This document shows positions 1 through 64,000 of a stretch of DNA of 64,000 nt, one piece after another (position 1 is the stretch's first letter; each line of letters opens with the position of its first letter). Origin of the DNA: Planctomycetota bacterium. Lineage in GTDB: Bacteria; Planctomycetota; Planctomycetia; Pirellulales; Lacipirellulaceae. The translations under genes were made by a program, and so were the position numbers. The notes below the pieces were generated by a model, which saw only the letters and a program-made list of their open reading frames with translations, searched no databases and was not told the DNA's origin. Location of the stretch: assembly GCA_029259915.1 (NCBI GenBank), contig JAJDED010000038.1, positions 1 through 64,000 of the forward strand, given 5' to 3'.

Positions 1-43
1 CTACTAATTCCCTGCTGCAAGTCAAAAGCCCGATTTTTGTATT

Positions 44-147
44 AGCCGTTTTGGCGCTAGCCCCGGTTACTTGGAGAAAACCGTGGCTAGCGCCAAAACG
101 GCTGATTTTGGGAGACCTAATTCTTAGCTTTGACGAAGCACTCGATT
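44..147 (-). repeat. GCTAGCG-type hairpin repeat, copy 1
   Basis: Perfect 19-bp inverted arms at 44-62 and 85-103, containing the GGCGCTAGCC core, enclose a 22-nt loop. The stretch after it (about 113-147, CCTAATTCTTAGCT and GCACTCGAT) matches the reverse complement of the flank of a second copy at 53430-53532, so the repeated unit is longer than the hairpin. A TTG codon at 130 that could extend the next gene lies inside this repeat and is therefore unlikely to be its start. Confidence 0.75.
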
Positions 148-258
148 GACAAAATGACACAGCAACAAGACGAGCAGGCGTCGGCAGAAAACTATCAACT
201 ACAAATCCCGACTGGGCCCTCTGAGCCTGTCGGTTCGGATCACTCAAGAGGAAAAAAC

Positions 259-2436
259 ATGAACTCTGTTCTCTTCACCCGGCGCATCGCATCTACTCTT
301 CGAGGCGCCGTGTTGGGATCGCTTGCTGTCGTCACGTTTGCTGCCGGATTGCAAGCACCATTGGCACTGGGACGCCCCGACGAACCCTCGCGCGACGATC
401 GCCGGATTGCGCTCATGGTTTCCTCACGGTTGGACGGATATCACCTGTCGGAGATGCGAATCGACGACGAGATTTCGCGGCGTACCTTCGAGAACTTTTT
501 CAAAACACTCGACCCAATGAAGCTGTTCTTGTACGAGAGCGACGTCGAAGAATTCTCCAACGAGAAGGAAGCGATCGACGACTATGTTAAAAAGGGCAAC
601 GTGGAATTGTCCAAACGAATTTTCGACCTCTTTCTACAGCGCGTGAAAGAGCGAATTGCCGTCGCACAAGAATTTGTCGATGCCCAGCACGACTTCGATG
701 CGGACGAATCCATGATTCGCGATCCAGAAAAGATGGCATACGCCAAAAACAAAGCCGAGGCTGATGAGCGATGGCGGAAACGTGTGAAATACGATTTGCT
801 CAAGCAAATTTCTGACGAAGTGGAATATGAGGAAGCGGTCGATAAACTCCACAAACGCTATCGAGGTATTCGCCGTAATTGGGAGCAAACCGACAACGAC
901 GAATTGCTGGAAATGTTTCTCAGCGCGCTCACCACAAGCTTCGACCCCCACAGCAGCTACATGGCCCCCAGCACTTTGGAGAACTTCAATATCCAGATGC
1001 GGCTGGAACTGAACGGCATTGGCGCTTCGCTCGAGTCGAAGTACGGCGAAACCATCGTTAGGCGAATCATCCCCGGTGGAGCTGCTGACAAAGATGCACG
1101 GCTCCAGATCGAAGACATCATCACCGGCGTCGCACAAGGAGCCGAGGGCGAGTTTGTCGACATCGTCGACATGAAAATCAACGACGTCGTGCAACTTATT
1201 CGCGGCAAGCCGGGAACGATCGTGCGGCTGGAAGTCAACCCTGCCGACAAATCGGGGGGAAAAGTTTACGATATCGTCCGTGCTCGCATCGAGTTGAAAG
1301 ACAGCGAAGCCCGCAGCGAAATTCTGGAACGCCTCCCCGACGGTTCAATTCCCAACGAATCCCAAGCCGCGGTCGAAGGTGCCGACACTCCACAGCAAGA
1401 CGAGCCCACCGGCAAAATCATCGAGCACTCCCAGGGAACCGACGGGCCGGTCTATCGCATTGGCGTGATCAGCCTGCCTAGCTTCTACATGGACATGGAG
1501 GGACGGCGCGCGGGACGACCCGATTTCAAAAGCACCACGCGCGACGTGCGCCGTTTGCTGGAAGATTTCAATCGTCAAAATGTCGACCTGGTGGTCATGG
1601 ACCTGCGCCTCAACGGCGGCGGTTCGCTGCCCGAGTCGGTTGAAACCACTGGCTTGTTCATCGACCGAGGGCCAGTCGTGCAAGTGAAAGGTCCTGACGG
1701 ACGTATCCAACCCTACACAGACGACGACCCAGGCATGGTATGGTCGGGCCCGTTGATTGTCGTGATCAACAAGTTCAGCGCCAGCGCCAGCGAAATCTTT
1801 GCCGGAGCCATTCAAGATTACGGCCGCGGTATTGTCGTGGGCGACCATGCCACCCACGGCAAAGGAACCGTGCAACAGCTTTTCGATTTAGGAAAAATTC
1901 TCTTGCCGATCCACAAAGCTCCTAACTATGGCGCACTAAAACTCACCATCCAGCAATTCTACCGACCAAGCGGCGACAGCACGCAGAATCGCGGCGTGGT
2001 TTCCGACGTGGAGTTGCCCTATCGCACGAGTCATTGGGAAGTTGGCGAGTCGGATCTCGACTACGCAATGAAATTCGACCGGGTCATGCCACTGCAACAT
2101 CTCAATTACCGCAACGCAACCGCACCGATTATCGAAGAACTCCGTCAGCGCTCTGCGCAGCGCTGTGCGGAATCCGATTTCTTCAAGGCCGAACTACGAA
2201 AAATTGAACGCTATCTCAGTCAAAAAGAGAACCCAACCGTCACACTCAACAAGGCGAAGTTTCTCGCCGAGCGGGAAGAGGTCAACTCGGAAAAGGATCA
2301 GGAAGAAATTTTCGACAAGCTGCAAGACGAAGACCGCCCCGTCTTTCCGCCCACTCCTTACAACAACGAGTTGATCGCCATTGCCCTCGACTACTTGGAA
2401 GCCCTAGGCCAAAATCGCGTGGCTGTCGCCCGTTAG
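259..2436 (+). CDS. prc: Carboxy-terminal (tail-specific) processing protease, S41 family
   Basis: The 725-residue protein is a periplasmic Tsp/CtpA-type serine protease that trims or degrades proteins from their C-terminal ends. It has a hydrophobic N-terminal signal (about residues 5-35), a long N-terminal helical domain, a PDZ domain around 225-330 (GIGASLE...IIPGGAA), and the S41 catalytic core. In the core the nucleophilic Ser lies in SASASE (about 507-512) and the general-base Lys in GKGTVQ (about 535). A DUF3340-like C-terminal region follows, as in E. coli Tsp; the length also fits the long Tsp form. The start at ATG 259 is preceded by AAGAGGA and opens directly on the signal peptide; the upstream in-frame TTG at 130 is in a repeat. 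Family assignment is firm; its targets are unknown. Confidence 0.93.
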   Translation: MNSVLFTRRIASTLRGAVLGSLAVVTFAAGLQAPLALGRPDEPSRDDRRIALMVSSRLDGYHLSEMRIDDEISRRTFENFFKTLDPMKLFLYESDVEEFSNEKEAIDDYVKKGNVELSKRIFDLFLQRVKERIAVAQEFVDAQHDFDADESMIRDPEKMAYAKNKAEADERWRKRVKYDLLKQISDEVEYEEAVDKLHKRYRGIRRNWEQTDNDELLEMFLSALTTSFDPHSSYMAPSTLENFNIQMRLELNGIGASLESKYGETIVRRIIPGGAADKDARLQIEDIITGVAQGAEGEFVDIVDMKINDVVQLIRGKPGTIVRLEVNPADKSGGKVYDIVRARIELKDSEARSEILERLPDGSIPNESQAAVEGADTPQQDEPTGKIIEHSQGTDGPVYRIGVISLPSFYMDMEGRRAGRPDFKSTTRDVRRLLEDFNRQNVDLVVMDLRLNGGGSLPESVETTGLFIDRGPVVQVKGPDGRIQPYTDDDPGMVWSGPLIVVINKFSASASEIFAGAIQDYGRGIVVGDHATHGKGTVQQLFDLGKILLPIHKAPNYGALKLTIQQFYRPSGDSTQNRGVVSDVELPYRTSHWEVGESDLDYAMKFDRVMPLQHLNYRNATAPIIEELRQRSAQRCAESDFFKAELRKIERYLSQKENPTVTLNKAKFLAEREEVNSEKDQEEIFDKLQDEDRPVFPPTPYNNELIAIALDYLEALGQNRVAVAR

Positions 2437-2453
2437 TGGAACTTCACACCCGT

Positions 2454-2476
2454 AAAAACCCAGCCAGAATGCTGGG
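2454..2476 (-). terminator. Rho-independent terminator of the trpD-phnP-like operon
   Basis: Read on the minus strand, a CCCAGC/GCTGGG stem with a six-base loop is followed at once by five T residues. It lies 18 bp past the stop codon of the minus-strand hydrolase gene and between two convergent genes. Confidence 0.7.
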
Positions 2477-2494
2477 GGGAACCTCACACAATCC

Positions 2495-3301
2495 CTACGT
2501 CAACGGCACGCTCAGCCCGTCGTAAGCCAACTCCACGTTGGCGGGCAGCGCCGCATTGGTTGCTTCGTAATCTAAATCGTGCGACACATGCGTCAGCAGC
2601 GTGCGGCGCGGTTGGAGTTCGTCTGCCACGGCCAATGCTTCTTCCAGGCCAAAATGCGTGGTATGCGGCTCACGCCGCAAGCAGTCGAGCACCAATACGT
2701 CGAGGCCGCGCAGCTTTTCTTTACTCTCGGGCGGGATCCCATTCGTGTCGGTGCAGTAGGCGACGTTGCCAAACCGAAAACCAAGCACGTCGCAGTAAGG
2801 CCCATGACGTAGCCGCATGGGAATCACCGTGGCTCCAAGCACTGAAAAAGATTTCAGACCGACCGGTTCGAATGCAAGACGCGGCACCGCGCCGGAGTGG
2901 AGCCCTTCGGCGTCAGCAAAGGCGTAGTCGAACGACTTGCGAATCCGCTGTTCCACCTTCGGTTCGCAAAACAGTGGCACTGGTCCACCCAGATAAAATT
3001 GCATCAATCGCAAGTCGTCGAGACCGAAAATGTGGTCGGCATGTTCGTGCGTGTAAAGCACTGAATGAACAATCCCAATCTGCTCGCGGAGCAGTTGCTC
3101 GCGCAAGTCGGGTGGCGTGTCGACAAGCAGATTTCCCTCCGGCAGTCCGATGGCCAGTCCACAGCGTGTGCGGCGGTTGCGGGAGTTGGTGCTTGTGCAT
3201 ACCGCGCAGTCGCAACCAATCGCCGGCACCCCAACCGAGGTGCCGGTGCCAAGAAAAATCAATTGCCCGGCGATATCGCGGCTAACAGGTTGACGGGACA
3301 C
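2495..3301 (-). CDS. PhnP-like metallo-beta-lactamase fold phosphodiesterase
   Basis: The 268-residue MBL-fold hydrolase opens with LIFLGTGTSVGVPAIGC, typical of the PhnP/RNase Z-like group. It has a Cys-x-Cys-x2-Cys cluster (CDCAVC) near residue 30, like the structural zinc site of PhnP, and the metal-binding THEHADH motif at about residues 83-89. Further ligands are H in RHGPYCD, D in CTDTNG and H in LTHVSHD. Family members cleave cyclic phosphodiesters such as phosphoribosyl 1,2-cyclic phosphate, but no other phn gene is nearby, so the substrate is open. The GTG start lies 13 bp after trpD, suggesting one transcript. Confidence 0.8.
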   Translation of the reverse strand: MSRQPVSRDIAGQLIFLGTGTSVGVPAIGCDCAVCTSTNSRNRRTRCGLAIGLPEGNLLVDTPPDLREQLLREQIGIVHSVLYTHEHADHIFGLDDLRLMQFYLGGPVPLFCEPKVEQRIRKSFDYAFADAEGLHSGAVPRLAFEPVGLKSFSVLGATVIPMRLRHGPYCDVLGFRFGNVAYCTDTNGIPPESKEKLRGLDVLVLDCLRREPHTTHFGLEEALAVADELQPRRTLLTHVSHDLDYEATNAALPANVELAYDGLSVPLT

Positions 3302-3314
3302 GCAGCAAAAATCC

Positions 3315-4343
3315 TCAAGGGTGGGTTTCGTGGGAGAGCTGGGCTAATTGCGCGAGCAACTCGGCCGTTTTACCAGAATCGATTCCCACGGCAGCAGCCT
3401 CCGCGGCAGCACGAGGTTCCGTAAAGCGTCCGGTTACCAACAGTCCAGCCGCGGCATTCAGTACAACAATATCGCGCGCAGCCCCCGGTTTGCCGACAAA
3501 CACGCCACGAATCACCGCGGCACTCTCGACGGGACCGGAAACACGAATCGAGTTAAGCGATGCCCGCTGGATGCCAAAATCTTCGGGAACCCAAGAGAAT
3601 TTTGATTCGCTACCATTCTCGACACACGTGCCACACGTCGCCTCGGCAAGCGTCACCTCGTCCAATCCATCTTCGCCACAAACGACAAACCCGCGCTCGA
3701 TCCCCAAATGCGCCAACGCCGAGGCCAACAACGGACGCAGCTCAGGACGCCCAACGCCCAACAGTTGAAACGAAGCGCTCGCCGGGTTCGACAACGGACC
3801 TAGTAAATTAAAAATCGTAGGCACGCCGAGCTTTTTCCGCACCGCAGCCACATGCTTCATCGCCGGATGCATCAGCGGTGCGAAACAGAAACAAATCCCC
3901 AGTTTATCAAGACAACGCTCCACCTGCGGAACGCTCGCCTCGATGTTTACTCCTAATTCGGCTAGCACGTCGGCCGATCCGCTTTTGCTGGTGATGCTGC
4001 GATTGCCATGCTTGGCGACCGGCGTTCCCGCAGCAGCGATAACCAAAGCCGCGGCGGTGCTGATGTTGAACGTGCCGCTCGCGTCGCCCCCCGTGCCACA
4101 CGTGTCGAGCAGTTTCTCGTGACGGCTGCGAATGGGCGTCATGTGCCGACGCATCGCGGCAGCCGCGCCCGCCACTTCTTCGACCGTTTCCCCCTTGGCA
4201 CGCAAAGCGGTAAGCAGCAGGCCGATTTCGCCCTCGTCGCAGCCCCCAGTCATCACGCGACTAATGGCTTCGGTCATTTGCTCCCGGGACAAATCTTCGC
4301 CCCCGGTCACTCGGCCCAGCAAACTCGTGAACGATTCAGGCAT
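3315..4343 (-). CDS. trpD: Anthranilate phosphoribosyltransferase
   Basis: The 342-residue enzyme of tryptophan biosynthesis transfers phosphoribose from PRPP to anthranilate. The glycine-rich PRPP loop DTCGTGGDASGTFNIST lies near residue 79, and KHGNRSITSKSGSADVLEALG-like and LLGPLSNPA segments follow in the usual order. The start at ATG 4343 gives the normal family length; the open frame runs upstream to 4580 but that extension has no family similarity. It is the promoter-proximal gene of a minus-strand pair with the PhnP-like gene. No other trp gene is in the window, so the pathway genes appear scattered. Confidence 0.95.
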   Translation of the reverse strand: MPESFTSLLGRVTGGEDLSREQMTEAISRVMTGGCDEGEIGLLLTALRAKGETVEEVAGAAAAMRRHMTPIRSRHEKLLDTCGTGGDASGTFNISTAAALVIAAAGTPVAKHGNRSITSKSGSADVLAELGVNIEASVPQVERCLDKLGICFCFAPLMHPAMKHVAAVRKKLGVPTIFNLLGPLSNPASASFQLLGVGRPELRPLLASALAHLGIERGFVVCGEDGLDEVTLAEATCGTCVENGSESKFSWVPEDFGIQRASLNSIRVSGPVESAAVIRGVFVGKPGAARDIVVLNAAAGLLVTGRFTEPRAAAEAAAVGIDSGKTAELLAQLAQLSHETHP

Positions 4344-4700
4344 GTTTTTCTGATTTCCCTTTGTATTTGTTAGTTTTTCCGGCAAAACCCCGGGCGGCCA
4401 ATTGCTTGCGGTTTCGCGGAGACCCCTCAATGTCAAAAAATGACGTTGTCTACCAGCATAACAAAGAAATTTACGGCTCGCTGCTCGTATCGAATACTGG
4501 CCGCTGTCCCAGGAGCCCTTCCGCGTGAGAACTAGCGGCACGCATCCGTCGAATGGTGAATTTCCCGGAAAAAGTAGCACTGGGGTTCAATGGTTGCTGA
4601 GACATCCATAGAATAATCCACGGTGGGGTTCGAGCGTAGGGCATTCGCCGCAGGCGCCAGCCTCTTCATCCTTTTCGACCACCAAGTTGCACGAAGCGCG

Positions 4701-5630
4701 ATGGCCAGAAAGATTCTGCTCGACGTCGACCCGGGAATCGCCGATGCCCTGGCCCTTTGTCTCGCATTGGGGGATCCAACGCTCGACGTGGTGGCTGTCA
4801 CTGCGACGGGTGGATGCGTACCGCCTGATCGGGCGACGCGCAATGTGCAAGCGCTGATCGAGCAACTCGACCCACAACGCTGGCCGCGCATCGGTGCCGC
4901 CGATCCCCAGCAGACTTTGCGTACCGACGGGAGAAAACTAAGCGGAGAGGATGGCTTTTGTGGAGCACAAATCCACGTGGCCGAACTCCATCATCAACAC
5001 TCATCGGTAAAGGTGCTGACAGACGAAATTCGTGCTGCCCCCGGCGAAGTAACCATTATCGCCTGCGGACCGCTGAGCAACATCGCCACCGCCCTGCAGC
5101 GGGAGCCCGACTTAGCCATGCAAGTCGGCCATTTGATTATTGTGGGGGGAACCTATCAAGGTCCGGGCAACGTAACCGCCTCCGCAGAGTTCAACATCTA
5201 TTGCGATCCCGAAGCGGCAAAAGCAGTCTTCCGTACTCCGATGACAAAAACCTTGTTCCCGCTCGACGTGAGCAGCACCGTCACACTGAATTTCGATCTC
5301 CTGAATCAATTGCCCGACGAATCAACTCGCACCGGACGCCTGTTGCGAAAACTTCTGCCTGGTGCTTTCCGCGCTTATCGCCAGCAACTTGCTCTCGAAG
5401 GAATCCTCGCACCGGAAGCCCTGGCTGTAGTGGCTGCGCAACATCCTGAACTGATTCGCACCAAACCATTGCATGCCGACGTCGAAGTGGAGGGTGAATT
5501 GACTCACGGCGCAACCGTGCTCGATCGCCGGAGTGTCCACTCCAAGCAGCCCAATATGGACGTGATCGTCGATCTCGAAGCGGAAGAAATGGTAGATCGC
5601 CTGATAAGCAAATTACGTCAATCGCCGTAA
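4701..5630 (+). CDS. Nucleoside hydrolase family protein with altered active site
   Basis: The 309-residue protein has the IunH fold: N-terminal DVDPGIADALAL, IIACGPLSNIA, and a retained AEFNIYCDPEAA ribose-binding segment. Family members split the N-glycosidic bond of ribonucleosides using an Asp-rich Ca2+ site. Here several key residues differ. The DxDPGxDDA signature has Ala at position 14 (Asp10 and Asp15 remain), the Asn of the VGN loop is Cys (TATGGC), and the late His-Asp (usually HDA) is replaced by Pro-Glu (LAPEALAVV). Start ATG 4701 begins at the conserved MARKILLDVD; the frame extends upstream to 4623 without similarity. Fold is confident; hydrolase activity is doubtful or shifted. 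Confidence 0.85.
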   Translation: MARKILLDVDPGIADALALCLALGDPTLDVVAVTATGGCVPPDRATRNVQALIEQLDPQRWPRIGAADPQQTLRTDGRKLSGEDGFCGAQIHVAELHHQHSSVKVLTDEIRAAPGEVTIIACGPLSNIATALQREPDLAMQVGHLIIVGGTYQGPGNVTASAEFNIYCDPEAAKAVFRTPMTKTLFPLDVSSTVTLNFDLLNQLPDESTRTGRLLRKLLPGAFRAYRQQLALEGILAPEALAVVAAQHPELIRTKPLHADVEVEGELTHGATVLDRRSVHSKQPNMDVIVDLEAEEMVDRLISKLRQSP

Positions 5631-5667
5631 TTTCATTTCGATTGAACACTTTCTCGACAGCGGTCAT

Positions 5668-6252
5668 TCAGTCGAGTAGCGAGGGTCGGTTGGCGCGTAT
5701 GCTTTTCAACGAATTGATCTCCCGGCCCTTCAACATGGCCTGGTAGCTTTTCACCAACCACTGTCCGTCGCGCTTCACCCACTGGATGACCACTTGGTCG
5801 AAATAAAACAAGCGCTGGCCGCTCCGTTTGTGTACGCCATCCAAACGACCAAGAAATTGCGACTCCGCTCGCAATGGCTCGGAAGAATCGTCGATTTCGA
5901 CCACAAGCGAAGTCGCGCCTGTGTCCGAAATATCCACCTCAGGCATCAACGCCTCGGCATCCGAGCGTACCGCCTCGGCGGACGGTTCGATCAACGCCTG
6001 CACAGCAGGCAGGTCGTTCTGCTCGATCGACACCATCAGATTGGCCACGGCCATTTCGAGCTGTTCGCGGTCGGTAACAACAAGTTTTTCCAGCAGCGCG
6101 AACCCTAGTGTTACCAGGACGACTACCCCCAACGCCACAAGCGTTGCCAGATTGCGACGGATGAGAAACGCCAATCCGTAGAACGCTCCCACGATTGTCC
6201 CAACAGTGATAATGGGAACCGGATTTTCAAGAAAAATCTGAAAAAATCTCAT
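5668..6252 (-). CDS. Membrane-anchored protein with NTF2/SnoaL-like domain
   Basis: The 194-residue protein has two N-terminal membrane segments (about 12-32 and 36-56). A soluble region of the size and pattern of an NTF2-like fold follows: a helical start (DREQLEMAVANLMVSIEQNDLPAVQALI), then alternating strands ending VIQWVKRDGQWLVKSYQ. No enzyme motif is visible. It is the second gene of a minus-strand pair, 12 bp after the LQGAW-type protein, with a GGTGA site before ATG. Function unknown. Confidence 0.75.
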   Translation of the reverse strand: MRFFQIFLENPVPIITVGTIVGAFYGLAFLIRRNLATLVALGVVVLVTLGFALLEKLVVTDREQLEMAVANLMVSIEQNDLPAVQALIEPSAEAVRSDAEALMPEVDISDTGATSLVVEIDDSSEPLRAESQFLGRLDGVHKRSGQRLFYFDQVVIQWVKRDGQWLVKSYQAMLKGREINSLKSIRANRPSLLD

Positions 6253-6264
6253 GGAATCACCACG

Positions 6265-6756
6265 TTACTCCGGTTCGTCTTCGTTCACACGAGTCCACCG
6301 GTTGATTTCCACCGGTTGGTCCTTGTCGCCCGTCAGCATTCCCCAGGCTTCGATCATGTTCTCCTGGTCGACTTGGTAGAGATACGAAGTTGTCTCGGAA
6401 CTCGTCTTGCCTTTCAGCCGTCCCTCCAAAAACTTCACGTTCGAGAACGTAAACACCCGTGATGGCCCAGGGCCACGATCTAAGCGGAAATCGACCGTGT
6501 GAACCCACGTCACGTTGCCCTCGGCATCGAAGCGCGTTATGCGCTCGACTTTGCCGGTAACCTCTTTCAATGCGGTGCGATGCGGCGCTGCCTCCTCATC
6601 AGTCTTCTCAACCATTTCCCATGCACCTTGCAACAGCTCCAAGTCTTCCGCCAATTGCTCAACCTCCGTTTTCGGCTGAGCAATCGCCGGCGCATGATCC
6701 GCCTCAACCGCGCCGACCAAGGCCAACGCAATGAAAAAGTTCACAAGTTGAATCAT
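6265..6756 (-). CDS. Exported protein related to planctomycete LQGxW (TIGR03067-like) family
   Basis: The 163-residue protein has a short signal peptide (MIQLVNFFIALALVGAVEA) and then the LELLQGAWEMVE opening typical of small lipocalin-like planctomycete proteins. Strands ending in INRWTRV follow. It carries a clear AGGAG site 6 bp before ATG and is likely co-transcribed with the downstream NTF2-like membrane protein. No function is assigned to the family; the match is from motif memory only. Confidence 0.7.
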   Translation of the reverse strand: MIQLVNFFIALALVGAVEADHAPAIAQPKTEVEQLAEDLELLQGAWEMVEKTDEEAAPHRTALKEVTGKVERITRFDAEGNVTWVHTVDFRLDRGPGPSRVFTFSNVKFLEGRLKGKTSSETTSYLYQVDQENMIEAWGMLTGDKDQPVEINRWTRVNEDEPE

Positions 6757-6887
6757 CGATTTCTCCTATGACAACGTCATCTGCTTTTGAAGGTTCACCT
6801 CAATCCCCCCCCCGACAGCTGCTTGCGGTTTCGCGAGAGGAACCCAGTGATTTGCCGCATGAGAGGCGAAAATAAAATAGTAAGATA

Positions 6888-7919
6888 TCACCGCCGTCTG
6901 CGATAGATAAGCAATTGCATGGCAAGCACGCTAATTGCAAGACCACCCGGCTCCGGGACTGCCGCAGCCGATTCTGCCAGCGGACCCAACGGGCCAGTAA
7001 ATTCGCGTTGCCAAGAAAGAAAATCAGCCCCGTCGCTGTCTCCATCTGCGTCGGTATCCCCATTGGCGTTAACCCCAAATGCCGATTGCCAGATGCCCAA
7101 GTCGGCACTATCGACGTCCATGTCGGCATCGAAGTCCGCAGCCAATGGCGCAATCAATTGAAACGTCATCGTACCCAGAGAAGCGGGCGTAATAATTTGC
7201 CCAGACGCAGCAGTAATCAGGCTCACAGGCTCCTGGGGATTAGTAAGCGGGCCAAATAGGTTAAAAGTATTTGCATCGCGAGTGCCCCCATCGTAGGGAC
7301 GCAAGTCCACCACAATTTTCGGTATCCACTGGCCATTTTGTCGAAGTGACATCCCAGAAATTCCCACAAACCAATCGGGACTCGGCCCAAGCATCGTGAC
7401 TAGCGTGACAAGCGGAAAGTTTTCGTCGACGTCAAACTCAACCGTCTTCGTCCCGCAGCTGGCATGGCTCGTGCCAACTGGGCAAAACCAGTGACGCCAT
7501 TCCAAAAACTGGTCGGCATCGCCCGCCGTGATCGCAGCATTCACTTCCAGATTGAGACCTGGGTTGGAACCCATGTAGTTATAGAGGTTCGATGTCTCGC
7601 CGATCTCTGCCATTCTTTGAATACCAGGTGTCGCCAACTGACCTTCATTCCAAAAGGAAGTCTGGCTAGTGTGCGTAGCGCCAGCTATCCACGAAAAATG
7701 CGCATCAACCGGAAAAAGACCCGGATGCGTCAACTCGCTCCAAGTGTTATCCACGACAAGCCGATACGTAACCGCATGAGTCGATGCAACCTGGAAGACA
7801 AGGGTTAAGACCAACACCCAGATCGTCGCCAAAACAATGCGCCGCCCAAATCGTGGCAAGTTACAAGCCCTCGCGGAAAACAGTACGAGATTGCGGGGAC
7901 ACGGCTGGAGATCGGCCAT
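6888..7919 (-). CDS. Exported dockerin-like / PEP-CTERM protein
   Basis: The 343-residue secreted protein has a signal segment at about residues 25-50, a beta-rich central region of unknown role, and a dockerin-like calcium repeat pair at about 260-320 (DFDADMDVDSADLGIWQ...DTDADGDSDGADFLSWQ). The C-terminus is VPEPGG, a hydrophobic helix and RRRR, the PEP-CTERM sorting tail recognised by exosortase systems. ATG 7919 is chosen because AAGGA lies 8 bp upstream; an in-frame TTG at 7937 is weaker. Probably a cell-surface or matrix protein. Confidence 0.85.
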   Translation of the reverse strand: MADLQPCPRNLVLFSARACNLPRFGRRIVLATIWVLVLTLVFQVASTHAVTYRLVVDNTWSELTHPGLFPVDAHFSWIAGATHTSQTSFWNEGQLATPGIQRMAEIGETSNLYNYMGSNPGLNLEVNAAITAGDADQFLEWRHWFCPVGTSHASCGTKTVEFDVDENFPLVTLVTMLGPSPDWFVGISGMSLRQNGQWIPKIVVDLRPYDGGTRDANTFNLFGPLTNPQEPVSLITAASGQIITPASLGTMTFQLIAPLAADFDADMDVDSADLGIWQSAFGVNANGDTDADGDSDGADFLSWQREFTGPLGPLAESAAAVPEPGGLAISVLAMQLLIYRRRR

Positions 7920-8017
7920 AGCTGCAATCCTTTCCAAATATTACTGAACTTAAACACCCAACCCCTATGCAAACTACCTTGGATGAGTAATGAAAAGCAA
8001 GAGTTTTTTATGGCGTT

Positions 8018-8111
8018 GGGTGGCATGGCCTCGGAGGTCCGCCGACGTGGCCATGTTTAAGGCGTTTCAGCACGACTAGCCCATGCCCACGCAGACGAGG
8101 GCATGCCACCC
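8018..8111. repeat. GGCATGGCC...GGGCATGCC hairpin repeat, copy 1
   Basis: The outer arms GGGTGGCATG and CATGCCACCC are inverted, with further imperfect pairing inside. A second copy at 10828-10917 shares most of the sequence, including GCCGACGTGGCCATGTTTA and CCCATGCCCACGCAGACGAG. Confidence 0.8.
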
Positions 8112-8116
8112 GTCCT

Positions 8117-8449
8117 TCATCCACGCAGCTTGAGCCGCTCGCGCAACAGCATCGCCAGCGATGCCGCGCAAACTGTACCGATGGTCAACGCCAACGGTAC
8201 GAGACGGATCTGAATATGTCCCGGTCGGGAATAGTCGGGAGCACCCGGCGCCGACTTACGCCCGGTCGAATCTTCCTCGACCTCAAGCCCCTCGACCACA
8301 GCCTGCTGCGCCTGCCCCTTACGCTCCACCTGAGCCTGCCGATTACCAAACTTCCCGCCCGTCAACAATAGCGCCGCCAACCCCACCGCAGAGAACAGCG
8401 CAAACCACAACCAGGGCGAATCGGTGATAGGGGGTGGATGATTGGTCAT
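8117..8449 (-). CDS. Small membrane protein, unknown function
   Basis: The 110-residue protein has one membrane segment at about 14-31, a charged central linker (VERKGQAQQAVVEGLEVEEDSTGRK) and a second segment at about 84-103 followed by RERLKLRG. It has no recognised domain and only weak ribosome-binding sequence. The hydrophobic/linker/hydrophobic layout makes it more credible than a random frame. Confidence 0.55.
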   Translation of the reverse strand: MTNHPPPITDSPWLWFALFSAVGLAALLLTGGKFGNRQAQVERKGQAQQAVVEGLEVEEDSTGRKSAPGAPDYSRPGHIQIRLVPLALTIGTVCAASLAMLLRERLKLRG

Positions 8450-8459
8450 CGGATAAATA

Positions 8460-8600
8460 AAACCACAGAGGCACGGAGGTCACGGAGTTTGGATTTATGA
8501 ATGATGATTTATGAATGATAAATAAAGAAGGCTTGGGGGCTGCGATTCATCAATCATCATTCAGAAATCATAAATCTGCCCCGTGCCTCCGTGGTAAAAA
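8460..8600. repeat. Long imperfect hairpin (ACCACAGAGGCACGGAGG type)
   Basis: The left arm AACCACAGAGGCACGG pairs with CCGTGCCTCCGTGGT at the right end. An inner pair of TTTATGAATGATGATT and ATCATCATTCAGAAATCATAAA-like arms continues the stem. The same arm motif recurs singly near 28880 and 50890. Confidence 0.75.
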
Positions 8601-8613
8601 AATCCCCACCACT

Positions 8614-8665
8614 AAGCAAACAAAGGCCCGCCGTATTGGGCGGCGTCACCTAGTTGCTCTTCGAT
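8614..8665 (-). repeat. Duplicated enolase 3' end (direct repeat, distal copy)
   Basis: These 52 bp match 9351-9402, the true 3' end of eno, with 4 mismatches; the first 27 bp are identical. Read on the minus strand it still encodes the last 17 enolase residues ([16 protein letters not shown]) and a stop. Together the two copies bracket the PIN toxin/antitoxin pair. The antitoxin gene ends inside this relic, in a different frame. Confidence 0.9.
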
Positions 8666-8853
8666 GCAGCGGGCGGTTGCTGAGACCGTAGAGGACGCGA
8701 AACGACAGGCCTGCCCGACTCCTGCTGACGCTTGCAGGCGGCATCGAAATAAGCGCGCAGATCTCCATTGTGCTCTTCAAGCATTTCCTGACGAATACGG
8801 TGAATACCCTCAACAATTGCCTCGGGCGAAGGTTCATTCGAAGCTGTCGTCAT
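8650..8853 (-). CDS. Putative antitoxin partner of PIN-domain toxin
   Basis: The 67-residue protein resembles the small partners often found beside YxETS-type PIN proteins: EAIVEGIHRIRQEMLEEHNGDLRAYFDAACKRQQESGRPVV, that is, an xxIxxIRxE helix, a D-L-x-A-x-F element and an ESGR-V-V end. It overlaps the toxin gene by 20 bp, has a purine-rich GAGGAG/GGGA site, and follows the toxin rather than preceding it. Its last four residues (SKSN) and stop codon come from the duplicated eno end, read out of frame. Confidence 0.7.
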   Translation of the reverse strand: MTTASNEPSPEAIVEGIHRIRQEMLEEHNGDLRAYFDAACKRQQESGRPVVSRPLRSQQPPAASKSN

Positions 8854-9319
8854 ATCCCATCATCTCCTCAACCGTACATACTAAGGGAGGGCTGAGTCCC
8901 AACCCTTCGAGCATGCGATACAGGCTAGGCAATATGTGTGCGTTGGCAATGTGTTTGCAGTTCCACGTCAATAGATATTCTACCGCGTAAACCGACGCAA
9001 TGGAAATATGAAGTGCGTCGAGTCTTGCCTTTTCTGGCAGTATCCCCGAGGAAACCAGTTTCGAGGCCACATCAAAAACTTCTGGCCTAATTTCCAATGT
9101 TGTCAGTTCACCAAGAATCTCCAATCGCCGACGTGAGAGTTCTACATCTCCGCGAGAAGCCTCATCATATACGAACTGCGAGACAAAAAGATCATGGCTC
9201 GAACGATAATCTGCCCACCACTCCCGTGTCAGCATCTGACGCGACAGCGACACAACATGGGAACTTAGCCCCGATGTCAGAAGGCTTATAACGGAAGTTT
9301 CAACATAGATGGATGCCAT
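8834..9319 (-). CDS. PIN-domain protein, VapC-like toxin
   Basis: The 161-residue protein starts SIYVETSVISLLTSG, as in the YIETSxxS subgroup of PIN ribonucleases, where Glu7 takes the usual first Asp place. Further acidic positions are in YDEASRGD (about 58-64) and ARLDALHIS (about 100), with a late LTWNCKHIANA segment. VapC toxins cleave RNA, often tRNA or rRNA. The gene starts 29 bp after eno in the same direction and probably shares its transcript. The flanking direct repeat suggests it arrived with its partner as a unit. Confidence 0.78.
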   Translation of the reverse strand: MASIYVETSVISLLTSGLSSHVVSLSRQMLTREWWADYRSSHDLFVSQFVYDEASRGDVELSRRRLEILGELTTLEIRPEVFDVASKLVSSGILPEKARLDALHISIASVYAVEYLLTWNCKHIANAHILPSLYRMLEGLGLSPPLVCTVEEMMGYDDSFE

Positions 9320-9348
9320 AGTTTCTCACTAGCCGTGGCGGATTGCCG

Positions 9349-11112
<1,764 letters not shown>

Positions 11113-12360
11113 GTGTCGGATCAGTCGGCCAAACTGGTGGAACTTAATCACAATCAAAACGGAAACCAGCACCGCAATGGAAACGGTTCGGCATCAGCAC
11201 CGTCTGTAGGTTTAGACGTCGAGCAAGCCGTGCGCGAGCGATACGGCGCCGCGGCCCAAGCGGCCGAGGCGGCCCTCTGCTGTCCTGTGGATTACGATCC
11301 CCAATATCTGAAAATCATTCCCGACGAAATCATCGAACGCGATTACGGTTGCGGCGACCCCTCGAAATACGTTCGCCCGGGCGAAACCGTACTCGACCTC
11401 GGCAGCGGCGGCGGAAAAATTTGTTACATCGCCGCGCAGATTGTTGGTGCCCAAGGCCACGTGATCGGCGTCGACCGCAACGACGACATGCTCGCCCTAG
11501 CACGCAAATACCAGCCGACCATTGCCGACGAACTGGGCTACGACATCACCGACTTCCGCAAAGGAAGCATCCAAGATCTGGCCCTCGACCTCGAAGAGTT
11601 CGAAACCTATCTGGCAGAAAATCCTGTGCAATCAAGCAGCGATTGGCTGCGGGCCGAAGCCCATGCCGACACGCTCCGCCAGACCAAGCCGCTGGTGAAA
11701 GACGATTCGGTCGACGTGGTGGTTTCCAACTGTGTTTTGAATCTTGTTTCGCAAGAGGACCGCCAACAATTGTTTTCGGAAATTTTCCGCGTGCTCAATC
11801 GGGGCGGCCGCGCAGTGATCAGCGACATCGTCTGCGACGAACCGGTCCCCGAACATCTGCAAGCCGACCCCCGACTCTGGAGCGGCTGTATTAGCGGGGC
11901 ATTTGGCGAAGAAGAATTCCTGCAAGCGTTTGCCGACGCAGGGTTCTACGGCATCACAATCGTCAGCCGTCAAAGCGAAGCTTGGGCCACAGTCGAAGGC
12001 ATCGAATTTCGCAGCATGACCGTCAGCGCTTACAAAGGGAAAGAAGGCGATTGTCTCGATCAACATCAAGCGGTTGTCTACAACGGCCCCTGGGCGCAAG
12101 TGAAAGACGACGACGGGCACACACTGTATCGCGGTCGACGAATGGCCGTCTGCGGAAAGACTTTTGATATCTATTCGCGAGAGCCGTACGCCTCGCACAT
12201 CACCCCCGTGCCACCCAGCAACCCGGTGCCGCTGGCCGACGCACAAGAGTACGACTGCCACCGCAACGCAGAGCGTCCTCCCCGCGTGACCAAAGGCCAA
12301 GATTACGACGCCACCCAACTTCCCGAAGACGACTGCTGCGGCAACAACGGCTGCTGCTGA
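11113..12360 (+). CDS. ArsM-like methyltransferase with Cys-rich C-terminus
   Basis: The 415-residue SAM-dependent methyltransferase resembles arsenite methyltransferases. It has a CCPVDY cysteine pair near residue 57, the SAM loop VLDLGSGGGKICY (about 103-115), VVVSNCVLNLV and LWSGCISGAF. The last two resemble the ArsM segments carrying the second and third arsenic-binding cysteines. It differs from typical ArsM by a Gln/Asn-rich N-terminal tail, an insertion rich in acidic residues (about 165-195), a C-terminal domain of about 120 residues and a final CCGNNGCC. GTG 11113 is the start, with AAGGAG 6 bp upstream. The substrate may be arsenic or another thiophilic metalloid. Confidence 0.75.
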   Translation: MSDQSAKLVELNHNQNGNQHRNGNGSASAPSVGLDVEQAVRERYGAAAQAAEAALCCPVDYDPQYLKIIPDEIIERDYGCGDPSKYVRPGETVLDLGSGGGKICYIAAQIVGAQGHVIGVDRNDDMLALARKYQPTIADELGYDITDFRKGSIQDLALDLEEFETYLAENPVQSSSDWLRAEAHADTLRQTKPLVKDDSVDVVVSNCVLNLVSQEDRQQLFSEIFRVLNRGGRAVISDIVCDEPVPEHLQADPRLWSGCISGAFGEEEFLQAFADAGFYGITIVSRQSEAWATVEGIEFRSMTVSAYKGKEGDCLDQHQAVVYNGPWAQVKDDDGHTLYRGRRMAVCGKTFDIYSREPYASHITPVPPSNPVPLADAQEYDCHRNAERPPRVTKGQDYDATQLPEDDCCGNNGCC

Positions 12361-12474
12361 GTGCGCTTCGCGAATTGGGGTTCCATCCAGCGGATCCTTG
12401 CTGTCTCACGACTATCTGCGAGAATACTGTCTGCTTACCTTGGCAATAGTATTCTTTGGCTTGTGAGAAGTATC

Positions 12475-13182
12475 ATGCGAAAAACAGTCGCGTTCGGTTA
12501 TTGTGTACTTGTTCAGACGATCCTCCCAGTTGCTGCCGAAGAGGGTTTCGTCCCGCTGTTCGACGGCTGCTCACTCAACTGCTGGGTCCAGCAAGGCGGT
12601 AAGGCCGAATACGCGATCGAAGGAGAGTCGATCGTCGGCACTTCAGCTGCTGATACCCCCAACTCGTTCCTGTGTACCGTGTGCGAGTATGGCGATTTCA
12701 TCTTGGAAGTCGAACTGAAAGTCGACGACGGCCTAAACTCAGGAATTCAGATCCGTAGCCACGTTTACGATCAGGAAACTCAAACCGAGGCAAAAAATTC
12801 TGCCGGAGAGGTGCATACCCAAACCATTCCGGCTGGCCGGGTGTTCGGCTATCAAGTCGAAATCGATCCCACCGACCGGGCCTTGTCCGGTGGAATCTAC
12901 GACGAAGCACGTCGCGGCTGGTTGGTCCAAATTGTAGGCGATCAGTACAAGGAAGCTCGTAAAGCATTCCAACGCGGCGAGTGGAATCGTTACCGAATCG
13001 AAGCCATCGGCAACTCGATCAAGACCTGGATCAACGGCGTGCCTATCGCCACTTTGACCGACGACGTCGATTCCAAGGGTTTAATTGCCCTACAAGTCCA
13101 TAGCGTTCCCGCCGACCTGGTCGGCAAACAAGTCCGTTGGCGCCGTATCTGCATCAAAGAGATCAGTCCCACGGAACGCTAA
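12475..13182 (+). CDS. Exported DUF1080-family (3-keto-disaccharide hydrolase-like) protein
   Basis: The 235-residue protein has a signal peptide (MRKTVAFGYCVLVQTILPVAA) and a concanavalin-like beta sandwich: EGFVPLFDGCSLNCWVQ, DFILEVELKVDDGLNSGIQIRSH, GYQVEID, GGIYDEARRGWL, EWNRYRIEAIGNSIKTWINGVP and GLIALQVHS. This order is typical of the DUF1080 domain, abundant in planctomycetes and linked to sugar degradation. Start ATG 12475 puts the signal at the N-terminus. It lies 115 bp past the methyltransferase gene; a functional link is not evident. Confidence 0.9.
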   Translation: MRKTVAFGYCVLVQTILPVAAEEGFVPLFDGCSLNCWVQQGGKAEYAIEGESIVGTSAADTPNSFLCTVCEYGDFILEVELKVDDGLNSGIQIRSHVYDQETQTEAKNSAGEVHTQTIPAGRVFGYQVEIDPTDRALSGGIYDEARRGWLVQIVGDQYKEARKAFQRGEWNRYRIEAIGNSIKTWINGVPIATLTDDVDSKGLIALQVHSVPADLVGKQVRWRRICIKEISPTER

Positions 13183-13211
13183 GGTATAATTTTCGGATTC
13201 ACCACGGCGGG

Positions 13212-13318
13212 CACAGAGAAAAGAACACTTATCTTCACTAATTTGCGCTTATCTGATTTTATCAGTGAAGATAAGTGCAGATAAGCGTTCTAAAATTTCT
13301 ACTCTGTGTTCTTGTATG
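13212..13318. repeat. Imperfect hairpin between convergent genes
   Basis: CACAGAG at the left pairs with CTCTGTG at the right, and AGAACACTTATCTTCACT pairs with AGTGAAGATAAGTGCAGATAAGCGTTCT inside. It separates the DUF1080 gene from the FtsK-like gene and may serve both as a repeat and a terminator-like structure. Confidence 0.65.
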
Positions 13319-13365
13319 TTCCCTAAAGACGGAAGTGGAGTGAACAGTAGGTGAGATGCGAACAA

Positions 13366-16300
13366 TTACGACCGTGCCAGCTTTTTGCCTGCGAGTTGCT
13401 CGCCGACGCAGGCCAACCATTCATCCGTCGGGCGGCCGTAAGGGCGGAACTTTTGTTGGGTCCCCAGGTCGTCGCGGTAAAGAATTGCCCGATGCTCGCC
13501 CAAGCGTCCCGCCGCGGGGGAATCAATGAGACTCGTCGAATCACCCGGGCTCATCTGTAAGGCCACGCGGTATTCCATTTCTTTTAAGGTGCGCCGATCA
13601 ATCGAACGCATGAGATTGTTATATGAATCGCACCAAACGAGCACATGCACACCCGCGGCAGGCCCTTCGCGAAGTAGTTCGCGAAACTGCACGTCGACTG
13701 CCGGCGGTTTGCCGTTGGTGCTGTTTTGCGACGTAAAACTAAAATCGTCTTCGCTCAATCGCAAATTGCGGAATTGGGCCAGATCGTGAATCACCACATA
13801 ATGCGGAGCGAATTGCCCGTCGGCAGGCTCCATGCGTCGGGCCACTTCCGCCGAAAGCTGACCAATCGCCTCAGCCACGCCTGAGGGCGACACACACCTC
13901 GCTTCGCCCGGCAAGATGTCGACAACCTGCTGCCAACAACCGTGCTGCGAAGATTCGGTGCGTGTGCCATCCAGCACCGTCACCTGTAGGCCATGACTGC
14001 CCTGCTGCGCAGCCAACGCCAGCACCGAGGTTGCAAGAATCCCCAGCGCGAGCGGTTCGTCCTGTCCAACAACCAAAAGATTTTGCCCCGCCTGACGACG
14101 AAGCATCACATGCGTGGGCGGCTCGATGCGCACTGCCGAGCCAAGCCACAACGTCGGTTCGGCAATCTCCGGAGGCCCACTGTCGGCCAGAGCGCTGACG
14201 AGCGCGGAGTTTTCGCTAGGATTCGCCGGCACATTGCCCTCGAACACAATCGGCGGCGGACTGGCGATTTCAAGCGACTCCGCCCGAGACCGAAGCTTCG
14301 ACAAAATCTCCTGCCGCTGCTCGTCGGGCAACCACACCACTTGGAACAAACTGTTTCCATCAGTCATTCCATTCTGATCGTTGTAAATCGCCTCGCCTGG
14401 TCGGTTCAGCAACCGGGCGGCCATGTTGTCGTCGCTCAGAATCAGATGCGCGTCGGTCTCGCTACATTCCAGCGCAATCCGCACCGCCATTTGCCCCAGC
14501 GTGCTACGCGCGAGCGAATATGCCCCCGCCAACGTCTGCGAACCCAACAGCACGTGAATCCCAAACGCGCGCCCTTGCCGCACCAATCGATCGAGCAACA
14601 GCGCAGCATCCTGAGCAAGTTTGTCATCATTAACAAACAGCTCTTGAAATTCGTCGACCATCAGCAACACACGCGGCATAGGCGCGTCGGACTCCGCACG
14701 GAATCCCGCCAAATCTTGCACGCCCAATTCCCGAAACTTCTCTCCCCGCCGACGCAGCTCTTCGTCGAGACGCTGCAATACGCTGACGCCAAACTCGCGC
14801 TCGCTCTCAATCGCGATCACCCGCGCGTGGGGTAGTTGCCCCGTGGCGTAGGCCTTGAATTCCACACCCTTTTTGAAATCGACCAGATAAAACTCCAATT
14901 CGCGAGGACTGTAGTGTAGTGCCAGATTGGTCACCAGCGCGTGGAGCAACGTCGACTTTCCCGAGCCGGTCTTTCCAGAAATCAGTACGTGTTGCGACGT
15001 CCCACGACCCAGACGAAGCGACTGCAATTCGTTCGCCCCCGCCCGACCCATCGCCACCACCAACTCGTGGGCCGTACTGCCGGTCCAAATGGCATCATCT
15101 TCCGGAGCCACCACATCAAAGGGAACTTCCACCCGGCTCGCCTCACGTGATTCAATCGCCACCTTTTGCAAAAGATCGGTGAGCCGCTCTTTCGGCGGCA
15201 GCGGGTCGAGCTCCAAACGCAATTTTTCGTACAGCGGATAATTCCACCGCATCGCATCTTGGGCCCACTCGAGATGCACCGCATCGGCAAACAGCTCATC
15301 CAGCGGATGCTCGCCGGGAAGCTTTATTCCTGAGTCAATGCTCATCAACAAATAAACTCCGCACTTGGGACCCGCGGTGGCGATCGTCATCAGCTTACGA
15401 ATTGCCGCATCGCTCAAACCTGACGGAAAATTCGCAATCACCAACACATGATACGGCTCGGCCACTTCGCCGGCGTGTTGATTGTACTCGTGGAGATTTT
15501 CGAACTGGTTGCGCAGATACTTTTGCAGCACCTTTTCCATGTGGTCGGACAGAAGCAAAAGCCGCTCGTCGATTTGTCGGGAGTCGGTCAAGATACGTCC
15601 GCCGACCAGTTGCTCATCAAAATCAGCCAAGTGCATGAACGAAGCAAAATTTTCGCCCAAGCCCGCCGGGTCGATAATCGTGAACCGCAATTTCCCCGCT
15701 GGCATAGCCGTGAGAAACCGCACCATCATCGACTGCAGCACACCCACCGCCGCAACCCGCCCTGCCCCCGCCGCCGAAATCACCAGCCTGGGCTGCTCCG
15801 CAAAATTCATCAGCGCCGGCAACTCAAGCTCCGTTTGTGCAGGAACCAATCGCTCGTCTTGCGATATCCCATGCTTTACCGCCTGCAATTGCAAGCGGTA
15901 GGTCCCAAATTGCATCGCTTCGGGCGGCTCCGCGGGCCGTTGCCAATCGCTCCACTCGGTCGACGACCAATCGGGAAACATTTCTGAGCAAATGGCACGC
16001 ATCGTAGACAGCTCGTCCGCAATTGTGGAAAACGAACGATGCCAACTGTCGGCCATGTTCTGCCACGCCGTTTCGGCTTGCTCTTTGGCTGCGCTGGTTC
16101 GCACTTCTTGCTGTGCGTGAATCGCGTGACTTCGATCCCTGCGTTGCTGGGCCAATTGATCCAACGACGGCGGGAATGTCTTGTCTGCTTCCGCCACCAC
16201 CGCCTGACAAATGCTGGCAGCCTGCTGCAATCCCGACGCATGCCTCGCTTCGGCTTGCGTCCGTTCATCCGCAACAAGGGTTTCCAATTCCGTCAAGGCT

Positions 16301-17277
16301 GCGGTGCGATTCCTCTCGGCCTCGGCCAACTCGTGATTGCGCTGCGAATGAATCGCTTCCGACTGTTGAACACAGAGGGCTTCCGCTTGCTCGCGTGCAG
16401 CCTGTTCCTCGCGCCGCGCATGGTCGAGCCAGTTGGTTATCTCCGCAAATTGGGCGAGCGATTGCTGCCGCGCTTTGCCACCAAAAAACCCATAGAAAAG
16501 CGCCGCCAGTGCTCCGCCAATTGCCAAACCAATCACCGGCAACCACCACGTCGCGCCAATCATCCCCACCGCAAGAGTACCCGACAACAGGCTGGCTCCC
16601 AACCACCAGCCAACCCAACGCCAGCCTTCCAACATCATGGCCGGCAGCCGCTGCGATTGCAGTGCCAACACTGCACGATGGGCTTCGGTGATGCACGTTT
16701 GCAATCGCTCTTCCGAAGAGGCACCGTACGCATCTTGGCCACCCTGAAATTGCACTGCCACTTCCCCCGGGCCGCTCGGCGACAATCGGCGCATCGCCAG
16801 CAGAGTATTCGCATCACGCTGCAAACCATCGATTTGAGCCTGGCGAGCCTGCAAACGTTGGATCGCTGCCGCATGTTTCTGCCCCGGAACATCCTTGGCC
16901 GCGTCGAACACCGCCAGCGCCTGCCATTCGCATTCCTTCTTCTTCCGCTCAATCGCCAACACCGACTGCTTATACTGCTTATCGATCTGCTGCTGCGCTT
17001 TGTCGAGTTGGGCCTGGTGCTCTTGCTCCGTCGCACGCTGCTGCTCTCGGGCTGCGTGTTTTGTCTCGGCATACTGGTTTTCACAATCGCGACGTTGCTG
17101 GCCACTTTCCTTGACCAACCGCTCTGTCGAAGCGTGAAACTCGTTTTCTGCTGCCGTCAACTCCGCCTCGCGCGTCGTGCTGATGCGCAGCTCCTGCTCG
17201 GCGCGCTCATCGGCCGCCTGCTGCAATAGCTGCATCAGTTCCAATTGACGTCGTGTTGAGAGTTGGGATGGTATCAC
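13366..17277 (-). CDS. FtsK/SpoIIIE-type ATPase, EssC-like (type VII-like secretion)
   Basis: The 1303-residue membrane ATPase has these parts in order: an N-terminal Gln/Glu/Ala-rich coiled coil (about 5-140), two membrane segments (about 217-272), a second coiled coil (about 275-400), and three ATPase-like modules. The first and third modules are degenerate (RLVISAAGAGRVAAVG; NLLVVGQDEPLALGIL). The second, around 740-940, has Walker A ISGKTGSGKST (about 766-776), Walker B VLLMVDEF (about 873-880), LVDFKKGVEF, and a late HVLLGSQTL. EssC/EccC ATPases that export WXG100 proteins have two membrane segments followed by three such modules; here coiled coils replace the FHA domains of EssC. The GTG start is 17 bp after the small W-x-D gene. 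A general DNA translocase role is the alternative, but the WXG100-like neighbour argues for secretion. Confidence 0.85.
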   Translation of the reverse strand: MIPSQLSTRRQLELMQLLQQAADERAEQELRISTTREAELTAAENEFHASTERLVKESGQQRRDCENQYAETKHAAREQQRATEQEHQAQLDKAQQQIDKQYKQSVLAIERKKKECEWQALAVFDAAKDVPGQKHAAAIQRLQARQAQIDGLQRDANTLLAMRRLSPSGPGEVAVQFQGGQDAYGASSEERLQTCITEAHRAVLALQSQRLPAMMLEGWRWVGWWLGASLLSGTLAVGMIGATWWLPVIGLAIGGALAALFYGFFGGKARQQSLAQFAEITNWLDHARREEQAAREQAEALCVQQSEAIHSQRNHELAEAERNRTAALTELETLVADERTQAEARHASGLQQAASICQAVVAEADKTFPPSLDQLAQQRRDRSHAIHAQQEVRTSAAKEQAETAWQNMADSWHRSFSTIADELSTMRAICSEMFPDWSSTEWSDWQRPAEPPEAMQFGTYRLQLQAVKHGISQDERLVPAQTELELPALMNFAEQPRLVISAAGAGRVAAVGVLQSMMVRFLTAMPAGKLRFTIIDPAGLGENFASFMHLADFDEQLVGGRILTDSRQIDERLLLLSDHMEKVLQKYLRNQFENLHEYNQHAGEVAEPYHVLVIANFPSGLSDAAIRKLMTIATAGPKCGVYLLMSIDSGIKLPGEHPLDELFADAVHLEWAQDAMRWNYPLYEKLRLELDPLPPKERLTDLLQKVAIESREASRVEVPFDVVAPEDDAIWTGSTAHELVVAMGRAGANELQSLRLGRGTSQHVLISGKTGSGKSTLLHALVTNLALHYSPRELEFYLVDFKKGVEFKAYATGQLPHARVIAIESEREFGVSVLQRLDEELRRRGEKFRELGVQDLAGFRAESDAPMPRVLLMVDEFQELFVNDDKLAQDAALLLDRLVRQGRAFGIHVLLGSQTLAGAYSLARSTLGQMAVRIALECSETDAHLILSDDNMAARLLNRPGEAIYNDQNGMTDGNSLFQVVWLPDEQRQEILSKLRSRAESLEIASPPPIVFEGNVPANPSENSALVSALADSGPPEIAEPTLWLGSAVRIEPPTHVMLRRQAGQNLLVVGQDEPLALGILATSVLALAAQQGSHGLQVTVLDGTRTESSQHGCWQQVVDILPGEARCVSPSGVAEAIGQLSAEVARRMEPADGQFAPHYVVIHDLAQFRNLRLSEDDFSFTSQNSTNGKPPAVDVQFRELLREGPAAGVHVLVWCDSYNNLMRSIDRRTLKEMEYRVALQMSPGDSTSLIDSPAAGRLGEHRAILYRDDLGTQQKFRPYGRPTDEWLACVGEQLAGKKLARS

Positions 17278-17294
17278 AATAGGCTAATTAACCT

Positions 17295-17519
17295 TCAGTT
17301 CTCACAATCACGCCGCACCTGATTGACCAAATGTTGCATTTGTTCCACCGCGTCGAGCGCCTTTTTCAAAGCGGGTCCGATAGGTTCCAAGTGGTTTTCA
17401 CAAAACTTTTCGCTTACACTGTCTTGCCATTGCTCGCCCGTCTGTTGCCAGGCGATTTGCAAATCGTCGAACGAGTCCCGCAGTTGCGCCGCGCCCGTAT
17501 CCAGATCCCAAAGTCGCAT
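17295..17519 (-). CDS. Short WXG100-like helical-hairpin protein
   Basis: This 74-residue, all-helical protein has the centre EQWQDSVSEKFCENHLEPI: a Trp-x-Asp turn followed by Ser and Phe as in WXG100 proteins, flanked by helices of about 30 residues. The same W-x-D-x3-E-K-F pattern occurs in the first gene of the locus. GGAG lies before ATG and only 3 bp separate it from the stop of the coiled-coil gene, so translation is likely coupled. It is probably a secreted substrate or chaperone partner of the FtsK-like ATPase. Confidence 0.7.
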   Translation of the reverse strand: MRLWDLDTGAAQLRDSFDDLQIAWQQTGEQWQDSVSEKFCENHLEPIGPALKKALDAVEQMQHLVNQVRRDCEN

Positions 17520-17522
17520 GAT

Positions 17523-18065
17523 TTACGGTTCTCCTTCGCTTTGGTGAGCTGGAGGAATGACACGACTCTCCGGCGATGCCGGAGGGCCCTCGATTTGGTA
17601 CGCATCCAACCGACTGACAATCTGCCTCAGCCTCGCGCGTGCCGTCGGCAACTCGGTTTCCAATATTCTTTTCAAATGGCTCACACGGCCTGTGTACTCA
17701 AACATTTCATGATGAAGCTGCCGCTTCCAATGTTTCAGCCGTTCGCTTTTCTCCCGGCAGGTAGCCAATCTTGCCTGAACTTTTTTAAGATTCGCGCGCT
17801 GCTCCCGGCAAGCCGGCCGTTCGCCCGCAACCGGGGTCATCAAGCACCGCTCCAATTCGAGTTTCGCATCGTGAACCGCCTGCTCCGCCAGACGGATTTG
17901 CTTTTTCCAATACGCGGGCCGATCGTGCTCGACCCATTCCACCGCACGCTGTAGCTCCGCCTGCAACATCTCGACCGCGTCCCGAGCCCGCTGCTCAAAA
18001 AGCGCCAGCGCACCCCGAAAACTTTCAATCGCGTCGGTCGAACGAACTTGCGCAGAATCGGTCAT
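17523..18065 (-). CDS. Coiled-coil protein of the WXG100/FtsK locus
   Basis: The 180-residue protein is almost entirely charged heptad-like helix from about residue 12 to 160 (ALFEQRARDAVEMLQAELQRAVEWVEHD..., RANLKKVQARLATCREKSERLKHWKRQLHHEMFEY). It ends in a Pro-rich tail (EGPPASPESRVIPPAHQ). No signal peptide or enzyme motif is present. The position between two WXG100-like genes and the ATPase suggests a structural or chaperone role. The internal ATG at 18065 is preferred over TTG 18074. Confidence 0.75.
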   Translation of the reverse strand: MTDSAQVRSTDAIESFRGALALFEQRARDAVEMLQAELQRAVEWVEHDRPAYWKKQIRLAEQAVHDAKLELERCLMTPVAGERPACREQRANLKKVQARLATCREKSERLKHWKRQLHHEMFEYTGRVSHLKRILETELPTARARLRQIVSRLDAYQIEGPPASPESRVIPPAHQSEGEP

Positions 18066-18083
18066 TTTCTTCAATATGTATTT

Positions 18084-18112
18084 CTTGGCGCTCTTGGCGT
18101 CCTTGGCGGTTT
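18084..18112. repeat. Single arm of CTTGGCGCTCTTGGCG repeat
   Basis: CTTGGCGCTCTTGGCGTCCTTGGCGG lies between the first and second genes of the WXG100/FtsK locus. The same arm is found at 11040, 42130-42246 and 44589-44740. Confidence 0.7.
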
Positions 18113-18131
18113 ATTCTTCTTGTTTGAACTC

Positions 18132-18404
18132 TTATTTCTGTTGCAGATATTCCTCGATCCGCTCCGCTTTGCGCAGCAAAAACGGCGAGTATTGGTTCGA
18201 TGCCTCGATCGAACGAGCGATCAGTTTCATGTGATGCTCAAACTCTTCAACAAACTTCTCGTGTTCCTGATCCCGCCAGGTGCTGTTGAGATTATGCAAC
18301 TGGCTGGCAAGCGTGGAAAGACGCTCTTCGAGTTCGACGTTGAATTTGCTCACCAGGTGTGCAAAACGCCTGAGCTCGGCCGGATCGACGATTGCCTGTG
18401 ACAT
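18132..18404 (-). CDS. WXG100 family protein (ESAT-6-like)
   Basis: The 90-residue protein has the WXG100 layout: a first helix (PAELRRFAHLVSKFNVELEERLSTLASQLHNL), a turn carrying the Trp motif as STWRDQEHEKF, and a second helix (VEEFEHHMKLIARSIEASNQYSPFLLRKAERIEEYLQ). Gly of WxG is Asp here. WXG100 proteins are small dimeric helical hairpins exported by type VII systems through EccC/EssC ATPases. AAGGGG lies 7 bp before ATG 18404. It is the promoter-proximal gene of a four-gene minus-strand locus that ends in an EssC-like ATPase. Confidence 0.82.
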   Translation of the reverse strand: MSQAIVDPAELRRFAHLVSKFNVELEERLSTLASQLHNLNSTWRDQEHEKFVEEFEHHMKLIARSIEASNQYSPFLLRKAERIEEYLQQK

Positions 18405-18752
18405 GACAGGCCCCTTCATGGCTGGGCAATGCAACTACGCATCCGCGCATGCAATACCACAGTTGATGATTTTCGTCAAAAAATAAAACGGCCTGTTCCC
18501 GAGCCGCCCTACTCGCACTTCATCTTAATGCTTTGCCTAGTATTGTTTCCAAAGCACCAAAGACCTTCGAATGAGAACCCCCGCAGAATATTCTACGAAA
18601 GCACGGTCCCCCCAGCAGTTCGATTCTAACCCAGGCCCATGGGTCAGTAAAGCAATCGCCAATCCGACAAGAAATAGAAATCCCCAAGAAATGGATTTCC
18701 CGCGAACGCATCTGGACGGAATTTTCGCTGTAGAACAAGAACGCGGAGCCGC
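18405..18752. other. Intergenic region upstream of the WXG100/FtsK locus
   Basis: No plausible gene is seen. Reading frames here have poor composition and no initiation signal. It should contain the promoter of the WXG100 locus and the 3' region of the FAAL fusion gene. Confidence 0.5.
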
Positions 18753-21700
18753 TCAGTGCAATGGCGAGGCAGCACTCGTCCTCGTCTTGGCCAACGCCGC
18801 AATTTGTTTCCTGCGAGCAAAGTTCGGATCGATCGTAGAAAGTTCCTCAGCCACGGCGGCGATGGTCGTGCGAATCTGCTCTTCGGAATGCGTACTGGTG
18901 ATGAAAAATCTCAGCCGAGCCGCACTCTCTTCAACCGCAGGATAGAGAATCGGCTGGACGTTGATGTTCCGCTCGTACAACGCATGCGAGAGCCGTAAAG
19001 CATTGGCCGAATTGCCGGTGATGATTGGCACCACGGGAGTGTTATTGCTAAGGCCAGTATCAAGCCCCGCCTCTTTTGCCAACCGCAAGAAAAGACGCGA
19101 GTTGCTGGCCAGTTTGGCAACCCGATCAGGCTCCTCTTGCAACAAGTTGATCGCGGCAAGCGCCGCTGCTGTGTTCGGAGGACTCAAACCCACACTGTAA
19201 ACAAATCCCGGAGCCGTGTACTTGAGATACTCCACCAACTCCGACGAACCGGCAATGTACCCGCCGCAGCTACCAAACGATTTGCTTAACGTGCCCATCC
19301 AGAGATCGACATCGCGCGGATTCAAATCGAAATGTTCGCTCATCCCCCGGCCATGCAAGCCCATCGTGCCGATCGAATGCGCTTCGTCGACCATCATAAA
19401 CGCTTTATGCTTCTTTTTGATTGTGACAAATCTCGGCAGCTCCGGATAATCGCCGTCCATGCTGTAAACGCCCTCGACCACAATCAACACCCGACGGTAC
19501 TCGTGGCGCACTTCATCGAGGATCTCTTCACAGACTTTCCAGTTGTTATGGGGAAACGACCGGCGACGGGCGCCGGAAAGTATCGCTCCTTGCAAAATAC
19601 TGTTGTGCGACAGTGCGTCGTGCAAAATCAAATCGCCCGGGCCGAACAGATGGCCAATGGTGCTCTCGTTTGTCGAATGCCCACCCACAAAAACAATCGC
19701 ATCTTCGGTACCAATGAAATCGGCAATCGTCCGTTCGAGTTCAACGTGAATGGTCTTCTGCCCTGAGACAAGCCGGCTGGCAGAAACACTCGTACCAAAC
19801 CTTGCCACCGCATCCCGAGCCGCTTCGATCACGATCGGATCTCCAGACATTCCCAGGTAGTTGTAGCTGCAGAAATTGATGTATTCCTGCCCACCGATTT
19901 GTGCCCGATCGTTCGTTATTCCCTCATGCACGTTGAAAAATGGCAAACTGAGTCCCGTTTGCTCAGCAATCCGCTTATTCTCTTGCAATCGTAAGTAGTC
20001 AGCCCCCTTGGCAAAGATGTAATCTTCTTCAGGGACAATGTAGCTGCTGGGGCGTTTAGCCCGCTGCTTGATTTCTCCGCCCAGATACTTCTCGATCGCT
20101 TCGACCACTTCGCCGCAGGTTTCCATCGTCGGCAACACATGCTCGGGAAAACGCCCATTAAAGGATTCTTCCAACGCGGCGATGATCTCGATGCGCTCCA
20201 GCGAGTCGAGTCCCAACGTGACGATGTTGGTATCCCATTTCAACTGACCGACGCGTTCGCGGCCAATTTCCCTGACTTTTTCGTAAACCACTTCGGCAAT
20301 TTTATTCGTACGGTCTGATCGGGCCGCTTCAGTTCGGGCCGCTGCTGTCGGCTCCGATGGATGTTCAGCGGAAACCGCAATGCCGTTGGCCTCTTCGGGG
20401 GCAGGGATATCTTCTGCGGAAGGCCCGAAAGCGGAAATAAGATCGCCCTCTTCTACCCAGTGCGTAGCGTCGGCCTTATCCCGGCGTCGACGAGCAGACG
20501 GTGCCACCTCGACCCGACCCGTCTCCGCCGACCAGGAGGCCAACATCGGCAACGTGCCGGCAAGATAGCCATCGTGGCAGGCATGACGTTGGATCTTTCC
20601 GCTCGAAGTTTTCGGGATGCTGCGAAACTTGATCAACACAATCGCGGCCACCGACAGATCGTGCTCGCCTGCCACTTTTTGCCGGATGGCATCGATAATC
20701 TCCGCGAAATCTAGCTGACGCAGCCGGGCTGCCTCTTGCACGATCACCAACTTTTCGTCCCCTTGCTCGCCAACGACAATCGCCGCACTGGCTCCCTGGT
20801 GAACATGCTCGTGTGCCGCGCGAACCGTCTCTTCGATGTCTTGCGGATAGTGATTCACTCCGCGAAGAATGATGAGGTCTTTAAGCCGCCCGGTGACGAA
20901 CAATTCGCCCTCGCGCAGAAATCCGAGATCGCCGGTACGCAAAAAGGGACCGCGCCCATCTTTCAGCCGAGCCTGAAAAGTCTGCCGGGACATCTCGTCC
21001 CGCTTCCAATAACCCCGGGCAACGCTGGGGCCGGAAACCCAGATTTCGCCAACGCGGTTTTCTTCAAACGGTTCAAAAGTTTCAGGATCGGCAATCACAA
21101 TTTGCTGATCGAGCAGATTGCCGCCGCTGCCGACTAGCTCGCGACTGTCTTCGGTGGCCCCGGATATCGAGGGAATCGCCTGATTGTTCTCAAGCCCTTC
21201 AACCTCAAACCGCTCGACCCTGGGAGGCGACTGTTTGTATCCCCCCGTGACAATCAGCGTCGCCTCGGCTAAACCAAAACAAGGATAAAACGCATCGCGC
21301 TGAAATCCACATTCGGCAAAGGCTTCGCTAAATCGGTTGATCGTGTCGGCCCGCACCGGCTCCGCACCGTTGAAGGCGAGTGTCCAGCGGCTCAGATCGA
21401 GCGTCTTTTTCTGCTCGGCGGTGACTTTTTCTACACACAAATCGTAGGCAAAATTCGGCCCGCCGCTAATCGTCGCTCCCGATTGCGACATAATCTGCAG
21501 CCAACGCACCGGCTTCTGCAGAAAATGGGTAGGAGAAAACAGCGTGTTCGGTTTGCCCATGTACAACGGCTGCAAAACACCGCCGATCAAACCCATGTCG
21601 TGGTACAACGGCAGCCAGAAACAACCGCTTCCCGAACGCGTATGCTCAAACGCATAGGAAATCATCGCCGAGTTGTGCATCAGGTTCGCATGCGAAAGCA

Positions 21701-22265
21701 TCACACCCTTGGGTGTGCCCGTCGAACCCGAAGTGTATTGCAAAAAGGCCAGCGTATCGCCATGCACGTCGGGACGCTGCCAATGGTCGGCGAGTGCTTC
21801 GTCCCATTGATCGGTAGCCCGCCAGCGCATTTGCTGCAAAGCCGGCGTATCCCCGATCATCGTTTGCACCCGTTCCAACACATCAAACGTTGTCAGCGCA
21901 ATTTTCGCCTCGGCATCGTCGGCAATCGCGTCGATTCGGGCCATGTTCCGATTGCGCCGCGGAGGATAGGCCGGCACAGCCGTCACACCCGCATAGAGAC
22001 AGCCAAAAAAGGCCGCCACAAAGTCCAGGCCCGAAGGATAGAGCAACAGCGCCCGCTCGCCCTCAAGGTCCATCGTCTGGAGAGACGCGGCAATCGCTCG
22101 CGCTTTGCGGTCCAAGTCGGCATACGTCCATTCAATGGATTGACGCTCGCCGTCGACCAGATAACGCAGCCCCATGTCGTCGCCCTGGTGCAACGCGCGA
22201 TGCTGCAACAATTCGATCAGATTCGAGGGACCAAAAAATGAACCGGGGAGGTGATCAAGATGCAC
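18753..22265 (-). CDS. Fatty-acyl-AMP ligase / acyl carrier / alpha-oxoamine synthase fusion
   Basis: The 1170-residue protein has three parts. Residues 1-590 form a fatty-acyl-AMP ligase with YTSGSTGTPKGVMLSH (about 173), a WLPLYHDMGLIGG segment and a late TGRLKDLIILRG motif. A carrier domain follows near 650-725, with the phosphopantetheine Ser in GLDSLERIE (about 687). A PLP enzyme of the 8-amino-7-oxononanoate/serine palmitoyltransferase group makes up about 780-1160, with CSYNYLGMSG, VFVGGHSTNEST, MVDEAHSIGTMG and the PLP Lys in GTLSKSFGSCGGY (about 992). Expected chemistry: activate a free fatty acid, load the carrier, and condense it with an amino acid to a 3-keto amine. GTG 22265 is preferred because AGGA precedes it. 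Confidence 0.9.
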   Translation of the reverse strand: MHLDHLPGSFFGPSNLIELLQHRALHQGDDMGLRYLVDGERQSIEWTYADLDRKARAIAASLQTMDLEGERALLLYPSGLDFVAAFFGCLYAGVTAVPAYPPRRNRNMARIDAIADDAEAKIALTTFDVLERVQTMIGDTPALQQMRWRATDQWDEALADHWQRPDVHGDTLAFLQYTSGSTGTPKGVMLSHANLMHNSAMISYAFEHTRSGSGCFWLPLYHDMGLIGGVLQPLYMGKPNTLFSPTHFLQKPVRWLQIMSQSGATISGGPNFAYDLCVEKVTAEQKKTLDLSRWTLAFNGAEPVRADTINRFSEAFAECGFQRDAFYPCFGLAEATLIVTGGYKQSPPRVERFEVEGLENNQAIPSISGATEDSRELVGSGGNLLDQQIVIADPETFEPFEENRVGEIWVSGPSVARGYWKRDEMSRQTFQARLKDGRGPFLRTGDLGFLREGELFVTGRLKDLIILRGVNHYPQDIEETVRAAHEHVHQGASAAIVVGEQGDEKLVIVQEAARLRQLDFAEIIDAIRQKVAGEHDLSVAAIVLIKFRSIPKTSSGKIQRHACHDGYLAGTLPMLASWSAETGRVEVAPSARRRRDKADATHWVEEGDLISAFGPSAEDIPAPEEANGIAVSAEHPSEPTAAARTEAARSDRTNKIAEVVYEKVREIGRERVGQLKWDTNIVTLGLDSLERIEIIAALEESFNGRFPEHVLPTMETCGEVVEAIEKYLGGEIKQRAKRPSSYIVPEEDYIFAKGADYLRLQENKRIAEQTGLSLPFFNVHEGITNDRAQIGGQEYINFCSYNYLGMSGDPIVIEAARDAVARFGTSVSASRLVSGQKTIHVELERTIADFIGTEDAIVFVGGHSTNESTIGHLFGPGDLILHDALSHNSILQGAILSGARRRSFPHNNWKVCEEILDEVRHEYRRVLIVVEGVYSMDGDYPELPRFVTIKKKHKAFMMVDEAHSIGTMGLHGRGMSEHFDLNPRDVDLWMGTLSKSFGSCGGYIAGSSELVEYLKYTAPGFVYSVGLSPPNTAAALAAINLLQEEPDRVAKLASNSRLFLRLAKEAGLDTGLSNNTPVVPIITGNSANALRLSHALYERNINVQPILYPAVEESAARLRFFITSTHSEEQIRTTIAAVAEELSTIDPNFARRKQIAALAKTRTSAASPLH

Positions 22266-22488
22266 GGTTGGCTTTTTCCTGGTGGGTAAACAGTAACGAC
22301 TGACGCGGGCCAAATTGGAAATGAACGAGAACCGCTTTCAAAATGCGTTTGTAGCCCGCAGTGGGAAATGAATTTTGAAATCGGTTCTATGCACTTCAGC
22401 ATTCAGCTAATTCGTCATTCGTCGTTCAAGACACAACTGCGGACTTTAAGAATCGGGCACTGCCGATAATCCTAGGTGGGAAGTCTAT

Positions 22489-22516
22489 CAATCGCTGTCA
22501 AACAATCGCTGTCAAA
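22489..22516. repeat. Tandem 14-bp direct repeat upstream of FAAL fusion gene
   Basis: CAATCGCTGTCAAA occurs twice with no spacer, about 225 bp before the GTG of the minus-strand FAAL fusion gene. This could be an operator, but nothing shows which protein would bind. Confidence 0.6.
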
Positions 22517-22888
22517 CAAACTGACGACTCGTTGTTCAATGGCATGTCAACCACGCCATCCCATCCATGGCAAGAACCATCGCCTCGGCTGACCGCGAGA
22601 CGTGAAAACCAAACAGATATTGTAAATCGCCACGGGCATAGAAGCACCCCCTGTGGGAGGGTTTTTTCAATACGACCGAAACTCGCGAGTATCGCCGACC
22701 ATCGAGATTACCACCCCATCAGCCTCGAATCAAATCCCACAAGAGCTAAAGCCCTGCGAATTCACCGGTTAGAGCCACCACAAGCCAGCAGTACAGGCAC
22801 AGTCCCCACCGCTTTGCCAAGCCGCAAAGCTTCCCAGCTTACTCCCGTCGGAAATCTCAGCCCGGTTTGGTGCTCTCTGGATCGCTAA

Positions 22889-23086
22889 ATTGGCCGAAGG
22901 CCTTATTCACCGTAGCCTGGGGCAACGCCCCAGGAATCCGAACCGCGAAATACTATTTGGCCAAAGGCCATAATCAACTGAATTGTTACGCCCAACAGGT
23001 GAATACGGCTTTCAGCCGAACAACATGAAACGCTTCCAGACCTGGGGCGTTGCCCCAGGCTACGATAAGCAAAGGCCTTCGGCCAA
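22889..23086. repeat. Nested hairpin element (CCTGGGGCAACGCCCCAGG), copy 1
   Basis: The outer arms TTGGCCGAAGGCCTT and AAGGCCTTCGGCCAA enclose GTAGCCTGGGGCAACGCCCCAGG and its inverse. Inner arms are TTGGCCAAAGGCCATAATCA and GTGAATACGGCTTTCAGCC. Other copies lie at 23507, 27238 and 30737. Confidence 0.85.
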
Positions 23087-23217
23087 GAGAAATTGGACAG
23101 ACAGATCCACCACAATTTCGCACATCTACTTGCCGCAAGCTTCAATTATTGGAATAATAGGGGAAGAGTCACCGCATTCATCCACCATTTGACCTTTGTT
23201 TGCTAAGGAGTGAAACC

Positions 23218-23406
23218 TTGCTGACGGAAAACGAAGTTTCGCGTAGCTGGAACCGATTGTTCAAGGACAGCAATTTTTCTAACGACAACATTGAAAGCGC
23301 AGAAAACCTGCTAGACGAATTGCGTCCCGAAAGCCCGCTACGTCATAGACTCAGCAAAGAGCTTGTAGAGCTGAGAAAGCTCCACGCCGAACGCGTTGAA
23401 GCTTAA
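23218..23406 (+). CDS. Small acidic protein, unknown function
   Basis: The 62-residue protein begins at TTG 23218 with AAGGAG 7 bp upstream (LTENEVSRSWNRLFKDSNFSNDNIESAENLLDELRPESPLRHRLSKELVELRKLHA). Composition is amphipathic and helical, with a distinctive LLDELRPESPLRHRL segment that looks conserved rather than random. The gene is bracketed by two copies of the nested hairpin element. No domain is recognised. Confidence 0.62.
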   Translation: MLTENEVSRSWNRLFKDSNFSNDNIESAENLLDELRPESPLRHRLSKELVELRKLHAERVEA

Positions 23407-23439
23407 ACTGAGAAACAATCCAATCGACCACACCGATTG

Positions 23440-23475
23440 ATGGTGATCTCCTGGGGGGTTCACCATCTTTTTTTC
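23440..23475 (+). terminator. Likely Rho-independent terminator of the small gene
   Basis: A GATGGTGA / TTCACCATC stem around CTCCTGGGGGG is followed by a run of T residues, about 35 bp past the stop codon at 23406. Confidence 0.6.
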
Positions 23476-23506
23476 TGCGCGGTGGTGTTTTCGGTAGGGG
23501 GCCAAT

Positions 23507-23693
23507 TTGGCCGAAGGCCTCGCTTCGCCGTAGCCTGGGGCAACGCCCCAGGAATACAGGAGGCAAAACATTTTTTGGCCAAAGGCCATATTCACCTTGA
23601 GCGCGAGTGAATACGGCCTTCAGCCGAACATCAGGGAAAAACTTCAGACCTGGGGCGTTGCCCCAGGCTACGGTGACAATGGCCTTTGGCCAA
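23507..23693. repeat. Nested hairpin element, copy 2
   Basis: This has the same nested arms as copy 1: GGCCGAAGGCC, GTAGCCTGGGGCAACGCCCCAGG, GGCCAAAGGCCATATTCAC and their inverses, ending ATGGCCTTTGGCCAA. Confidence 0.85.
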
Positions 23694-23763
23694 AAAAAAC
23701 AGCCCCGGCCTTCCGACCAGGGCTGTCATCGTTTCTGCGTTGATTCGCGTGTTGGTTCGCTTG

Positions 23764-25329
23764 TTAATACACAACATCAAAACCGAAGTTCACACCGTTG
23801 ATGAAGATGTCTTGCTCTCCACCGGAAAGGAGTCCCATGTCGGGAAGATACCAACGAACCGTTTGCGAAGCTCGTGAAATGTTGTCAACAAATATGGCCG
23901 TGTAGCCGAGCTTCGCTGCTATCGAACTGGTCAATTGGTAGCTGCTCTCTGCTCGGAATTCAACCACCGGCGTGAAATTATCATCCCGGCGCCCGTACGA
24001 AAAAGCGGTCGGCTGGCCAATGGCTGACGAATTCAATCCACCTGGGATCAGGTCCTCGCCAATAGCGCCAACCTGATCGAGGTCTTGGACGTTGTAGCCA
24101 AAGACAAACCTGCCATCAATGTCTAGGTTCAACCTTCCACGCTGGGAACTCCATTTGGCGCGGATCTGTGGACCCACGATCGAATTCTGCGCACTTGTGT
24201 CGGCGAACGTTCGTCCAAGTAGATCGCCCTTGCCTTCGAAGAAAAACGCGTCTTTCAGTCGGAGATAGCGAACACCGTAAGCAATGTTCATCCGGTTCCC
24301 CTGCCGATTGACGGGCAAGTGCCGGTTGTTGAGTTCCAGCGTCCGCATGATCTCGATGCCTTGTGTCTCTGTAACATTGCGAACAGCAAAAGTGTCGAAC
24401 CGAACGTTGAACAGATGGAGATCGCCAAAATCAACACCGTTGGCAACAGTCGTATCCAGTGTACCGTCTCCGTCCGAGTCGATCTGGACAAAGAAAAATC
24501 CGTTAAGAAGGTCCCCATCCAAATCGTCCGTAAGTCCGTCCGCTCCCGTGGTAAGCGTAATATCCGTAATTTGGTTGTTTGCAATGACTTGAGCCGTAAC
24601 CTGTCTGCCTGGTCCACCGATTGTCGGACCTTGTTCGTTATTTGGACCGTTAATATGATAATCGCGGAATCCGAGCAAGAAACCAGGAGCCGTAGCAAAG
24701 TTGACATGCACGCTTCCAAAGCCACTCCGGCTTGTGGAGAGGTCGGCACTGCCAGTTATGGTTGCTCCATTGATCGTGAAGTTAGCACCGCTAAAGTTGG
24801 GGTCGTTATTGCTAGCCAAAGGAAGCGAGTTGGGAATCGTGAGGTTTTGAAATCCGTAAGTCGCTGCTGTTTTCACTTCCGGGCCATCTAAGATGCCAAC
24901 AAGCCAACCATTTCCGCCGCTGGTTTGCCCCATTTCATACCGTTCGCCCCAGGCGAAATCTGCATCGGGTGGCACATCCTGTAAACCGTTGATAATTTGG
25001 TACTGTTGCGGAGGCGCTCCCTGAGAGGACGGGCTGTTTCCAAAAATGTTCTCTGAGAAAACAACCTGAGTCGGATCGCCTACCATGACGCGTTCCCCTG
25101 TGTAAGCCCAACTGAGCTTGTCGTAGCGGAAGAAGTATCCGCTATCTTTGCGGAGCGGGTTATTCTCGAAGTCGAGATCCACCGGCGAGAAAAACTGCAG
25201 ATCGTGGCTGCTGTCGGCAACGTACATCGGATCGATCTGTCCCAATGCGGTCGTCGCGCTAGTGAACGCCAGCAAACCGGCTACAAGCCCCGTGCATAGT
25301 TTACTGGTATATGGTTTTTGAGCGGTCAT
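23764..25329 (-). CDS. Planctomycete outer-membrane beta-barrel protein
   Basis: The 521-residue exported protein has a signal peptide (about 1-30, ending TTALGQ), long amphipathic strands throughout and a C-terminal aromatic residue in a FGFDVVY end, as in outer-membrane barrels. The early segment GYFFRYDKLSWAYTGER and the late AYGVRYLRLKDAFFFEG are typical of BBP7-like planctomycete barrel proteins. An inserted DSDGDGTLD loop resembles a calcium-binding repeat. ATG 25329 is used; AAGGA is about 12 bp upstream. It is probably a porin or surface structure; no specific substrate can be named. Confidence 0.72.
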   Translation of the reverse strand: MTAQKPYTSKLCTGLVAGLLAFTSATTALGQIDPMYVADSSHDLQFFSPVDLDFENNPLRKDSGYFFRYDKLSWAYTGERVMVGDPTQVVFSENIFGNSPSSQGAPPQQYQIINGLQDVPPDADFAWGERYEMGQTSGGNGWLVGILDGPEVKTAATYGFQNLTIPNSLPLASNNDPNFSGANFTINGATITGSADLSTSRSGFGSVHVNFATAPGFLLGFRDYHINGPNNEQGPTIGGPGRQVTAQVIANNQITDITLTTGADGLTDDLDGDLLNGFFFVQIDSDGDGTLDTTVANGVDFGDLHLFNVRFDTFAVRNVTETQGIEIMRTLELNNRHLPVNRQGNRMNIAYGVRYLRLKDAFFFEGKGDLLGRTFADTSAQNSIVGPQIRAKWSSQRGRLNLDIDGRFVFGYNVQDLDQVGAIGEDLIPGGLNSSAIGQPTAFSYGRRDDNFTPVVEFRAESSYQLTSSIAAKLGYTAIFVDNISRASQTVRWYLPDMGLLSGGEQDIFINGVNFGFDVVY

Positions 25330-25508
25330 AGGTTCCAACTATCCTTGTTGGAGCACCCAAAACGAGTCGGGCGCAATGTCGTTGGTCCGTGCCCCCCGTG
25401 GGGCCCAATTGAGGACTACCTGTGCGGGTAGTATCGGATGTGTCGGTCGTGCTGGTTGAGTAAGATCGGTAAAGTCTGTGGAATTTGCCGGAGGGACGCT
25501 AGCAGAGC

Positions 25509-25604
25509 GGAGAGTCGAGAGACAAGTGTCAAGAGTCGAGTGCCAGAGGGAAAGCTCTCATTTTTCTGGCCCTCGACTCTTGTCTCTTGACTCTGGACTC
25601 TCCC
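25509..25604. repeat. Hairpin repeat, GAGTCGAGAGACAAG type
   Basis: GAGAGTCGAGAGACAAG with AAGAGTCGAG pairs with CTCGACTCTTGTCTCTTGACTCT on the right. Related arms occur at 33224-33262 and 39033-39099. Confidence 0.75.
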
Positions 25605-25676
25605 AATATGATTTGTTCCCCGACCAGAGAAAGAATATACTTCCGCAGAGCCTGCTAGCGTCGCGATACCGTCACC

Positions 25677-25753
25677 TGTAGGAGGCGACTCCGTCGGCGA
25701 TAGCCCCCCATTTCGATATTTGCAACAGATCGCCGTCGGAGACGCCTCCTACA
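25677..25753. repeat. Hairpin repeat, TGTAGGAGGCGACTCCGTCGGCGAT type
   Basis: Arms of about 25 bp (TGTAGGAGGCGACTCCGTCG and CGACGGAGTC-like inverse ending CGCCTCCTACA) with one or two mismatches enclose a 27-nt loop. Confidence 0.75.
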
Positions 25754-25857
25754 AAGTGACTACGATTCGGTCAGAATAAAAATGGTTGGCCCGCTCTCAT
25801 TAAGAGTTCTTCAGGAGTTTTCGTGGCTGAATTTCAAAACAGAGTTGGTCGCCACTG

Positions 25858-25942
25858 CACTAGTCCCAAAGGGACGGGATATGCTAGCCCAGGGCAAGGC
25901 CAGGCGAGCGAAGCGAGGCTGGCCGCAGCCCTGGGTTTGATG
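25858..25942. repeat. Repeat with CCCAGGGCAAGGCC / GGCCGCAGCCCTGGG arms
   Basis: CCCAAAGGGACGGGATATGC is followed by AGCCCAGGGC...GCCCTGGGT inverted arms and GCGAGCGAAGCGAG in the centre. I recall this unit as common in Pirellulales genomes; it is seen once here. Confidence 0.6.
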
Positions 25943-26213
25943 CGTAGATTCTCCTTTGGCCGAGTGATAAGCTTTGCCATCAATCGGCATGCAACCGAGG
26001 CCAACACAAACCCGCGGCTTAGTTTCGTCCTCGATCACACGCTGCCATGTGGCAACGCCAACCGCTCGGACGATGGTGCTTTCGCTTTCCTGGCCCAGGG
26101 CTCGCGTCCTTGGCTATCATATTTTTCCCCTTCAGGGCAATCTTGTGGTAATCGTTACTAATTTGCTCCAATAAAATTCTTGATGCCCCTTAAGAAACAA
26201 AGGCAGAACTTTG

Positions 26214-27176
26214 ATGATCAATAAAAAACATCTCCCATGGCGACCAATCAATTTGCTCCGAAGCCTGCTGGCTTTGGCATTTTTTGGATCGGTCGCATCG
26301 GTTTGGGCTCAGCCCCAGGTGCTCGATGCCCCGGACGAAGCTCAGGAAGCGTCCGCAGAAATGGGCGAGCGCTGGGTCCGCTTGAGCTGCGACGATCGGC
26401 AAAAGCCGCTGGCGCTCGAAGTAGCCATCGTTCGCTACGTCCGTCCCGAGCTGGCAAACCAACCCGCGGAAGGTGCGTCGGAATATGTCGATCTTGTGGG
26501 TGCCGTGCATATCGGCGATCTCGGTTACTATGCCGAACTTAACCGCCGATTCAAAAGCTACGATGCACTGCTCTACGAATTGGTCGCCCCCGAGGGAACC
26601 GTAGTCGAGCCGGGCCGCGGCACTTCAAACCTGAACCCGCTGGGCGCGATGCAGAATGGAATGAAGTCGATGCTCGAAATCGAGCATCAGCTAGAACAAA
26701 TCGACTACATGCGGCCAAATTTCGTCCACGCCGATTTCTCGCCAGCCGAATTTATGAAATCGATGAAAGACCGCGACGAAGGATTCATGCAACTTTACTT
26801 TCGCATGATCGGTCAGGCCGTGGCACAACAAAGTCAACAAGCGGCCCAAGGCGAGTCGTCCGACCTCGACATTTTTACGGCTTTGCTTTCCAAAGATCGG
26901 CCCCGCATGCTCAAAATTGCGCTGGCCAAACAGTTCGAATCGATGGAATCGATGCTCGTGGCGTTCTCCGGACCCGAGGGTTCGACCCTCATCACCGAAC
27001 GCAATTCACGAGCACTCGAGGTGCTTCGCCAGCAACAAGCCGCCGGAAAACACAAGTTGGGAATTTTCTACGGCGCGGGCCATCTCTCCGACATGCACGA
27101 GCGGCTGGTCAACGATTTCGGCCTGGTACCGGTCGACATCATCTGGCTCGAAGCCTGGAACCTACGGGCGAAGTGA
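26214..27176 (+). CDS. TraB/TIKI-like family exported protein
   Basis: The 320-residue protein has a signal peptide (about 14-33, ending VWAQ) and TraB/TIKI-superfamily motifs: VDLVGAVHIGD (GxHIGD, about 87-97), DALLYELVAPEG, a late ITERN segment and FYGAGHLSDM. In TIKI proteins the two GxxH motifs and the Glu bind metal for proteolysis; in other members the role is unknown. ATG 26214 follows a TTG at 26211; AAAGG is 11 bp upstream. It stands alone between repeat-rich stretches. Confidence 0.78.
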   Translation: MINKKHLPWRPINLLRSLLALAFFGSVASVWAQPQVLDAPDEAQEASAEMGERWVRLSCDDRQKPLALEVAIVRYVRPELANQPAEGASEYVDLVGAVHIGDLGYYAELNRRFKSYDALLYELVAPEGTVVEPGRGTSNLNPLGAMQNGMKSMLEIEHQLEQIDYMRPNFVHADFSPAEFMKSMKDRDEGFMQLYFRMIGQAVAQQSQQAAQGESSDLDIFTALLSKDRPRMLKIALAKQFESMESMLVAFSGPEGSTLITERNSRALEVLRQQQAAGKHKLGIFYGAGHLSDMHERLVNDFGLVPVDIIWLEAWNLRAK

Positions 27177-27531
27177 GGCGGCTTTGCAGACGTCCTATTA
27201 GTAGAGGCGTGAGTGGTGGGTTAGTTTACTTCACTTTTTGGCCAAAGGCCATTTTTCACCGTAGCCTGGGGCAACGCCCCAGGTCCGAAAGTGTTCCATG
27301 ATGTTCGGCTGAAGGCCGTATTCATCTGCGCTCAGGGTGAATATGGCCTTCAGCCAAAAAATGTTTCTGCCTTTTGATTCCTAGGGCGTTGCCCCAGGCT
27401 ACGGTGAATCGAGGCCTTCGGCCAAATTGGCTTACGACCGAGGCACGACAAGCCTTCACGGCATTCCGCAGACCTGCTAGAATCCGGCATTCCAATCGTC
27501 AAACAAAACTTGTACTTCAAGGGAGCCTCCC
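27177..27531. other. Intergenic region with nested hairpin element
   Basis: Over half is copy 3 of the nested hairpin element; the final 100 bp should hold the promoter of the small ribosomal protein gene. No other gene is seen. Confidence 0.6.
27238..27429. repeat. Nested hairpin element, copy 3
   Basis: This has the same arms as copies 1 and 2: TTTGGCCAAAGGCC, GTAGCCTGGGGCAACGCCCCAGG, TTCGGCTGAAGGCCGTATTCA and inverses, ending GAGGCCTTCGGCCAAA. Confidence 0.85.
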
Positions 27532-27630
27532 ATGGCCAAGCCTGGTCGCAAAGTGAAGAAAGCCAATCATGGCAAACGTCCCGCCTGTAGCCGTCCGCGC
27601 AAAAACCGTCGCCAAAAGGTGAAGACCTGA
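27532..27630 (+). CDS. Tiny basic protein similar to ribosomal protein bL37
   Basis: A 32-codon frame, ATG to TGA, encodes MAKPGRKVKKANHGKRP followed by a Lys/Arg-rich tail to QKVKT. The N-terminal MAKxGRK...KANHGKRP pattern matches what I recall of actinobacterial bL37, a 24-residue protein of the large ribosomal subunit. This version has about 15 extra basic residues. AAGGGAG lies 6 bp before ATG, a strong site. It is followed after 17 bp by the FabZ-like gene. The reading frame and initiation signal are direct; the bL37 link rests on a short motif. Confidence 0.75.
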   Translation: MAKPGRKVKKANHGKRPACSRPRKNRRQKVKT

Positions 27631-27647
27631 AGCTGAGGAAAGTCGTT

Positions 27648-28163
27648 GTGCCAGGCAAAGATTTCATAGTCGACCCCCAGGAGATCGACTATGCCCACGT
27701 CGTCGCCGACATCGAAGCGATTCGCAAGCTCAATCCTCAACGCGATGGCATGGAGCAACTCACTGCGATCGTGTTGGACGATCCTGAAAACAATATCTGC
27801 ATCGGCTACCGAGATACGTCGAGCGACGAATTTTGGGTCTCGGGCCACATGCCCGGTATGCCGTTGATGCCGGGCGTGATCATGTGCGAAGCGGCCGCTC
27901 AAGTTTGCTCTTTTCATTCGCGTCGGCACGACTTGCTCGGATGCGACGTGATGGGCTTCGGCGGCATGGATAGCGTCCGATTTCGCGGAATGGTGTTGCC
28001 GGGCGATCGGCTGACGATCGTCATCCAAATGACCAACGTCCGCCGCAGACGGATGATCACCAGCCGGTTCCAGGGATTCGTCGATACCACGTTGGTTTGC
28101 GAAGGAGAAATCCGCGGCATCCCCCTACCCGTCGAAGAATTGAAGAAAGTTACTAGTTGCTAG
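27648..28163 (+). CDS. FabZ-like 3-hydroxyacyl-ACP dehydratase
   Basis: The 171-residue hot-dog-fold protein carries the FabZ active-site pattern as SGHMPGMPLMPGVIMCEAAAQ, with His and Glu in place. Strands FRGMVLPGDRLTIVIQ and TLVCEGEIRG follow. FabZ dehydrates 3-hydroxyacyl-ACP in fatty-acid elongation. It diverges from housekeeping FabZ (Met for Phe in HFPG, early IDYAHV start), so it may serve a special lipid. GTG 27648 has AGGA upstream; the gene follows the bL37-like gene closely. Confidence 0.85.
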   Translation: MPGKDFIVDPQEIDYAHVVADIEAIRKLNPQRDGMEQLTAIVLDDPENNICIGYRDTSSDEFWVSGHMPGMPLMPGVIMCEAAAQVCSFHSRRHDLLGCDVMGFGGMDSVRFRGMVLPGDRLTIVIQMTNVRRRRMITSRFQGFVDTTLVCEGEIRGIPLPVEELKKVTSC

Positions 28164-28211
28164 GCCTAGCTACTACTAACTAGCGACTAACAACTAGCAA
28201 CTAGCAACTCC
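28149..28211. repeat. CTAGTTGCTAG short repeat cluster
   Basis: Alternating ACTAGTTGCTAG, CTAGCTACTA, ACTAGCGACTA and AACTAGCAACTAG units make inverted and direct matches between the FabZ-like gene and trmB. Confidence 0.7.
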
Positions 28212-28213
28212 AA

Positions 28214-28873
28214 ATGGGCCGACGCGCGCTACCAAAAATCGATCCCCAGCTTGATCTCTCCAGAAACTTCACCACCGTGGAGCAACTGCCCGGGCCATGG
28301 AGTGTTGCTGAATTGTTTGGCACCGACGCCCCGTTGGAAATCGAAATCGGCAGCGGCAAGGGACTGTTCTTGCAGAATGCTGCGTTGGCCTATCCCCAGC
28401 ATAACTTTCTAGGCATCGAGGTCTCGCACAAGTACGCCCGCTTCACGGCGGCCCGGTTGGCCAAACGCGAAATCTCCAACGCCATTGCCGTCCACGGCGA
28501 CGGACTGCGTGTGTTCCGCGAAATGGTACCCGACGATTCACTGGCCGCGGTTCACGTCTACTTTCCCGATCCCTGGTGGAAAGCTCGCCACCACAAACGC
28601 CGCGTGCTGAACGAATCGTTCTTAGAAAACGTCCAGCGCACACTTGCCCCAGGTGGAAAATTTCACTTCTGGACCGATGTGAAAGAATACTTCGATGCCA
28701 CGCTCGAGTTAATCAGCTCGCACACGCAATTGGTGGGGCCAGTCGACGTACCGGAATCCGACCCCGAACACGATCTCGATTACCGCACCCATTTCGAACG
28801 CCGCACCCGGCTAAACGACGCCCCCGTCTACCGCGCGGAATTCCTCAAGAGTGCTGGACCTATTGCAAGATAG
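28214..28873 (+). CDS. trmB: tRNA (guanine-N7-)-methyltransferase
   Basis: The 219-residue SAM-dependent enzyme forms m7G46 in tRNA. It shows EIEIGSGKGLFLQNAA (SAM loop, about 43-58), FLGIEVSHKYA, HVYFPDPWWKARHHKRRVLN (the TrmB signature) and WTDVKEYFD; the closing part diverges mildly. Length and motif order are normal. It lies after the FabZ-like gene with a short repeat cluster between them. Confidence 0.95.
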   Translation: MGRRALPKIDPQLDLSRNFTTVEQLPGPWSVAELFGTDAPLEIEIGSGKGLFLQNAALAYPQHNFLGIEVSHKYARFTAARLAKREISNAIAVHGDGLRVFREMVPDDSLAAVHVYFPDPWWKARHHKRRVLNESFLENVQRTLAPGGKFHFWTDVKEYFDATLELISSHTQLVGPVDVPESDPEHDLDYRTHFERRTRLNDAPVYRAEFLKSAGPIAR

Positions 28874-28875
28874 TG

Positions 28876-29081
28876 ATAAACCACAGAGGCACGGAGGGGA
28901 AAGAAAAGGGAATGGAACACAGATAAACGCGGATTCGACCGATCTTCACAGATTCGTAGACAGTGCTTTGTAGTTCCCAAGCTCAGAAGTAAGTACTTCT
29001 AATTATTCTGTCTCAACTATCAAATCCGTGTAAATCTGTCGCATCGGTGTTCATCCGCGTTCTATTCCTCAGCCAGCAGAC
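28876..29081. repeat. Imperfect hairpin between convergent trmB and purF
   Basis: ACCACAGAGGCACGGAGG (an arm motif also seen at 8460) is followed by AACACAGATAAACGCGGATT, which pairs with ATCCGCGTTCT near 29055-29065, and by CACAGATTCGTAGACAG-type inner arms. Confidence 0.6.
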
Positions 29082-29101
29082 AAAGCTAATCTGATGTTCT
29101 T

Positions 29102-30688
29102 TTAGGTATTGCCCGTGGCCGCTTCGTAGGTTCGACCGGCACTTTCTTCGCTGCTCTTTTCGTAATTTTCTAACGCCACGTCGTACAGCCGTTGACCCCA
29201 AGGGGTGGGATAATCGCCCGTGATACATGCCTGGCAAAGCTGATCCGTCGGTTTGCCAACCGCGCGGGCAATCGACTCCACCGGCAAAAAGCGAACCGAG
29301 TCGGCTCCAATCTCCTGAGCCATCTCCGCAAAAATTTCTTCGGAGGGCTTTTCCGATTGGTAATACTTCGGGGCAAACAATTCGCCGATCGTCGACATGT
29401 CGATGCCATAAAAACAAGGAGCCACAATCGGCGGACAAGCAACCCGCACGTGAATCTCCTTGGCATGCCCAATCTCGCGAATCTTTGAAATCAAAACCCG
29501 CATCGTGGTCGACCGCACGATCGAATCTTCGACCAACAACACCCGCTTGCCGGCAAGCACTTCAGGCAACGCCGTATACTTGGCCGCGGCCTTGGCCACG
29601 CGGTCGCCGCTTCCCTCGATAAAAGTACGACCCGAATAACGGTTGCGAATCAAACCCTCGACACTCGGCACGCCAAGCTGAAAAGCCATCGCATCTGCAG
29701 CCGCCTTGCTCGTGTCGGGAACGGGAACCACCACCGTATTCTCGTCAGTCGATGCAACTTCCAAACGCGCCAATTCTTCTCCCAAAGTCTTCCGCGAAAG
29801 ATAAACACTCCGCTCGTCCAGCGTGCTGGCAACATTCGAAAAGTAAATCCACTCGAAAAAACAATGCGCTCGACGCGGCTGGTCGCAAAACCGTTCCACC
29901 TCGATCTTGCCGTCGGAAATCGTGATCGCCTCGCCTGGCCCTAGCGATCGGACCGCATCGGCCGGGAAACCAAGATTCACCAGCGCCACGCTCTCGCTCG
30001 CTGCGGCAAACAGCGGGCCTTCGATCGCGTAGCACATCGGCTTGATCCCCAACGGATCGCGAGCCACCAGCATCTGGCCCTGCGCGTTGAGCATCGCCAA
30101 ACTGTAAGCACCGTCAAACCGGGTCGCCAAATGCCGCATCACATCGACCAGCGGCAATCGACGGTCGCCCGACAGCTCGCGGCTGATTTCGTGCATGATG
30201 ATTTCGGTATCGGTGGCACGGGCCAAATGATGATCGTCCTCGGCCAACAATTTGTCGCGCAACTGCGCGTAATTGGCCAATTGCCCGTTGAATGCGAAGC
30301 TAAACCACTTGTGCTTTTGCAGATGGTGCCGCTCGAACGGCTGGGCATAGCTGCAATCGTCGGCACCGCAGGTCGCGTAACGCACATGGCCGATCGCCGC
30401 CCGGCCCGCATATCCCCGCATCAGGCTTTCCGCTTTGCCCCGATGGTTCAACCGAAAGGCCTCGTTTACCATCCCCAACTCGCGGTAGGTATCGATCAAC
30501 TGCAGCCGGTTGGGGTTGTAGCTGGTCATCCCCGCGGAAAGTTGCCCACGATTCTGAATATCCAGCAGCATCCGAGGCATCAGCCGAGAGACTTCCTCGG
30601 GCCCCTGCGGCGGACACAACGACGAAACTTCGCCAGTCGGCAAATGATAAACCGCCGCAACCCCACACTCGTGATTCAATTCGCTCAT
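29102..30688 (-). CDS. purF: Amidophosphoribosyltransferase
   Basis: The 528-residue enzyme catalyses the first step of purine synthesis, transferring amide nitrogen from glutamine to PRPP. After a seven-residue propeptide (MSELNHE) comes Cys8, which becomes the N-terminal nucleophile. Also present are [27 protein letters not shown] and the PRPP site [14 protein letters not shown]. Four Cys positions that bind the 4Fe-4S cluster in the Bacillus-type enzyme appear kept: [18 protein letters not shown] and QLCQAC. ATG 30688 is chosen over the open frame to 30715 because of the propeptide rule. It is longer than E. coli PurF by a lid-region insert. Confidence 0.95.
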
Positions 30689-30736
30689 AGAAGAAAAATA
30701 CCCGATGCGTGCCACTGGCTCTGCCAGTGCGGATGT

Positions 30737-30851
30737 TGGCCGAAGGCCTCTGTCATCGTAGCCTGGGGCAACGCCCCAGGGAAAAGATCGCTATTCTCTA
30801 TTTGGCTGAAAGCCATAATCACCGCGAAGTGAAGAAGGCCTTCGGACAAAA
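30737..30851. repeat. Nested hairpin element, partial copy 4
   Basis: TTGGCCGAAGGCCT, GTAGCCTGGGGCAACGCCCCAGG, TTGGCTGAAAGCCATAATCA and GAAGGCCTTCGGAC are present, but the right-hand GCAACGCCCC inverse is missing, so this copy is truncated. Confidence 0.75.
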
Positions 30852-30954
30852 ATTTGCTAGCTACTGCCTAAAACTGCTGAAGGAAAGGGGATTCGGAAAA
30901 CGCTTCTACAGCGATTCTACGCCCACGCAACGATTCCCACAACGCACCCAGACA

Positions 30955-33078
30955 TCATTCGCTTGCAGACTCGTCTTTTTTCATGGGCATCTGCTTCCGA
31001 TCATCAGGCAACGCCCCCGCCACACCGGGCACTCCATCGGCTCCCACGGGAACATGGAGTGAAGACTCCTCGAAATCGTTGCCAACCGGCTCGTATCGGC
31101 CTCCCAGATGCTCCGCAAGAAACGCCTCGGTCACGGCGTTGAACGACATCCGATTATGCTCGCCAGAGAAACCGTGTCCTTCGTCGGGATACAGCACGTA
31201 ACTAACCGGAATGTTTTTAGCCGTCATCGCCTCGACAATTTGATCGGCTTCTAGCTGTGTGACCCGCGGGTCGTTGGCGCCTTGGCCAATCAACAGAGGT
31301 CGTTGGATGCGGTCGACATAGGTCAACGGCGATAGTTTCAAAAGTTCCTCGCGACCCGCTTCGGTCTCGACGTCGCCCAAGCGTTGTTTCATTATTGGCA
31401 TGAAGGAAAACCAATAGGGCGGCACATTTTCCAAGAGCGTCACTAAACTCGACGGACCGACAATGTCGACGCCGCAGGCAAAAACTTCCGGGGTAAAGGT
31501 AAGCCCCACCAAAGTTGCATAGCCGCCGTAGCTGCCACCCATGATGGCCACCTTGTCGCGTTGTGCGATTCCTTCGTCCACCGCCCAATTCACCGCATCG
31601 ATCAGGTCGTCGTGCATTTTGCCTGACCACTCGCGATTGGCCGCATTGATAAAGTTTTTCCCAAACCCAGTCGAGCCGCGATAGTTGACGTTCAGCACCG
31701 CATAACCCCGATTGGCCAACCATTGGTGGGAGGAGTTGAACCCCCAACCGTCGCGCGCCCAGGGCCCGCCGTGTACGTCGAGAACCAGCGGCAAAGGACT
31801 CTCCGGGCGACCATCGCCGTCCGTATCACTCTGGGCGGGCAGCGACAGATAACTCACCAAGTCGAGTCCGTCACGACTCTTAATCACCGGCGTGTGCATT
31901 TTTACGAGCGAATATTGATCGAGATCGTCGCGACTACTGAACAAGAACCGAGCCTGCTTTTTCGTGCTGTCGTAGAGATAAAACTTGACTGGCCCGTCGT
32001 CGAGTACAAATGCCACAGTCCACAGCGTATCGTCGAGCGTGCGGCTGGTGATGATCATCTCCCCATCTTCGACAGATTTCAAATACTCGAAATCCGCACG
32101 GATCGATTCATCGAGAATCGTCCATTCCGTGCGAGAAAAGGTGAAACCGACCGCCTGGATATTCTTTTCCGTGGGATGAACCATCACGCTGCCAACGTCA
32201 GCCTTTGGATCTTCGGCAACCAGGGTCGACTCGCCCGTGGAAAGATCCATGGCAAACAACGCTGCCGTGTCTCGATCGCGGCTGTCTTGCATGAAGAGCA
32301 CTTGGCTCAATTTGTCGAACCCCGACGGGTAGGTGGTCATCGCATCTTCTGGCCCGACGCGAATAAACTCTTCCCAACCAGTTGCGGAATCGGATCCTTC
32401 TTCCGTTTTGGCTTTCAGCAAAACCTGTCCGCCTTCGGAAGTGTAGTTGAACGCAAATCGCACGCGGAAATCGTCGTCGGTCACATAAGCGGCAACTCCC
32501 TCGTTCTCTTGGATAAGCTGACGCTCACCGGTAATAAGATTCACGCGATAGATATCGTGGAACTGCGGATTGCGATCGTTGATTCCTACGAGCAACTCTT
32601 CGGGAAATTTATGACTGATATCTTGAACTCGGGCACGAACTTTTTCCAGGGGGGTCAGATCGGTGGTCTCACCGGTGGCAACGTTGGTCGCGTACATGTG
32701 GAAATTTTCGTCACCCTCTTTGTCCTGAGAATAGAGAATGTGCTCGCCCGTATAAGCCCACTGATGGCCACGAATATCCCGCAATTTGTCGGCAGTCACC
32801 GGCTTGGCCTGCGACAAATCGTCGACCGGCGCAACCCATACGTTGAGAATGCCATCCACCGGAGCAAGAAAACTGAGCCACTTCCCATTGGGACTGATTC
32901 GGGCCGAGGCTTTTTGGGGATTGCCGAACAAAACGCTTCGCGGAATCAATTTGGGCTCCTTCGCAGGTGAGGAAGTCGTGGTAGGTGCATCCCGACACGA
33001 AAGACTCGCCAACAAACAGGCGAGCATCCCCAGGACACGGACTCCACGACAACATTTACGGGATATTTTGCAGTTCAT
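30955..33078 (-). CDS. S9 family (prolyl oligopeptidase-type) lipoprotein peptidase
   Basis: The 707-residue protein has a lipoprotein signal (GMLACLLASLSC, modified Cys about residue 28), a seven-bladed-propeller region built of repeats such as ISPNGKWLSFLAP, and an alpha/beta-hydrolase domain. The catalytic Ser lies in GGSYGGYA (about 515), Asp in GANDPRV and His in DEGHGF. S9 enzymes cleave short peptides; this one is probably in the periplasm anchored to a membrane. The start at ATG 33078 gives the lipoprotein signal; the upstream frame to 33123 is unlikely. Confidence 0.92.
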   Translation of the reverse strand: MNCKISRKCCRGVRVLGMLACLLASLSCRDAPTTTSSPAKEPKLIPRSVLFGNPQKASARISPNGKWLSFLAPVDGILNVWVAPVDDLSQAKPVTADKLRDIRGHQWAYTGEHILYSQDKEGDENFHMYATNVATGETTDLTPLEKVRARVQDISHKFPEELLVGINDRNPQFHDIYRVNLITGERQLIQENEGVAAYVTDDDFRVRFAFNYTSEGGQVLLKAKTEEGSDSATGWEEFIRVGPEDAMTTYPSGFDKLSQVLFMQDSRDRDTAALFAMDLSTGESTLVAEDPKADVGSVMVHPTEKNIQAVGFTFSRTEWTILDESIRADFEYLKSVEDGEMIITSRTLDDTLWTVAFVLDDGPVKFYLYDSTKKQARFLFSSRDDLDQYSLVKMHTPVIKSRDGLDLVSYLSLPAQSDTDGDGRPESPLPLVLDVHGGPWARDGWGFNSSHQWLANRGYAVLNVNYRGSTGFGKNFINAANREWSGKMHDDLIDAVNWAVDEGIAQRDKVAIMGGSYGGYATLVGLTFTPEVFACGVDIVGPSSLVTLLENVPPYWFSFMPIMKQRLGDVETEAGREELLKLSPLTYVDRIQRPLLIGQGANDPRVTQLEADQIVEAMTAKNIPVSYVLYPDEGHGFSGEHNRMSFNAVTEAFLAEHLGGRYEPVGNDFEESSLHVPVGADGVPGVAGALPDDRKQMPMKKDESASE

Positions 33079-33265
33079 AAAAATTTCTTCTCTAGCTTCC
33101 GGTGGGAAATAATGGCCAAACAACCGCCGTATTGTTCCCGCTAATGCGTTTCACATCAAGCGAAACAAAGAAGGAACTTTGCCGAAACAAAAGATAGGGT
33201 AGAATGACGGGCCATGTCCTTCTGGCTCTAGCCTCTCGACTCTTGTCTCTCGACCCTCATCAGCC

Positions 33266-35767
33266 ATGTCCAAGCCTGCAAGCGTCGAAAGCGGTTTGCC
33301 GACGTCCACCCGGCCATTGCTGCTGGTTGCGGCTGCCGCCTCGGCGGGGATCTTGCTCGACAGAACCGCAGGACAGCCGATTCAATCATTCGGCTGGCTC
33401 CCATGGGGAGCAATTGCCGGTTTGGCGTGTCTTGGCTGGTTGTTCTTGAGAAAACGCAATCACAACCGCGCCAGCGCGTGCGTGTTGCTAATTGCCGTGA
33501 CTGCCCTGGGCGGTGCTTGGCATCATCTTCGCTGGAACACCATCGATGAGAACCACATTGTCCGTTTCGCCGGCGAGTCCTTCGAACCCGTCTGTGTCGA
33601 GGCGGTGGCAGTGGGCCGAGTGCAACACCAGAGCGCCCCGCCTGCCAACCCTTTGCGTGCGGTACCTGTCGGCTCGCGAAGCAATCTATTGGTCCAAATC
33701 ACAAAAATCCGCGACGGCAGCGGCTGGCTTCCCGCCACGGGCGAATGCCACGTACGCATCGAAGGCAACCTGGCCGGCATCAAGCGTGGCGATCGGCTGC
33801 GCGTGTTTGCCCAATTCAGTCGACCACTGACCGCACTGAATCCGGGACAATTCGATTGGGCAAAGTACGAACGCGGCGCCGGACACTACGCCGATTTGTA
33901 CTGTCGCACCACCCAATGTATTTCGGTCCTCGAAACCGGGCCCATGACTCTGCTTTCGCGCTGGTTGGATAACGGAGCGTTTTGGTGCAAGCACCAACTT
34001 TCCAAATACGTCGGCGAAAAATACAGCGGCCTCGCGCAGGCACTCACCTTGAGCGATCGCGATCAACTCGACCGAAGTGCCGCCCAATCTTTCTTCCGCA
34101 CCGGTACGGTGCATTTGCTCGTGGTCTCGGGATTGCACGTCGGGTTGTTAGCCAGCGCCATTTGGCTTTTGACACGGTTTGGTTTGCTGCCGCAGCGAAC
34201 CGGAGTGGTGGTCACGGGGTTGCTGATCGTGGCGTACGCAGCCGTGACAGGAGGACGGCCACCGGTGATTCGAGCCACCGTGCTGGTGTTGTTCGCGTTG
34301 CTTTCGTTTCTGTCTGGTCGACAGGCATCGCGGGCGAATCTCCTGGCGGCCGCGGCACTCGTGGTGCTTGCCATCAACCCCAGCGAACTCTTCCGCGGCG
34401 GCACACAATTAAGTTTTCTCTGTGTAGCCGCGATACTAGGGTACACGACACATCTTCACAAAGAAAAAGCGATTGATCCGCTGAAGAGGTTGGTCTTTAG
34501 AGCAAACCCTTGGCATCGCAAGGTGACAATTGGCATACGAAAAAGATTCGGCGAACTCGCAATGGTTTCGGTGGTAATCTGGTTGGTAATCGCACCGCTG
34601 GTAGCATATCATTTCCATATTTTCACGCCGATTAGCTTCGTCCTCACGCCAATAGTTTGGCCCTTTGCGGCCGTGGCATTGATTCTGGCGTTAGCGATTT
34701 GCACGGTTTGCTGGGTGCTGCCTCCGGTAGCAAGTCTGATGGGCAACGTCTGTTCTGCTTGTCTGGGGGTGGGTCAATGGCTCATTGATGCGGGAGATAA
34801 ACTGCACCTGCACTTTTATTCACCTGGACCGGCGCTGTGGTGGCTGATCGGTTTTTACGGTTTACTTTTCGCGCTTGTAATTTTTTCGCGCACATTGCCG
34901 AATTGGAAATGGCAAGTGTCGGCAATCGCCTTGTGGATTTCCGTCGGCACCGCTGCCTCGGCAATGGAACCTGAAAAAGACCAACTCCGATGCACGTTTC
35001 TCGCCATGGGCCACGGCACGTGTGTAGTGATGGAACTGCCCGGCGATCAAGTGCTGCTCTACGATGCCGGAAGTTTGGGATCGCCCACATTCGCCAGCCG
35101 AACCGTGGCAGCTTACTTGTGGTCGCGCGGCATCACGCACATCGACGCGGTCGTTTTTTCGCACGCCGACATCGACCACTACAACGCCATGCCCGGATTG
35201 ATCGAACGCTTCGGCATCGGCGTGGTTTACGTCTCGCCCCAAATGTTCGACCCCTGGGCAACCGATGGGCAATTGACCGCGCCCAATTTTCTGCGCACTT
35301 CGCTTGTCGAAGCAGGCATTCCGCTGCGTGAAATCTGGATGAACGACCGTCTGACAACAAACGACCCCAAAGTGTCGATCGACGTGCTTCATCCCCCCAA
35401 GCGCGGAGTCGTCGGACGCGACAATGCCAACAGCTTGTTGCTAAATGTGAAGTTCGCGGGAATTTCGATACTCTTGCCAGGCGATCTCGAATCGCCCGGC
35501 ATCGAAGCCGTGATGGACGAACCATCCCTGGATTGCGACATTTTGCTTGCTCCCCACCACGGCAGCGCGAATAGCGATCCGCCCGGTTTTGCGGCCTGGT
35601 GTACCCCGGAGTGGGTCGTCGTGAGCGGTCGAGACCACGACCATCATGGCTCGCTGACCGCGGCCTCATATCGGGCAATCGGCGCTCAAGTTCTGCACAC
35701 AGCCGACTGCGGTGCCGCGCAGTTTGTAATTTCCGACCAATTTCTGCAAACTTCCACTTTTCGCTAA
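33266..35767 (+). CDS. comEC: ComEC/Rec2-type DNA uptake channel protein
   Basis: The 833-residue membrane protein has the ComEC layout: an N-terminal DUF4131 region (about 20-190), a Competence domain with many membrane segments (about 225-520) beginning FFRTGTVHLLVVSGLHVGLL, and a C-terminal metallo-beta-lactamase domain (about 570-800). That domain shows MGHGTCVVME, FSHADIDHYNAMPGL, LLPGDLE and APHHGSANSD. ComEC carries single-stranded DNA across the inner membrane during natural transformation. No other com gene lies nearby. The ATG has weak ribosome-binding sequence. Confidence 0.93.
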   Translation: MSKPASVESGLPTSTRPLLLVAAAASAGILLDRTAGQPIQSFGWLPWGAIAGLACLGWLFLRKRNHNRASACVLLIAVTALGGAWHHLRWNTIDENHIVRFAGESFEPVCVEAVAVGRVQHQSAPPANPLRAVPVGSRSNLLVQITKIRDGSGWLPATGECHVRIEGNLAGIKRGDRLRVFAQFSRPLTALNPGQFDWAKYERGAGHYADLYCRTTQCISVLETGPMTLLSRWLDNGAFWCKHQLSKYVGEKYSGLAQALTLSDRDQLDRSAAQSFFRTGTVHLLVVSGLHVGLLASAIWLLTRFGLLPQRTGVVVTGLLIVAYAAVTGGRPPVIRATVLVLFALLSFLSGRQASRANLLAAAALVVLAINPSELFRGGTQLSFLCVAAILGYTTHLHKEKAIDPLKRLVFRANPWHRKVTIGIRKRFGELAMVSVVIWLVIAPLVAYHFHIFTPISFVLTPIVWPFAAVALILALAICTVCWVLPPVASLMGNVCSACLGVGQWLIDAGDKLHLHFYSPGPALWWLIGFYGLLFALVIFSRTLPNWKWQVSAIALWISVGTAASAMEPEKDQLRCTFLAMGHGTCVVMELPGDQVLLYDAGSLGSPTFASRTVAAYLWSRGITHIDAVVFSHADIDHYNAMPGLIERFGIGVVYVSPQMFDPWATDGQLTAPNFLRTSLVEAGIPLREIWMNDRLTTNDPKVSIDVLHPPKRGVVGRDNANSLLLNVKFAGISILLPGDLESPGIEAVMDEPSLDCDILLAPHHGSANSDPPGFAAWCTPEWVVVSGRDHDHHGSLTAASYRAIGAQVLHTADCGAAQFVISDQFLQTSTFR

Positions 35768-35778
35768 GCCCCGCCGCT

Positions 35779-35821
35779 TGCAGTTTTGCCCAGAATATCC
35801 TCCCGTTTCCAGGCAAAACTG
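35779..35821 (+). terminator. Perfect 11-bp hairpin after comEC
   Basis: GCAGTTTTGCC (35779-35789) is exactly inverted at 35811-35821. It lies 12 bp past the comEC stop; there is no T run, so termination would be Rho-dependent or the hairpin is another repeat. Confidence 0.45.
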
Positions 35822-35989
35822 CCCAATCCGCCCTAGCGGCTGGCAGCAAGATAATTTATCATATTTCGCTACTCGATTCGACGGGGCATGACAAATGGAG
35901 TTGCTCTAGAACCGTTGACGAAGCAGAGTTGTTGTCGAAAGATGGAACAAAGATCCCACCCACTGCACACCATGTGAGGAACACCATCG

Positions 35990-37006
35990 GTGTCTCAACT
36001 TTCTTCCCGTAATAAATCTGGTAAACGCGCGCGCACCAAGACGACGCCTCCCATACCCCAGACCGATAGCAAATCCAACATGGACATCGCCGTCGACGCC
36101 ACCAAGGCTGCCCATGGCGGACTTCCGTTGAATGTTCGGGCCATCGCCTCGTGCGGTTTGAATTGGCCCGTGGCTATCTGGATTGTCGTGGTTCACGTGC
36201 TGGCGGTGATTGCGCCATTTTTCTACAGCTTGCCCGCACTGCTGACCTGCATCGTGTTGGCTTTTGTCACCGGAAGCATGGGCGTCTGCATGGGCTACCA
36301 TCGCCTGCTCACACACCAAAGCTTCAAAACCTATCGACCCATACGTTGGGTATTGGCTTTCCTGGGCGGATTGTCGGGCGAGGGCTCCGCGCTGACTTGG
36401 GTTGCCCAGCATCGCAAACATCACGTCTACAGCGACCACGATGGCGATCCGCATTCGCCCAAAGATGGGCCCTGGTGGAGCCACATGCTTTGGTTCATGC
36501 CCGACTTCGGACGCAAGTGGCATTACGAGCTGCTGAAGCGCTATGCTCCCGACATGGTGAAAGACAAAATGATGGTGGTCATCCACCACATGTTCCTGCC
36601 ATCGCATTTCATCTTGGCCGGCATCCTGTTTCTGATGGGTTACTTCGGCCCAAGCAGTTGGGGCCTCGGCAGCGCATGGGCGGGCGGCTCGATGGTGTTT
36701 TGGGGACTCGGTGTGCGGATGGTCTACGTACTACACATCACTTGGTTTGTGAATTCCGCAACGCATCTCTGGGGATATCGCAATTACGACACCACCGACA
36801 ACAGTCGCAACTTATGGTGGGTCGGAATCTTGGCCTGGGGCGAAGGTTGGCATAACAACCATCACGCCTACCAACGCGTCGCCAGCCAGGGACATCGCTG
36901 GTGGGAAGTCGACGTCACCTATTGGGTAATCCTGATGATGGAAAAAGTCGGACTCGCCTGGGATGTCGTACGACTAAAAGACGTCGCCAAAGCCTCCCCC
37001 AGTTAA
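35990..37006 (+). CDS. Membrane fatty-acid desaturase (acyl-CoA/acyl-lipid delta-9 type)
   Basis: The 338-residue di-iron membrane enzyme has the three histidine boxes in order: HRLLTH (about 104-109), HRKHH (about 140-144) and HNNHH (about 289-293). Four membrane segments separate them. Enzymes of this type put a double bond into acyl chains, tuning membrane fluidity. A basic N-terminal tail of about 30 residues precedes the core. GTG 35990 has GAGGA 9 bp upstream. Confidence 0.92.
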
Positions 37007-37070
37007 ATAGTGTCCTGAATATATCCACTTTGATGGGTGCCACTGTCTACTTCAAAGCCGTTAATTAGCG

Positions 37071-38984
37071 TTACTTCGCCAAGAGTCGCCGTTCCCGCAA
37101 CCACACAAAGAGTTCCCGCTGGGCTTCCGCAGGCAAAAGGACCAGCAGTACACCACCCTGCGGATCGACGAGAATCTTCTCGTCTGCTGACGAAGCATTT
37201 GCTCGGCTTTCAGCCAAAAACCGGCCTCGCAATTCCGCCAGCAACTCGGTCCACGCCGCTTCGTCCTCAACTCGCAGCCGGTAAAGCTCCAACTGCGGCT
37301 TGCTGCGGATTTGCTCGCCAGCAGCAATTTCGATCGCTCCCCCCGCTGCCGCACGCCAGCCGAGCCCCAACGGCTCAAGCACGTCGGTCAATGCCGCGTG
37401 CCACGATCGATTGACGGCACACACAATCCGAGATTGTGGCCACAGTTCCAAATCGGCAACCGACTTCCAATCGACCAACAACGGCATGTCCAGTTCCCGC
37501 TGCCAATGCTCGAATACCTCTCGCAAGGTGGTTTCACGAGAAAAAGTAAACAGCGCCGTCGCGTCCAGTCGGCCCAAACTCGATGCCGTCGGCGAAGTGC
37601 CAACAAGTTTCGCTACGGGATACTTACTGCGCGGCAATATGCCTCGTGCCAGACGCAACTGCTCTAAGAATATCAACGTCTGATAGTGAATCGGCTCACG
37701 CTGCACAATCCGCAACGAATCGCCCAAAACTTCAATCGTCCCCGCGCCCTCCAAAGCAGACCACGTCGACGGCGCAACCAACTGTTCGACCCACTCTCCA
37801 ATCTGCTCGACGGAAGTAACCGTGTCGACAAGATCGTCAACAGGATAGGTTATCTCGCGCGTCTTCAAAGCATTGCGATGAACAATCACTACATTCGGCC
37901 CCTGCACTTCATGCTGCAACCGTAATGGCTGGAGCACACGCACCAAGGCTTCATCAAGCGTGATATCTTCAGCACGAAGCGCGACACTCTTGCGAGGCGA
38001 AATCCCCGCCATCAACAACTGAACCGGGCTCACGTTCACCGGCGCACCGCTCAGTTGGGAAATCATCTGCAAGAAATCGTGCAACGGCATTGCTTTGAAA
38101 TCGATTCCCGGGTACCGCTGGGCGAGTTGTTCGCGAGCGTCACCTTTCGAAAAATCAATCCCGGGGTCAGCTCCCCGCCGAACAATGGGCAACGTCGAAG
38201 TGGCTATTTCTTCCGCCGCGTGTGATGTGATTTCTGTTTGGGCGACTGCTTCTCCCTCGATATTCTCAGTCGAATCGTCCGAAGCGGCTCCCTCATCAAG
38301 CGACTGCAAATCGAGCGATTCAGGATCGAAATCCAATGGATCAAAACGCCGCGCCAATCGCGGAGTCTCAGCAACCGGCTTAGTCGCGGGCTCGGGACTT
38401 TCGGTTAGCAAATCCTCGATCACCTCCTCCACCGGCATCGCCTGCAATCCGGAAGAAGAAGTTTCCGCCACGGGAGTTACAGGATCAACCGTCGACGTAT
38501 CGGGGAGAACTGATTCAGTGGGTTCATTCCCCGCGGAAGGAAGTTCGACAGTTGCCGCAGCAATGGGTGCCGGTGAATCGTCAACCGCCGGGCTAGCAAG
38601 CTTCGACGTCTCGGAAACATCGCTGACAGCAGGATTGTTTTGTTCTTCAGGATCACCGCCAATCAAAACACTTCCCACAGCAACACTGCCCACAACCAAA
38701 ACCGCCATCGACCACGCCATCAACTTAGTCTTTGCAACCGTGACCGTAACAGTTTGGCTTACAGCGTCCGGATGTGGCGCAGTCGCTTCGTCGAAAACCG
38801 TGGGGGCGACTTCAACAGGCTCCACGACCGCCGGTTGCTGCGCAGAATCGCCAGTCGGCGGCGGCGGAGCGACTTCCACCATGCTGCCACATTTCGGACA
38901 GGCAACAATCTGCCCCACAATCGACGCATTGCGCACCGACAGCCCGGCGTGGCAAGTCACACAAGTAATCTTGAATAGTTCCAC
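37071..38984 (-). CDS. Zinc-ribbon, single-pass membrane protein with STN/secretin-like domain
   Basis: The 637-residue protein starts with a zinc ribbon (CVTCHAGL... CPKCGSM, residues 8-34), continues with a Pro/Val-rich linker, a membrane segment at about 88-108 and a long acidic linker to about 270. Two structured parts follow. The first (YPGIDFKAMPLHDFLQMISQLSGAPVN...DITLDEALVRVLQPLRLQHEVQGPNVVIVH) is like an STN/secretin short domain. The second repeats the theme near 480-560 (FTFSRETTLREVFEHWQRELDMPLLVDW). No secretin channel domain is present. It precedes nothing obviously related except the next gene upstream. Function unknown. Confidence 0.75.
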   Translation of the reverse strand: MELFKITCVTCHAGLSVRNASIVGQIVACPKCGSMVEVAPPPPTGDSAQQPAVVEPVEVAPTVFDEATAPHPDAVSQTVTVTVAKTKLMAWSMAVLVVGSVAVGSVLIGGDPEEQNNPAVSDVSETSKLASPAVDDSPAPIAAATVELPSAGNEPTESVLPDTSTVDPVTPVAETSSSGLQAMPVEEVIEDLLTESPEPATKPVAETPRLARRFDPLDFDPESLDLQSLDEGAASDDSTENIEGEAVAQTEITSHAAEEIATSTLPIVRRGADPGIDFSKGDAREQLAQRYPGIDFKAMPLHDFLQMISQLSGAPVNVSPVQLLMAGISPRKSVALRAEDITLDEALVRVLQPLRLQHEVQGPNVVIVHRNALKTREITYPVDDLVDTVTSVEQIGEWVEQLVAPSTWSALEGAGTIEVLGDSLRIVQREPIHYQTLIFLEQLRLARGILPRSKYPVAKLVGTSPTASSLGRLDATALFTFSRETTLREVFEHWQRELDMPLLVDWKSVADLELWPQSRIVCAVNRSWHAALTDVLEPLGLGWRAAAGGAIEIAAGEQIRSKPQLELYRLRVEDEAAWTELLAELRGRFLAESRANASSADEKILVDPQGGVLLVLLPAEAQRELFVWLRERRLLAK

Positions 38985-39032
38985 GATAAATTACGAACGC
39001 GGGGTCGCTTCTCTAAGACAGTTCCGTTGAGT

Positions 39033-39099
39033 TAGCAGAGAGCGGAGAGCCGGAAAATGACTGACATTCGCTTCTGGCTCTCCACTCTCTGCTCTCTGC
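39033..39099. repeat. Hairpin repeat GCAGAGAGCGGAGAGCC
   Basis: GCAGAGAGCGGAGAGCCGGAA pairs with TTCTGGCTCTCCACTCTCTGC, between two minus-strand genes. It is related to the arms at 25509-25604. Confidence 0.7.
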
Positions 39100-39120
39100 A
39101 ATTCTCCCCATTATAACCGA

Positions 39121-40749
39121 TCATTCCCGCCGAGGGACAAACTCCTCGGGCAATTGTTCGCCTCGAAGCCCAGCCGCTGCGCGTGTCGTCACAACGATTG
39201 CACCAACACCATCGCCCCCCGGCCGAATCACATATACCAGCTTTTGTTTCACATCACGCGGTCCCGTTGCCGTGCGATCGGGATTCGCCTGCTCCAGCAC
39301 CGCCAACAAAATTTCTCGACCTGGACGATTCTTCAGCGCCAAGCCAAACGACTGGTTCTTGGTGATCCCCTCCAATTGTAGGTCACGCCCCGCAATCTCG
39401 ATCGTGATCCCCAAATCCTCCGCCAAAAGCTCCAACGCCCGCTGGAGCGTATCTTTGGGGAACGACAACGAAGTGACCCGCGACAGTTTTTCTTCCAAGC
39501 TCTGCGGCTGCAAAACCTCTGCCGTTTCAACCAAAACGCTTGGCTTGGGAAAACTGAGCGTCAACTCAGCTCCCATCAAAAGATTGTGCCCCGCCTCCAC
39601 GGGTAAATAACACCGCAGCACACTCATGCCGTCGACTTCGCTGCCGCGCGTATAGTTGCTCACCCATCGCAACATGGCAGGAAAACGCTCGACAATCGGC
39701 TGACCGTAACGAGAGCCCGAGTCCGCCTGAACGGCCGCTTCCAACGTGCCGACTGCGGTCGACATTCGTTGCTCGAAATTTTTTCCGAATCGGTGCGCGC
39801 GCTGGTTGAGTGCAACAGCGGTTTGAAGTTCCAGGAAAAAGTTGCTGTCCCAGTGTGCGCTCCAAGCCATGGCGGTCGCCGTGTCTTCCGCCAATTGCGC
39901 AAGAACGTCTCGCAAAGGTTCCGCAGCGCCAGCCACCAATTTGCTTCCCCCGGCTCGCCAAAACTTTGTGGGAAATACAAGCGTTGCCATCCGCTCGGCA
40001 TCCGTATGAGCCAACAAGCGCTGCATGTCGCGCGGGAACAGGGCGGGCTCCGTGCCATGGACCATCAACTCGTCGACGTCCCCCAAAGGGCACGACACCA
40101 GAAGTTTTCCGGCTCCCGCCAGAAAACAAGCGCGGTCACCCGTCACTCGATACCCCAACAGTTCATTCTGATGCTGGCGGCTGCCGGGATGCCGCTCGGC
40201 AAGTTGCTCTTCACTCCAAGCTTCGCGCAACCACAATTTCAGTGTGACGTTCAAATCACCCGTCACCGTGGGATGCAGAGCCAGGGTTAGCGTTTCAATC
40301 TCTCCGAGCGCTGCGCCGGTGAACTGCTCTTGCCGTGTAATCAGACTCTCGCCCCAAGGCCCCAACGCGGTCAGAATTTTCTCGCCATCCCCGTGGGCCA
40401 ACAGTTCACTGGGCTTGCAATGAAACAACAGCTGCGAGCCTTGCGGCAAATAGTCCAACGGAATCGACGCCCCCGCGGTCGGCGAAGCCCAAAGCGACTG
40501 GCCGTCGTCCTCAACAAGATGTGCCCCAAACTTAGCCGATTCCGTCGGCTCCGCAATTTCTCGTTCAAGCGGTTCCTGCACGCCAGGCAAGGGCGCATTG
40601 GCATTCAGCTTTGGCGACTTTTCAGAAGTTGTCCAAATCACAAGAAGTGTAAGCAGCACAACGAACACTGCCAACGCAGCGGCAATGCCCCATCGCGAAC
40701 CTGGTTTCGCATCAGTGTCTTGATTTTTTCGATGTTTATCTGCCATCAA
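39121..40749 (-). CDS. Membrane-anchored protein with C-terminal STN-like domain
   Basis: The 542-residue protein has a basic N-terminus, one membrane segment (about 20-42) and a large exported region of unknown fold. Residues about 430-500 (SFPKDTLQRALELLAEDLGITIEIAGRDLQLEGITKNQSFGLALKNRPGREILLAVLEQAN) follow the STN/short-secretin pattern, as in the next gene downstream on this strand. The two may have arisen by duplication of parts or work together. No channel-forming domain is seen. Function unknown. Confidence 0.72.
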   Translation of the reverse strand: MMADKHRKNQDTDAKPGSRWGIAAALAVFVVLLTLLVIWTTSEKSPKLNANAPLPGVQEPLEREIAEPTESAKFGAHLVEDDGQSLWASPTAGASIPLDYLPQGSQLLFHCKPSELLAHGDGEKILTALGPWGESLITRQEQFTGAALGEIETLTLALHPTVTGDLNVTLKLWLREAWSEEQLAERHPGSRQHQNELLGYRVTGDRACFLAGAGKLLVSCPLGDVDELMVHGTEPALFPRDMQRLLAHTDAERMATLVFPTKFWRAGGSKLVAGAAEPLRDVLAQLAEDTATAMAWSAHWDSNFFLELQTAVALNQRAHRFGKNFEQRMSTAVGTLEAAVQADSGSRYGQPIVERFPAMLRWVSNYTRGSEVDGMSVLRCYLPVEAGHNLLMGAELTLSFPKPSVLVETAEVLQPQSLEEKLSRVTSLSFPKDTLQRALELLAEDLGITIEIAGRDLQLEGITKNQSFGLALKNRPGREILLAVLEQANPDRTATGPRDVKQKLVYVIRPGGDGVGAIVVTTRAAAGLRGEQLPEEFVPRRE

Positions 40750-40879
40750 CTGTTAACCACCAATAAAACCATGCTTGTGACTTAGGTCTCCAGGCCTTAT
40801 TATCCACGAAAACCTGGGGGGATCGCTAGTCACGATTCCCAGATGTGGACCAGTTGTTTTCTCCACCCGCGAGCCTCTT

Positions 40880-42115
40880 ATGAAGTCTTTTGAAGCGGTC
40901 ACTCATTATTTCAACCAGGCTGCCGACCAGCTCGAGCTGACCGACAACATGCGCACTCTGCTGCTCACGTCCAAGCGAGAGGTGCAAGTCCAGATCGCGG
41001 TCGAAATGGACAATGGCGAACTCCAAACACTGATCGGCTACCGCGTGCAACACGACAATTCGCGCGGGCCGATGAAAGGCGGGCTGCGATTCCATCATGA
41101 AGTCGATCTCGACGAAGTCCGCAGCCTCGCCTCGCTGATGACCTGGAAAACCGCCGTGGTCAACATTCCCTACGGCGGGGCCAAGGGCGGCGTCGCGGTA
41201 AAAGTCCGAGGGCTTAGCAGCCGCGAATTGGAACGTATCACGCGCAAGTTCATCGACGAAATTCACGACGTCATCGGCCCCGACACCGACATTCCAGCTC
41301 CCGATATGGGAACCAATGCCGAGGTCATGGCGTGGATTATGAATCAGCACAACAAATACCACGGCTTCAATCCCGGCGTCGTGACCGGAAAACCTGTGGA
41401 ACATTACGGGATTCCCGGCCGTGAAGAAGCCACGGGCCGGGGCGTCGGTTTGTTGACCATCAAAACACTAAGTCGCTTGGGGCGCAAACCGCAAAATACG
41501 CGAGTCGCCATCCAAGGATTCGGAAACGTCGGTACGCATACCGCCAAATTTCTGCACGAAGCCGAATGCAAAGTCGTCGCCATCAGCGACGTCAGCGGCG
41601 CCTACTTTCGTCAGGGAGGGATTAACGTCGGCGAGGCGTTGCGCTACTCGAACGAACACGAGCGCTCCTTGGCCGGCTTCCCCGATGCCGACAAAATCAC
41701 CAACGAACAATTACTGGAGCTTGACGTAGAACTGCTGATACCCGCCGCCCTGGGCGGTGTCATCACTGCCGAGAATGCACCACGAATCCGTGCCCCAATC
41801 ATCGTCGAAGCGGCCAACGCCCCCATGCGACCCGAAGCAGATGACCTTCTCTATCAGCAAGGCACCGTCATCCTGCCCGACATTTTAGCCAACGCCGGCG
41901 GAGTGACCGTTAGTTATTTCGAATGGGTCCAAAACCGGCAATACTACCAGTGGAGTCTCGACCGCGTTCGCCAAGAGCTCGACCGCGTCCTCTCGTCGGC
42001 TTTTGAAGAAGTCTGGAGCTTGTCTCAAGAAAAGAAGATCAGCCTCCGCACCGCCGCGTTCATCGTCGGCATCGGTCGAGTCGGTCGGGCGACCGTCTTG
42101 GGAGGAATTACATAG
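40880..42115 (+). CDS. Glutamate dehydrogenase (Glu/Leu/Phe/Val family)
   Basis: The 411-residue enzyme shows the family order: [39 protein letters not shown] with the catalytic Lys, [24 protein letters not shown], a Rossmann loop [10 protein letters not shown] (about 207-216) and [20 protein letters not shown]. It interconverts glutamate and 2-oxoglutarate with ammonia, linking carbon and nitrogen metabolism; cofactor preference cannot be read safely. ATG 40880 fits the family N-terminus. Confidence 0.95.
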
Positions 42116-42129
42116 TTCTTACTTTGGAA

Positions 42130-42246
42130 AAATAAACCGCCAAGAGCGCCAGGGACGCCAAGAAAATATAAGAAACATTTGTAGGTCAGGTGCGGCACCT
42201 GACACCAACCTGCTCCTTGGCGCTCTTGGCGTCCTTGGCGATTCAT
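42130..42246. repeat. Inverted CTTGGCG repeat with nested GTCAGGTGC palindrome
   Basis: AATAAACCGCCAAGAGCGCC at the left is inverted at the right as GGCGCTCTTGGCGTCCTTGGCG followed by ATTCATT. The centre holds a GTCAGGTGC/GCACCTGAC palindrome (about 42184-42204), itself a separate repeat type. Confidence 0.75.
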
Positions 42247-42293
42247 TACGAAGTCACAAACGATTTTTCAATCATCACCTTGAACAGCAACAC

Positions 42294-43085
42294 ATGAGAA
42301 TCATCGCCAGTCTACGTTTCGCAGCGCGGGTTGCGGCTTTTGCCGTGAACACGGTCGTATGCTGGGGTTGTCTGGAATTGGAAGCCTTGCTGTGCAGACG
42401 AAAAAAGCGGATCACGATAATCAACAAGTGGGTCCCACGCTGGGCAAGAATCAATCTGTGGACTTTTGGCGTGAAGGTTGAAACGCATGGGCCATTCGCC
42501 GATGAAGGAAAACTATACCCCGCGATGGGAACAAACAGTGTAGGCCGCGTTTTTGTTGCGAATCACCGTTCAGGAATGGATATCCCCATCCTCTTCACGG
42601 TAGCCGAGACACACGTCATCAGCCGCCACGACCTGGCCAATTGGCCGTTGATCGGTCCCGGCGCCCGCCGAGTGGGAACGCTCTTTGTCGATCGTTCGTC
42701 ACGTCGCAGCGGTGCCTCGGTCCTCCGCGAAGTCGACCAGGCCCTCGCCAAGGGCGAAGGGGTCGCAATGTTTCCCGAAGGAACCGCTCACCCAGGCGAC
42801 GAAGTCCACCCATTCCGCACCGGCGCGTTCAATGCGGCCCGTCGCGCAGGGTCTGAAGTGGTGCCGATAGGTCTCGCCTACGGCGACGATGCCGCCTACT
42901 ATTGCGTGGAATCGTTCATGGGGCACATCAAACGCATCGCCAGCCTTCGGCGGTTGCCCGTTGCCGTCGAAATCGGCGAGCCCCTCAAGCTCGACAACTA
43001 TGAAAACGCCGAAATGAAAGACATCGCCCAGCAACGCGTGCAAGAACTGGTCAATCGCGCCCGAGCTCGGCTCGAGGTGCATTAG
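42294..43085 (+). CDS. 1-acyl-sn-glycerol-3-phosphate acyltransferase (PlsC-like)
   Basis: The 263-residue membrane-associated enzyme has an N-terminal hydrophobic segment and the acyltransferase motifs: NHRSGMD (HX4D, about 89-95), GTLFVDRSSRRSG and MFPEGTAHPG (about 158-167). Enzymes of this family add the second acyl chain in phospholipid synthesis; some planctomycete paralogues modify other lipids. ATG 42294 is used; the long open frame from 42003 crosses the preceding gene and a repeat. Confidence 0.9.
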   Translation: MRIIASLRFAARVAAFAVNTVVCWGCLELEALLCRRKKRITIINKWVPRWARINLWTFGVKVETHGPFADEGKLYPAMGTNSVGRVFVANHRSGMDIPILFTVAETHVISRHDLANWPLIGPGARRVGTLFVDRSSRRSGASVLREVDQALAKGEGVAMFPEGTAHPGDEVHPFRTGAFNAARRAGSEVVPIGLAYGDDAAYYCVESFMGHIKRIASLRRLPVAVEIGEPLKLDNYENAEMKDIAQQRVQELVNRARARLEVH

Positions 43086-43206
43086 CCCTAAAGGACAGCT
43101 CTTTTTCTTCCGCCAAGATTTCGTTTTGCCTGCCCACCTGCTAGAATCACATGAGTCGCGGCGCCGCTCGGCTCGTCCTTTTCCCTCTTCTTCTCGATTG
43201 GCACCT

Positions 43207-44580
43207 ATGTCCACACGGTTTCCTAAACCGCATTGGGACCATCTTCCCCAACAGCCCGGCGACCAGTCCGCAGAAGAACATGCTGACGATCACAGCCGGG
43301 AAACCACAAAAAAACAAGATGCCGTAAAGACGTTTACGATCGAAGTATCGGCTGGCAATTCTGGCGACGAAGACACCCAGCCGCCTGCAGCCGTCTCGCG
43401 CTTGGTCCGACGGTTGCGAAAGCCACTAAAGAAAAAGCACCGACCAACCGCTCCCGATTCGCCTCATGCGATCACTCCAAAACCCGTCGAAAAATCACGG
43501 CGCGGCAAAAAGACAAAACATCCAACCGCACAGCCAACTGACAAAAGTGCGGCCCGCGCGCGTACCCCTTCCTGGCTGGTAAGTTCGGCAATCCACGCGG
43601 GCATTCTCTTGATCCTGAGTTTTCTTACACTGGCCAATTTGCATCAAGAAGACGAATTGATCTTTGCCACCAGCCACGTCTCCAACGAAGTGCTCGACGA
43701 ATTCCAGGAAATCGAAATCGATCCGACCGAGGAATTCGAACCCGTGGACACCGACGTGGCAGCCATGATCGACGACCCCGGCTTGGCAGCTTTCGGCGAG
43801 TTGTCGTCCGAATCGGCGCTGTCGGATCTGATGGGCGAACCCTCCTTGGCCAGTAGCGACCTGGATAATTTTGGATCGCTTTTCGACGAAAGCGGCAATG
43901 GGCTAAGCGAAATGGGCGCAGGTTCTGGCGCACCCGCGACCAGTTTTTTCGGCACGAAGGCGCAAGCCCAGCGTGTTGTGTTCGTCATCGACAACACCGG
44001 CAGCATGAACTACGGAGGATTGGAAACGGTCATCGCCGAACTTTTGAAAAGCGTCGACGCGATGAGCCCCAAGCAGCAATTTTACGTGCTCTTCTTCAGC
44101 GATCAGGTTTATCCTCTGTTTTACCCCCACTCACAACTGAACTTTGTTCGTGCCAACAACAAAAATAAACAACTACTCAGCGAGTGGCTCAATACGGTGG
44201 AAACATGCACCGGCGGCGTCTGGCAACTCACCCAGGCATTGGAGACGGCCTACGAATTGCGCCCCGACGTGGTTTACCTGCTGTGCGACGGCAGACATTG
44301 GGACCTTGTGCGAGCTGCACATAAAATAAAAGCTGTCGAGAACCTGCGTTCGAAGCCCAACCTGCTCGGGATACCCGTCCACACTCTCGGCATGGGATGC
44401 CAAGAAGACGCCGACCGCGAGAATCTGGCAACCGTCGCCCAGGTCAACTCGGGAACGTTTCACGAAGTACCAGTTAGCCCCGCGATGGCACAATTGGCCC
44501 AACAGCATGGCCGACCCTACCACAGCCACGGCCCGGGAGAAGTCTGGGGAACCAAGGTCCTGAAACGTAGCAAGAAGTAA
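43207..44580 (+). CDS. Membrane protein with von Willebrand factor A domain
   Basis: The 457-residue protein has a long charged, probably cytoplasmic N-terminal region (about 1-115), one membrane segment (SSAIHAGILLILSFLTLANL, about 124-143), an acidic linker (EFQEIEIDPTEEFEPVDTDVAAMIDD) and a VWA domain at about 253-420. That domain has VFVIDNTGSM, a MIDAS site with Thr for the first Ser. VWA domains bind partners through a metal ion. No partner gene is adjacent. ATG 43207 is the best start in a region of weak signals. Confidence 0.78.
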   Translation: MSTRFPKPHWDHLPQQPGDQSAEEHADDHSRETTKKQDAVKTFTIEVSAGNSGDEDTQPPAAVSRLVRRLRKPLKKKHRPTAPDSPHAITPKPVEKSRRGKKTKHPTAQPTDKSAARARTPSWLVSSAIHAGILLILSFLTLANLHQEDELIFATSHVSNEVLDEFQEIEIDPTEEFEPVDTDVAAMIDDPGLAAFGELSSESALSDLMGEPSLASSDLDNFGSLFDESGNGLSEMGAGSGAPATSFFGTKAQAQRVVFVIDNTGSMNYGGLETVIAELLKSVDAMSPKQQFYVLFFSDQVYPLFYPHSQLNFVRANNKNKQLLSEWLNTVETCTGGVWQLTQALETAYELRPDVVYLLCDGRHWDLVRAAHKIKAVENLRSKPNLLGIPVHTLGMGCQEDADRENLATVAQVNSGTFHEVPVSPAMAQLAQQHGRPYHSHGPGEVWGTKVLKRSKK

Positions 44581-45484
44581 GCCAAATTGAAAACCGCCAA
44601 GGACGCCAAGAGCGTCAAGGTACTGTTTTTTCAATTTTTCAAAACTCTATTTCATTCGCTTGTTATTGGTAGTTTGCCTGCTTCGACAAAGAAACTCCTC
44701 GCCTTTCTTGGCGTCCTTGGCGCTCTTGGCGGTTCATTTCTTAAGTTTGGAAGGTGGAACAGCCACCAACAGCGCAAAAAGCGGGCCTCGGACGAGCCAA
44801 ATACGATTTGACTTAACGAACCAGTCAGGGGCATTTGAACCGGTTTGTAACAGTTCGTCCGAGACCACGCGGGCCAGTAAATTGACTCAGCTAATCAGAC
44901 GCTCACTAAAACGCGTGTTGACCATTGCCGAAGAGTCTCGTCCCTTGAGAATCTCCAGCAACGGTCCCCAACAAGCTGATGGAGTTTCTCGAAGCTCATT
45001 TGCAGCATCCAAAAACTGCAGCACCTTAAAACTCCACTGGTCACCTGTCGCACTTTGCGTACCGTAGCCCGAACGCTGTTGTCGATGCGTTAACTCGAGG
45101 AACATGTAACTTGTTGCGCTTCGCAGGGTTAGTGTGAGACACTCTGGGCATGAAAGCCGATTTCCAGGCCAACTGGAGAATTGGGCAAGCTCCAATCAGT
45201 TGGAACATAATGCAGCAATCTCGATCCACATGTGTCGATTGGCTACGGTCCCCGAAGGCGATTCTAAATTGGTTGCCAATACGGTGCTAAACTGTCTCAA
45301 ATTGCGAATCAACCACGCCCGGTCAAGCTGTAACACCTTTTGCAATTTACGGTTGCGTCGGTTGTTATGTACTGCTTTACTGTTAGAAGTTGACGTTCAC
45401 CAGCTGCCGAGCCGTCCAAGCAAGTTTGTCCCGGTGTCTCGTTTCGAGAAACAGGGTACTATGGCGGCCTAGCCCCGTTTCAAC
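44581..45484. other. Long intergenic region before kdsA
   Basis: The first 160 bp are an inverted CTTGGCG repeat pair. The rest (44741-45484) is lower in G+C and holds no frame with both initiation signal and protein-like composition; frames at 44660-45067 and 44887-45195 overlap and look random. It could carry a promoter or an unrecognised RNA. Confidence 0.5.
44589..44740. repeat. Inverted CTTGGCG repeat pair
   Basis: AAAACCGCCAAGGACGCCAAG at the left matches the inverse CTTGGCGTCCTTGGCGCTCTTGGCGGTT at the right, with about 85 bp between. Confidence 0.75.
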
Positions 45485-46366
45485 GTGTCTTTGCAGCCTG
45501 AAAGAGTCGAGGATCATTTCGTGCCCAATTACCCAGTTTCCGTTGGCCCCTATCTCTGCGGGTGCGAACAGCCGCTGCTGTGGATTGCCGGACCATGCGT
45601 GCTCGAAGACGAAGTGGCTACGCTGGAAATTGCCGAAGAGTTGCAGCGAGTCGCCGAACTGTTTTCGGTCCAGTTGATATTCAAAGCCTCGTTCGACAAG
45701 GCGAATCGCACAAGCAGCAACGCCTATCGCGGACCGGGGCTCGAAGAGGGTTTACGGATTTTAAGTCAAGTGCGCCGCGCGACCGGCCTGCCGGTCACCA
45801 CCGACATCCACGAGCCGTCGCAAGCGCAAGCCGCAGGCGAAGTTTGCGACCTGCTGCAAATCCCCGCCTTTTTGGCTCGGCAGACCGATTTGCTAGTTGC
45901 CGCAGCGCGAACTGGCAAAGCCGTTAATGCGAAGAAGGCCCAGTTTATGTCTCCCGACGACATGCGCCATGTCGTGACCAAACTCACCGACGCCGGTTGC
46001 CAAAACATTTTGCTTTGCGAACGGGGCACCTTTTTCGGCTATGGGCGACTAGTGAACGACATGCGCGCCATCCCGCAGATGCAAGCCTTGGGCGTGCCGG
46101 TAGTTTTCGACGCCACTCACAGCGTGCAAGAACCGGGCGGACTTGGCGGCGCGACCGGTGGCAATCGAGCCATGGTAGAACCGCTGGCACGCGCCGCAAT
46201 GGCATTGGGCGCCGAGGGCTTGTTCACAGAAACGCATCCCAACCCCGACAAATCGCCCAGCGACGGCGCGAACATGATTCCCTTGAATGAAATCGAAGAT
46301 GTACTCCGCCGATTGCTCGTCATCCGCCAGGCGACCGCCAACCTGATCGAGACTCCCTGTGAATAG
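45485..46366 (+). CDS. kdsA: 3-deoxy-8-phosphooctulonate synthase (Kdo-8-P synthase)
   Basis: The 293-residue enzyme condenses phosphoenolpyruvate with arabinose-5-phosphate in the Kdo branch of LPS synthesis. Motifs: [88 protein letters not shown] and [11 protein letters not shown]. Cys in IAGPC marks the metal-dependent class. With waaF in the window it supports an LPS-type outer membrane. The GTG start overlaps none of the upstream gene; the stop overlaps the next gene by 8 bp. Confidence 0.95.
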
Positions 46367-48401
46367 CCGATTCGCTCCGCTGCTTGTTCTTGCAATGCTA
46401 GTTGGTTCGCTGCTGGCATGTCCCGGCTGTAAAGACCGCGAGCCGAAACGCAGCAGCCCCTCCCCAAGAAGTCGGCTTGCGACAACACGCCATGACACTT
46501 CGACTGTTTTAGTCGACTCGATCGCGCAAACGCTCAACCACTTGCCGGCAGAAGTCGTCACCCAACTTCTGCCCCCAACCAACATCCTCGACGACTCGAA
46601 GAGCGCTAACGGTCAGGAAGTTTTGGCCACCTTGGACAAAACACCCCAAGTACCCGACGGCCCCTTCAACTATTTGCGTGTGCCCGGCGGCAATGCCAAC
46701 TTCCGCAGCTTGCAGGTCCGAGCGGGCGACATCATACGCTATTTCGTCGCTTACGATCAGGAAGATTTGGAACATGGTTTCGAAAACGTCACTTACTTGG
46801 AACTCCCTGTCCGACGCCTCGATGCCAACAATCCCCAAAACGCACTGATCGTCGAAGGCGGACTGAATGGGCCGGTGGAAATCCCTCATCGGATCGAAGT
46901 TTGGCGCTTCTCCGACAAGCGGATGAACGAAATCCGCGTACGCCTGACCCGCTACATCAAACACCGCCGCCCCGCGACTGGCTGGGAGCCGAGCCCCGAC
47001 GATTCGGCACTGACCGACATGACCGATCGCCTCAACCAATGGTGGCGAAATCTGCCTGACCCCGACACTCCATGGAATGCCGAACCGCTTGTGCAGCAGA
47101 TTCCTGCAGACATTCGAGAATCGGATGCGATTGCTGAGTTGCTCGATTCCAACGCACTAGAAAACGCCAGTTTCCAACCCGGAGAAAGCCGATTACTCCA
47201 GCAGGCCGTTTGGCTTCGCGACATCGCGGCTTGGGCCAATGGCGAGGGGCTGACCGATTTGGAAATTGTCGAGGCCTTGTTCGATTGGACGGTGCGCAAT
47301 CTTCAACTCGATGACGACGACGCTCAAAACACAATCCACCACCCTTGGCAAGCATTGATGTTCGGACACGGCACCGCCCCGGACCGAGCATGGGTGTTTG
47401 CCGAATTGTGCCGTCAGCAACAGCTCGACGTGGTGATGCTCAACATCGGTGCAACCGCGGAAGAAACTCCCTGGCTGCTTGCCGCGTTATGGAGCGAAGG
47501 CAAGCTGCATCTGTTCGACCCCCGCCTGGGATTGCCGATTGCCAGTGCCGAAGGCATCGCCACGTTGGCCCAGTTGTCAGCAAATCCGCAAGCGATTCTG
47601 CAAAACCTACGTCTGGAGGGAGAGCCCGTTTATCCGCCAATTGCCGAAGCGTTGGAATCTGCGGAAAACATCCACGCAACCGCGTCGATTGTCGCTGCGC
47701 CACTCCAGTTGTCTCGGCGTGCATTCGCATTGCAACAGGCCCTGCAAGCGGAAGACTACGTCGTGCTATCGGCCAAGACGAGTCCTCTTGCCAAGCAGCT
47801 TGCCGATGTGCCAACCATTTCAAACGTGCAGTTGTGGACCGCACCGTTCGAGTCGCTTCTGGACGAAAGCAAAATGAAACCCGAGAGCCGGCTCCATGCC
47901 GCACGACAATTCTTGGTATTTGCACAGCGCCCCCAGCTTTGGAAAGCACGCGTTTTGCATTTCCAAGGCACCAAAGCAATTCCGCTCAGCCAGCAAAACG
48001 ATCCTCTTGCCCAACCCGACCTGGGCCATCGCTCTGCCACCCGGCTCTACCAAAGTCGCAATATTCGCCCGACCGAAAAAATACTGAACCAATTGGAACC
48101 GGCAAAGCAAATAATCTATCGGGCTGCAAAACAACATGCCAGCTACTGGCTCGGCTTGCTCAGCTACGATCAACAGAAGCATGAAATTGCGGCGGACTGG
48201 TTCAAACAGCGCACACTCGCCGCAACTCCCAACGGCCCCTGGACAGCAAGCGCACGCTACAACCTGGCCCGCAACTACGAAGCCCTCGGCAACCTAGAAC
48301 AAGCAATCGAACTGCTCGAAGCAGACAATTCCCCCCAACGCCACGGCAATCTGCTCCGCGCACAACAACTGAAAAAGAAACTACAAAGCGGGAATGAATA
48401 G
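46359..48401 (+). CDS. Lipoprotein with transglutaminase-like and TPR-like regions
   Basis: The 680-residue protein has a lipoprotein signal ([12 protein letters not shown]). A transglutaminase-like core lies at about 290-400: [42 protein letters not shown] with the candidate Cys, and [10 protein letters not shown] with His and Asp. Helical repeats at the C-terminus ([42 protein letters not shown]) look like TPRs. Its GTG overlaps the kdsA stop, so the two are translated together. Role unknown, possibly periplasmic cross-linking or protease-like. Confidence 0.75.
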
Positions 48402-48457
48402 CCTGAGAACAACTCAATAATTACTTCGGAATTTTGCATTTTGTCTCGGGACAGTTT

Positions 48458-48522
48458 GAACAGGAGGTAACAGAGGAAAACAGAGCGGAGTTTCTCTGCT
48501 ATCTCTGTTACCTCCTGTTCAT
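48458..48522. repeat. Perfect 19-bp hairpin (TGAACAGGAGGTAACAGAG)
   Basis: The arms TGAACAGGAGGTAACAGAG and CTCTGTTACCTCCTGTTCA are exact inverses around a 27-nt loop. It lies between two plus-strand genes and is followed by ATTTAATACTGG. Confidence 0.8.
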
Positions 48523-48546
48523 TTAATACTGGTAACTTTTTTTCCT

Positions 48547-49503
48547 ATGCTCGCAATTCTCAAGCGTCGCTGGTTTCTGATAATTCTCACTGCAATCCTT
48601 GTCAGCGCAATTCTGCGAGCGCCTGATCTCGAAGGCCTTGCCGAGTCGGTGCCCCGCGATTGGATTATCGCTGCGGTCCTATTGGCAATGGCTTTGCCGC
48701 TTCGTATCGACGCGCTGCTGAGCACGCTAAGTCGACCCGCACCCGCATTGTTGGCGGTACTCATAAACATGGCAGTCGTCCCGCTCTTGGCTTTCGCGGC
48801 AAGCCGACTACTAATTGACGAACTGGCAATCGGCATGATTATCGCCTCCGCGGTGCCATGCACGCTCGCTTCAGCCGCCGTGTGGACCCGACTGGCAGGT
48901 GGGAACGATGCAGTCAGCTTGCTGGTCACGATGATCACAAACCTCGCTTGCTTTTTGGTAACGCCAACCTGGGTGCAACTGCTCGTGGGACGCACCGAAA
49001 CCTCGCTGCCCTTTGGCCAGATGGTGCTGAAACTTTTCCTGCTGGTGGTGGTGCCCATTGTAGTGGCCCAACTGCTGCGCACGATTCCAATGATTGGCCG
49101 TTGGGCCACCGGAAATAAATTGGCGCTGAGTGTCTTTGCGCAATGCGGAATTCTCAGCATCGTGTTTGTCGGCGCGGTCCGCAGTGGGCTGCAACTCAAC
49201 CAACTGGGCGACCAGCCTGCAAAATTCGCCGGACAAGTTATTTTGATGTTAGTGCTCGTGGCCGCAGTACACACGTTGGCCTGGGGAATCGGTTTTGCCA
49301 GCGCAAGAAAACTCGGCATGGCCCGCGCCGACCAATTGGCCGTCGCCTTTGCCGGTAGCCAAAAAACGCTGATGGTCGGATTGGCCGTGGCCCTCGAATT
49401 CGGCGGCCTCGCAGTGCTGCCCATGCTCGCCTACCACGTCGAACAACTTTTCATCGACACCCTACTCGCCGACCGTTGCCGCAATACACAAGGACAAGAG
49501 TAA
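48547..49503 (+). CDS. Bile acid:sodium symporter (SBF)-family transporter
   Basis: The 318-residue, very hydrophobic protein has about nine to ten membrane segments and SBF-type features: a short crossing motif IIASAVPCTLASAAVWTRLAGGNDAVSLLVTMITN near the middle, and AFAGSQKTLMVGLAVALEFG near the end. Family members move organic anions with sodium. Substrate cannot be read from sequence. A perfect hairpin lies just upstream; the ATG lacks a clear ribosome site. Confidence 0.85.
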   Translation: MLAILKRRWFLIILTAILVSAILRAPDLEGLAESVPRDWIIAAVLLAMALPLRIDALLSTLSRPAPALLAVLINMAVVPLLAFAASRLLIDELAIGMIIASAVPCTLASAAVWTRLAGGNDAVSLLVTMITNLACFLVTPTWVQLLVGRTETSLPFGQMVLKLFLLVVVPIVVAQLLRTIPMIGRWATGNKLALSVFAQCGILSIVFVGAVRSGLQLNQLGDQPAKFAGQVILMLVLVAAVHTLAWGIGFASARKLGMARADQLAVAFAGSQKTLMVGLAVALEFGGLAVLPMLAYHVEQLFIDTLLADRCRNTQGQE

Positions 49504-49834
49504 AACATCCATCGGCAAAACTAGGGGGCTTGAGATTTTCCCAGAGGGCTTCCATTGAATCACTTCCTCGTCAATTGGAACTACGTCTCTCGCAAAGGCG
49601 CTAAGGCGCAAAGCATATCAAAAGCAATTTTTTGCCCTTTGCGCCTTTGCGAGATTTCTGGAAGCCTCACCATGCCAGCATTGCAACGTGCAATCCACGT
49701 TGTTGGCCTGATTGCTGCCCGCTATACTCCGTAAAGCATTTAGCGATTAGCTATTAGCTTTTCCCCTTAGAAATCGGTCTGCAAGGGCTAACAGCTAACT
49801 GCTAAAAGCTAACAGCTAAATGAACGGAGTCACA
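49504..49834. other. Intergenic region with two hairpins before waaF
   Basis: CTCGCAAAGGCGCTAAGGCGCAAAG/CTTTGCGCCTTTGCGAG (49588-49655) and a TTAGCGATTAGCTATTAGC / GCTAACAGCTAACTGCTAA cluster (49735-49819) fill most of it. No gene is seen. Confidence 0.6.
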
Positions 49835-50878
49835 ATGCGTTTGGGTGTTTTTCTGCCGAATTGGATTGGCGATGTTGTGATGGCTACGCCAGCCCTACGC
49901 GCGCTGCGCAAAACCCTCGGCACGGATGGCACCATGGTCGGCGTCATGCGCCCCTACGTTGCTGAGGTGCTTGCCGGAAATTCATGGATAGATCAAGCAA
50001 TTTTCTACGAAAAGAAAAAGCGAGGCTCGGCCGGGCAGGTCGTCCAGGAATTGCGCGACGCGCGGCTCGACGCCGTGGTGTTGTTGCCCAATTCCTTCAA
50101 CACCGCGTGGCTCGCATGGCGGGCGGGAATTCCGCGTCGAATTGGCTATTCGCGCGACGCCCGCGGCTGGATGCTCACCACCAAACTTTTCGACCCACGC
50201 ACAGGCCGCCGACGCGCCGCGTTGCCGCAAATCGATTCGTATTTGAATCTCGCCTACGCGCTCGGCAGCGAGTGGGAAACCCGACAGTTGGAACTATCGA
50301 CCACTGCCGAGGACGAATCGCTCACCGACGCCGTCTGGCAACGGCTCGGGTTCGAGGGAAAACAGGTGGCCGTGTTTAATTCCGGCGGAGCATTTGGTGC
50401 GGCCAAAGATTGGCCCGCCGAGCATTTTGCCAAACTGGCAAAACGAATCTTGCTAGAGTTGGGCTTGCATGTGCTGATCAACTGCGGCCCGAAAGAACGC
50501 GACACCGCCCGCGAAATCGTCCGCCAAGCCAACGACCTGCGTGTGTTAAGCCTGGCCGAAGAATCGCAATTGCCAATCGGGCTCACCAAAGCGTGCATCC
50601 GTCGCAGTCAGTTATTGGTCACCACCGACAGCGGCCCCCGTTTTTTTGGCGTCGCCTTTGGCGTACCCACAGTTTCACTCTTCGGCCCCACCGGCATCTA
50701 CGCAACTCGAACCCACAGCGAGCTGGAAACCAGCCTCTCGCTCAATCTCGACTGCCAACCCTGCATGGAGCGCACCTGCCCCCTCGGCCATCACCGCTGC
50801 ATGCAAGACCTAACCGTCGAGCAGGTCTTCAAAAAAATCGAACACCGCCTGACCAAAAAAAGAATCTCCGCGGCATAG
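49835..50878 (+). CDS. waaF: LPS heptosyltransferase II (glycosyltransferase family 9)
   Basis: The 347-residue GT-B enzyme adds heptose to the LPS inner core. Motifs: LPNWIGDVVMATPALRALRK (about 6-25), VVLLPNSFNTAWLAWRAGIPRRIGYSRDARGWMLT, NSGGAFGAAKDWPAEHFAKLA, TTDSGPRFFGVAFGVPTVSLFGPT, and a CQPCMERTCPLGHHRCM cysteine cluster common in family members. ATG 49835 has GGAG 5 bp upstream; the ATG at 49820 is in the preceding repeat. Confidence 0.93.
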   Translation: MRLGVFLPNWIGDVVMATPALRALRKTLGTDGTMVGVMRPYVAEVLAGNSWIDQAIFYEKKKRGSAGQVVQELRDARLDAVVLLPNSFNTAWLAWRAGIPRRIGYSRDARGWMLTTKLFDPRTGRRRAALPQIDSYLNLAYALGSEWETRQLELSTTAEDESLTDAVWQRLGFEGKQVAVFNSGGAFGAAKDWPAEHFAKLAKRILLELGLHVLINCGPKERDTAREIVRQANDLRVLSLAEESQLPIGLTKACIRRSQLLVTTDSGPRFFGVAFGVPTVSLFGPTGIYATRTHSELETSLSLNLDCQPCMERTCPLGHHRCMQDLTVEQVFKKIEHRLTKKRISAA

Positions 50879-50965
50879 TGCAGATTTTTTTACCACGGAG
50901 TCACAGAGAGCACAGAGCTTGGAATGATAACTTTTTGTCCTCTGCAATCCGCCTTCCGCCTTTCC

Positions 50966-52366
50966 TCACCCCTCTCCCTGAATATACGTCTGCCCCCGAT
51001 AAAACTGCGACCACCCCACGTACACCACGGCCGTACCGACCATCACCCAGGTAAAAAACCAAAAGTAGTCGGCTCCAACGAGAATCTCGTATCCTTTTTC
51101 CTTTTGACTTTTGATGAGCCAATTCACGCCGGAGGTAAACACGTTGCCCAACGTGATCGAAAGAAAGAAAACGCCCATAATAAGCGACTTCATCTTCTTG
51201 GGCGCTTGCGTGTAGGAAAACTCCAACGCAGTGATCGAAACCATCACTTCCGCGGCAGTCATTACCACATACGCCAGAATCTGCCACAACAGGTGCGGCG
51301 TCTCGCCCGCGTCAATTCTCATTTGCGTCCAAGCCACAATCGCAAACGCCGGGCCGGTTAGCAGCAGGCCCACGCCAATCTTCCTCAGCGGTGTCACCTT
51401 CCAAAAACGTCCCATCAAGGGATAAACGACGTAGGCAAACAACGGGATAAACAACATCACCAGGATCGGATTCGCCGCCTGAATCTGCGAAGGCAACACT
51501 TCCCAACCCCAGACGATGCAATCGAGATCGCGCGCTTGATGCACCCAGGAAGATTGCGTTTGGTCGAACAGCGCCCAAAACGGCACAAGCATCAAGTACA
51601 ACGGGATCAAATTCACCAAAGCACGCCCGCCGGCTGCGCTAAAAGTCTCCGATACGAAACGTTTTCCGCCAGGAGGAACATGCACAAAGCGGTGTCGACC
51701 CAACCAGAACACAAACGTTGCTATTGCCATCAGCACACCGGGCACACCAAAGGCAACCCCCGGTCCATAACGGTCCAATAGCCAAGGCGTTAGGAGCGTT
51801 GAAAATGTCGATCCAAAATTGATGGCAAAGTAAAACCAGCTATAGATAGTCGTTAACAAATGTTGATTCTTCTGTCCGAATTGATCCCCCACATGAGCCG
51901 AGACACACGGCTTGATCCCTCCCGCACCAATGGCAATCAGAGCCAATGCGATGGCAAGCGCCGTAGTCGGTTCGATTCCGGTGAGCAAAGGAAAATCGAC
52001 CAGCGCCATCACCGCGTGTCCCGCGCAGTAGAACATCGAGAGACAAAGAATCGTGTGGTACTTTCCAATGAGCCAGTCGCTTAAAATCGCACCCAGCAAC
52101 GGCGTAAAGTAAACCGCCGCCACAAAATTGTGTTGCCAGATGTTGGCTGTCTCGTCATCCATAGGGGCCAGTTGCCCGCTGGAATCGATCAAGTGTTTGG
52201 TGAGAAACACCGCCAAGATAGCCCGCATGCCATAAAAACTAAATCGCTCGGCAACCTCGTTGCCAACAATAAAGGGAATCCCGCCGGGCATCCGGTCGGT
52301 GGGCAGGGGCGACGTGTGATACTTGCCACTCTTGGCAGCGGGCGAACCGTTGTGCGAATCGTTCAT
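50966..52366 (-). CDS. POT/PTR family proton-coupled oligopeptide transporter
   Basis: The 466-residue membrane protein of about 12-14 segments carries the PTR signature [20 protein letters not shown] (about 29-48), followed by [20 protein letters not shown] and a FYFAINFGS segment. Such transporters import di- and tripeptides with protons. The C-terminal end ([16 protein letters not shown]) is short. ATG 52366 is chosen to match family N-termini; the frame to 52429 adds nothing conserved. It is in tandem with trhO on the minus strand. Confidence 0.92.
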
Positions 52367-52451
52367 GGAAAAACCGAGAGGGGCAAAGGAATTTGAACTC
52401 GCAGTGTAGCGGAAGTCGGGATCCAACACAGCGTCGGAATGCGATTGGTTT

Positions 52452-53315
52452 TCACAAACCGCTGGCGTGCTTCTCGTAGCAATAAGGACAAGACTCGCCC
52501 ATCACATAGTGCTCCGAGGCCTGATCTTCCGCGATGAGAGTTCGCTGGCAAGCGAAGCAGAGGGCGGTATCGGTTTCCAGCAAGTTTCCATCCAGGGCAA
52601 CCCGTTTGTCGAACACAAAACACTCCCCACGATAATGTTGCTGGCCGCAGAGTTCGAAATACTTGAGAATCCCCCCGTCGAGCTGGTACACGTCGCTAAA
52701 ACCGCAACGTTCGAGATAAGGCGCAGCCTTTTCACAGCGGATACCACCCGTGCAAAACGTGACAATCGGCTCCTGCTTCATGGTCTCCGGCAAACGATCG
52801 ACAGCCGCAGGGAAATCGCGAAACGAATCGACGCCAATCGGCACCGCGCCCTCAAATGTCCCTAGCGTAAATTCATAGTCGTTTCGCGTGTCCAACAATG
52901 TGAATGGTCGTTTTTCATCAAACCACGTTTTGAGTTCTTCCGCCGAAATCCGTTTGGACGTCGCCTTGGCCGGGTCGATGCCTGGAACGCCAAAAGCGAT
53001 AATTTCCTTCTTGATTTTAACCAACATCCGGTTGAACGGTTGATGGTCGCTCACGCTCTCCTTGACTTCCAGATTGCAAAGTTGCGGATCGGCGCGAAAC
53101 TCGGCCAGCAATCCGTCCACCGCGGCACGCTCCCCGGCGACAAACAGATTGATCCCCTCGGTGCTCAGCAGAATCGTCCCCTTCAGGCCCAAATTTTTGC
53201 ACAAAGTCCGCAGCCGCTCCCGCCGCTCCGGCAGATCGTCGAGCGACACGAAAAGGTAAGCAGAAACATTGACAATCGGCAACGGGACCGATTCGCAGGC
53301 GGTGGGTGCAGTCAT
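52452..53315 (-). CDS. trhO: tRNA uridine-34 hydroxylase, rhodanese family
   Basis: The 287-residue enzyme hydroxylates tRNA wobble uridine in an oxygen-dependent route. It has an acylphosphatase-like N-terminal part ([23 protein letters not shown]...[16 protein letters not shown]), a rhodanese domain with [16 protein letters not shown] and the active-site loop [11 protein letters not shown] (Cys at about 187), and a Cys-rich tail (CFACQ...CPYC) likely binding zinc. The order is that of TrhO/YceA. Confidence 0.93.
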
Positions 53316-53429
53316 GGCCCCATTATGCCGTTTAAGATTCCCGCCTGCTATTGCCTCTTAGACAGGCCGGCCTCACCTGTCATCTCGCCTCGGCGAGTCG
53401 CCTGCGGAGACCCGAGGTCTGCCGAGGGA

Positions 53430-53532
53430 TCTAGTGCTGTGTCACAGCTAAGAATTAGGGTCCATCACTTGAGCCGACGGCGCTAGCCGCGGGTTTTTTC
53501 GAGGACAACCCGACGCTAGCGCGTTCGGCTCA
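53430..53532 (+). repeat. GCTAGCG-type hairpin repeat, copy 2
   Basis: AGCCGACGGCGCTAGCCGCGGGTT and AACCCGACGCTAGCGCGTTCGGCT are imperfect inverted arms, preceded by CTAGTGCTGTGTCACAGCTAAGAATTAGGG. The reverse complement of this whole unit aligns to 44-147. Confidence 0.8.
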
Positions 53533-53671
53533 CTCTAAAATTAGGCTATGACAAAGCAAGTCCGCCTCTTGTATCACGCACAGGGACTATGCGGATCCCT
53601 CGGCCAACACATAAGATCCAAATCACCGCTTGCCACCCAGGTTTGGAAGCGTTATTATGGACTATTGTAAG

Positions 53672-53686
53672 TGAGACGCAGTCTCA
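53672..53686. promoter_or_regulatory. Fur-box-like palindrome upstream of feoA
   Basis: TGAGACG-C-AGTCTCA is a 7-1-7 inverted repeat, extended by TTG...CAA symmetry on each side. The TGA...TCA ends and spacing match the Fur box plan. It lies 34 bp before the feoA ATG, where iron repression would act. The match to known Fur sites is partial. Confidence 0.55.
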
Positions 53687-53719
53687 GTATCAACCAATTC
53701 GAGCAGGCAGCTCCTTGAG

Positions 53720-53956
53720 ATGAACGACCTAATTCCCCTGAATCATCTGGTGACTGGCGAAAGAGCACGCGTGGGGCAATTGCTTGGCGTACCGGAAGAA
53801 GTGCATCGGCTACAAGAACTGGGCCTGCGCGACGGAGCGCCCATCGAAATGGTAAGCTCCGGGTCTCCCTGTATTATTCGACTTTCAGAAACGAAGCTCT
53901 GTTTCAGAAACAACGACGCGACAAGCGTACTTGTTTATGCCGATCGGGCATCATGA
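53720..53956 (+). CDS. feoA: FeoA domain protein (first copy)
   Basis: The 78-residue SH3-like protein assists FeoB. Features: LVTGERARVGQLLG, an LQELGLRDGAPIEMVS segment matching the LxxLGLxxG signature and a terminal strand VLVYAD. The ATG at 53720 has a poor ribosome site (CCTTGAG). Its stop overlaps the next FeoA gene by 4 bp (ATGA), so translation is coupled. Confidence 0.88.
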   Translation: MNDLIPLNHLVTGERARVGQLLGVPEEVHRLQELGLRDGAPIEMVSSGSPCIIRLSETKLCFRNNDATSVLVYADRAS

Positions 53957-54180
53957 CCACCCTCGCAGAAACTTCCCGTGGTAAGCAAGTTCGGGTTGTT
54001 CAAATCATCGGCGACGATAGCCTGAGTCTACGCCTGATGGAAATGGGATTAACCCCCGGGGTCGAAGTCGCACTGATTGGTCTCGCACCGCTTGGGGACC
54101 CCATGGAGTTTGAAGTCCGCGACTATCGCCTGAGTCTCCGACGCACCGAGGCATCGCGCGTGGTCGTCGAGCAAGTGTAA
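53953..54180 (+). CDS. feoA: FeoA domain protein (second copy)
   Basis: The 75-residue FeoA protein carries LRLMEMGLTPGVEVALIGLAPLGDPMEFEVRDYRLSLRR, a full LxxMGLxxG...DPxExxxxxxxxxLR pattern closer to standard FeoA than the first copy. Two FeoA proteins before FeoB occur in several lineages; each may contact a different part of FeoB. Confidence 0.92.
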   Translation: MTTLAETSRGKQVRVVQIIGDDSLSLRLMEMGLTPGVEVALIGLAPLGDPMEFEVRDYRLSLRRTEASRVVVEQV

Positions 54181-54234
54181 CAGTCTAAGAAAACATATTG
54201 TATTTGACCGCGCAACAAAAGAACGCGCACCTTG

Positions 54235-56406
54235 ATGAATAAGCCAAGCATACCCGCCCAGCAAGAAATCACGGTCGCCTTGATCGGCAATCCGAACACA
54301 GGAAAGTCGACCCTCTTCAATGCGCTGACCGGCGTGAGACAACGTGTGGGAAATTATCCCGGCGTGACGGTCGAAAAAAAGATCGGCCGATTTTCCGTAG
54401 GGAACACCGAGTACCAATGTATCGATTTGCCGGGCACCTATAGCTTGGCGCCCCGCTCCCCAGACGAAATGATCACGGTCGACGTTTTGTTAGGGCGTCT
54501 TCAAGAGGTCCCCCCGCCCGACGTCGTAGTGTGCATCGTCGACGCCAGCAACTTGCAGCGCAACCTCTACCTGGTAAGCCAGGCCTTAGAACTTGGCCTG
54601 CCGACGGTGGTCGCGCTCAACATGATGGACACCGCCAGGGCGAAGGGCATCCATTTTGATACGGAAAAACTATCGAAAAATTTGGGGGTTCCGATCGTGC
54701 CTCTGCAGGCAAATCGCGGCATTGGGCTCGATGCACTGCGCGAATCGCTAGCCGCAGTGGCCGGCACTCCCACTGACAATCGAATCAGCCCGTTTCCGGA
54801 AGCGTTTCAAACAGAAGTTGCGCTTCTCGAAGAGCAATTGAACCGTGCGTCGGAATCGCCCGTGCCTCGCTATCTTGTCGAGCGGTTGCTGCTCGACACG
54901 GGCGGCTATCTGTCAAATGGCGAGGCGTTGGCCTCCATCGACGACGCTTTCCAAAACCATGTCCTCCTAGCACGCAAACGCCTGTCGGCCGCCGGTTATC
55001 CCGTACCTGCGGTGGAAGCAATGTCGCGCTACGCCTGGGTGGCTGAAATGCTCGACGGAGCGGTCACGCAACCGGCAGAGAAGCAGCGTTCCACCTCCGA
55101 CCAAATCGATAAAGTGCTGACGCACAAAATTTGGGGAACAACCATTTTTGCGTGCATGGTGCTAATCATCTTTCAAGCCATTTTTTCCTGGGCGACCCCC
55201 GCCATGGAAAGCATCGATTGGGCCATCGGAAAAATCGGCAACCTTATTGGCGACATCCTCCCCACCGGGGCGCTGCAGTCGCTATTGGTCGATGGCGTCG
55301 TGGCCGGCGTGGGCGCCGTCTTGGTTTTCCTGCCACAAATTTTCATCCTCTTCTTTTTCATTGCTGTGCTAGAAGATTGCGGCTACATGGCGCGCACGGC
55401 CTACTTGATGGATAAACTCATGTCGCACGTGGGATTGAGCGGCAAGTCGTTTATTCCGTTGCTGTCGTCCTTTGCGTGTGCCGTGCCGGGGATTATGGCA
55501 GCACGCGTCATCGAGAACCGACGCGATCGTTTGGTAACCATCCTGATCGCACCGCTCATGAGCTGCAGCGCACGATTGCCGGTCTATATTTTGTTGATTG
55601 GTGCGTTTGTCCCCAATACTAAAACCCTGGGCGGTTGGGTCGGATTGCAGGCATTGACGATGTTTGGCATGTATCTGGTTGGCATCGTGGCGGCCGTTGC
55701 CGTCTCGTGGCTGTTGCACAAAACATTGCTTAAGGGCGAAACGCCCCCGTTTGTGATGGAGCTTCCCAGTTACAAAATCCCTTCGCTGCGTACGGTCGTG
55801 CAGCGCATGACGGAACGCGGCTGGGCGTTTGTGCGTCGCGCGGGAACGCTGATTTTTGCCGTGACCATCCTCGTTTGGGCAGCAGCCTATTTTCCCCGCA
55901 GTCCCGAAGTGGAAGCACAAATTCGAGCCAACTTTCCCGCACTGAACGAATCAGAACTCGAAAAACGAATCGCCGGGGCGAACATCGAGCAGAGCATCCT
56001 GGGACGCATGGGACACGCCATCGAACCGGTCGTCAAACCGCTCGGTTGGGACTGGCGCATCGGTTGTGCCGTCATCGCGTCGTTCCCGGCACGCGAAGTG
56101 GTAATCGGCACCCTGGGCGTCATCTACAACCTCGGCGGCGAACAGGACGAACAATCCCTTTCGCTGCAAGAAAGGCTCCAGTCGGCAACTTGGCCCGAAA
56201 CCGACAAACCCGTGTTCAATCTGCCGGTGGCGCTGTCGATCATGGTGTTCTTTGCGCTGTGCGCGCAATGCGCAGCTACACTGGCAGTGATCAAACGAGA
56301 AACCAACAGCTGGCGTTGGCCCGCGTTTACTTTTTTGTACATGACTGTATTGGCATACCTGGGCGCCTTGTCCACGTACCAAATAGGCATGCTCTTCGTG
56401 TCGTAA
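54235..56406 (+). CDS. feoB: Ferrous iron transporter FeoB
   Basis: The 723-residue Fe(II) transporter has an N-terminal G-domain: ALIGNPNTGKSTLFNALTG (G1), VGNYPGVTVE (G2), DLPGTYSLAPRSPDE (G3) and ALNMMD (G4). A helical domain is followed by two Gate regions in the membrane part (FIPLLSSFACAVPGIMAAR; IASFPAREVVIGTLG). Length is normal. ATG 54235 follows a TTG. It is the third gene of the feo operon and likely iron-repressed through the upstream palindrome. Confidence 0.96.
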   Translation: MNKPSIPAQQEITVALIGNPNTGKSTLFNALTGVRQRVGNYPGVTVEKKIGRFSVGNTEYQCIDLPGTYSLAPRSPDEMITVDVLLGRLQEVPPPDVVVCIVDASNLQRNLYLVSQALELGLPTVVALNMMDTARAKGIHFDTEKLSKNLGVPIVPLQANRGIGLDALRESLAAVAGTPTDNRISPFPEAFQTEVALLEEQLNRASESPVPRYLVERLLLDTGGYLSNGEALASIDDAFQNHVLLARKRLSAAGYPVPAVEAMSRYAWVAEMLDGAVTQPAEKQRSTSDQIDKVLTHKIWGTTIFACMVLIIFQAIFSWATPAMESIDWAIGKIGNLIGDILPTGALQSLLVDGVVAGVGAVLVFLPQIFILFFFIAVLEDCGYMARTAYLMDKLMSHVGLSGKSFIPLLSSFACAVPGIMAARVIENRRDRLVTILIAPLMSCSARLPVYILLIGAFVPNTKTLGGWVGLQALTMFGMYLVGIVAAVAVSWLLHKTLLKGETPPFVMELPSYKIPSLRTVVQRMTERGWAFVRRAGTLIFAVTILVWAAAYFPRSPEVEAQIRANFPALNESELEKRIAGANIEQSILGRMGHAIEPVVKPLGWDWRIGCAVIASFPAREVVIGTLGVIYNLGGEQDEQSLSLQERLQSATWPETDKPVFNLPVALSIMVFFALCAQCAATLAVIKRETNSWRWPAFTFLYMTVLAYLGALSTYQIGMLFVS

Positions 56407-56425
56407 TACATCGGGAATCGATTCG

Positions 56426-56632
56426 TTGAAATTCACCTGGCAAGAGTTGGCAACCCTCGGCATCGCAGCAGTTGCGGCTTGGTACCTGCTACGGCACGCC
56501 CATGCTACCTGGCGGAAGAGCGCCAGCCATTCCTGCGACGGATGTGACGACTGCCCCAGCGAGCAAACCGATATTCGAAAGAAACCCCTCATCTCGCTAG
56601 ATGTGTCAAACGACTTGCCACGCCAGAAGTAA
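56426..56632 (+). CDS. FeoB-associated Cys-rich small membrane protein
   Basis: The 68-residue protein has one N-terminal membrane segment (ELATLGIAAVAAWYLLRHA) and a CDGCDDC cluster near residue 38, the usual layout of FeoB-associated proteins of unknown role. TTG start with GGGAA 8 bp upstream, 20 bp after feoB. It closes the feo operon. Confidence 0.8.
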   Translation: MKFTWQELATLGIAAVAAWYLLRHAHATWRKSASHSCDGCDDCPSEQTDIRKKPLISLDVSNDLPRQK

Positions 56633-56671
56633 AACATCCACGCCGCTTGCGACTTAGCGACGTGGCATCGA

Positions 56672-58510
56672 CTAAACGGCAAACGGCAAATCGCGGCCGC
56701 GTCTCGAACAAACCATAAGGACAAGCAGCACAGCACACAATATGGCGGTCGGCCCCGGCTCGGGCACTGCAGTCGAGGTTGCAGTCTGCGGCGCGACCGT
56801 GCCGTAGTTCGCCTGCCAGTCGGTCAGGTCTGGCGCGCTCAACGGATTAGGCGACTCGCCCCGTTGCCATTTCAAGAAATCGGCACCGTCGACGTCGCCA
56901 TCTCTATCGAAGTCGCCTGCAAGTGGCTCGGGAACAAGAATCAACTCTATCATGTGAAAAATGTCATCGCCATCCGCTTCACTAAACAGAATCAAATCTT
57001 TGACCGAATCGATGAAGTCGGCATTGGACAGTTCAAAGAAAGCTTCCTTCCAGAGACCCGTATTCATTTTTGCAACCGTGCCCAAATTGATTTCTCCACC
57101 TGCATTTTCATACAGGAGCGACCAGGTATCCAAACCTTCATCCAGATAAGCTACTCGAATGCTGAGGTCCTTTCCGCTGATTGCGTCTCTAAATTCGCTG
57201 TTCAGAATAAATTCCATGCGGTCCGTTGCATTGGTTTGCCGGCTCCAGTAACTTTCTTTGGCAGGAAAGGGGCCGGCTTGAGTCAGGCCAACGCTGGTGT
57301 TGTCAGGATCAACTTGCGAGATAAAAAACTCGTAGTTGTCAACCCATTCGTAATCGGGAAACCGATTTTGCATGTTGGGATTAATGACAGCAGGCCGCAG
57401 GGCAATCCAAGCGCCCGGGCTGACATCCGGCGAAGCATGATACCCGGCATATTTGTTGGCAAATTCAAAAGTGTCGAAAAGGGCCGGGTCGGCAAGATCA
57501 TCGCCTCGGTAAGCGAGAAACGAAACACCTCGGTGCATATTCCAAAGCGCTTCCCAGTAGGCACCTTGCTCGCGGCTAACGGAGGTATCGTCGGGGTCAA
57601 CAAGTCCAGTAAGGTTTGCGAAATTCTCGCTGTAGCCAACGGTGAGCCCCGGCTTGGTATATTCGAGATATCCGGCAAAGAGCTCGCTGTTTTGTTCAAA
57701 AGGTTTCGTACTTGTTGAATAAAACCAAAAGCCATCATCAACCAGGTTTTGGTGAGAGGGGATATTTGCTTCTCGGTTCTCTGCTATCCATCCGCCAGAC
57801 TTCGTAAAGGCTCGGATTGCCACCGGAATCTCGGGGAGAAACACTTTGTGGAAGTCGACAATTGATTCCGAATAAGCGATAGCCAACTCATCCGTGTAGG
57901 GGACGTCATAAATGTGACCCGAAGGTGTGGGCGTGAGTAAGCTAGGATCCTGATCGGCAGAACTCAGCCAGTATTGTTCCGTTGCGACAGCGTTCCAGTT
58001 TTGCCGAATGAGCAGAACATTATCTTTGTACGGAGAAGTCTTCAAGTGTGCGGCCAAGGCATCGATAAATTGTTTTGTGTGATCCAGGAAAAGGGGATCC
58101 CAGAATTGAGGGTAAATGATCTCCGGATTATTAGGACCACTTCTCGATACTAGGGTACCATGGGCAACCGAATCAAAAATCCAATCAGGAAAGTCGTCCA
58201 TGTTCGCGTTGACTTGTACGCTTGCCTTCACGCCCAGCGAGTTCATTAAAGCTAAATCGCTGTCCAGTCTTGCCCAATCAAAGACCCCGTTGCCGGGCTC
58301 GAGGTCTTTCCAGTTTGTGAATATCTGTCCTCCCTTCACATGATCCAGGTTGAGGATTTGACTGTCATTTCCCGGCCAGATGGAGTAGACGCCGGCATCT
58401 GGTACCTGGGCGCGGCTCGCAAGCGGGGAGATGAGTAGAAGTAAAATAATTGTGAGTCCACGACAAGTTCCTGTGAGGAGGAACGTGGACGAACGATTGA
58501 ATTTTTTCAC
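56672..58510 (-). CDS. Exported TIM-barrel (glycoside hydrolase-like) dockerin/PEP-CTERM protein
   Basis: The 612-residue protein has a signal peptide (about 1-34), then a region with beta-galactosidase-type pattern: QIFTNWKDLEPGNGVFDWARLDSDLALMNSLGVKASVQVNA, the usual early barrel of clan GH-A. A later part resembles a carbohydrate-binding sandwich (YWSRQTNATDRMEFILNSEF). A single dockerin-like repeat (DFDRDGDVDGADFLKWQ, about 542-558) and a PEP-CTERM tail (VPEPGPTAILCAVLLVLMV, then RRGRD) end it. Likely acts on surface or environmental polysaccharide. GTG start. Confidence 0.75.
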   Translation of the reverse strand: MKKFNRSSTFLLTGTCRGLTIILLLLISPLASRAQVPDAGVYSIWPGNDSQILNLDHVKGGQIFTNWKDLEPGNGVFDWARLDSDLALMNSLGVKASVQVNANMDDFPDWIFDSVAHGTLVSRSGPNNPEIIYPQFWDPLFLDHTKQFIDALAAHLKTSPYKDNVLLIRQNWNAVATEQYWLSSADQDPSLLTPTPSGHIYDVPYTDELAIAYSESIVDFHKVFLPEIPVAIRAFTKSGGWIAENREANIPSHQNLVDDGFWFYSTSTKPFEQNSELFAGYLEYTKPGLTVGYSENFANLTGLVDPDDTSVSREQGAYWEALWNMHRGVSFLAYRGDDLADPALFDTFEFANKYAGYHASPDVSPGAWIALRPAVINPNMQNRFPDYEWVDNYEFFISQVDPDNTSVGLTQAGPFPAKESYWSRQTNATDRMEFILNSEFRDAISGKDLSIRVAYLDEGLDTWSLLYENAGGEINLGTVAKMNTGLWKEAFFELSNADFIDSVKDLILFSEADGDDIFHMIELILVPEPLAGDFDRDGDVDGADFLKWQRGESPNPLSAPDLTDWQANYGTVAPQTATSTAVPEPGPTAILCAVLLVLMVCSRRGRDLPFAV

Positions 58511-58874
58511 TTTTTCATTCCCTTACATCTGATTTCAAACGCCGTGAAGCCCCACCTTCTCGAAGAAAGCCGGCATTTGATATACTGCCCAAGACATCAA
58601 ACCCTGATTATCAACGGGAGTTTCGCGGTTTTTTCTTTTTTTGGGGGCAGACCAATGCCACCCGTGTCCACGCCGATTGCGGCTCAGCAGCATAATTGCT
58701 AGCAATGCCTGCTTGGCATTTCCAGAGGAATGGCTGAACGCGCCCCGCGTAGCTTCCGATATTCCTACTAGGTTGCGCGACCCGCAACGTTGCCGCGATT
58801 GGCATAAGCCTTTCGCCCGTCGGCAACGCCTACGAATTTTTTGACCTCTTCTGGTGCAGAGAGACCCAAACATT
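58511..58874. other. Divergent intergenic region before PhyH-family gene
   Basis: It should carry promoters for the minus-strand PEP-CTERM gene and the plus-strand oxygenase gene. TTTTTTCTTTTTTTGGGGG lies near 58629-58647. No gene is called; small frames here are not supported. Confidence 0.5.
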
Positions 58875-59975
58875 ATGAACCTTCATCCAAAAGTCCGTCC
58901 CCTTTGGCAACGGTTGCTGATTGTTCCCTCCTTGTGCTTGCTGATGGTTTACAAGGCGTTGCATCTGCCACGTGGGATCTTGCCGCGCGCGTTTCGTTCG
59001 ATCGTTACGCATTGGCACTATTCGATGTTTTGGACGGTAATTAAATCTGGGGTGACCCGCGCTTATATCGACGAGCCTTGTCAATTCAAGATGCCGTTGT
59101 CCATCAAACCCAAAGCGGAAGTACAACCTCCGCACAAATTGGCACAGGAACAGATCCAGAAATTTTGCGAAGACGGTTTCTTGGGTCCCTTCGACGTGTT
59201 CAGCCCCGAAGAGATGGCCGACTTTCGCAACGAGATGCTTGCCGTGGAACATACCAAATCAAAAACCTACGGTTTCTGTACTCCACGTGATCGCCATTTT
59301 GAGATGCCGCGGCTGTGGAACTACATGATTCATCCGGCCATCACAGAACGCTTAGCCCAATTGCTGGGTCCCGATCTCTTGTGTTGGCGGTCGCAATTGT
59401 TTTACAAGCCGCCCCATTCCCCGGCGATTCAATTCCATCAGGCGAGCACGTTCATGGTGGAAGATTACCTCGACCCGGCAATTTTTCCTCCAAACATGGA
59501 CGAGATGTTTCAGCTCACCGTTTGGGTAGCTGTCGACGATGCCACGGAAGAAAACGGCTGTTTACAGTTTGTCCCTGGCAGCCACGAACGGATTCGCACG
59601 ATCAAGTTCGGCGGCGAAGAGGGGTTCTATAACGCTAGTTTCTCGCTGGAATTTGATCGCGATCCCAACAGGATTGTCACGGTACCCTGCAAGTCGGGCC
59701 AGGCGATTATCTTCACCGAACGCTGCATCCACGGCTCGCCGCCCAACACCACCGATCGCCATCGGCTGGCATTCAACATCCGAGCGGTTCCCACCAGTGT
59801 GCCCGTCTATACGAACAAGAAGAAATACCGGTCGGTTTACAACGGGGGCGTCTATCACCTCGATCAATGGGGCGTTGCCCTGCTGCGCGGCGAAGACCGT
59901 CACCGCCTGAGCCGCTCGGTCGACCTTCCTAAACAGTACATCGATGAAGCCGGCCAAATGCGTCGCGCTGCCTAA
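58875..59975 (+). CDS. PhyH-superfamily Fe(II)/2-oxoglutarate enzyme with HxA motif (possible halogenase)
   Basis: The 366-residue enzyme has the PhyH/SyrB2-like fold. Seen are a hydrophobic N-terminal region (about 12-50), CWRSQLFYKPP, then FHQASTF where the facial triad HxD reads H188-Q-A190. ENGCLQFVPGSHERI, the distal His in RCIHGSP (H286) and the 2-oxoglutarate-binding Arg in HRLAF (R297) follow. Replacement of Asp by Ala or Gly opens a halide site in non-heme iron halogenases such as SyrB2. The motif neighbourhood (CWRxxxF...HQAxTF) also fits that group. Alternatively it is an inactive or diverged dioxygenase. An SDR gene follows 34 bp later. Confidence 0.8.
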   Translation: MNLHPKVRPLWQRLLIVPSLCLLMVYKALHLPRGILPRAFRSIVTHWHYSMFWTVIKSGVTRAYIDEPCQFKMPLSIKPKAEVQPPHKLAQEQIQKFCEDGFLGPFDVFSPEEMADFRNEMLAVEHTKSKTYGFCTPRDRHFEMPRLWNYMIHPAITERLAQLLGPDLLCWRSQLFYKPPHSPAIQFHQASTFMVEDYLDPAIFPPNMDEMFQLTVWVAVDDATEENGCLQFVPGSHERIRTIKFGGEEGFYNASFSLEFDRDPNRIVTVPCKSGQAIIFTERCIHGSPPNTTDRHRLAFNIRAVPTSVPVYTNKKKYRSVYNGGVYHLDQWGVALLRGEDRHRLSRSVDLPKQYIDEAGQMRRAA

Positions 59976-60009
59976 CCTTTTTCATCACTCATAAATTCTT
60001 CCCGTCGCC

Positions 60010-60861
60010 ATGCGCACGATTCGCGACAAGCATGCTTTGGTTACCGGAGCGGCCTCCGGCATCGGTCGGGCCATCGCTCTGAAGCTTGCGAGCGAAGGAG
60101 CACACCTCCATTTGTTCGACATCAATCCTGTCGGGTTGACCCAAGTGGTTACGGAAGCAAAGCAAAAAGGCGTTCACGCGACCGGCCATCTTTGCGACGT
60201 GAGCAAGCCGGCAGAAATCTCGGCAGGCGTGGCTCGGCTGCTCGATCGATGCCCTGACATCGACATCTTAGTGAACAACGCCGGCATTACTTACTACGGT
60301 CAAACCGAGCACATGTCGACCGAAGATTGCCAACGCCTGCTGGCCGTCAATCTCTTGGCACCGATTCAATTCACGCGCGAACTGTTGCCGACCCTGCTTG
60401 GGCAACGGGAATCTCACGTGCTGAACGTGGCCAGTTTTTTCGGACTGATCGGCACCCGCCGTCTGGCGGCGTACACGGCTAGCAAATACGGCCTGGTAGG
60501 TTTCAGCGAATCACTGCGCGCCGAGTATGCCCGCAGCAGTTTGGGCGTAACCGCGCTGTGCCCCGGCTTTGTCGACACCGACTTGTTCGCCACCGCGTCA
60601 CTCGGTTACGACCGCTCCAGCCAAAAGCTGCCCCCGCGTTGGATGCTTACCACACCCGAGAAAATCGCCGATCGCGCGCTCCGAGCAATATATCGCAACC
60701 GGGCTCTCGAAATTACACAGTGGTATGCGCGAGTCGCCTACGCCGGAAAACGGTTCTTTCCAAGTTTACTCGATTGGGCAAACCATCTAAGCCGCAAGAA
60801 GTTCTCTGTGCACAAATCAGAAAGCGATGTTCAAGTCGAACCGCTACGTAAAGCCGCCTAG
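60010..60861 (+). CDS. Short-chain dehydrogenase/reductase
   Basis: The 283-residue Rossmann enzyme has VTGAASGIGRA (cofactor loop, residues 11-21), DVSKP, NNAGITYYG, the catalytic Ser in NVASFFG and YTASKYG (YxxxK). An unusually long C-terminal tail (about 225-283) is basic and hydrophobic (WYARVAYAGKRFFPSLLDWA) and may bind membrane. It starts 34 bp after the HxA oxygenase and is likely on the same transcript, so it may act on that enzyme's substrate or product. Confidence 0.88.
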   Translation: MRTIRDKHALVTGAASGIGRAIALKLASEGAHLHLFDINPVGLTQVVTEAKQKGVHATGHLCDVSKPAEISAGVARLLDRCPDIDILVNNAGITYYGQTEHMSTEDCQRLLAVNLLAPIQFTRELLPTLLGQRESHVLNVASFFGLIGTRRLAAYTASKYGLVGFSESLRAEYARSSLGVTALCPGFVDTDLFATASLGYDRSSQKLPPRWMLTTPEKIADRALRAIYRNRALEITQWYARVAYAGKRFFPSLLDWANHLSRKKFSVHKSESDVQVEPLRKAA

Positions 60862-61003
60862 TGCCAAGTTTTCTGCTTCTTACATGAGAGTTTGCAAAAA
60901 TTGTTTTGCAACCCATTCCTCTGACGGGTAAGGTATCTGGAGGTGATTTTTGTGGGTAGTGTGCGCGCAGCCTTGTCAAACATCTTCATAGGATACTCGC
61001 TAA

Positions 61004-62863
61004 GTGTCGTTCTCTCGGGCTGCGTTGTTTGGATTGTTTGTCCAGCTGATAATTTGCTCTCAGCATGCCGTCGCCGTGGTTCAGACGATTGCCATTACAG
61101 CCGATGACGCCGGCGGGGTGATTGGCGGTAAGTTTGCATCACTTGAATTGGGTCCGATCAACGCCAATGGCCAGGTGGTTTTCACCGCACAACTTCAACA
61201 AGGCCTCGGCGGCGTCGGCGTTGCCGATGATCAAGGCGTGTGGCTCTTCGACGGTGCGAGCAACTTACTCGTAGCGCGCGAGGGCATCGCCAATGTCCCC
61301 GGTGTTGCGGCAGGCGAGTTCCAAGTGTTTCACGATATCGCAATCGACACCGCAGGAAACGCAACATTGCGTGCCGCGCTCGAAGTGGGTCCGGGCGGCG
61401 TAGCGTCGGACAGTAACCAAGGAATCTGGAAATATCCGTCAGGCGTCGGATCGTTGATCGCACGCACTGGTTCAGGCAACGTACCGGGAGTGGCAGGCGC
61501 CAGTTTTGCCGGTCTGCCCTTTGCACTTTCGATGAATAACCAGGGAAATCTTGCACTAAGTGGATCGCTCGTAATTGGTGGAGGAATTTCGCCCCTCGAT
61601 GACCGCGGAGTATGGACGTACGACAGCTTGGGAGGGACGCTTGTCGCTCGCGAAGGAATTACCAGCACGCCCGATGTGGGCGGAGGAACTTTTTCCACTT
61701 TCGGTGAACCGCGTACGAACTCTGCTGGTGACACCGTCTTTATGGGTGTGATGAATGTCGTCGGAGGCATTACCAACTCCAATCGAACCGGAATCTGGCG
61801 TTTTACACCTTTGGGAGGGAGTTTGGTGGCACGTACGGGTGTCGGAAACGTTCCCGATTTACCAGGCGAAAATTTTAGCCTGTTTGAGCCCCCATCGATC
61901 AATGCTTCTGGACAAATTGCATTGTCTGGCACACTGGCAGCCAGTGTTGGTGTGAATTCAAGCAACGATCGAGGTGTTTGGCTTTATACCGGAACCACCG
62001 GCACGATGCTCGCACGCGAAGGCAGCGCAGCGGTGCCCGAGATCGCCGGGGCAAACTTCGCCGATTTCCAGTCGTCCCTGCTAAACGATGCCGGAAATGT
62101 CGCGGTCATTGGCAGTTTAGAAATCGGTCCCGGCGGAGTCGCTGCAGGCGACAACCAGGGTATTTGGTTTCTGGAGGGCGGCGGACAACTGGCTGCCCGC
62201 ACCGGCAGCGGGAACGTCCCCGGCGTAGCAAGCGCCAACTTCGCCAGCTTCGACAAAATAGCACTCAATACCGAAGGATCCCTAGCAATCGCCGCGACTC
62301 TGGAATCAGGCGTTGGAGGCGTCGCTGCAAACAACGATACGGGATTATGGCTGATCGATTCTATGGGCAGTGGAACACTTGTAGCCCGCGAAGGCGATCT
62401 GTTGGCCGGACGCACGATCGACACGCTCGACTTCGTCGGCAACTCCGCCGGCACTGATGGACGAGCAACCGGCTTGAACGACATCGGCCAACTGGCATTC
62501 CAAGCCACTTTTACAAACGGCGACAGCGGTCTTTTTTTATTTTCGTCCTTCGCCGCTGACTTCGACAACGACGGCGACGTCGACGATGCCGACCTCGCAA
62601 TCTGGAACACCTCCTATGCCACCAACAGCGGCGCCGATGCCGACTCCGACGGCGATTCCGACGGCAACGATTTTCTCATCTGGCAACAGCAGTTCGGCAA
62701 TGGCGTATCACCACTCGCGGTTTCGAAATCCGTGCCGGAACCGCTCTCCGAGGGGTTGCTCATCCTCGGCATAGCGTGGACAATAGTGGGTAGACAACGG
62801 GGGCTCCAATGGTCAGCAGGGCATCGAAAATTCGACAAAGAATCGCGCTGTTCATCTGCGTAG
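61004..62863 (+). CDS. Exported repeat protein with dockerin-like domain and PEP-CTERM-like tail
   Basis: The 619-residue protein has a signal peptide (about 1-25) and then about eight imperfect units of 60-65 residues of the type SINxxGxVAxxGxLxxGxGGVxxxxxxGIWxxxGGxLxARxGxxNVPG. This resembles a beta-propeller-like repeat family of planctomycetes. A dockerin pair (DFDNDGDVDDADLAIWN, DSDGDSDGNDFLIWQ) and VPEPLSEGLLILGIAW + GRQRG follow. The tail continues about 20 residues past the basic cluster, which is odd for this signal, and overlaps the next gene by 55 bp. GTG start with AGGA upstream. Confidence 0.78.
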   Translation: MSFSRAALFGLFVQLIICSQHAVAVVQTIAITADDAGGVIGGKFASLELGPINANGQVVFTAQLQQGLGGVGVADDQGVWLFDGASNLLVAREGIANVPGVAAGEFQVFHDIAIDTAGNATLRAALEVGPGGVASDSNQGIWKYPSGVGSLIARTGSGNVPGVAGASFAGLPFALSMNNQGNLALSGSLVIGGGISPLDDRGVWTYDSLGGTLVAREGITSTPDVGGGTFSTFGEPRTNSAGDTVFMGVMNVVGGITNSNRTGIWRFTPLGGSLVARTGVGNVPDLPGENFSLFEPPSINASGQIALSGTLAASVGVNSSNDRGVWLYTGTTGTMLAREGSAAVPEIAGANFADFQSSLLNDAGNVAVIGSLEIGPGGVAAGDNQGIWFLEGGGQLAARTGSGNVPGVASANFASFDKIALNTEGSLAIAATLESGVGGVAANNDTGLWLIDSMGSGTLVAREGDLLAGRTIDTLDFVGNSAGTDGRATGLNDIGQLAFQATFTNGDSGLFLFSSFAADFDNDGDVDDADLAIWNTSYATNSGADADSDGDSDGNDFLIWQQQFGNGVSPLAVSKSVPEPLSEGLLILGIAWTIVGRQRGLQWSAGHRKFDKESRCSSA

Positions 62864-64000
62864 CGCTGATGCCGTTGTCAGTTTTCGCCCAGTCGCCGCC
62901 CGATCCCAATTACGTCCGGCAGACGATCTACCCGTCTTATCTCGACTTCAAGACCGACTTGCTGGCAACGGTCAACATCGCTGATCCCGTCCAGCGCGCA
63001 GCCGAACTCGATACCCTTTGGACGACCCTGCAAAACGCCGGCCAAGTTCCCTACGCCCAGGATAATCAAGTGGCGATGCTCTACCGCGGTTCGGCTAGTA
63101 GCGTGGCTTGGCCGGGCGATTTCAACGGTTGGAGTCCATCCTCTTCCACTTGGCAGGGCACACAGTTTCCGGGAACCGATCTTTGGATCGTGGAAAAAAT
63201 CTTTCCGACCGATGCGCGGCTCGATTACAAAATCGTCCTGAACAACTCGTCCTGGATTCTCGACCCAGCCAATCCCTTGCAAATGTGGGGCGGCTTTGGA
63301 CCGAATAACGAGTTGCGGATGCCCGACTATATTTTCCCTCAAGAAACCGTCCGCCAACCGGGAGTGCCTCAGGGAAATCTCACCAGCAACATCACGACCA
63401 CCAGCTCCAATCTGGGCTACAACGTCAACTACCGCGTCTACACCCCGCCAGGTTACAGCACAGCGGGACTCGCGAATCTGCCGGTCGTTTACGTCACCGA
63501 CGGTCATGAATACCTGGCCGATCACCTTGGCAGCATGGTCGTGGTTCTCGACAACCTGATCGACGCCGGCACGCTGCAGCCAACCATGGCAGTGTTTATC
63601 GATCCACGCGATCCGGTTTCCGGCGTCAATCGTCGGGGAAGTGAGTACACGGGCAATCCCGCCTTCGCGAACTTTGTAGCCGACGAATTAGTACCAGAAG
63701 TCGACGCCGCTTACCGCAGCTTGGCCTCGGCTGCCGGTCGTACGATCTTGGGTACGTCGTTTGGCGGCGTGAACTCGGCCTACTTCGGCGGCACGCGCTC
63801 CGATGTTTTTGAAAACATTGCAGTGCAATCGCCTTCCAACTTTTCCAGCGTCTTCAATCTTTATGCTACCCAAGCATTGCAAAACGAAGTGGACCTCGCC
63901 ATCACTGCCGGAACCATCGGCGACGGCAGCGGCGGAGCAAGCCTCGCTGCAATCCTCGCCGCGGGTGGTTACGACTATACTTTCACCGAGACCAACGAAG
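62809..64000 (+). CDS. Secreted esterase with glycogen-binding-like domain (partial)
   Basis: The reading frame is open from ATG 62809 to the window end (at least 397 residues). It has a signal peptide (IRQRIALFICVALMPLSVFAQ), an E-set/glycogen-binding-like domain (AWPGDFNGWSP, about 100-110) and an alpha/beta-hydrolase of the esterase D/CE1 type. That domain shows PVVYVTDGHEYL and the nucleophile in GTSFGGVNS (about 316). Such enzymes remove acyl or feruloyl groups from polysaccharides or act on siderophores. It overlaps the previous gene by 55 bp; the 3' part is outside the window. Confidence 0.85.
   Translation, partial: MVSRASKIRQRIALFICVALMPLSVFAQSPPDPNYVRQTIYPSYLDFKTDLLATVNIADPVQRAAELDTLWTTLQNAGQVPYAQDNQVAMLYRGSASSVAWPGDFNGWSPSSSTWQGTQFPGTDLWIVEKIFPTDARLDYKIVLNNSSWILDPANPLQMWGGFGPNNELRMPDYIFPQETVRQPGVPQGNLTSNITTTSSNLGYNVNYRVYTPPGYSTAGLANLPVVYVTDGHEYLADHLGSMVVVLDNLIDAGTLQPTMAVFIDPRDPVSGVNRRGSEYTGNPAFANFVADELVPEVDAAYRSLASAAGRTILGTSFGGVNSAYFGGTRSDVFENIAVQSPSNFSSVFNLYATQALQNEVDLAITAGTIGDGSGGASLAAILAAGGYDYTFTETNE

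Follow-up and report, generated by a model that had tools for sequence, protein, structure and literature searches.

The 64,000-nucleotide stretch of planctomycete DNA analysed here (the window) carries a minus-strand operon that, as judged from its sequence, belongs to the WXG100/EssC-like ATPase/coiled-coil module; what is new is that this version of the module is membrane-anchored and chromosomal and has no recognised toxin. The likeliest reading of the operon is a four-part, toxin-less type VII-like translocation machine with a housekeeping role, for which we infer export.

The four-gene operon and its proteins

All four tandem genes lie on the minus strand at 13366-18404, in the order given by the original prediction and with intergenic gaps of 66, 3 and 17 bp (Table 1). 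In a first comparison of the window with 40 relatives, all four genes were present at 37 of the 41 loci and their order was conserved, indicating that the set is not a product of chance. In the pairs computed, all four genes were under purifying selection, the WXG gene most strongly (dN/dS 0.012 and 0.025 in two pairs, the third being saturated at synonymous sites). The search for genes co-conserved across the Pirellulales, which the original prediction had proposed, yielded none besides these four in the neighbourhoods of the 41 loci. The commonest further neighbour cluster, an acyl-AMP ligase, occurred at 21 of the 41 loci, and neighbouring genes were rejected as added parts because only the four are common to the order.

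Table 1. Features of the operon in window coordinates
Feature	Position	Strand	Basis
WXG100-like helical-hairpin protein, 90 aa	18132..18404	-	Pfam WXG100 match; motif W43-R44-D45
Coiled-coil protein, 180 aa	17523..18065	-	Two long helices in AlphaFold2 model
Short W-x-D hairpin protein, 74 aa	17295..17519	-	Invariant W31, D33
Membrane-type FtsK/SpoIIIE ATPase, 1303 aa, GTG start	13366..17277	-	FtsK_SpoIIIE match
ATPase hydrophobic segment, ~residues 234-267, predicted membrane anchor	16477..16578	-	Hydropathy
Motor domain 1, ~residues 455-700, degenerate, without Walker A	15178..15915	-	Boundaries inferred
Motor domain 2, residues 735-987, intact	14317..15075	-	Walker A 768-775, Walker B DE 875-876
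Motor domain 3, ~residues 1040-1290, degenerate, without Walker A	13408..14160	-	Boundaries inferred

The 90-aa protein scored 35.4 bits against Pfam WXG100 (cut-off 27.3) and 29.4 bits against NCBIfam TIGR03930, which is under the cut-off of 44.85. W-R-D was invariant in 24/24 aligned WXG100-like proteins, the other 23 of which are 49-83% identical to the window protein. No Yxxx[DE] motif occurred within the final 30 residues in the WXG100-like (0/24), coiled-coil (0/29) and short W-x-D (0/26) rows. The designation of the 90-aa protein as WXG100-type stands at the level of the Pfam family, but neither the W-x-G motif of the turn nor Yxxx[DE] was found. The 74-aa protein had been described as a second short W-x-D helical hairpin, and W31 and D33 were indeed retained in 26/26 sequences. 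Its Pfam WXG100 score was 15.1 bits, below the cut-off (27.3), and the short hairpin matched the WXG100-like family profile weakly (probability 65%, E 6e-5); on the basis of its invariant W-x-D and its position, it is taken as a putative second WXG100-type protein.

The product of the gene between these two, likewise predicted to be a coiled-coil protein, was modelled by AlphaFold2, at a mean pLDDT of 87.2, as two long helices (residues 11-76 and 87-159) with a low-confidence tail. Pfam recognised no nuclease domain on the window protein. The tail has a median length of 11 aa over 95 loci, and both of the coiled-coil tails scanned (n=2) gave an Imm33-like match. Of the 102 genomes in the order sample that had a coiled-coil match, 101 had one and the other (G013) had two. 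Two cysteines at the tip of the hairpin were considered as a possible disulfide and a hint of export, and this reading was dropped because the pair is present at only 58 of the 95 loci.

The ATPase matched Pfam FtsK_SpoIIIE with 109 bits, best over residues 737-916. Its three-domain region contained exactly one Walker A motif in 35/35 homologues (residue 768 in the window), with the Walker B DE at residues 875-876, bearing out the predicted combination of one intact and two degenerate motor modules; motor domain 3 gave a weak match to the D2 model (residues 1192-1281, 16 bits). One or two segments with a hydropathy above 1.6 were found at about residues 200-370 in 34 of the 35 homologues (none in L040), in agreement with a membrane ATPase. 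The best NCBIfam matches were EccCa (108.6 bits), EssC (104.3 bits) and EccCb (90.9 bits), with cut-offs far above these scores (509, 778 and 347, respectively). A hydrophobic segment followed by three tandem motor domains, beside a WXG100 protein, corresponds to the EssC/EccC-like layout that the original prediction had recognised.

Co-inheritance and relatives in other phyla

The ATPase, WXG and coiled-coil genes were all present in 100 of the 147 genomes of the order sample; the WXG and coiled-coil genes occurred in the same 102 genomes and the ATPase in 104, a count of strong matches that includes some mere fragments. In the phylum sample (392 genomes), the ATPase was found in 67, the coiled-coil gene in 65, the WXG gene in 65 and all three in 64, and in no genome was the WXG or coiled-coil gene found without the ATPase. 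Copy numbers are based on at most 27 and 21 scored candidates per genome (order) and at most 2, 8 and 10 (phylum). Among 14 ATPase-positive genomes listed with at most 10 contigs, the genes lay together in nine, one of which (G229) had no coiled-coil match, and were split in five, with all three genes apart in three of these. The three genes are closely co-inherited even when unlinked.

The contig search returned at least 595 stretches, and the best 80 of at least 587 relatives were kept; these were labelled as planctomycetes or just as 'bacterium' (L129, L130), so that other phyla are represented by five plasmid records only. A 2014 survey reported that WXG100 proteins are nearly confined to Actinobacteria and Firmicutes, apart from a small number in Chloroflexi (PMC3935865). 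Among the matches listed from open-licence PubMed Central, no paper dealt by title or abstract with WXG100 proteins or type VII secretion in planctomycetes.

In the rebuilt tree, from which two long rows were left out and to which Helicobacter was added, the motor domain of the module formed a clade of its own (support 100/99), separate from the sampled EccC/EssC domains and from the FtsK DNA translocases. The ATPase thus did not group with the DNA translocases, the outcome that would have refuted the original prediction, although the FtsK-like clade was its nearest neighbour (85/91). The first tree, with the two long rows, gave the module a support of 63/70 and already separated it from the FtsK clade. 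FtsK/SpoIIIE translocases share the motor fold family and the Walker motifs with the module but differ by clade, and that separate clade (100/99) includes the sampled FtsK-like proteins from planctomycetes. D2 model scores were 148-267 bits for four relatives, at most 93 for EccC/EssC domains, at most 94 for FtsK-like proteins (Rothia) and at most 79 for planctomycete FtsK-like proteins.

Five plasmid cassettes, from four phyla other than Planctomycetota, also fall within the module clade. WXG homology was found for Caballeronia (E 2e-21), Helicobacter (7e-12), Rhodococcus AH-ZY2 (4e-8) and Deinococcus (2e-5), and the R. pseudokoreensis cassette was matched by its ATPase alone. For the coiled-coil protein, Rhodococcus AH-ZY2 was the only case with supported cross-phylum homology (E 3e-3; profile E 3e-5, probability 72%); the coiled-coil profile did not match Caballeronia (probability 7%) or Helicobacter (probability 0.5%). 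The short hairpin matched Deinococcus (E 3e-3), and its profile gave no match to Rhodococcus AH-ZY2, Caballeronia or Helicobacter. In the Helicobacter plasmid cassette, the coiled-coil slot holds a protein ending in a WHH nuclease (Pfam, 44.6 bits; cut-off 25.1), followed by a gene for a SUKH-1 immunity protein (29.1 bits; cut-off 25.4). No Pfam domain was found in the coiled-coil carriers of Caballeronia, R. pseudokoreensis and Rhodococcus AH-ZY2, so their toxin payloads are assignments by eye, and a putative nuclease toxin is supported among the plasmid relatives for Helicobacter alone. In Caballeronia, the carrier gene is followed by a small gene.

The stand-alone operon form of the module reportedly goes back to a 2012 study. 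With the CoCoNuT-associated module, the planctomycete unit has in common an EssC-like ATPase with an N-terminal coiled coil and only the central domain predicted to be active, two WXG100-type proteins and a coiled-coil protein. That WXG100/EssC-like ATPase module is already known beside CoCoNuT systems, and in passages of the same report its ATPase is stated to have no transmembrane segment and its coiled-coil protein to be fused to a nuclease (PMC11090510). The planctomycete unit differs in that its ATPase has a hydrophobic segment (34/35), no nuclease was found on its coiled coil, such defence genes are not conserved alongside, and it is chromosomal and distributed across a phylum.

Comparison with known type VII systems

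Type VII systems are usually studied as large membrane complexes. The planctomycete module shares with T7SSb (EssC/EsxA/EsaA/EsaB/EssA/EssB) and T7SSa (EccB-E) a three-domain FtsK-type membrane ATPase and a WXG100 protein, and a toxin-immunity pair is also found in one of its relatives. It differs from both in its motor clade, its W-x-D motif, the lack of Yxxx[DE] and of any EssB or EssA found in 59 genomes, and in that the middle domain alone is intact, whereas EssC is described, in a passage of PMC11090510, with D1 and D2. In the T7SSc-j systems of Gram-positives, found by EssC search in Bacillota and Actinomycetota, the common core is likewise the ATPase plus WXG100 and other parts vary; a ubiquitin-like TsxB is present in all the new variants but T7SSd (PMC11217815).

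EssB/YukC was over cut-off in 0/59 related genomes, the single weak match coming from G050 at 17.3 bits (cut-off 27.4), and three control genomes gave matches, one of them over cut-off. EssA was over cut-off in 0/59, with a positive B. subtilis control, and EccB in 0/59, but without a match in any control genome either. The predicted absence of other type VII membrane parts is thus upheld for EssB and EssA. YukD was over cut-off in 8/59 genomes, the window's own not among them; at the five of these eight loci that were read, the adjacent frames were ThiF/E1-like, as named by eye, and no ATPase adjoined.

A candidate translocation machine and its alternatives

Type VII systems move WXG100 and LXG proteins. 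By analogy, the ATPase would assemble into a ring seated at the inner membrane, with the two hairpins acting as the coiled-coil protein's adaptor or chaperone, and ATP turnover in D2 would move the hairpin/coiled-coil complex across or into the membrane. The plasmid relatives would move a toxin in this way. In Planctomycetota, on whose coiled-coil protein no toxin domain was recognised and an Imm33-like tail was found in some cases, the coiled-coil complex is probably itself what the machine delivers, to serve in the envelope or as a structural component. That a chromosomal, apparently toxin-less WXG100/EssC-like module translocates its coiled-coil complex has, in our estimate, an even chance of being right. 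Counted against it were the genomes in which a strong ATPase match is missing (43/147 in the order and 325/392 in the phylum) and, for export, the absence of Yxxx[DE] from the C-terminal ends and that we know of no outer-membrane part of the module. Because plasmid relatives can carry a nuclease toxin within the kit, a toxin-export kit turned standing cell part is predicted. More tentatively, such a cassette may have lost its toxin and gained or kept a membrane anchor, giving a standing four-protein machine of diderm planctomycetes, conserved in at least two classes, that would translocate without the other type VII membrane proteins. The toxin may have been lost, or the lineage may never have had it.

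The operon might instead be an intracellular module for conflict or stress, now domesticated, that secretes nothing and whose ATPase ring and helical partners act on the nucleoid or serve as a scaffold; we consider this rather unlikely. The same may be true of the relatives located in Ter/TerY-P/CARF/CoCoNuT neighbourhoods: one is fused to TerD and adjoins TerD genes, and another adjoins CARF-PDDEXK nuclease, vWA, PP2C and kinase genes. The ATPases of Caballeronia (hydropathy peak 1.59) and Helicobacter (1.71, borderline) have no clear membrane segment, so a simple membrane exporter is ill-suited to these proteobacterial cases. However, the hydrophobic segment is conserved in the planctomycete ATPase, no further gene is common to the order (41 loci), and the SUKH immunity gene suits delivered toxins, though not exclusively. 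PADLOC, moreover, has no model of the module and gave only motor-type matches (SspH, mad8, HerA, mad3) and weak LeoBC and PtuB1 matches.

Still more doubtful is a DNA translocase or cell-division factor of lineages with unusual division, in which the helical proteins would tether or regulate an FtsK-like pump. The nearness of the FtsK-like clade and the wide spread over the phylum fit this idea, but the separate clade of the sampled planctomycete FtsK-like proteins, the degeneration of two of three motor domains and the close partnership with WXG-type proteins speak against it. The original prediction of a reduced T7SSa or T7SSb, with its other membrane parts unlinked in the genome, is the least probable of all. 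It can claim the EssC/EccC-like layout and the best NCBIfam matches, all far below cut-off; yet the operon does not look like such a system, given a motor clade of its own and EssB and EssA over cut-off in 0/59 genomes despite positive controls. The single intact middle domain, the compact cassettes in other phyla, and YukD, missing from the window's own genome and beside E1-like frames at the five of eight other loci read, likewise argue against reduction.

Read as a translocation machine, a four-gene unit that is kept as a set over the phylum and co-retained when scattered would offer a minimal WXG-driven translocation core that could be tested in a harmless diderm; among planctomycetes, deletion mutants have been reported for Planctopirus limnophila (PMC10632474). 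If true, this reading would also illustrate the way in which a toxin cassette that was once mobile turns into part of the cell.

The operon and the anatomy of its ATPase

Reading of the ORFs in the window showed that the locus claimed in the original prediction is real: a tight operon of four closely packed genes encoding a WXG100-like protein (WXG), a coiled-coil protein (CC), a W-x-D hairpin protein and an FtsK/SpoIIIE-type ATPase. WXG carried a W-R-D motif in 24/24 aligned sequences, and no Yxxx[DE] was found near its end in these 24. The CC protein was predicted to form long helices at residues 11-76 and 87-159 (mean pLDDT 87). A Pfam WXG100 search of the same genome returned one match; several WXG100 genes are expected of a multi-effector system. 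Two neighbouring genes were annotated by eye, and the cluster of the upstream acyl-AMP ligase-like gene was present in 21 of 41 loci.

Features of the operon region in the window
Feature	Position	Strand	Length	Basis
Operon	13366-18404	minus		ORF reading
WXG100-like protein		minus	90 aa	Pfam WXG100 above cut-off
Coiled-coil protein		minus	180 aa	Two-helix structure prediction
W-x-D hairpin protein		minus	74 aa	Pfam WXG100 below cut-off
ATPase		minus	1303 aa	Pfam FtsK_SpoIIIE, best stretch 737-916
Fatty acyl-AMP ligase-ACP-AONS/serine-palmitoyltransferase-type fusion (upstream)	18753-22313	minus	1186 aa	By eye
Arsenite methyltransferase-like, cysteine-rich C-terminus	11083-12360	plus		By eye

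The three-domain region of the ATPase held exactly one Walker A motif in 35/35 aligned homologues, always in the middle domain (D2), in agreement with the predicted arrangement of one intact and two degenerate motor domains. The surroundings of D2 were near-invariant (DFKKGVEF, RLVRQGR and RPGEAIYN). One or two segments with hydropathy above 1.6 lay at residues ~200-370 in 34/35 homologues, the exception, with no such segment there, being the ATPase of locus L040. The top PDB sequence match was 4nh0 (5e-34; deposited as cell division FtsK/SpoIIIE), which is probably an EccC, and ESX-5 EccC5 (4e-28) scored ahead of an FtsK translocase (3e-10). NCBIfam models EccCa, EssC and EccCb gave 108.6, 104.3 and 90.9 bits, all far under their cut-offs.

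Across 95 loci, the CC tails had a median length of 11 aa and were for the most part short or of low complexity. Long tails, alike in look, occurred in six loci (L142, L176, L179, L180, L231 and L243) as an apparent immunity-type domain fused to the CC carrier; the two tails scanned were Imm33-like (L176, 50.8 bits; L180, 33.9 bits; cut-off 27), and all others were assessed by eye.

Co-retention and selection across Planctomycetota

The order sample comprised 147 genomes. An ATPase match at 1e-10 was obtained in 131, of which 27 (best match 8.4e-11 to 3.8e-16) were set aside, taken by E-value as other FtsK-type proteins, leaving 104/147. WXG and CC occurred in an identical 102 genomes, and all three proteins in 100 (Fisher p = 3e-29, for genomes that are related and so not independent). 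Four genomes had the ATPase only (G003, G020, G077 and G146), two had WXG and CC without it (G098 and G107), and G013 had two sets. In G141 and G144, WXG and CC sat on contigs other than those of the ATPase and the W-x-D gene.

The phylum sample comprised 392 genomes. The ATPase (threshold 1e-30) was found in 67, CC in 65, WXG in 65 and all three in 64; the exceptions lacked CC (G229), WXG (G465) or both (G344). WXG and CC each gave a single match per positive genome. G216 had two ATPases; the other double matches that were inspected proved to be fragments of one gene or lay on two contigs. Among the 14 ATPase-positive genomes listed with ≤10 contigs, the genes were linked in nine (G025, G198, G229 without CC, G302, G400, G457, G471, G479 and G498), all mutually distant in G168, G243 and G446, and split into a WXG-CC pair and a remote ATPase in G287 and G412. 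Retention of the set even without an operon is the strongest sign that the parts work together.

Profiles were used to read 121 planctomycete loci, among which some genomes were represented two times and 19 loci offered <2 kb of sequence ahead of the ATPase. A partner gene lay within 8 kb of the ATPase, on the same strand, in 92 loci for WXG, 95 for CC and 101 for W-x-D. The ATPase stood alone in 12, most with room for partners; in one of these (L034, genome G049) WXG and CC lay on other contigs, and the ATPase adjoined a giant polyketide-synthase-like gene (by eye). The operon genes are under purifying selection: dN/dS was ≤0.22 wherever computable, with several pairs saturated at synonymous sites, and 0.012-0.025 for WXG (two pairs). 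A metallophosphoesterase-like gene (by eye) stood between WXG and CC in L065 (6249-6740), L066 (6532-7017) and L070 (9478-9963). A 509-aa gene preceded W-x-D and the ATPase in L046 (11824-13353; HEAT match at 22.9 bits, under the cut-off of 27.7) and L047 (12184-13713), with WXG and CC on separate contigs in both genomes.

Plasmid relatives and the motor-domain tree

The window ATPase matched 367 plasmid records, and in the rows listed the one long match was Rhodococcus sp. AH-ZY2; a search with its ATPase added R. pseudokoreensis, Caballeronia, Deinococcus and Helicobacter, and a third search returned the identical five records. In AH-ZY2, an ATPase-TerD fusion (TerD 69.1 bits) was followed by a coiled-coil protein extended at its C-terminus, a 73-aa protein bearing W-x-D and an 87-aa WXG-type protein, and the cassette adjoined TerD and DUF475 genes. 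R. pseudokoreensis encoded small helical proteins and the ATPase together with Hsp70, TPR and GrpE; of these, the ATPase alone matched the planctomycete profiles. Caballeronia sp. SBC2 had vWA, WXG100, a 436-aa protein, two small genes, the ATPase, a CARF-PDDEXK nuclease, vWA, PP2C and a kinase. Deinococcus actinosclerus had a small protein with a hydrophobic stretch at its C-terminus, the ATPase and small helical proteins. Helicobacter sp. NHP19-012 had WXG, a 340-aa protein, a SUKH-1 protein, a 77-aa protein and the ATPase; the WHH and colicin-DNase matches of the 340-aa protein exceeded the cut-off, as did that of the SUKH-1 protein. Such a WHH/SUKH-1-like pair is the typical look of polymorphic toxins with immunity. 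The carriers of Caballeronia and of both Rhodococcus records gave no Pfam domain match.

A D2 model scored 148-267 bits on four plasmid relatives, with maxima elsewhere of 93 (EccC/EssC domains), 94 (a Rothia FtsK-type protein) and 79 bits (planctomycete FtsK-like proteins). The motor-domain tree, the test attached to the original prediction, did not place the ATPase among DNA translocases: the module (16 rows) and FtsK-like proteins (12 rows) formed separate clades, each at 100/99, and the Rothia row grouped with EssC D1. Support for the module clade was 63/70 when two long-branch rows were kept. The FtsK-like proteins of L203 and L209-L211, from planctomycetes and Sinorhizobium, formed their own group beside FtsK (100/99), three of the four exceeding 1,700 aa.

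WXG homology between planctomycetes and the plasmid relatives other than R. pseudokoreensis is clear. CC homology across phyla was supported for AH-ZY2 only, and the short hairpin gave a weak match in Deinococcus (E 3e-3) and none in the other three relatives compared. What connects the planctomycete CC with the nuclease carriers is thus chiefly the position in the gene order and the partners they have in common.

Possible secretion, other roles and the described module

These results show one intact motor domain per subunit, a predicted membrane segment and co-retained partners. The ATPase would assemble into a ring, the two hairpins may act as an adaptor pair, and the coiled-coil complex would be exported. 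Since no EssB or EssA hits above cut-off were obtained in the related genomes searched and similar compact kits occur in other phyla, the data suggest that other type VII secretion system (T7SS) parts are dispensable. The original interpretation was partly supported: the WXG100/ATPase partnership and the missing EssB/EssA stood, and the motor domain in its own clade spoke against a reduced known T7SS. Non-secretory roles are possible, because relatives sit among Ter, CARF and Hsp70 genes and the proteobacterial ATPases have no clear membrane segment. YukD-like genes in five related genomes (L183-L187) were considered as T7SS parts and rejected, since adjoining ThiF/E1-like and zinc-ribbon or E2-like frames (E1/E2 by eye) make them look like a ubiquitin-like conjugation cluster.

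Whether exporting or not, the planctomycete operon is a variant of an already described module, because PMC11090510 describes such a module within extended Type III-A CoCoNuT systems. There, a pair of WXG100 proteins and a coiled coil-nuclease fusion accompany an EssC-like ATPase that starts with a long coiled coil, lacks a membrane segment and is predicted to be active in D2 alone; a 2012 study is cited for a stand-alone operon. Compared with the module as described there, the planctomycete ATPase has a hydrophobic segment, whereas the CoCoNuT ATPase has no membrane segment, and the planctomycete CC has no recognised toxin, whereas the CoCoNuT coiled coil is nuclease-fused. Together with phylum-wide chromosomal spread and co-retention when scattered, these two are the planctomycete version's own features.
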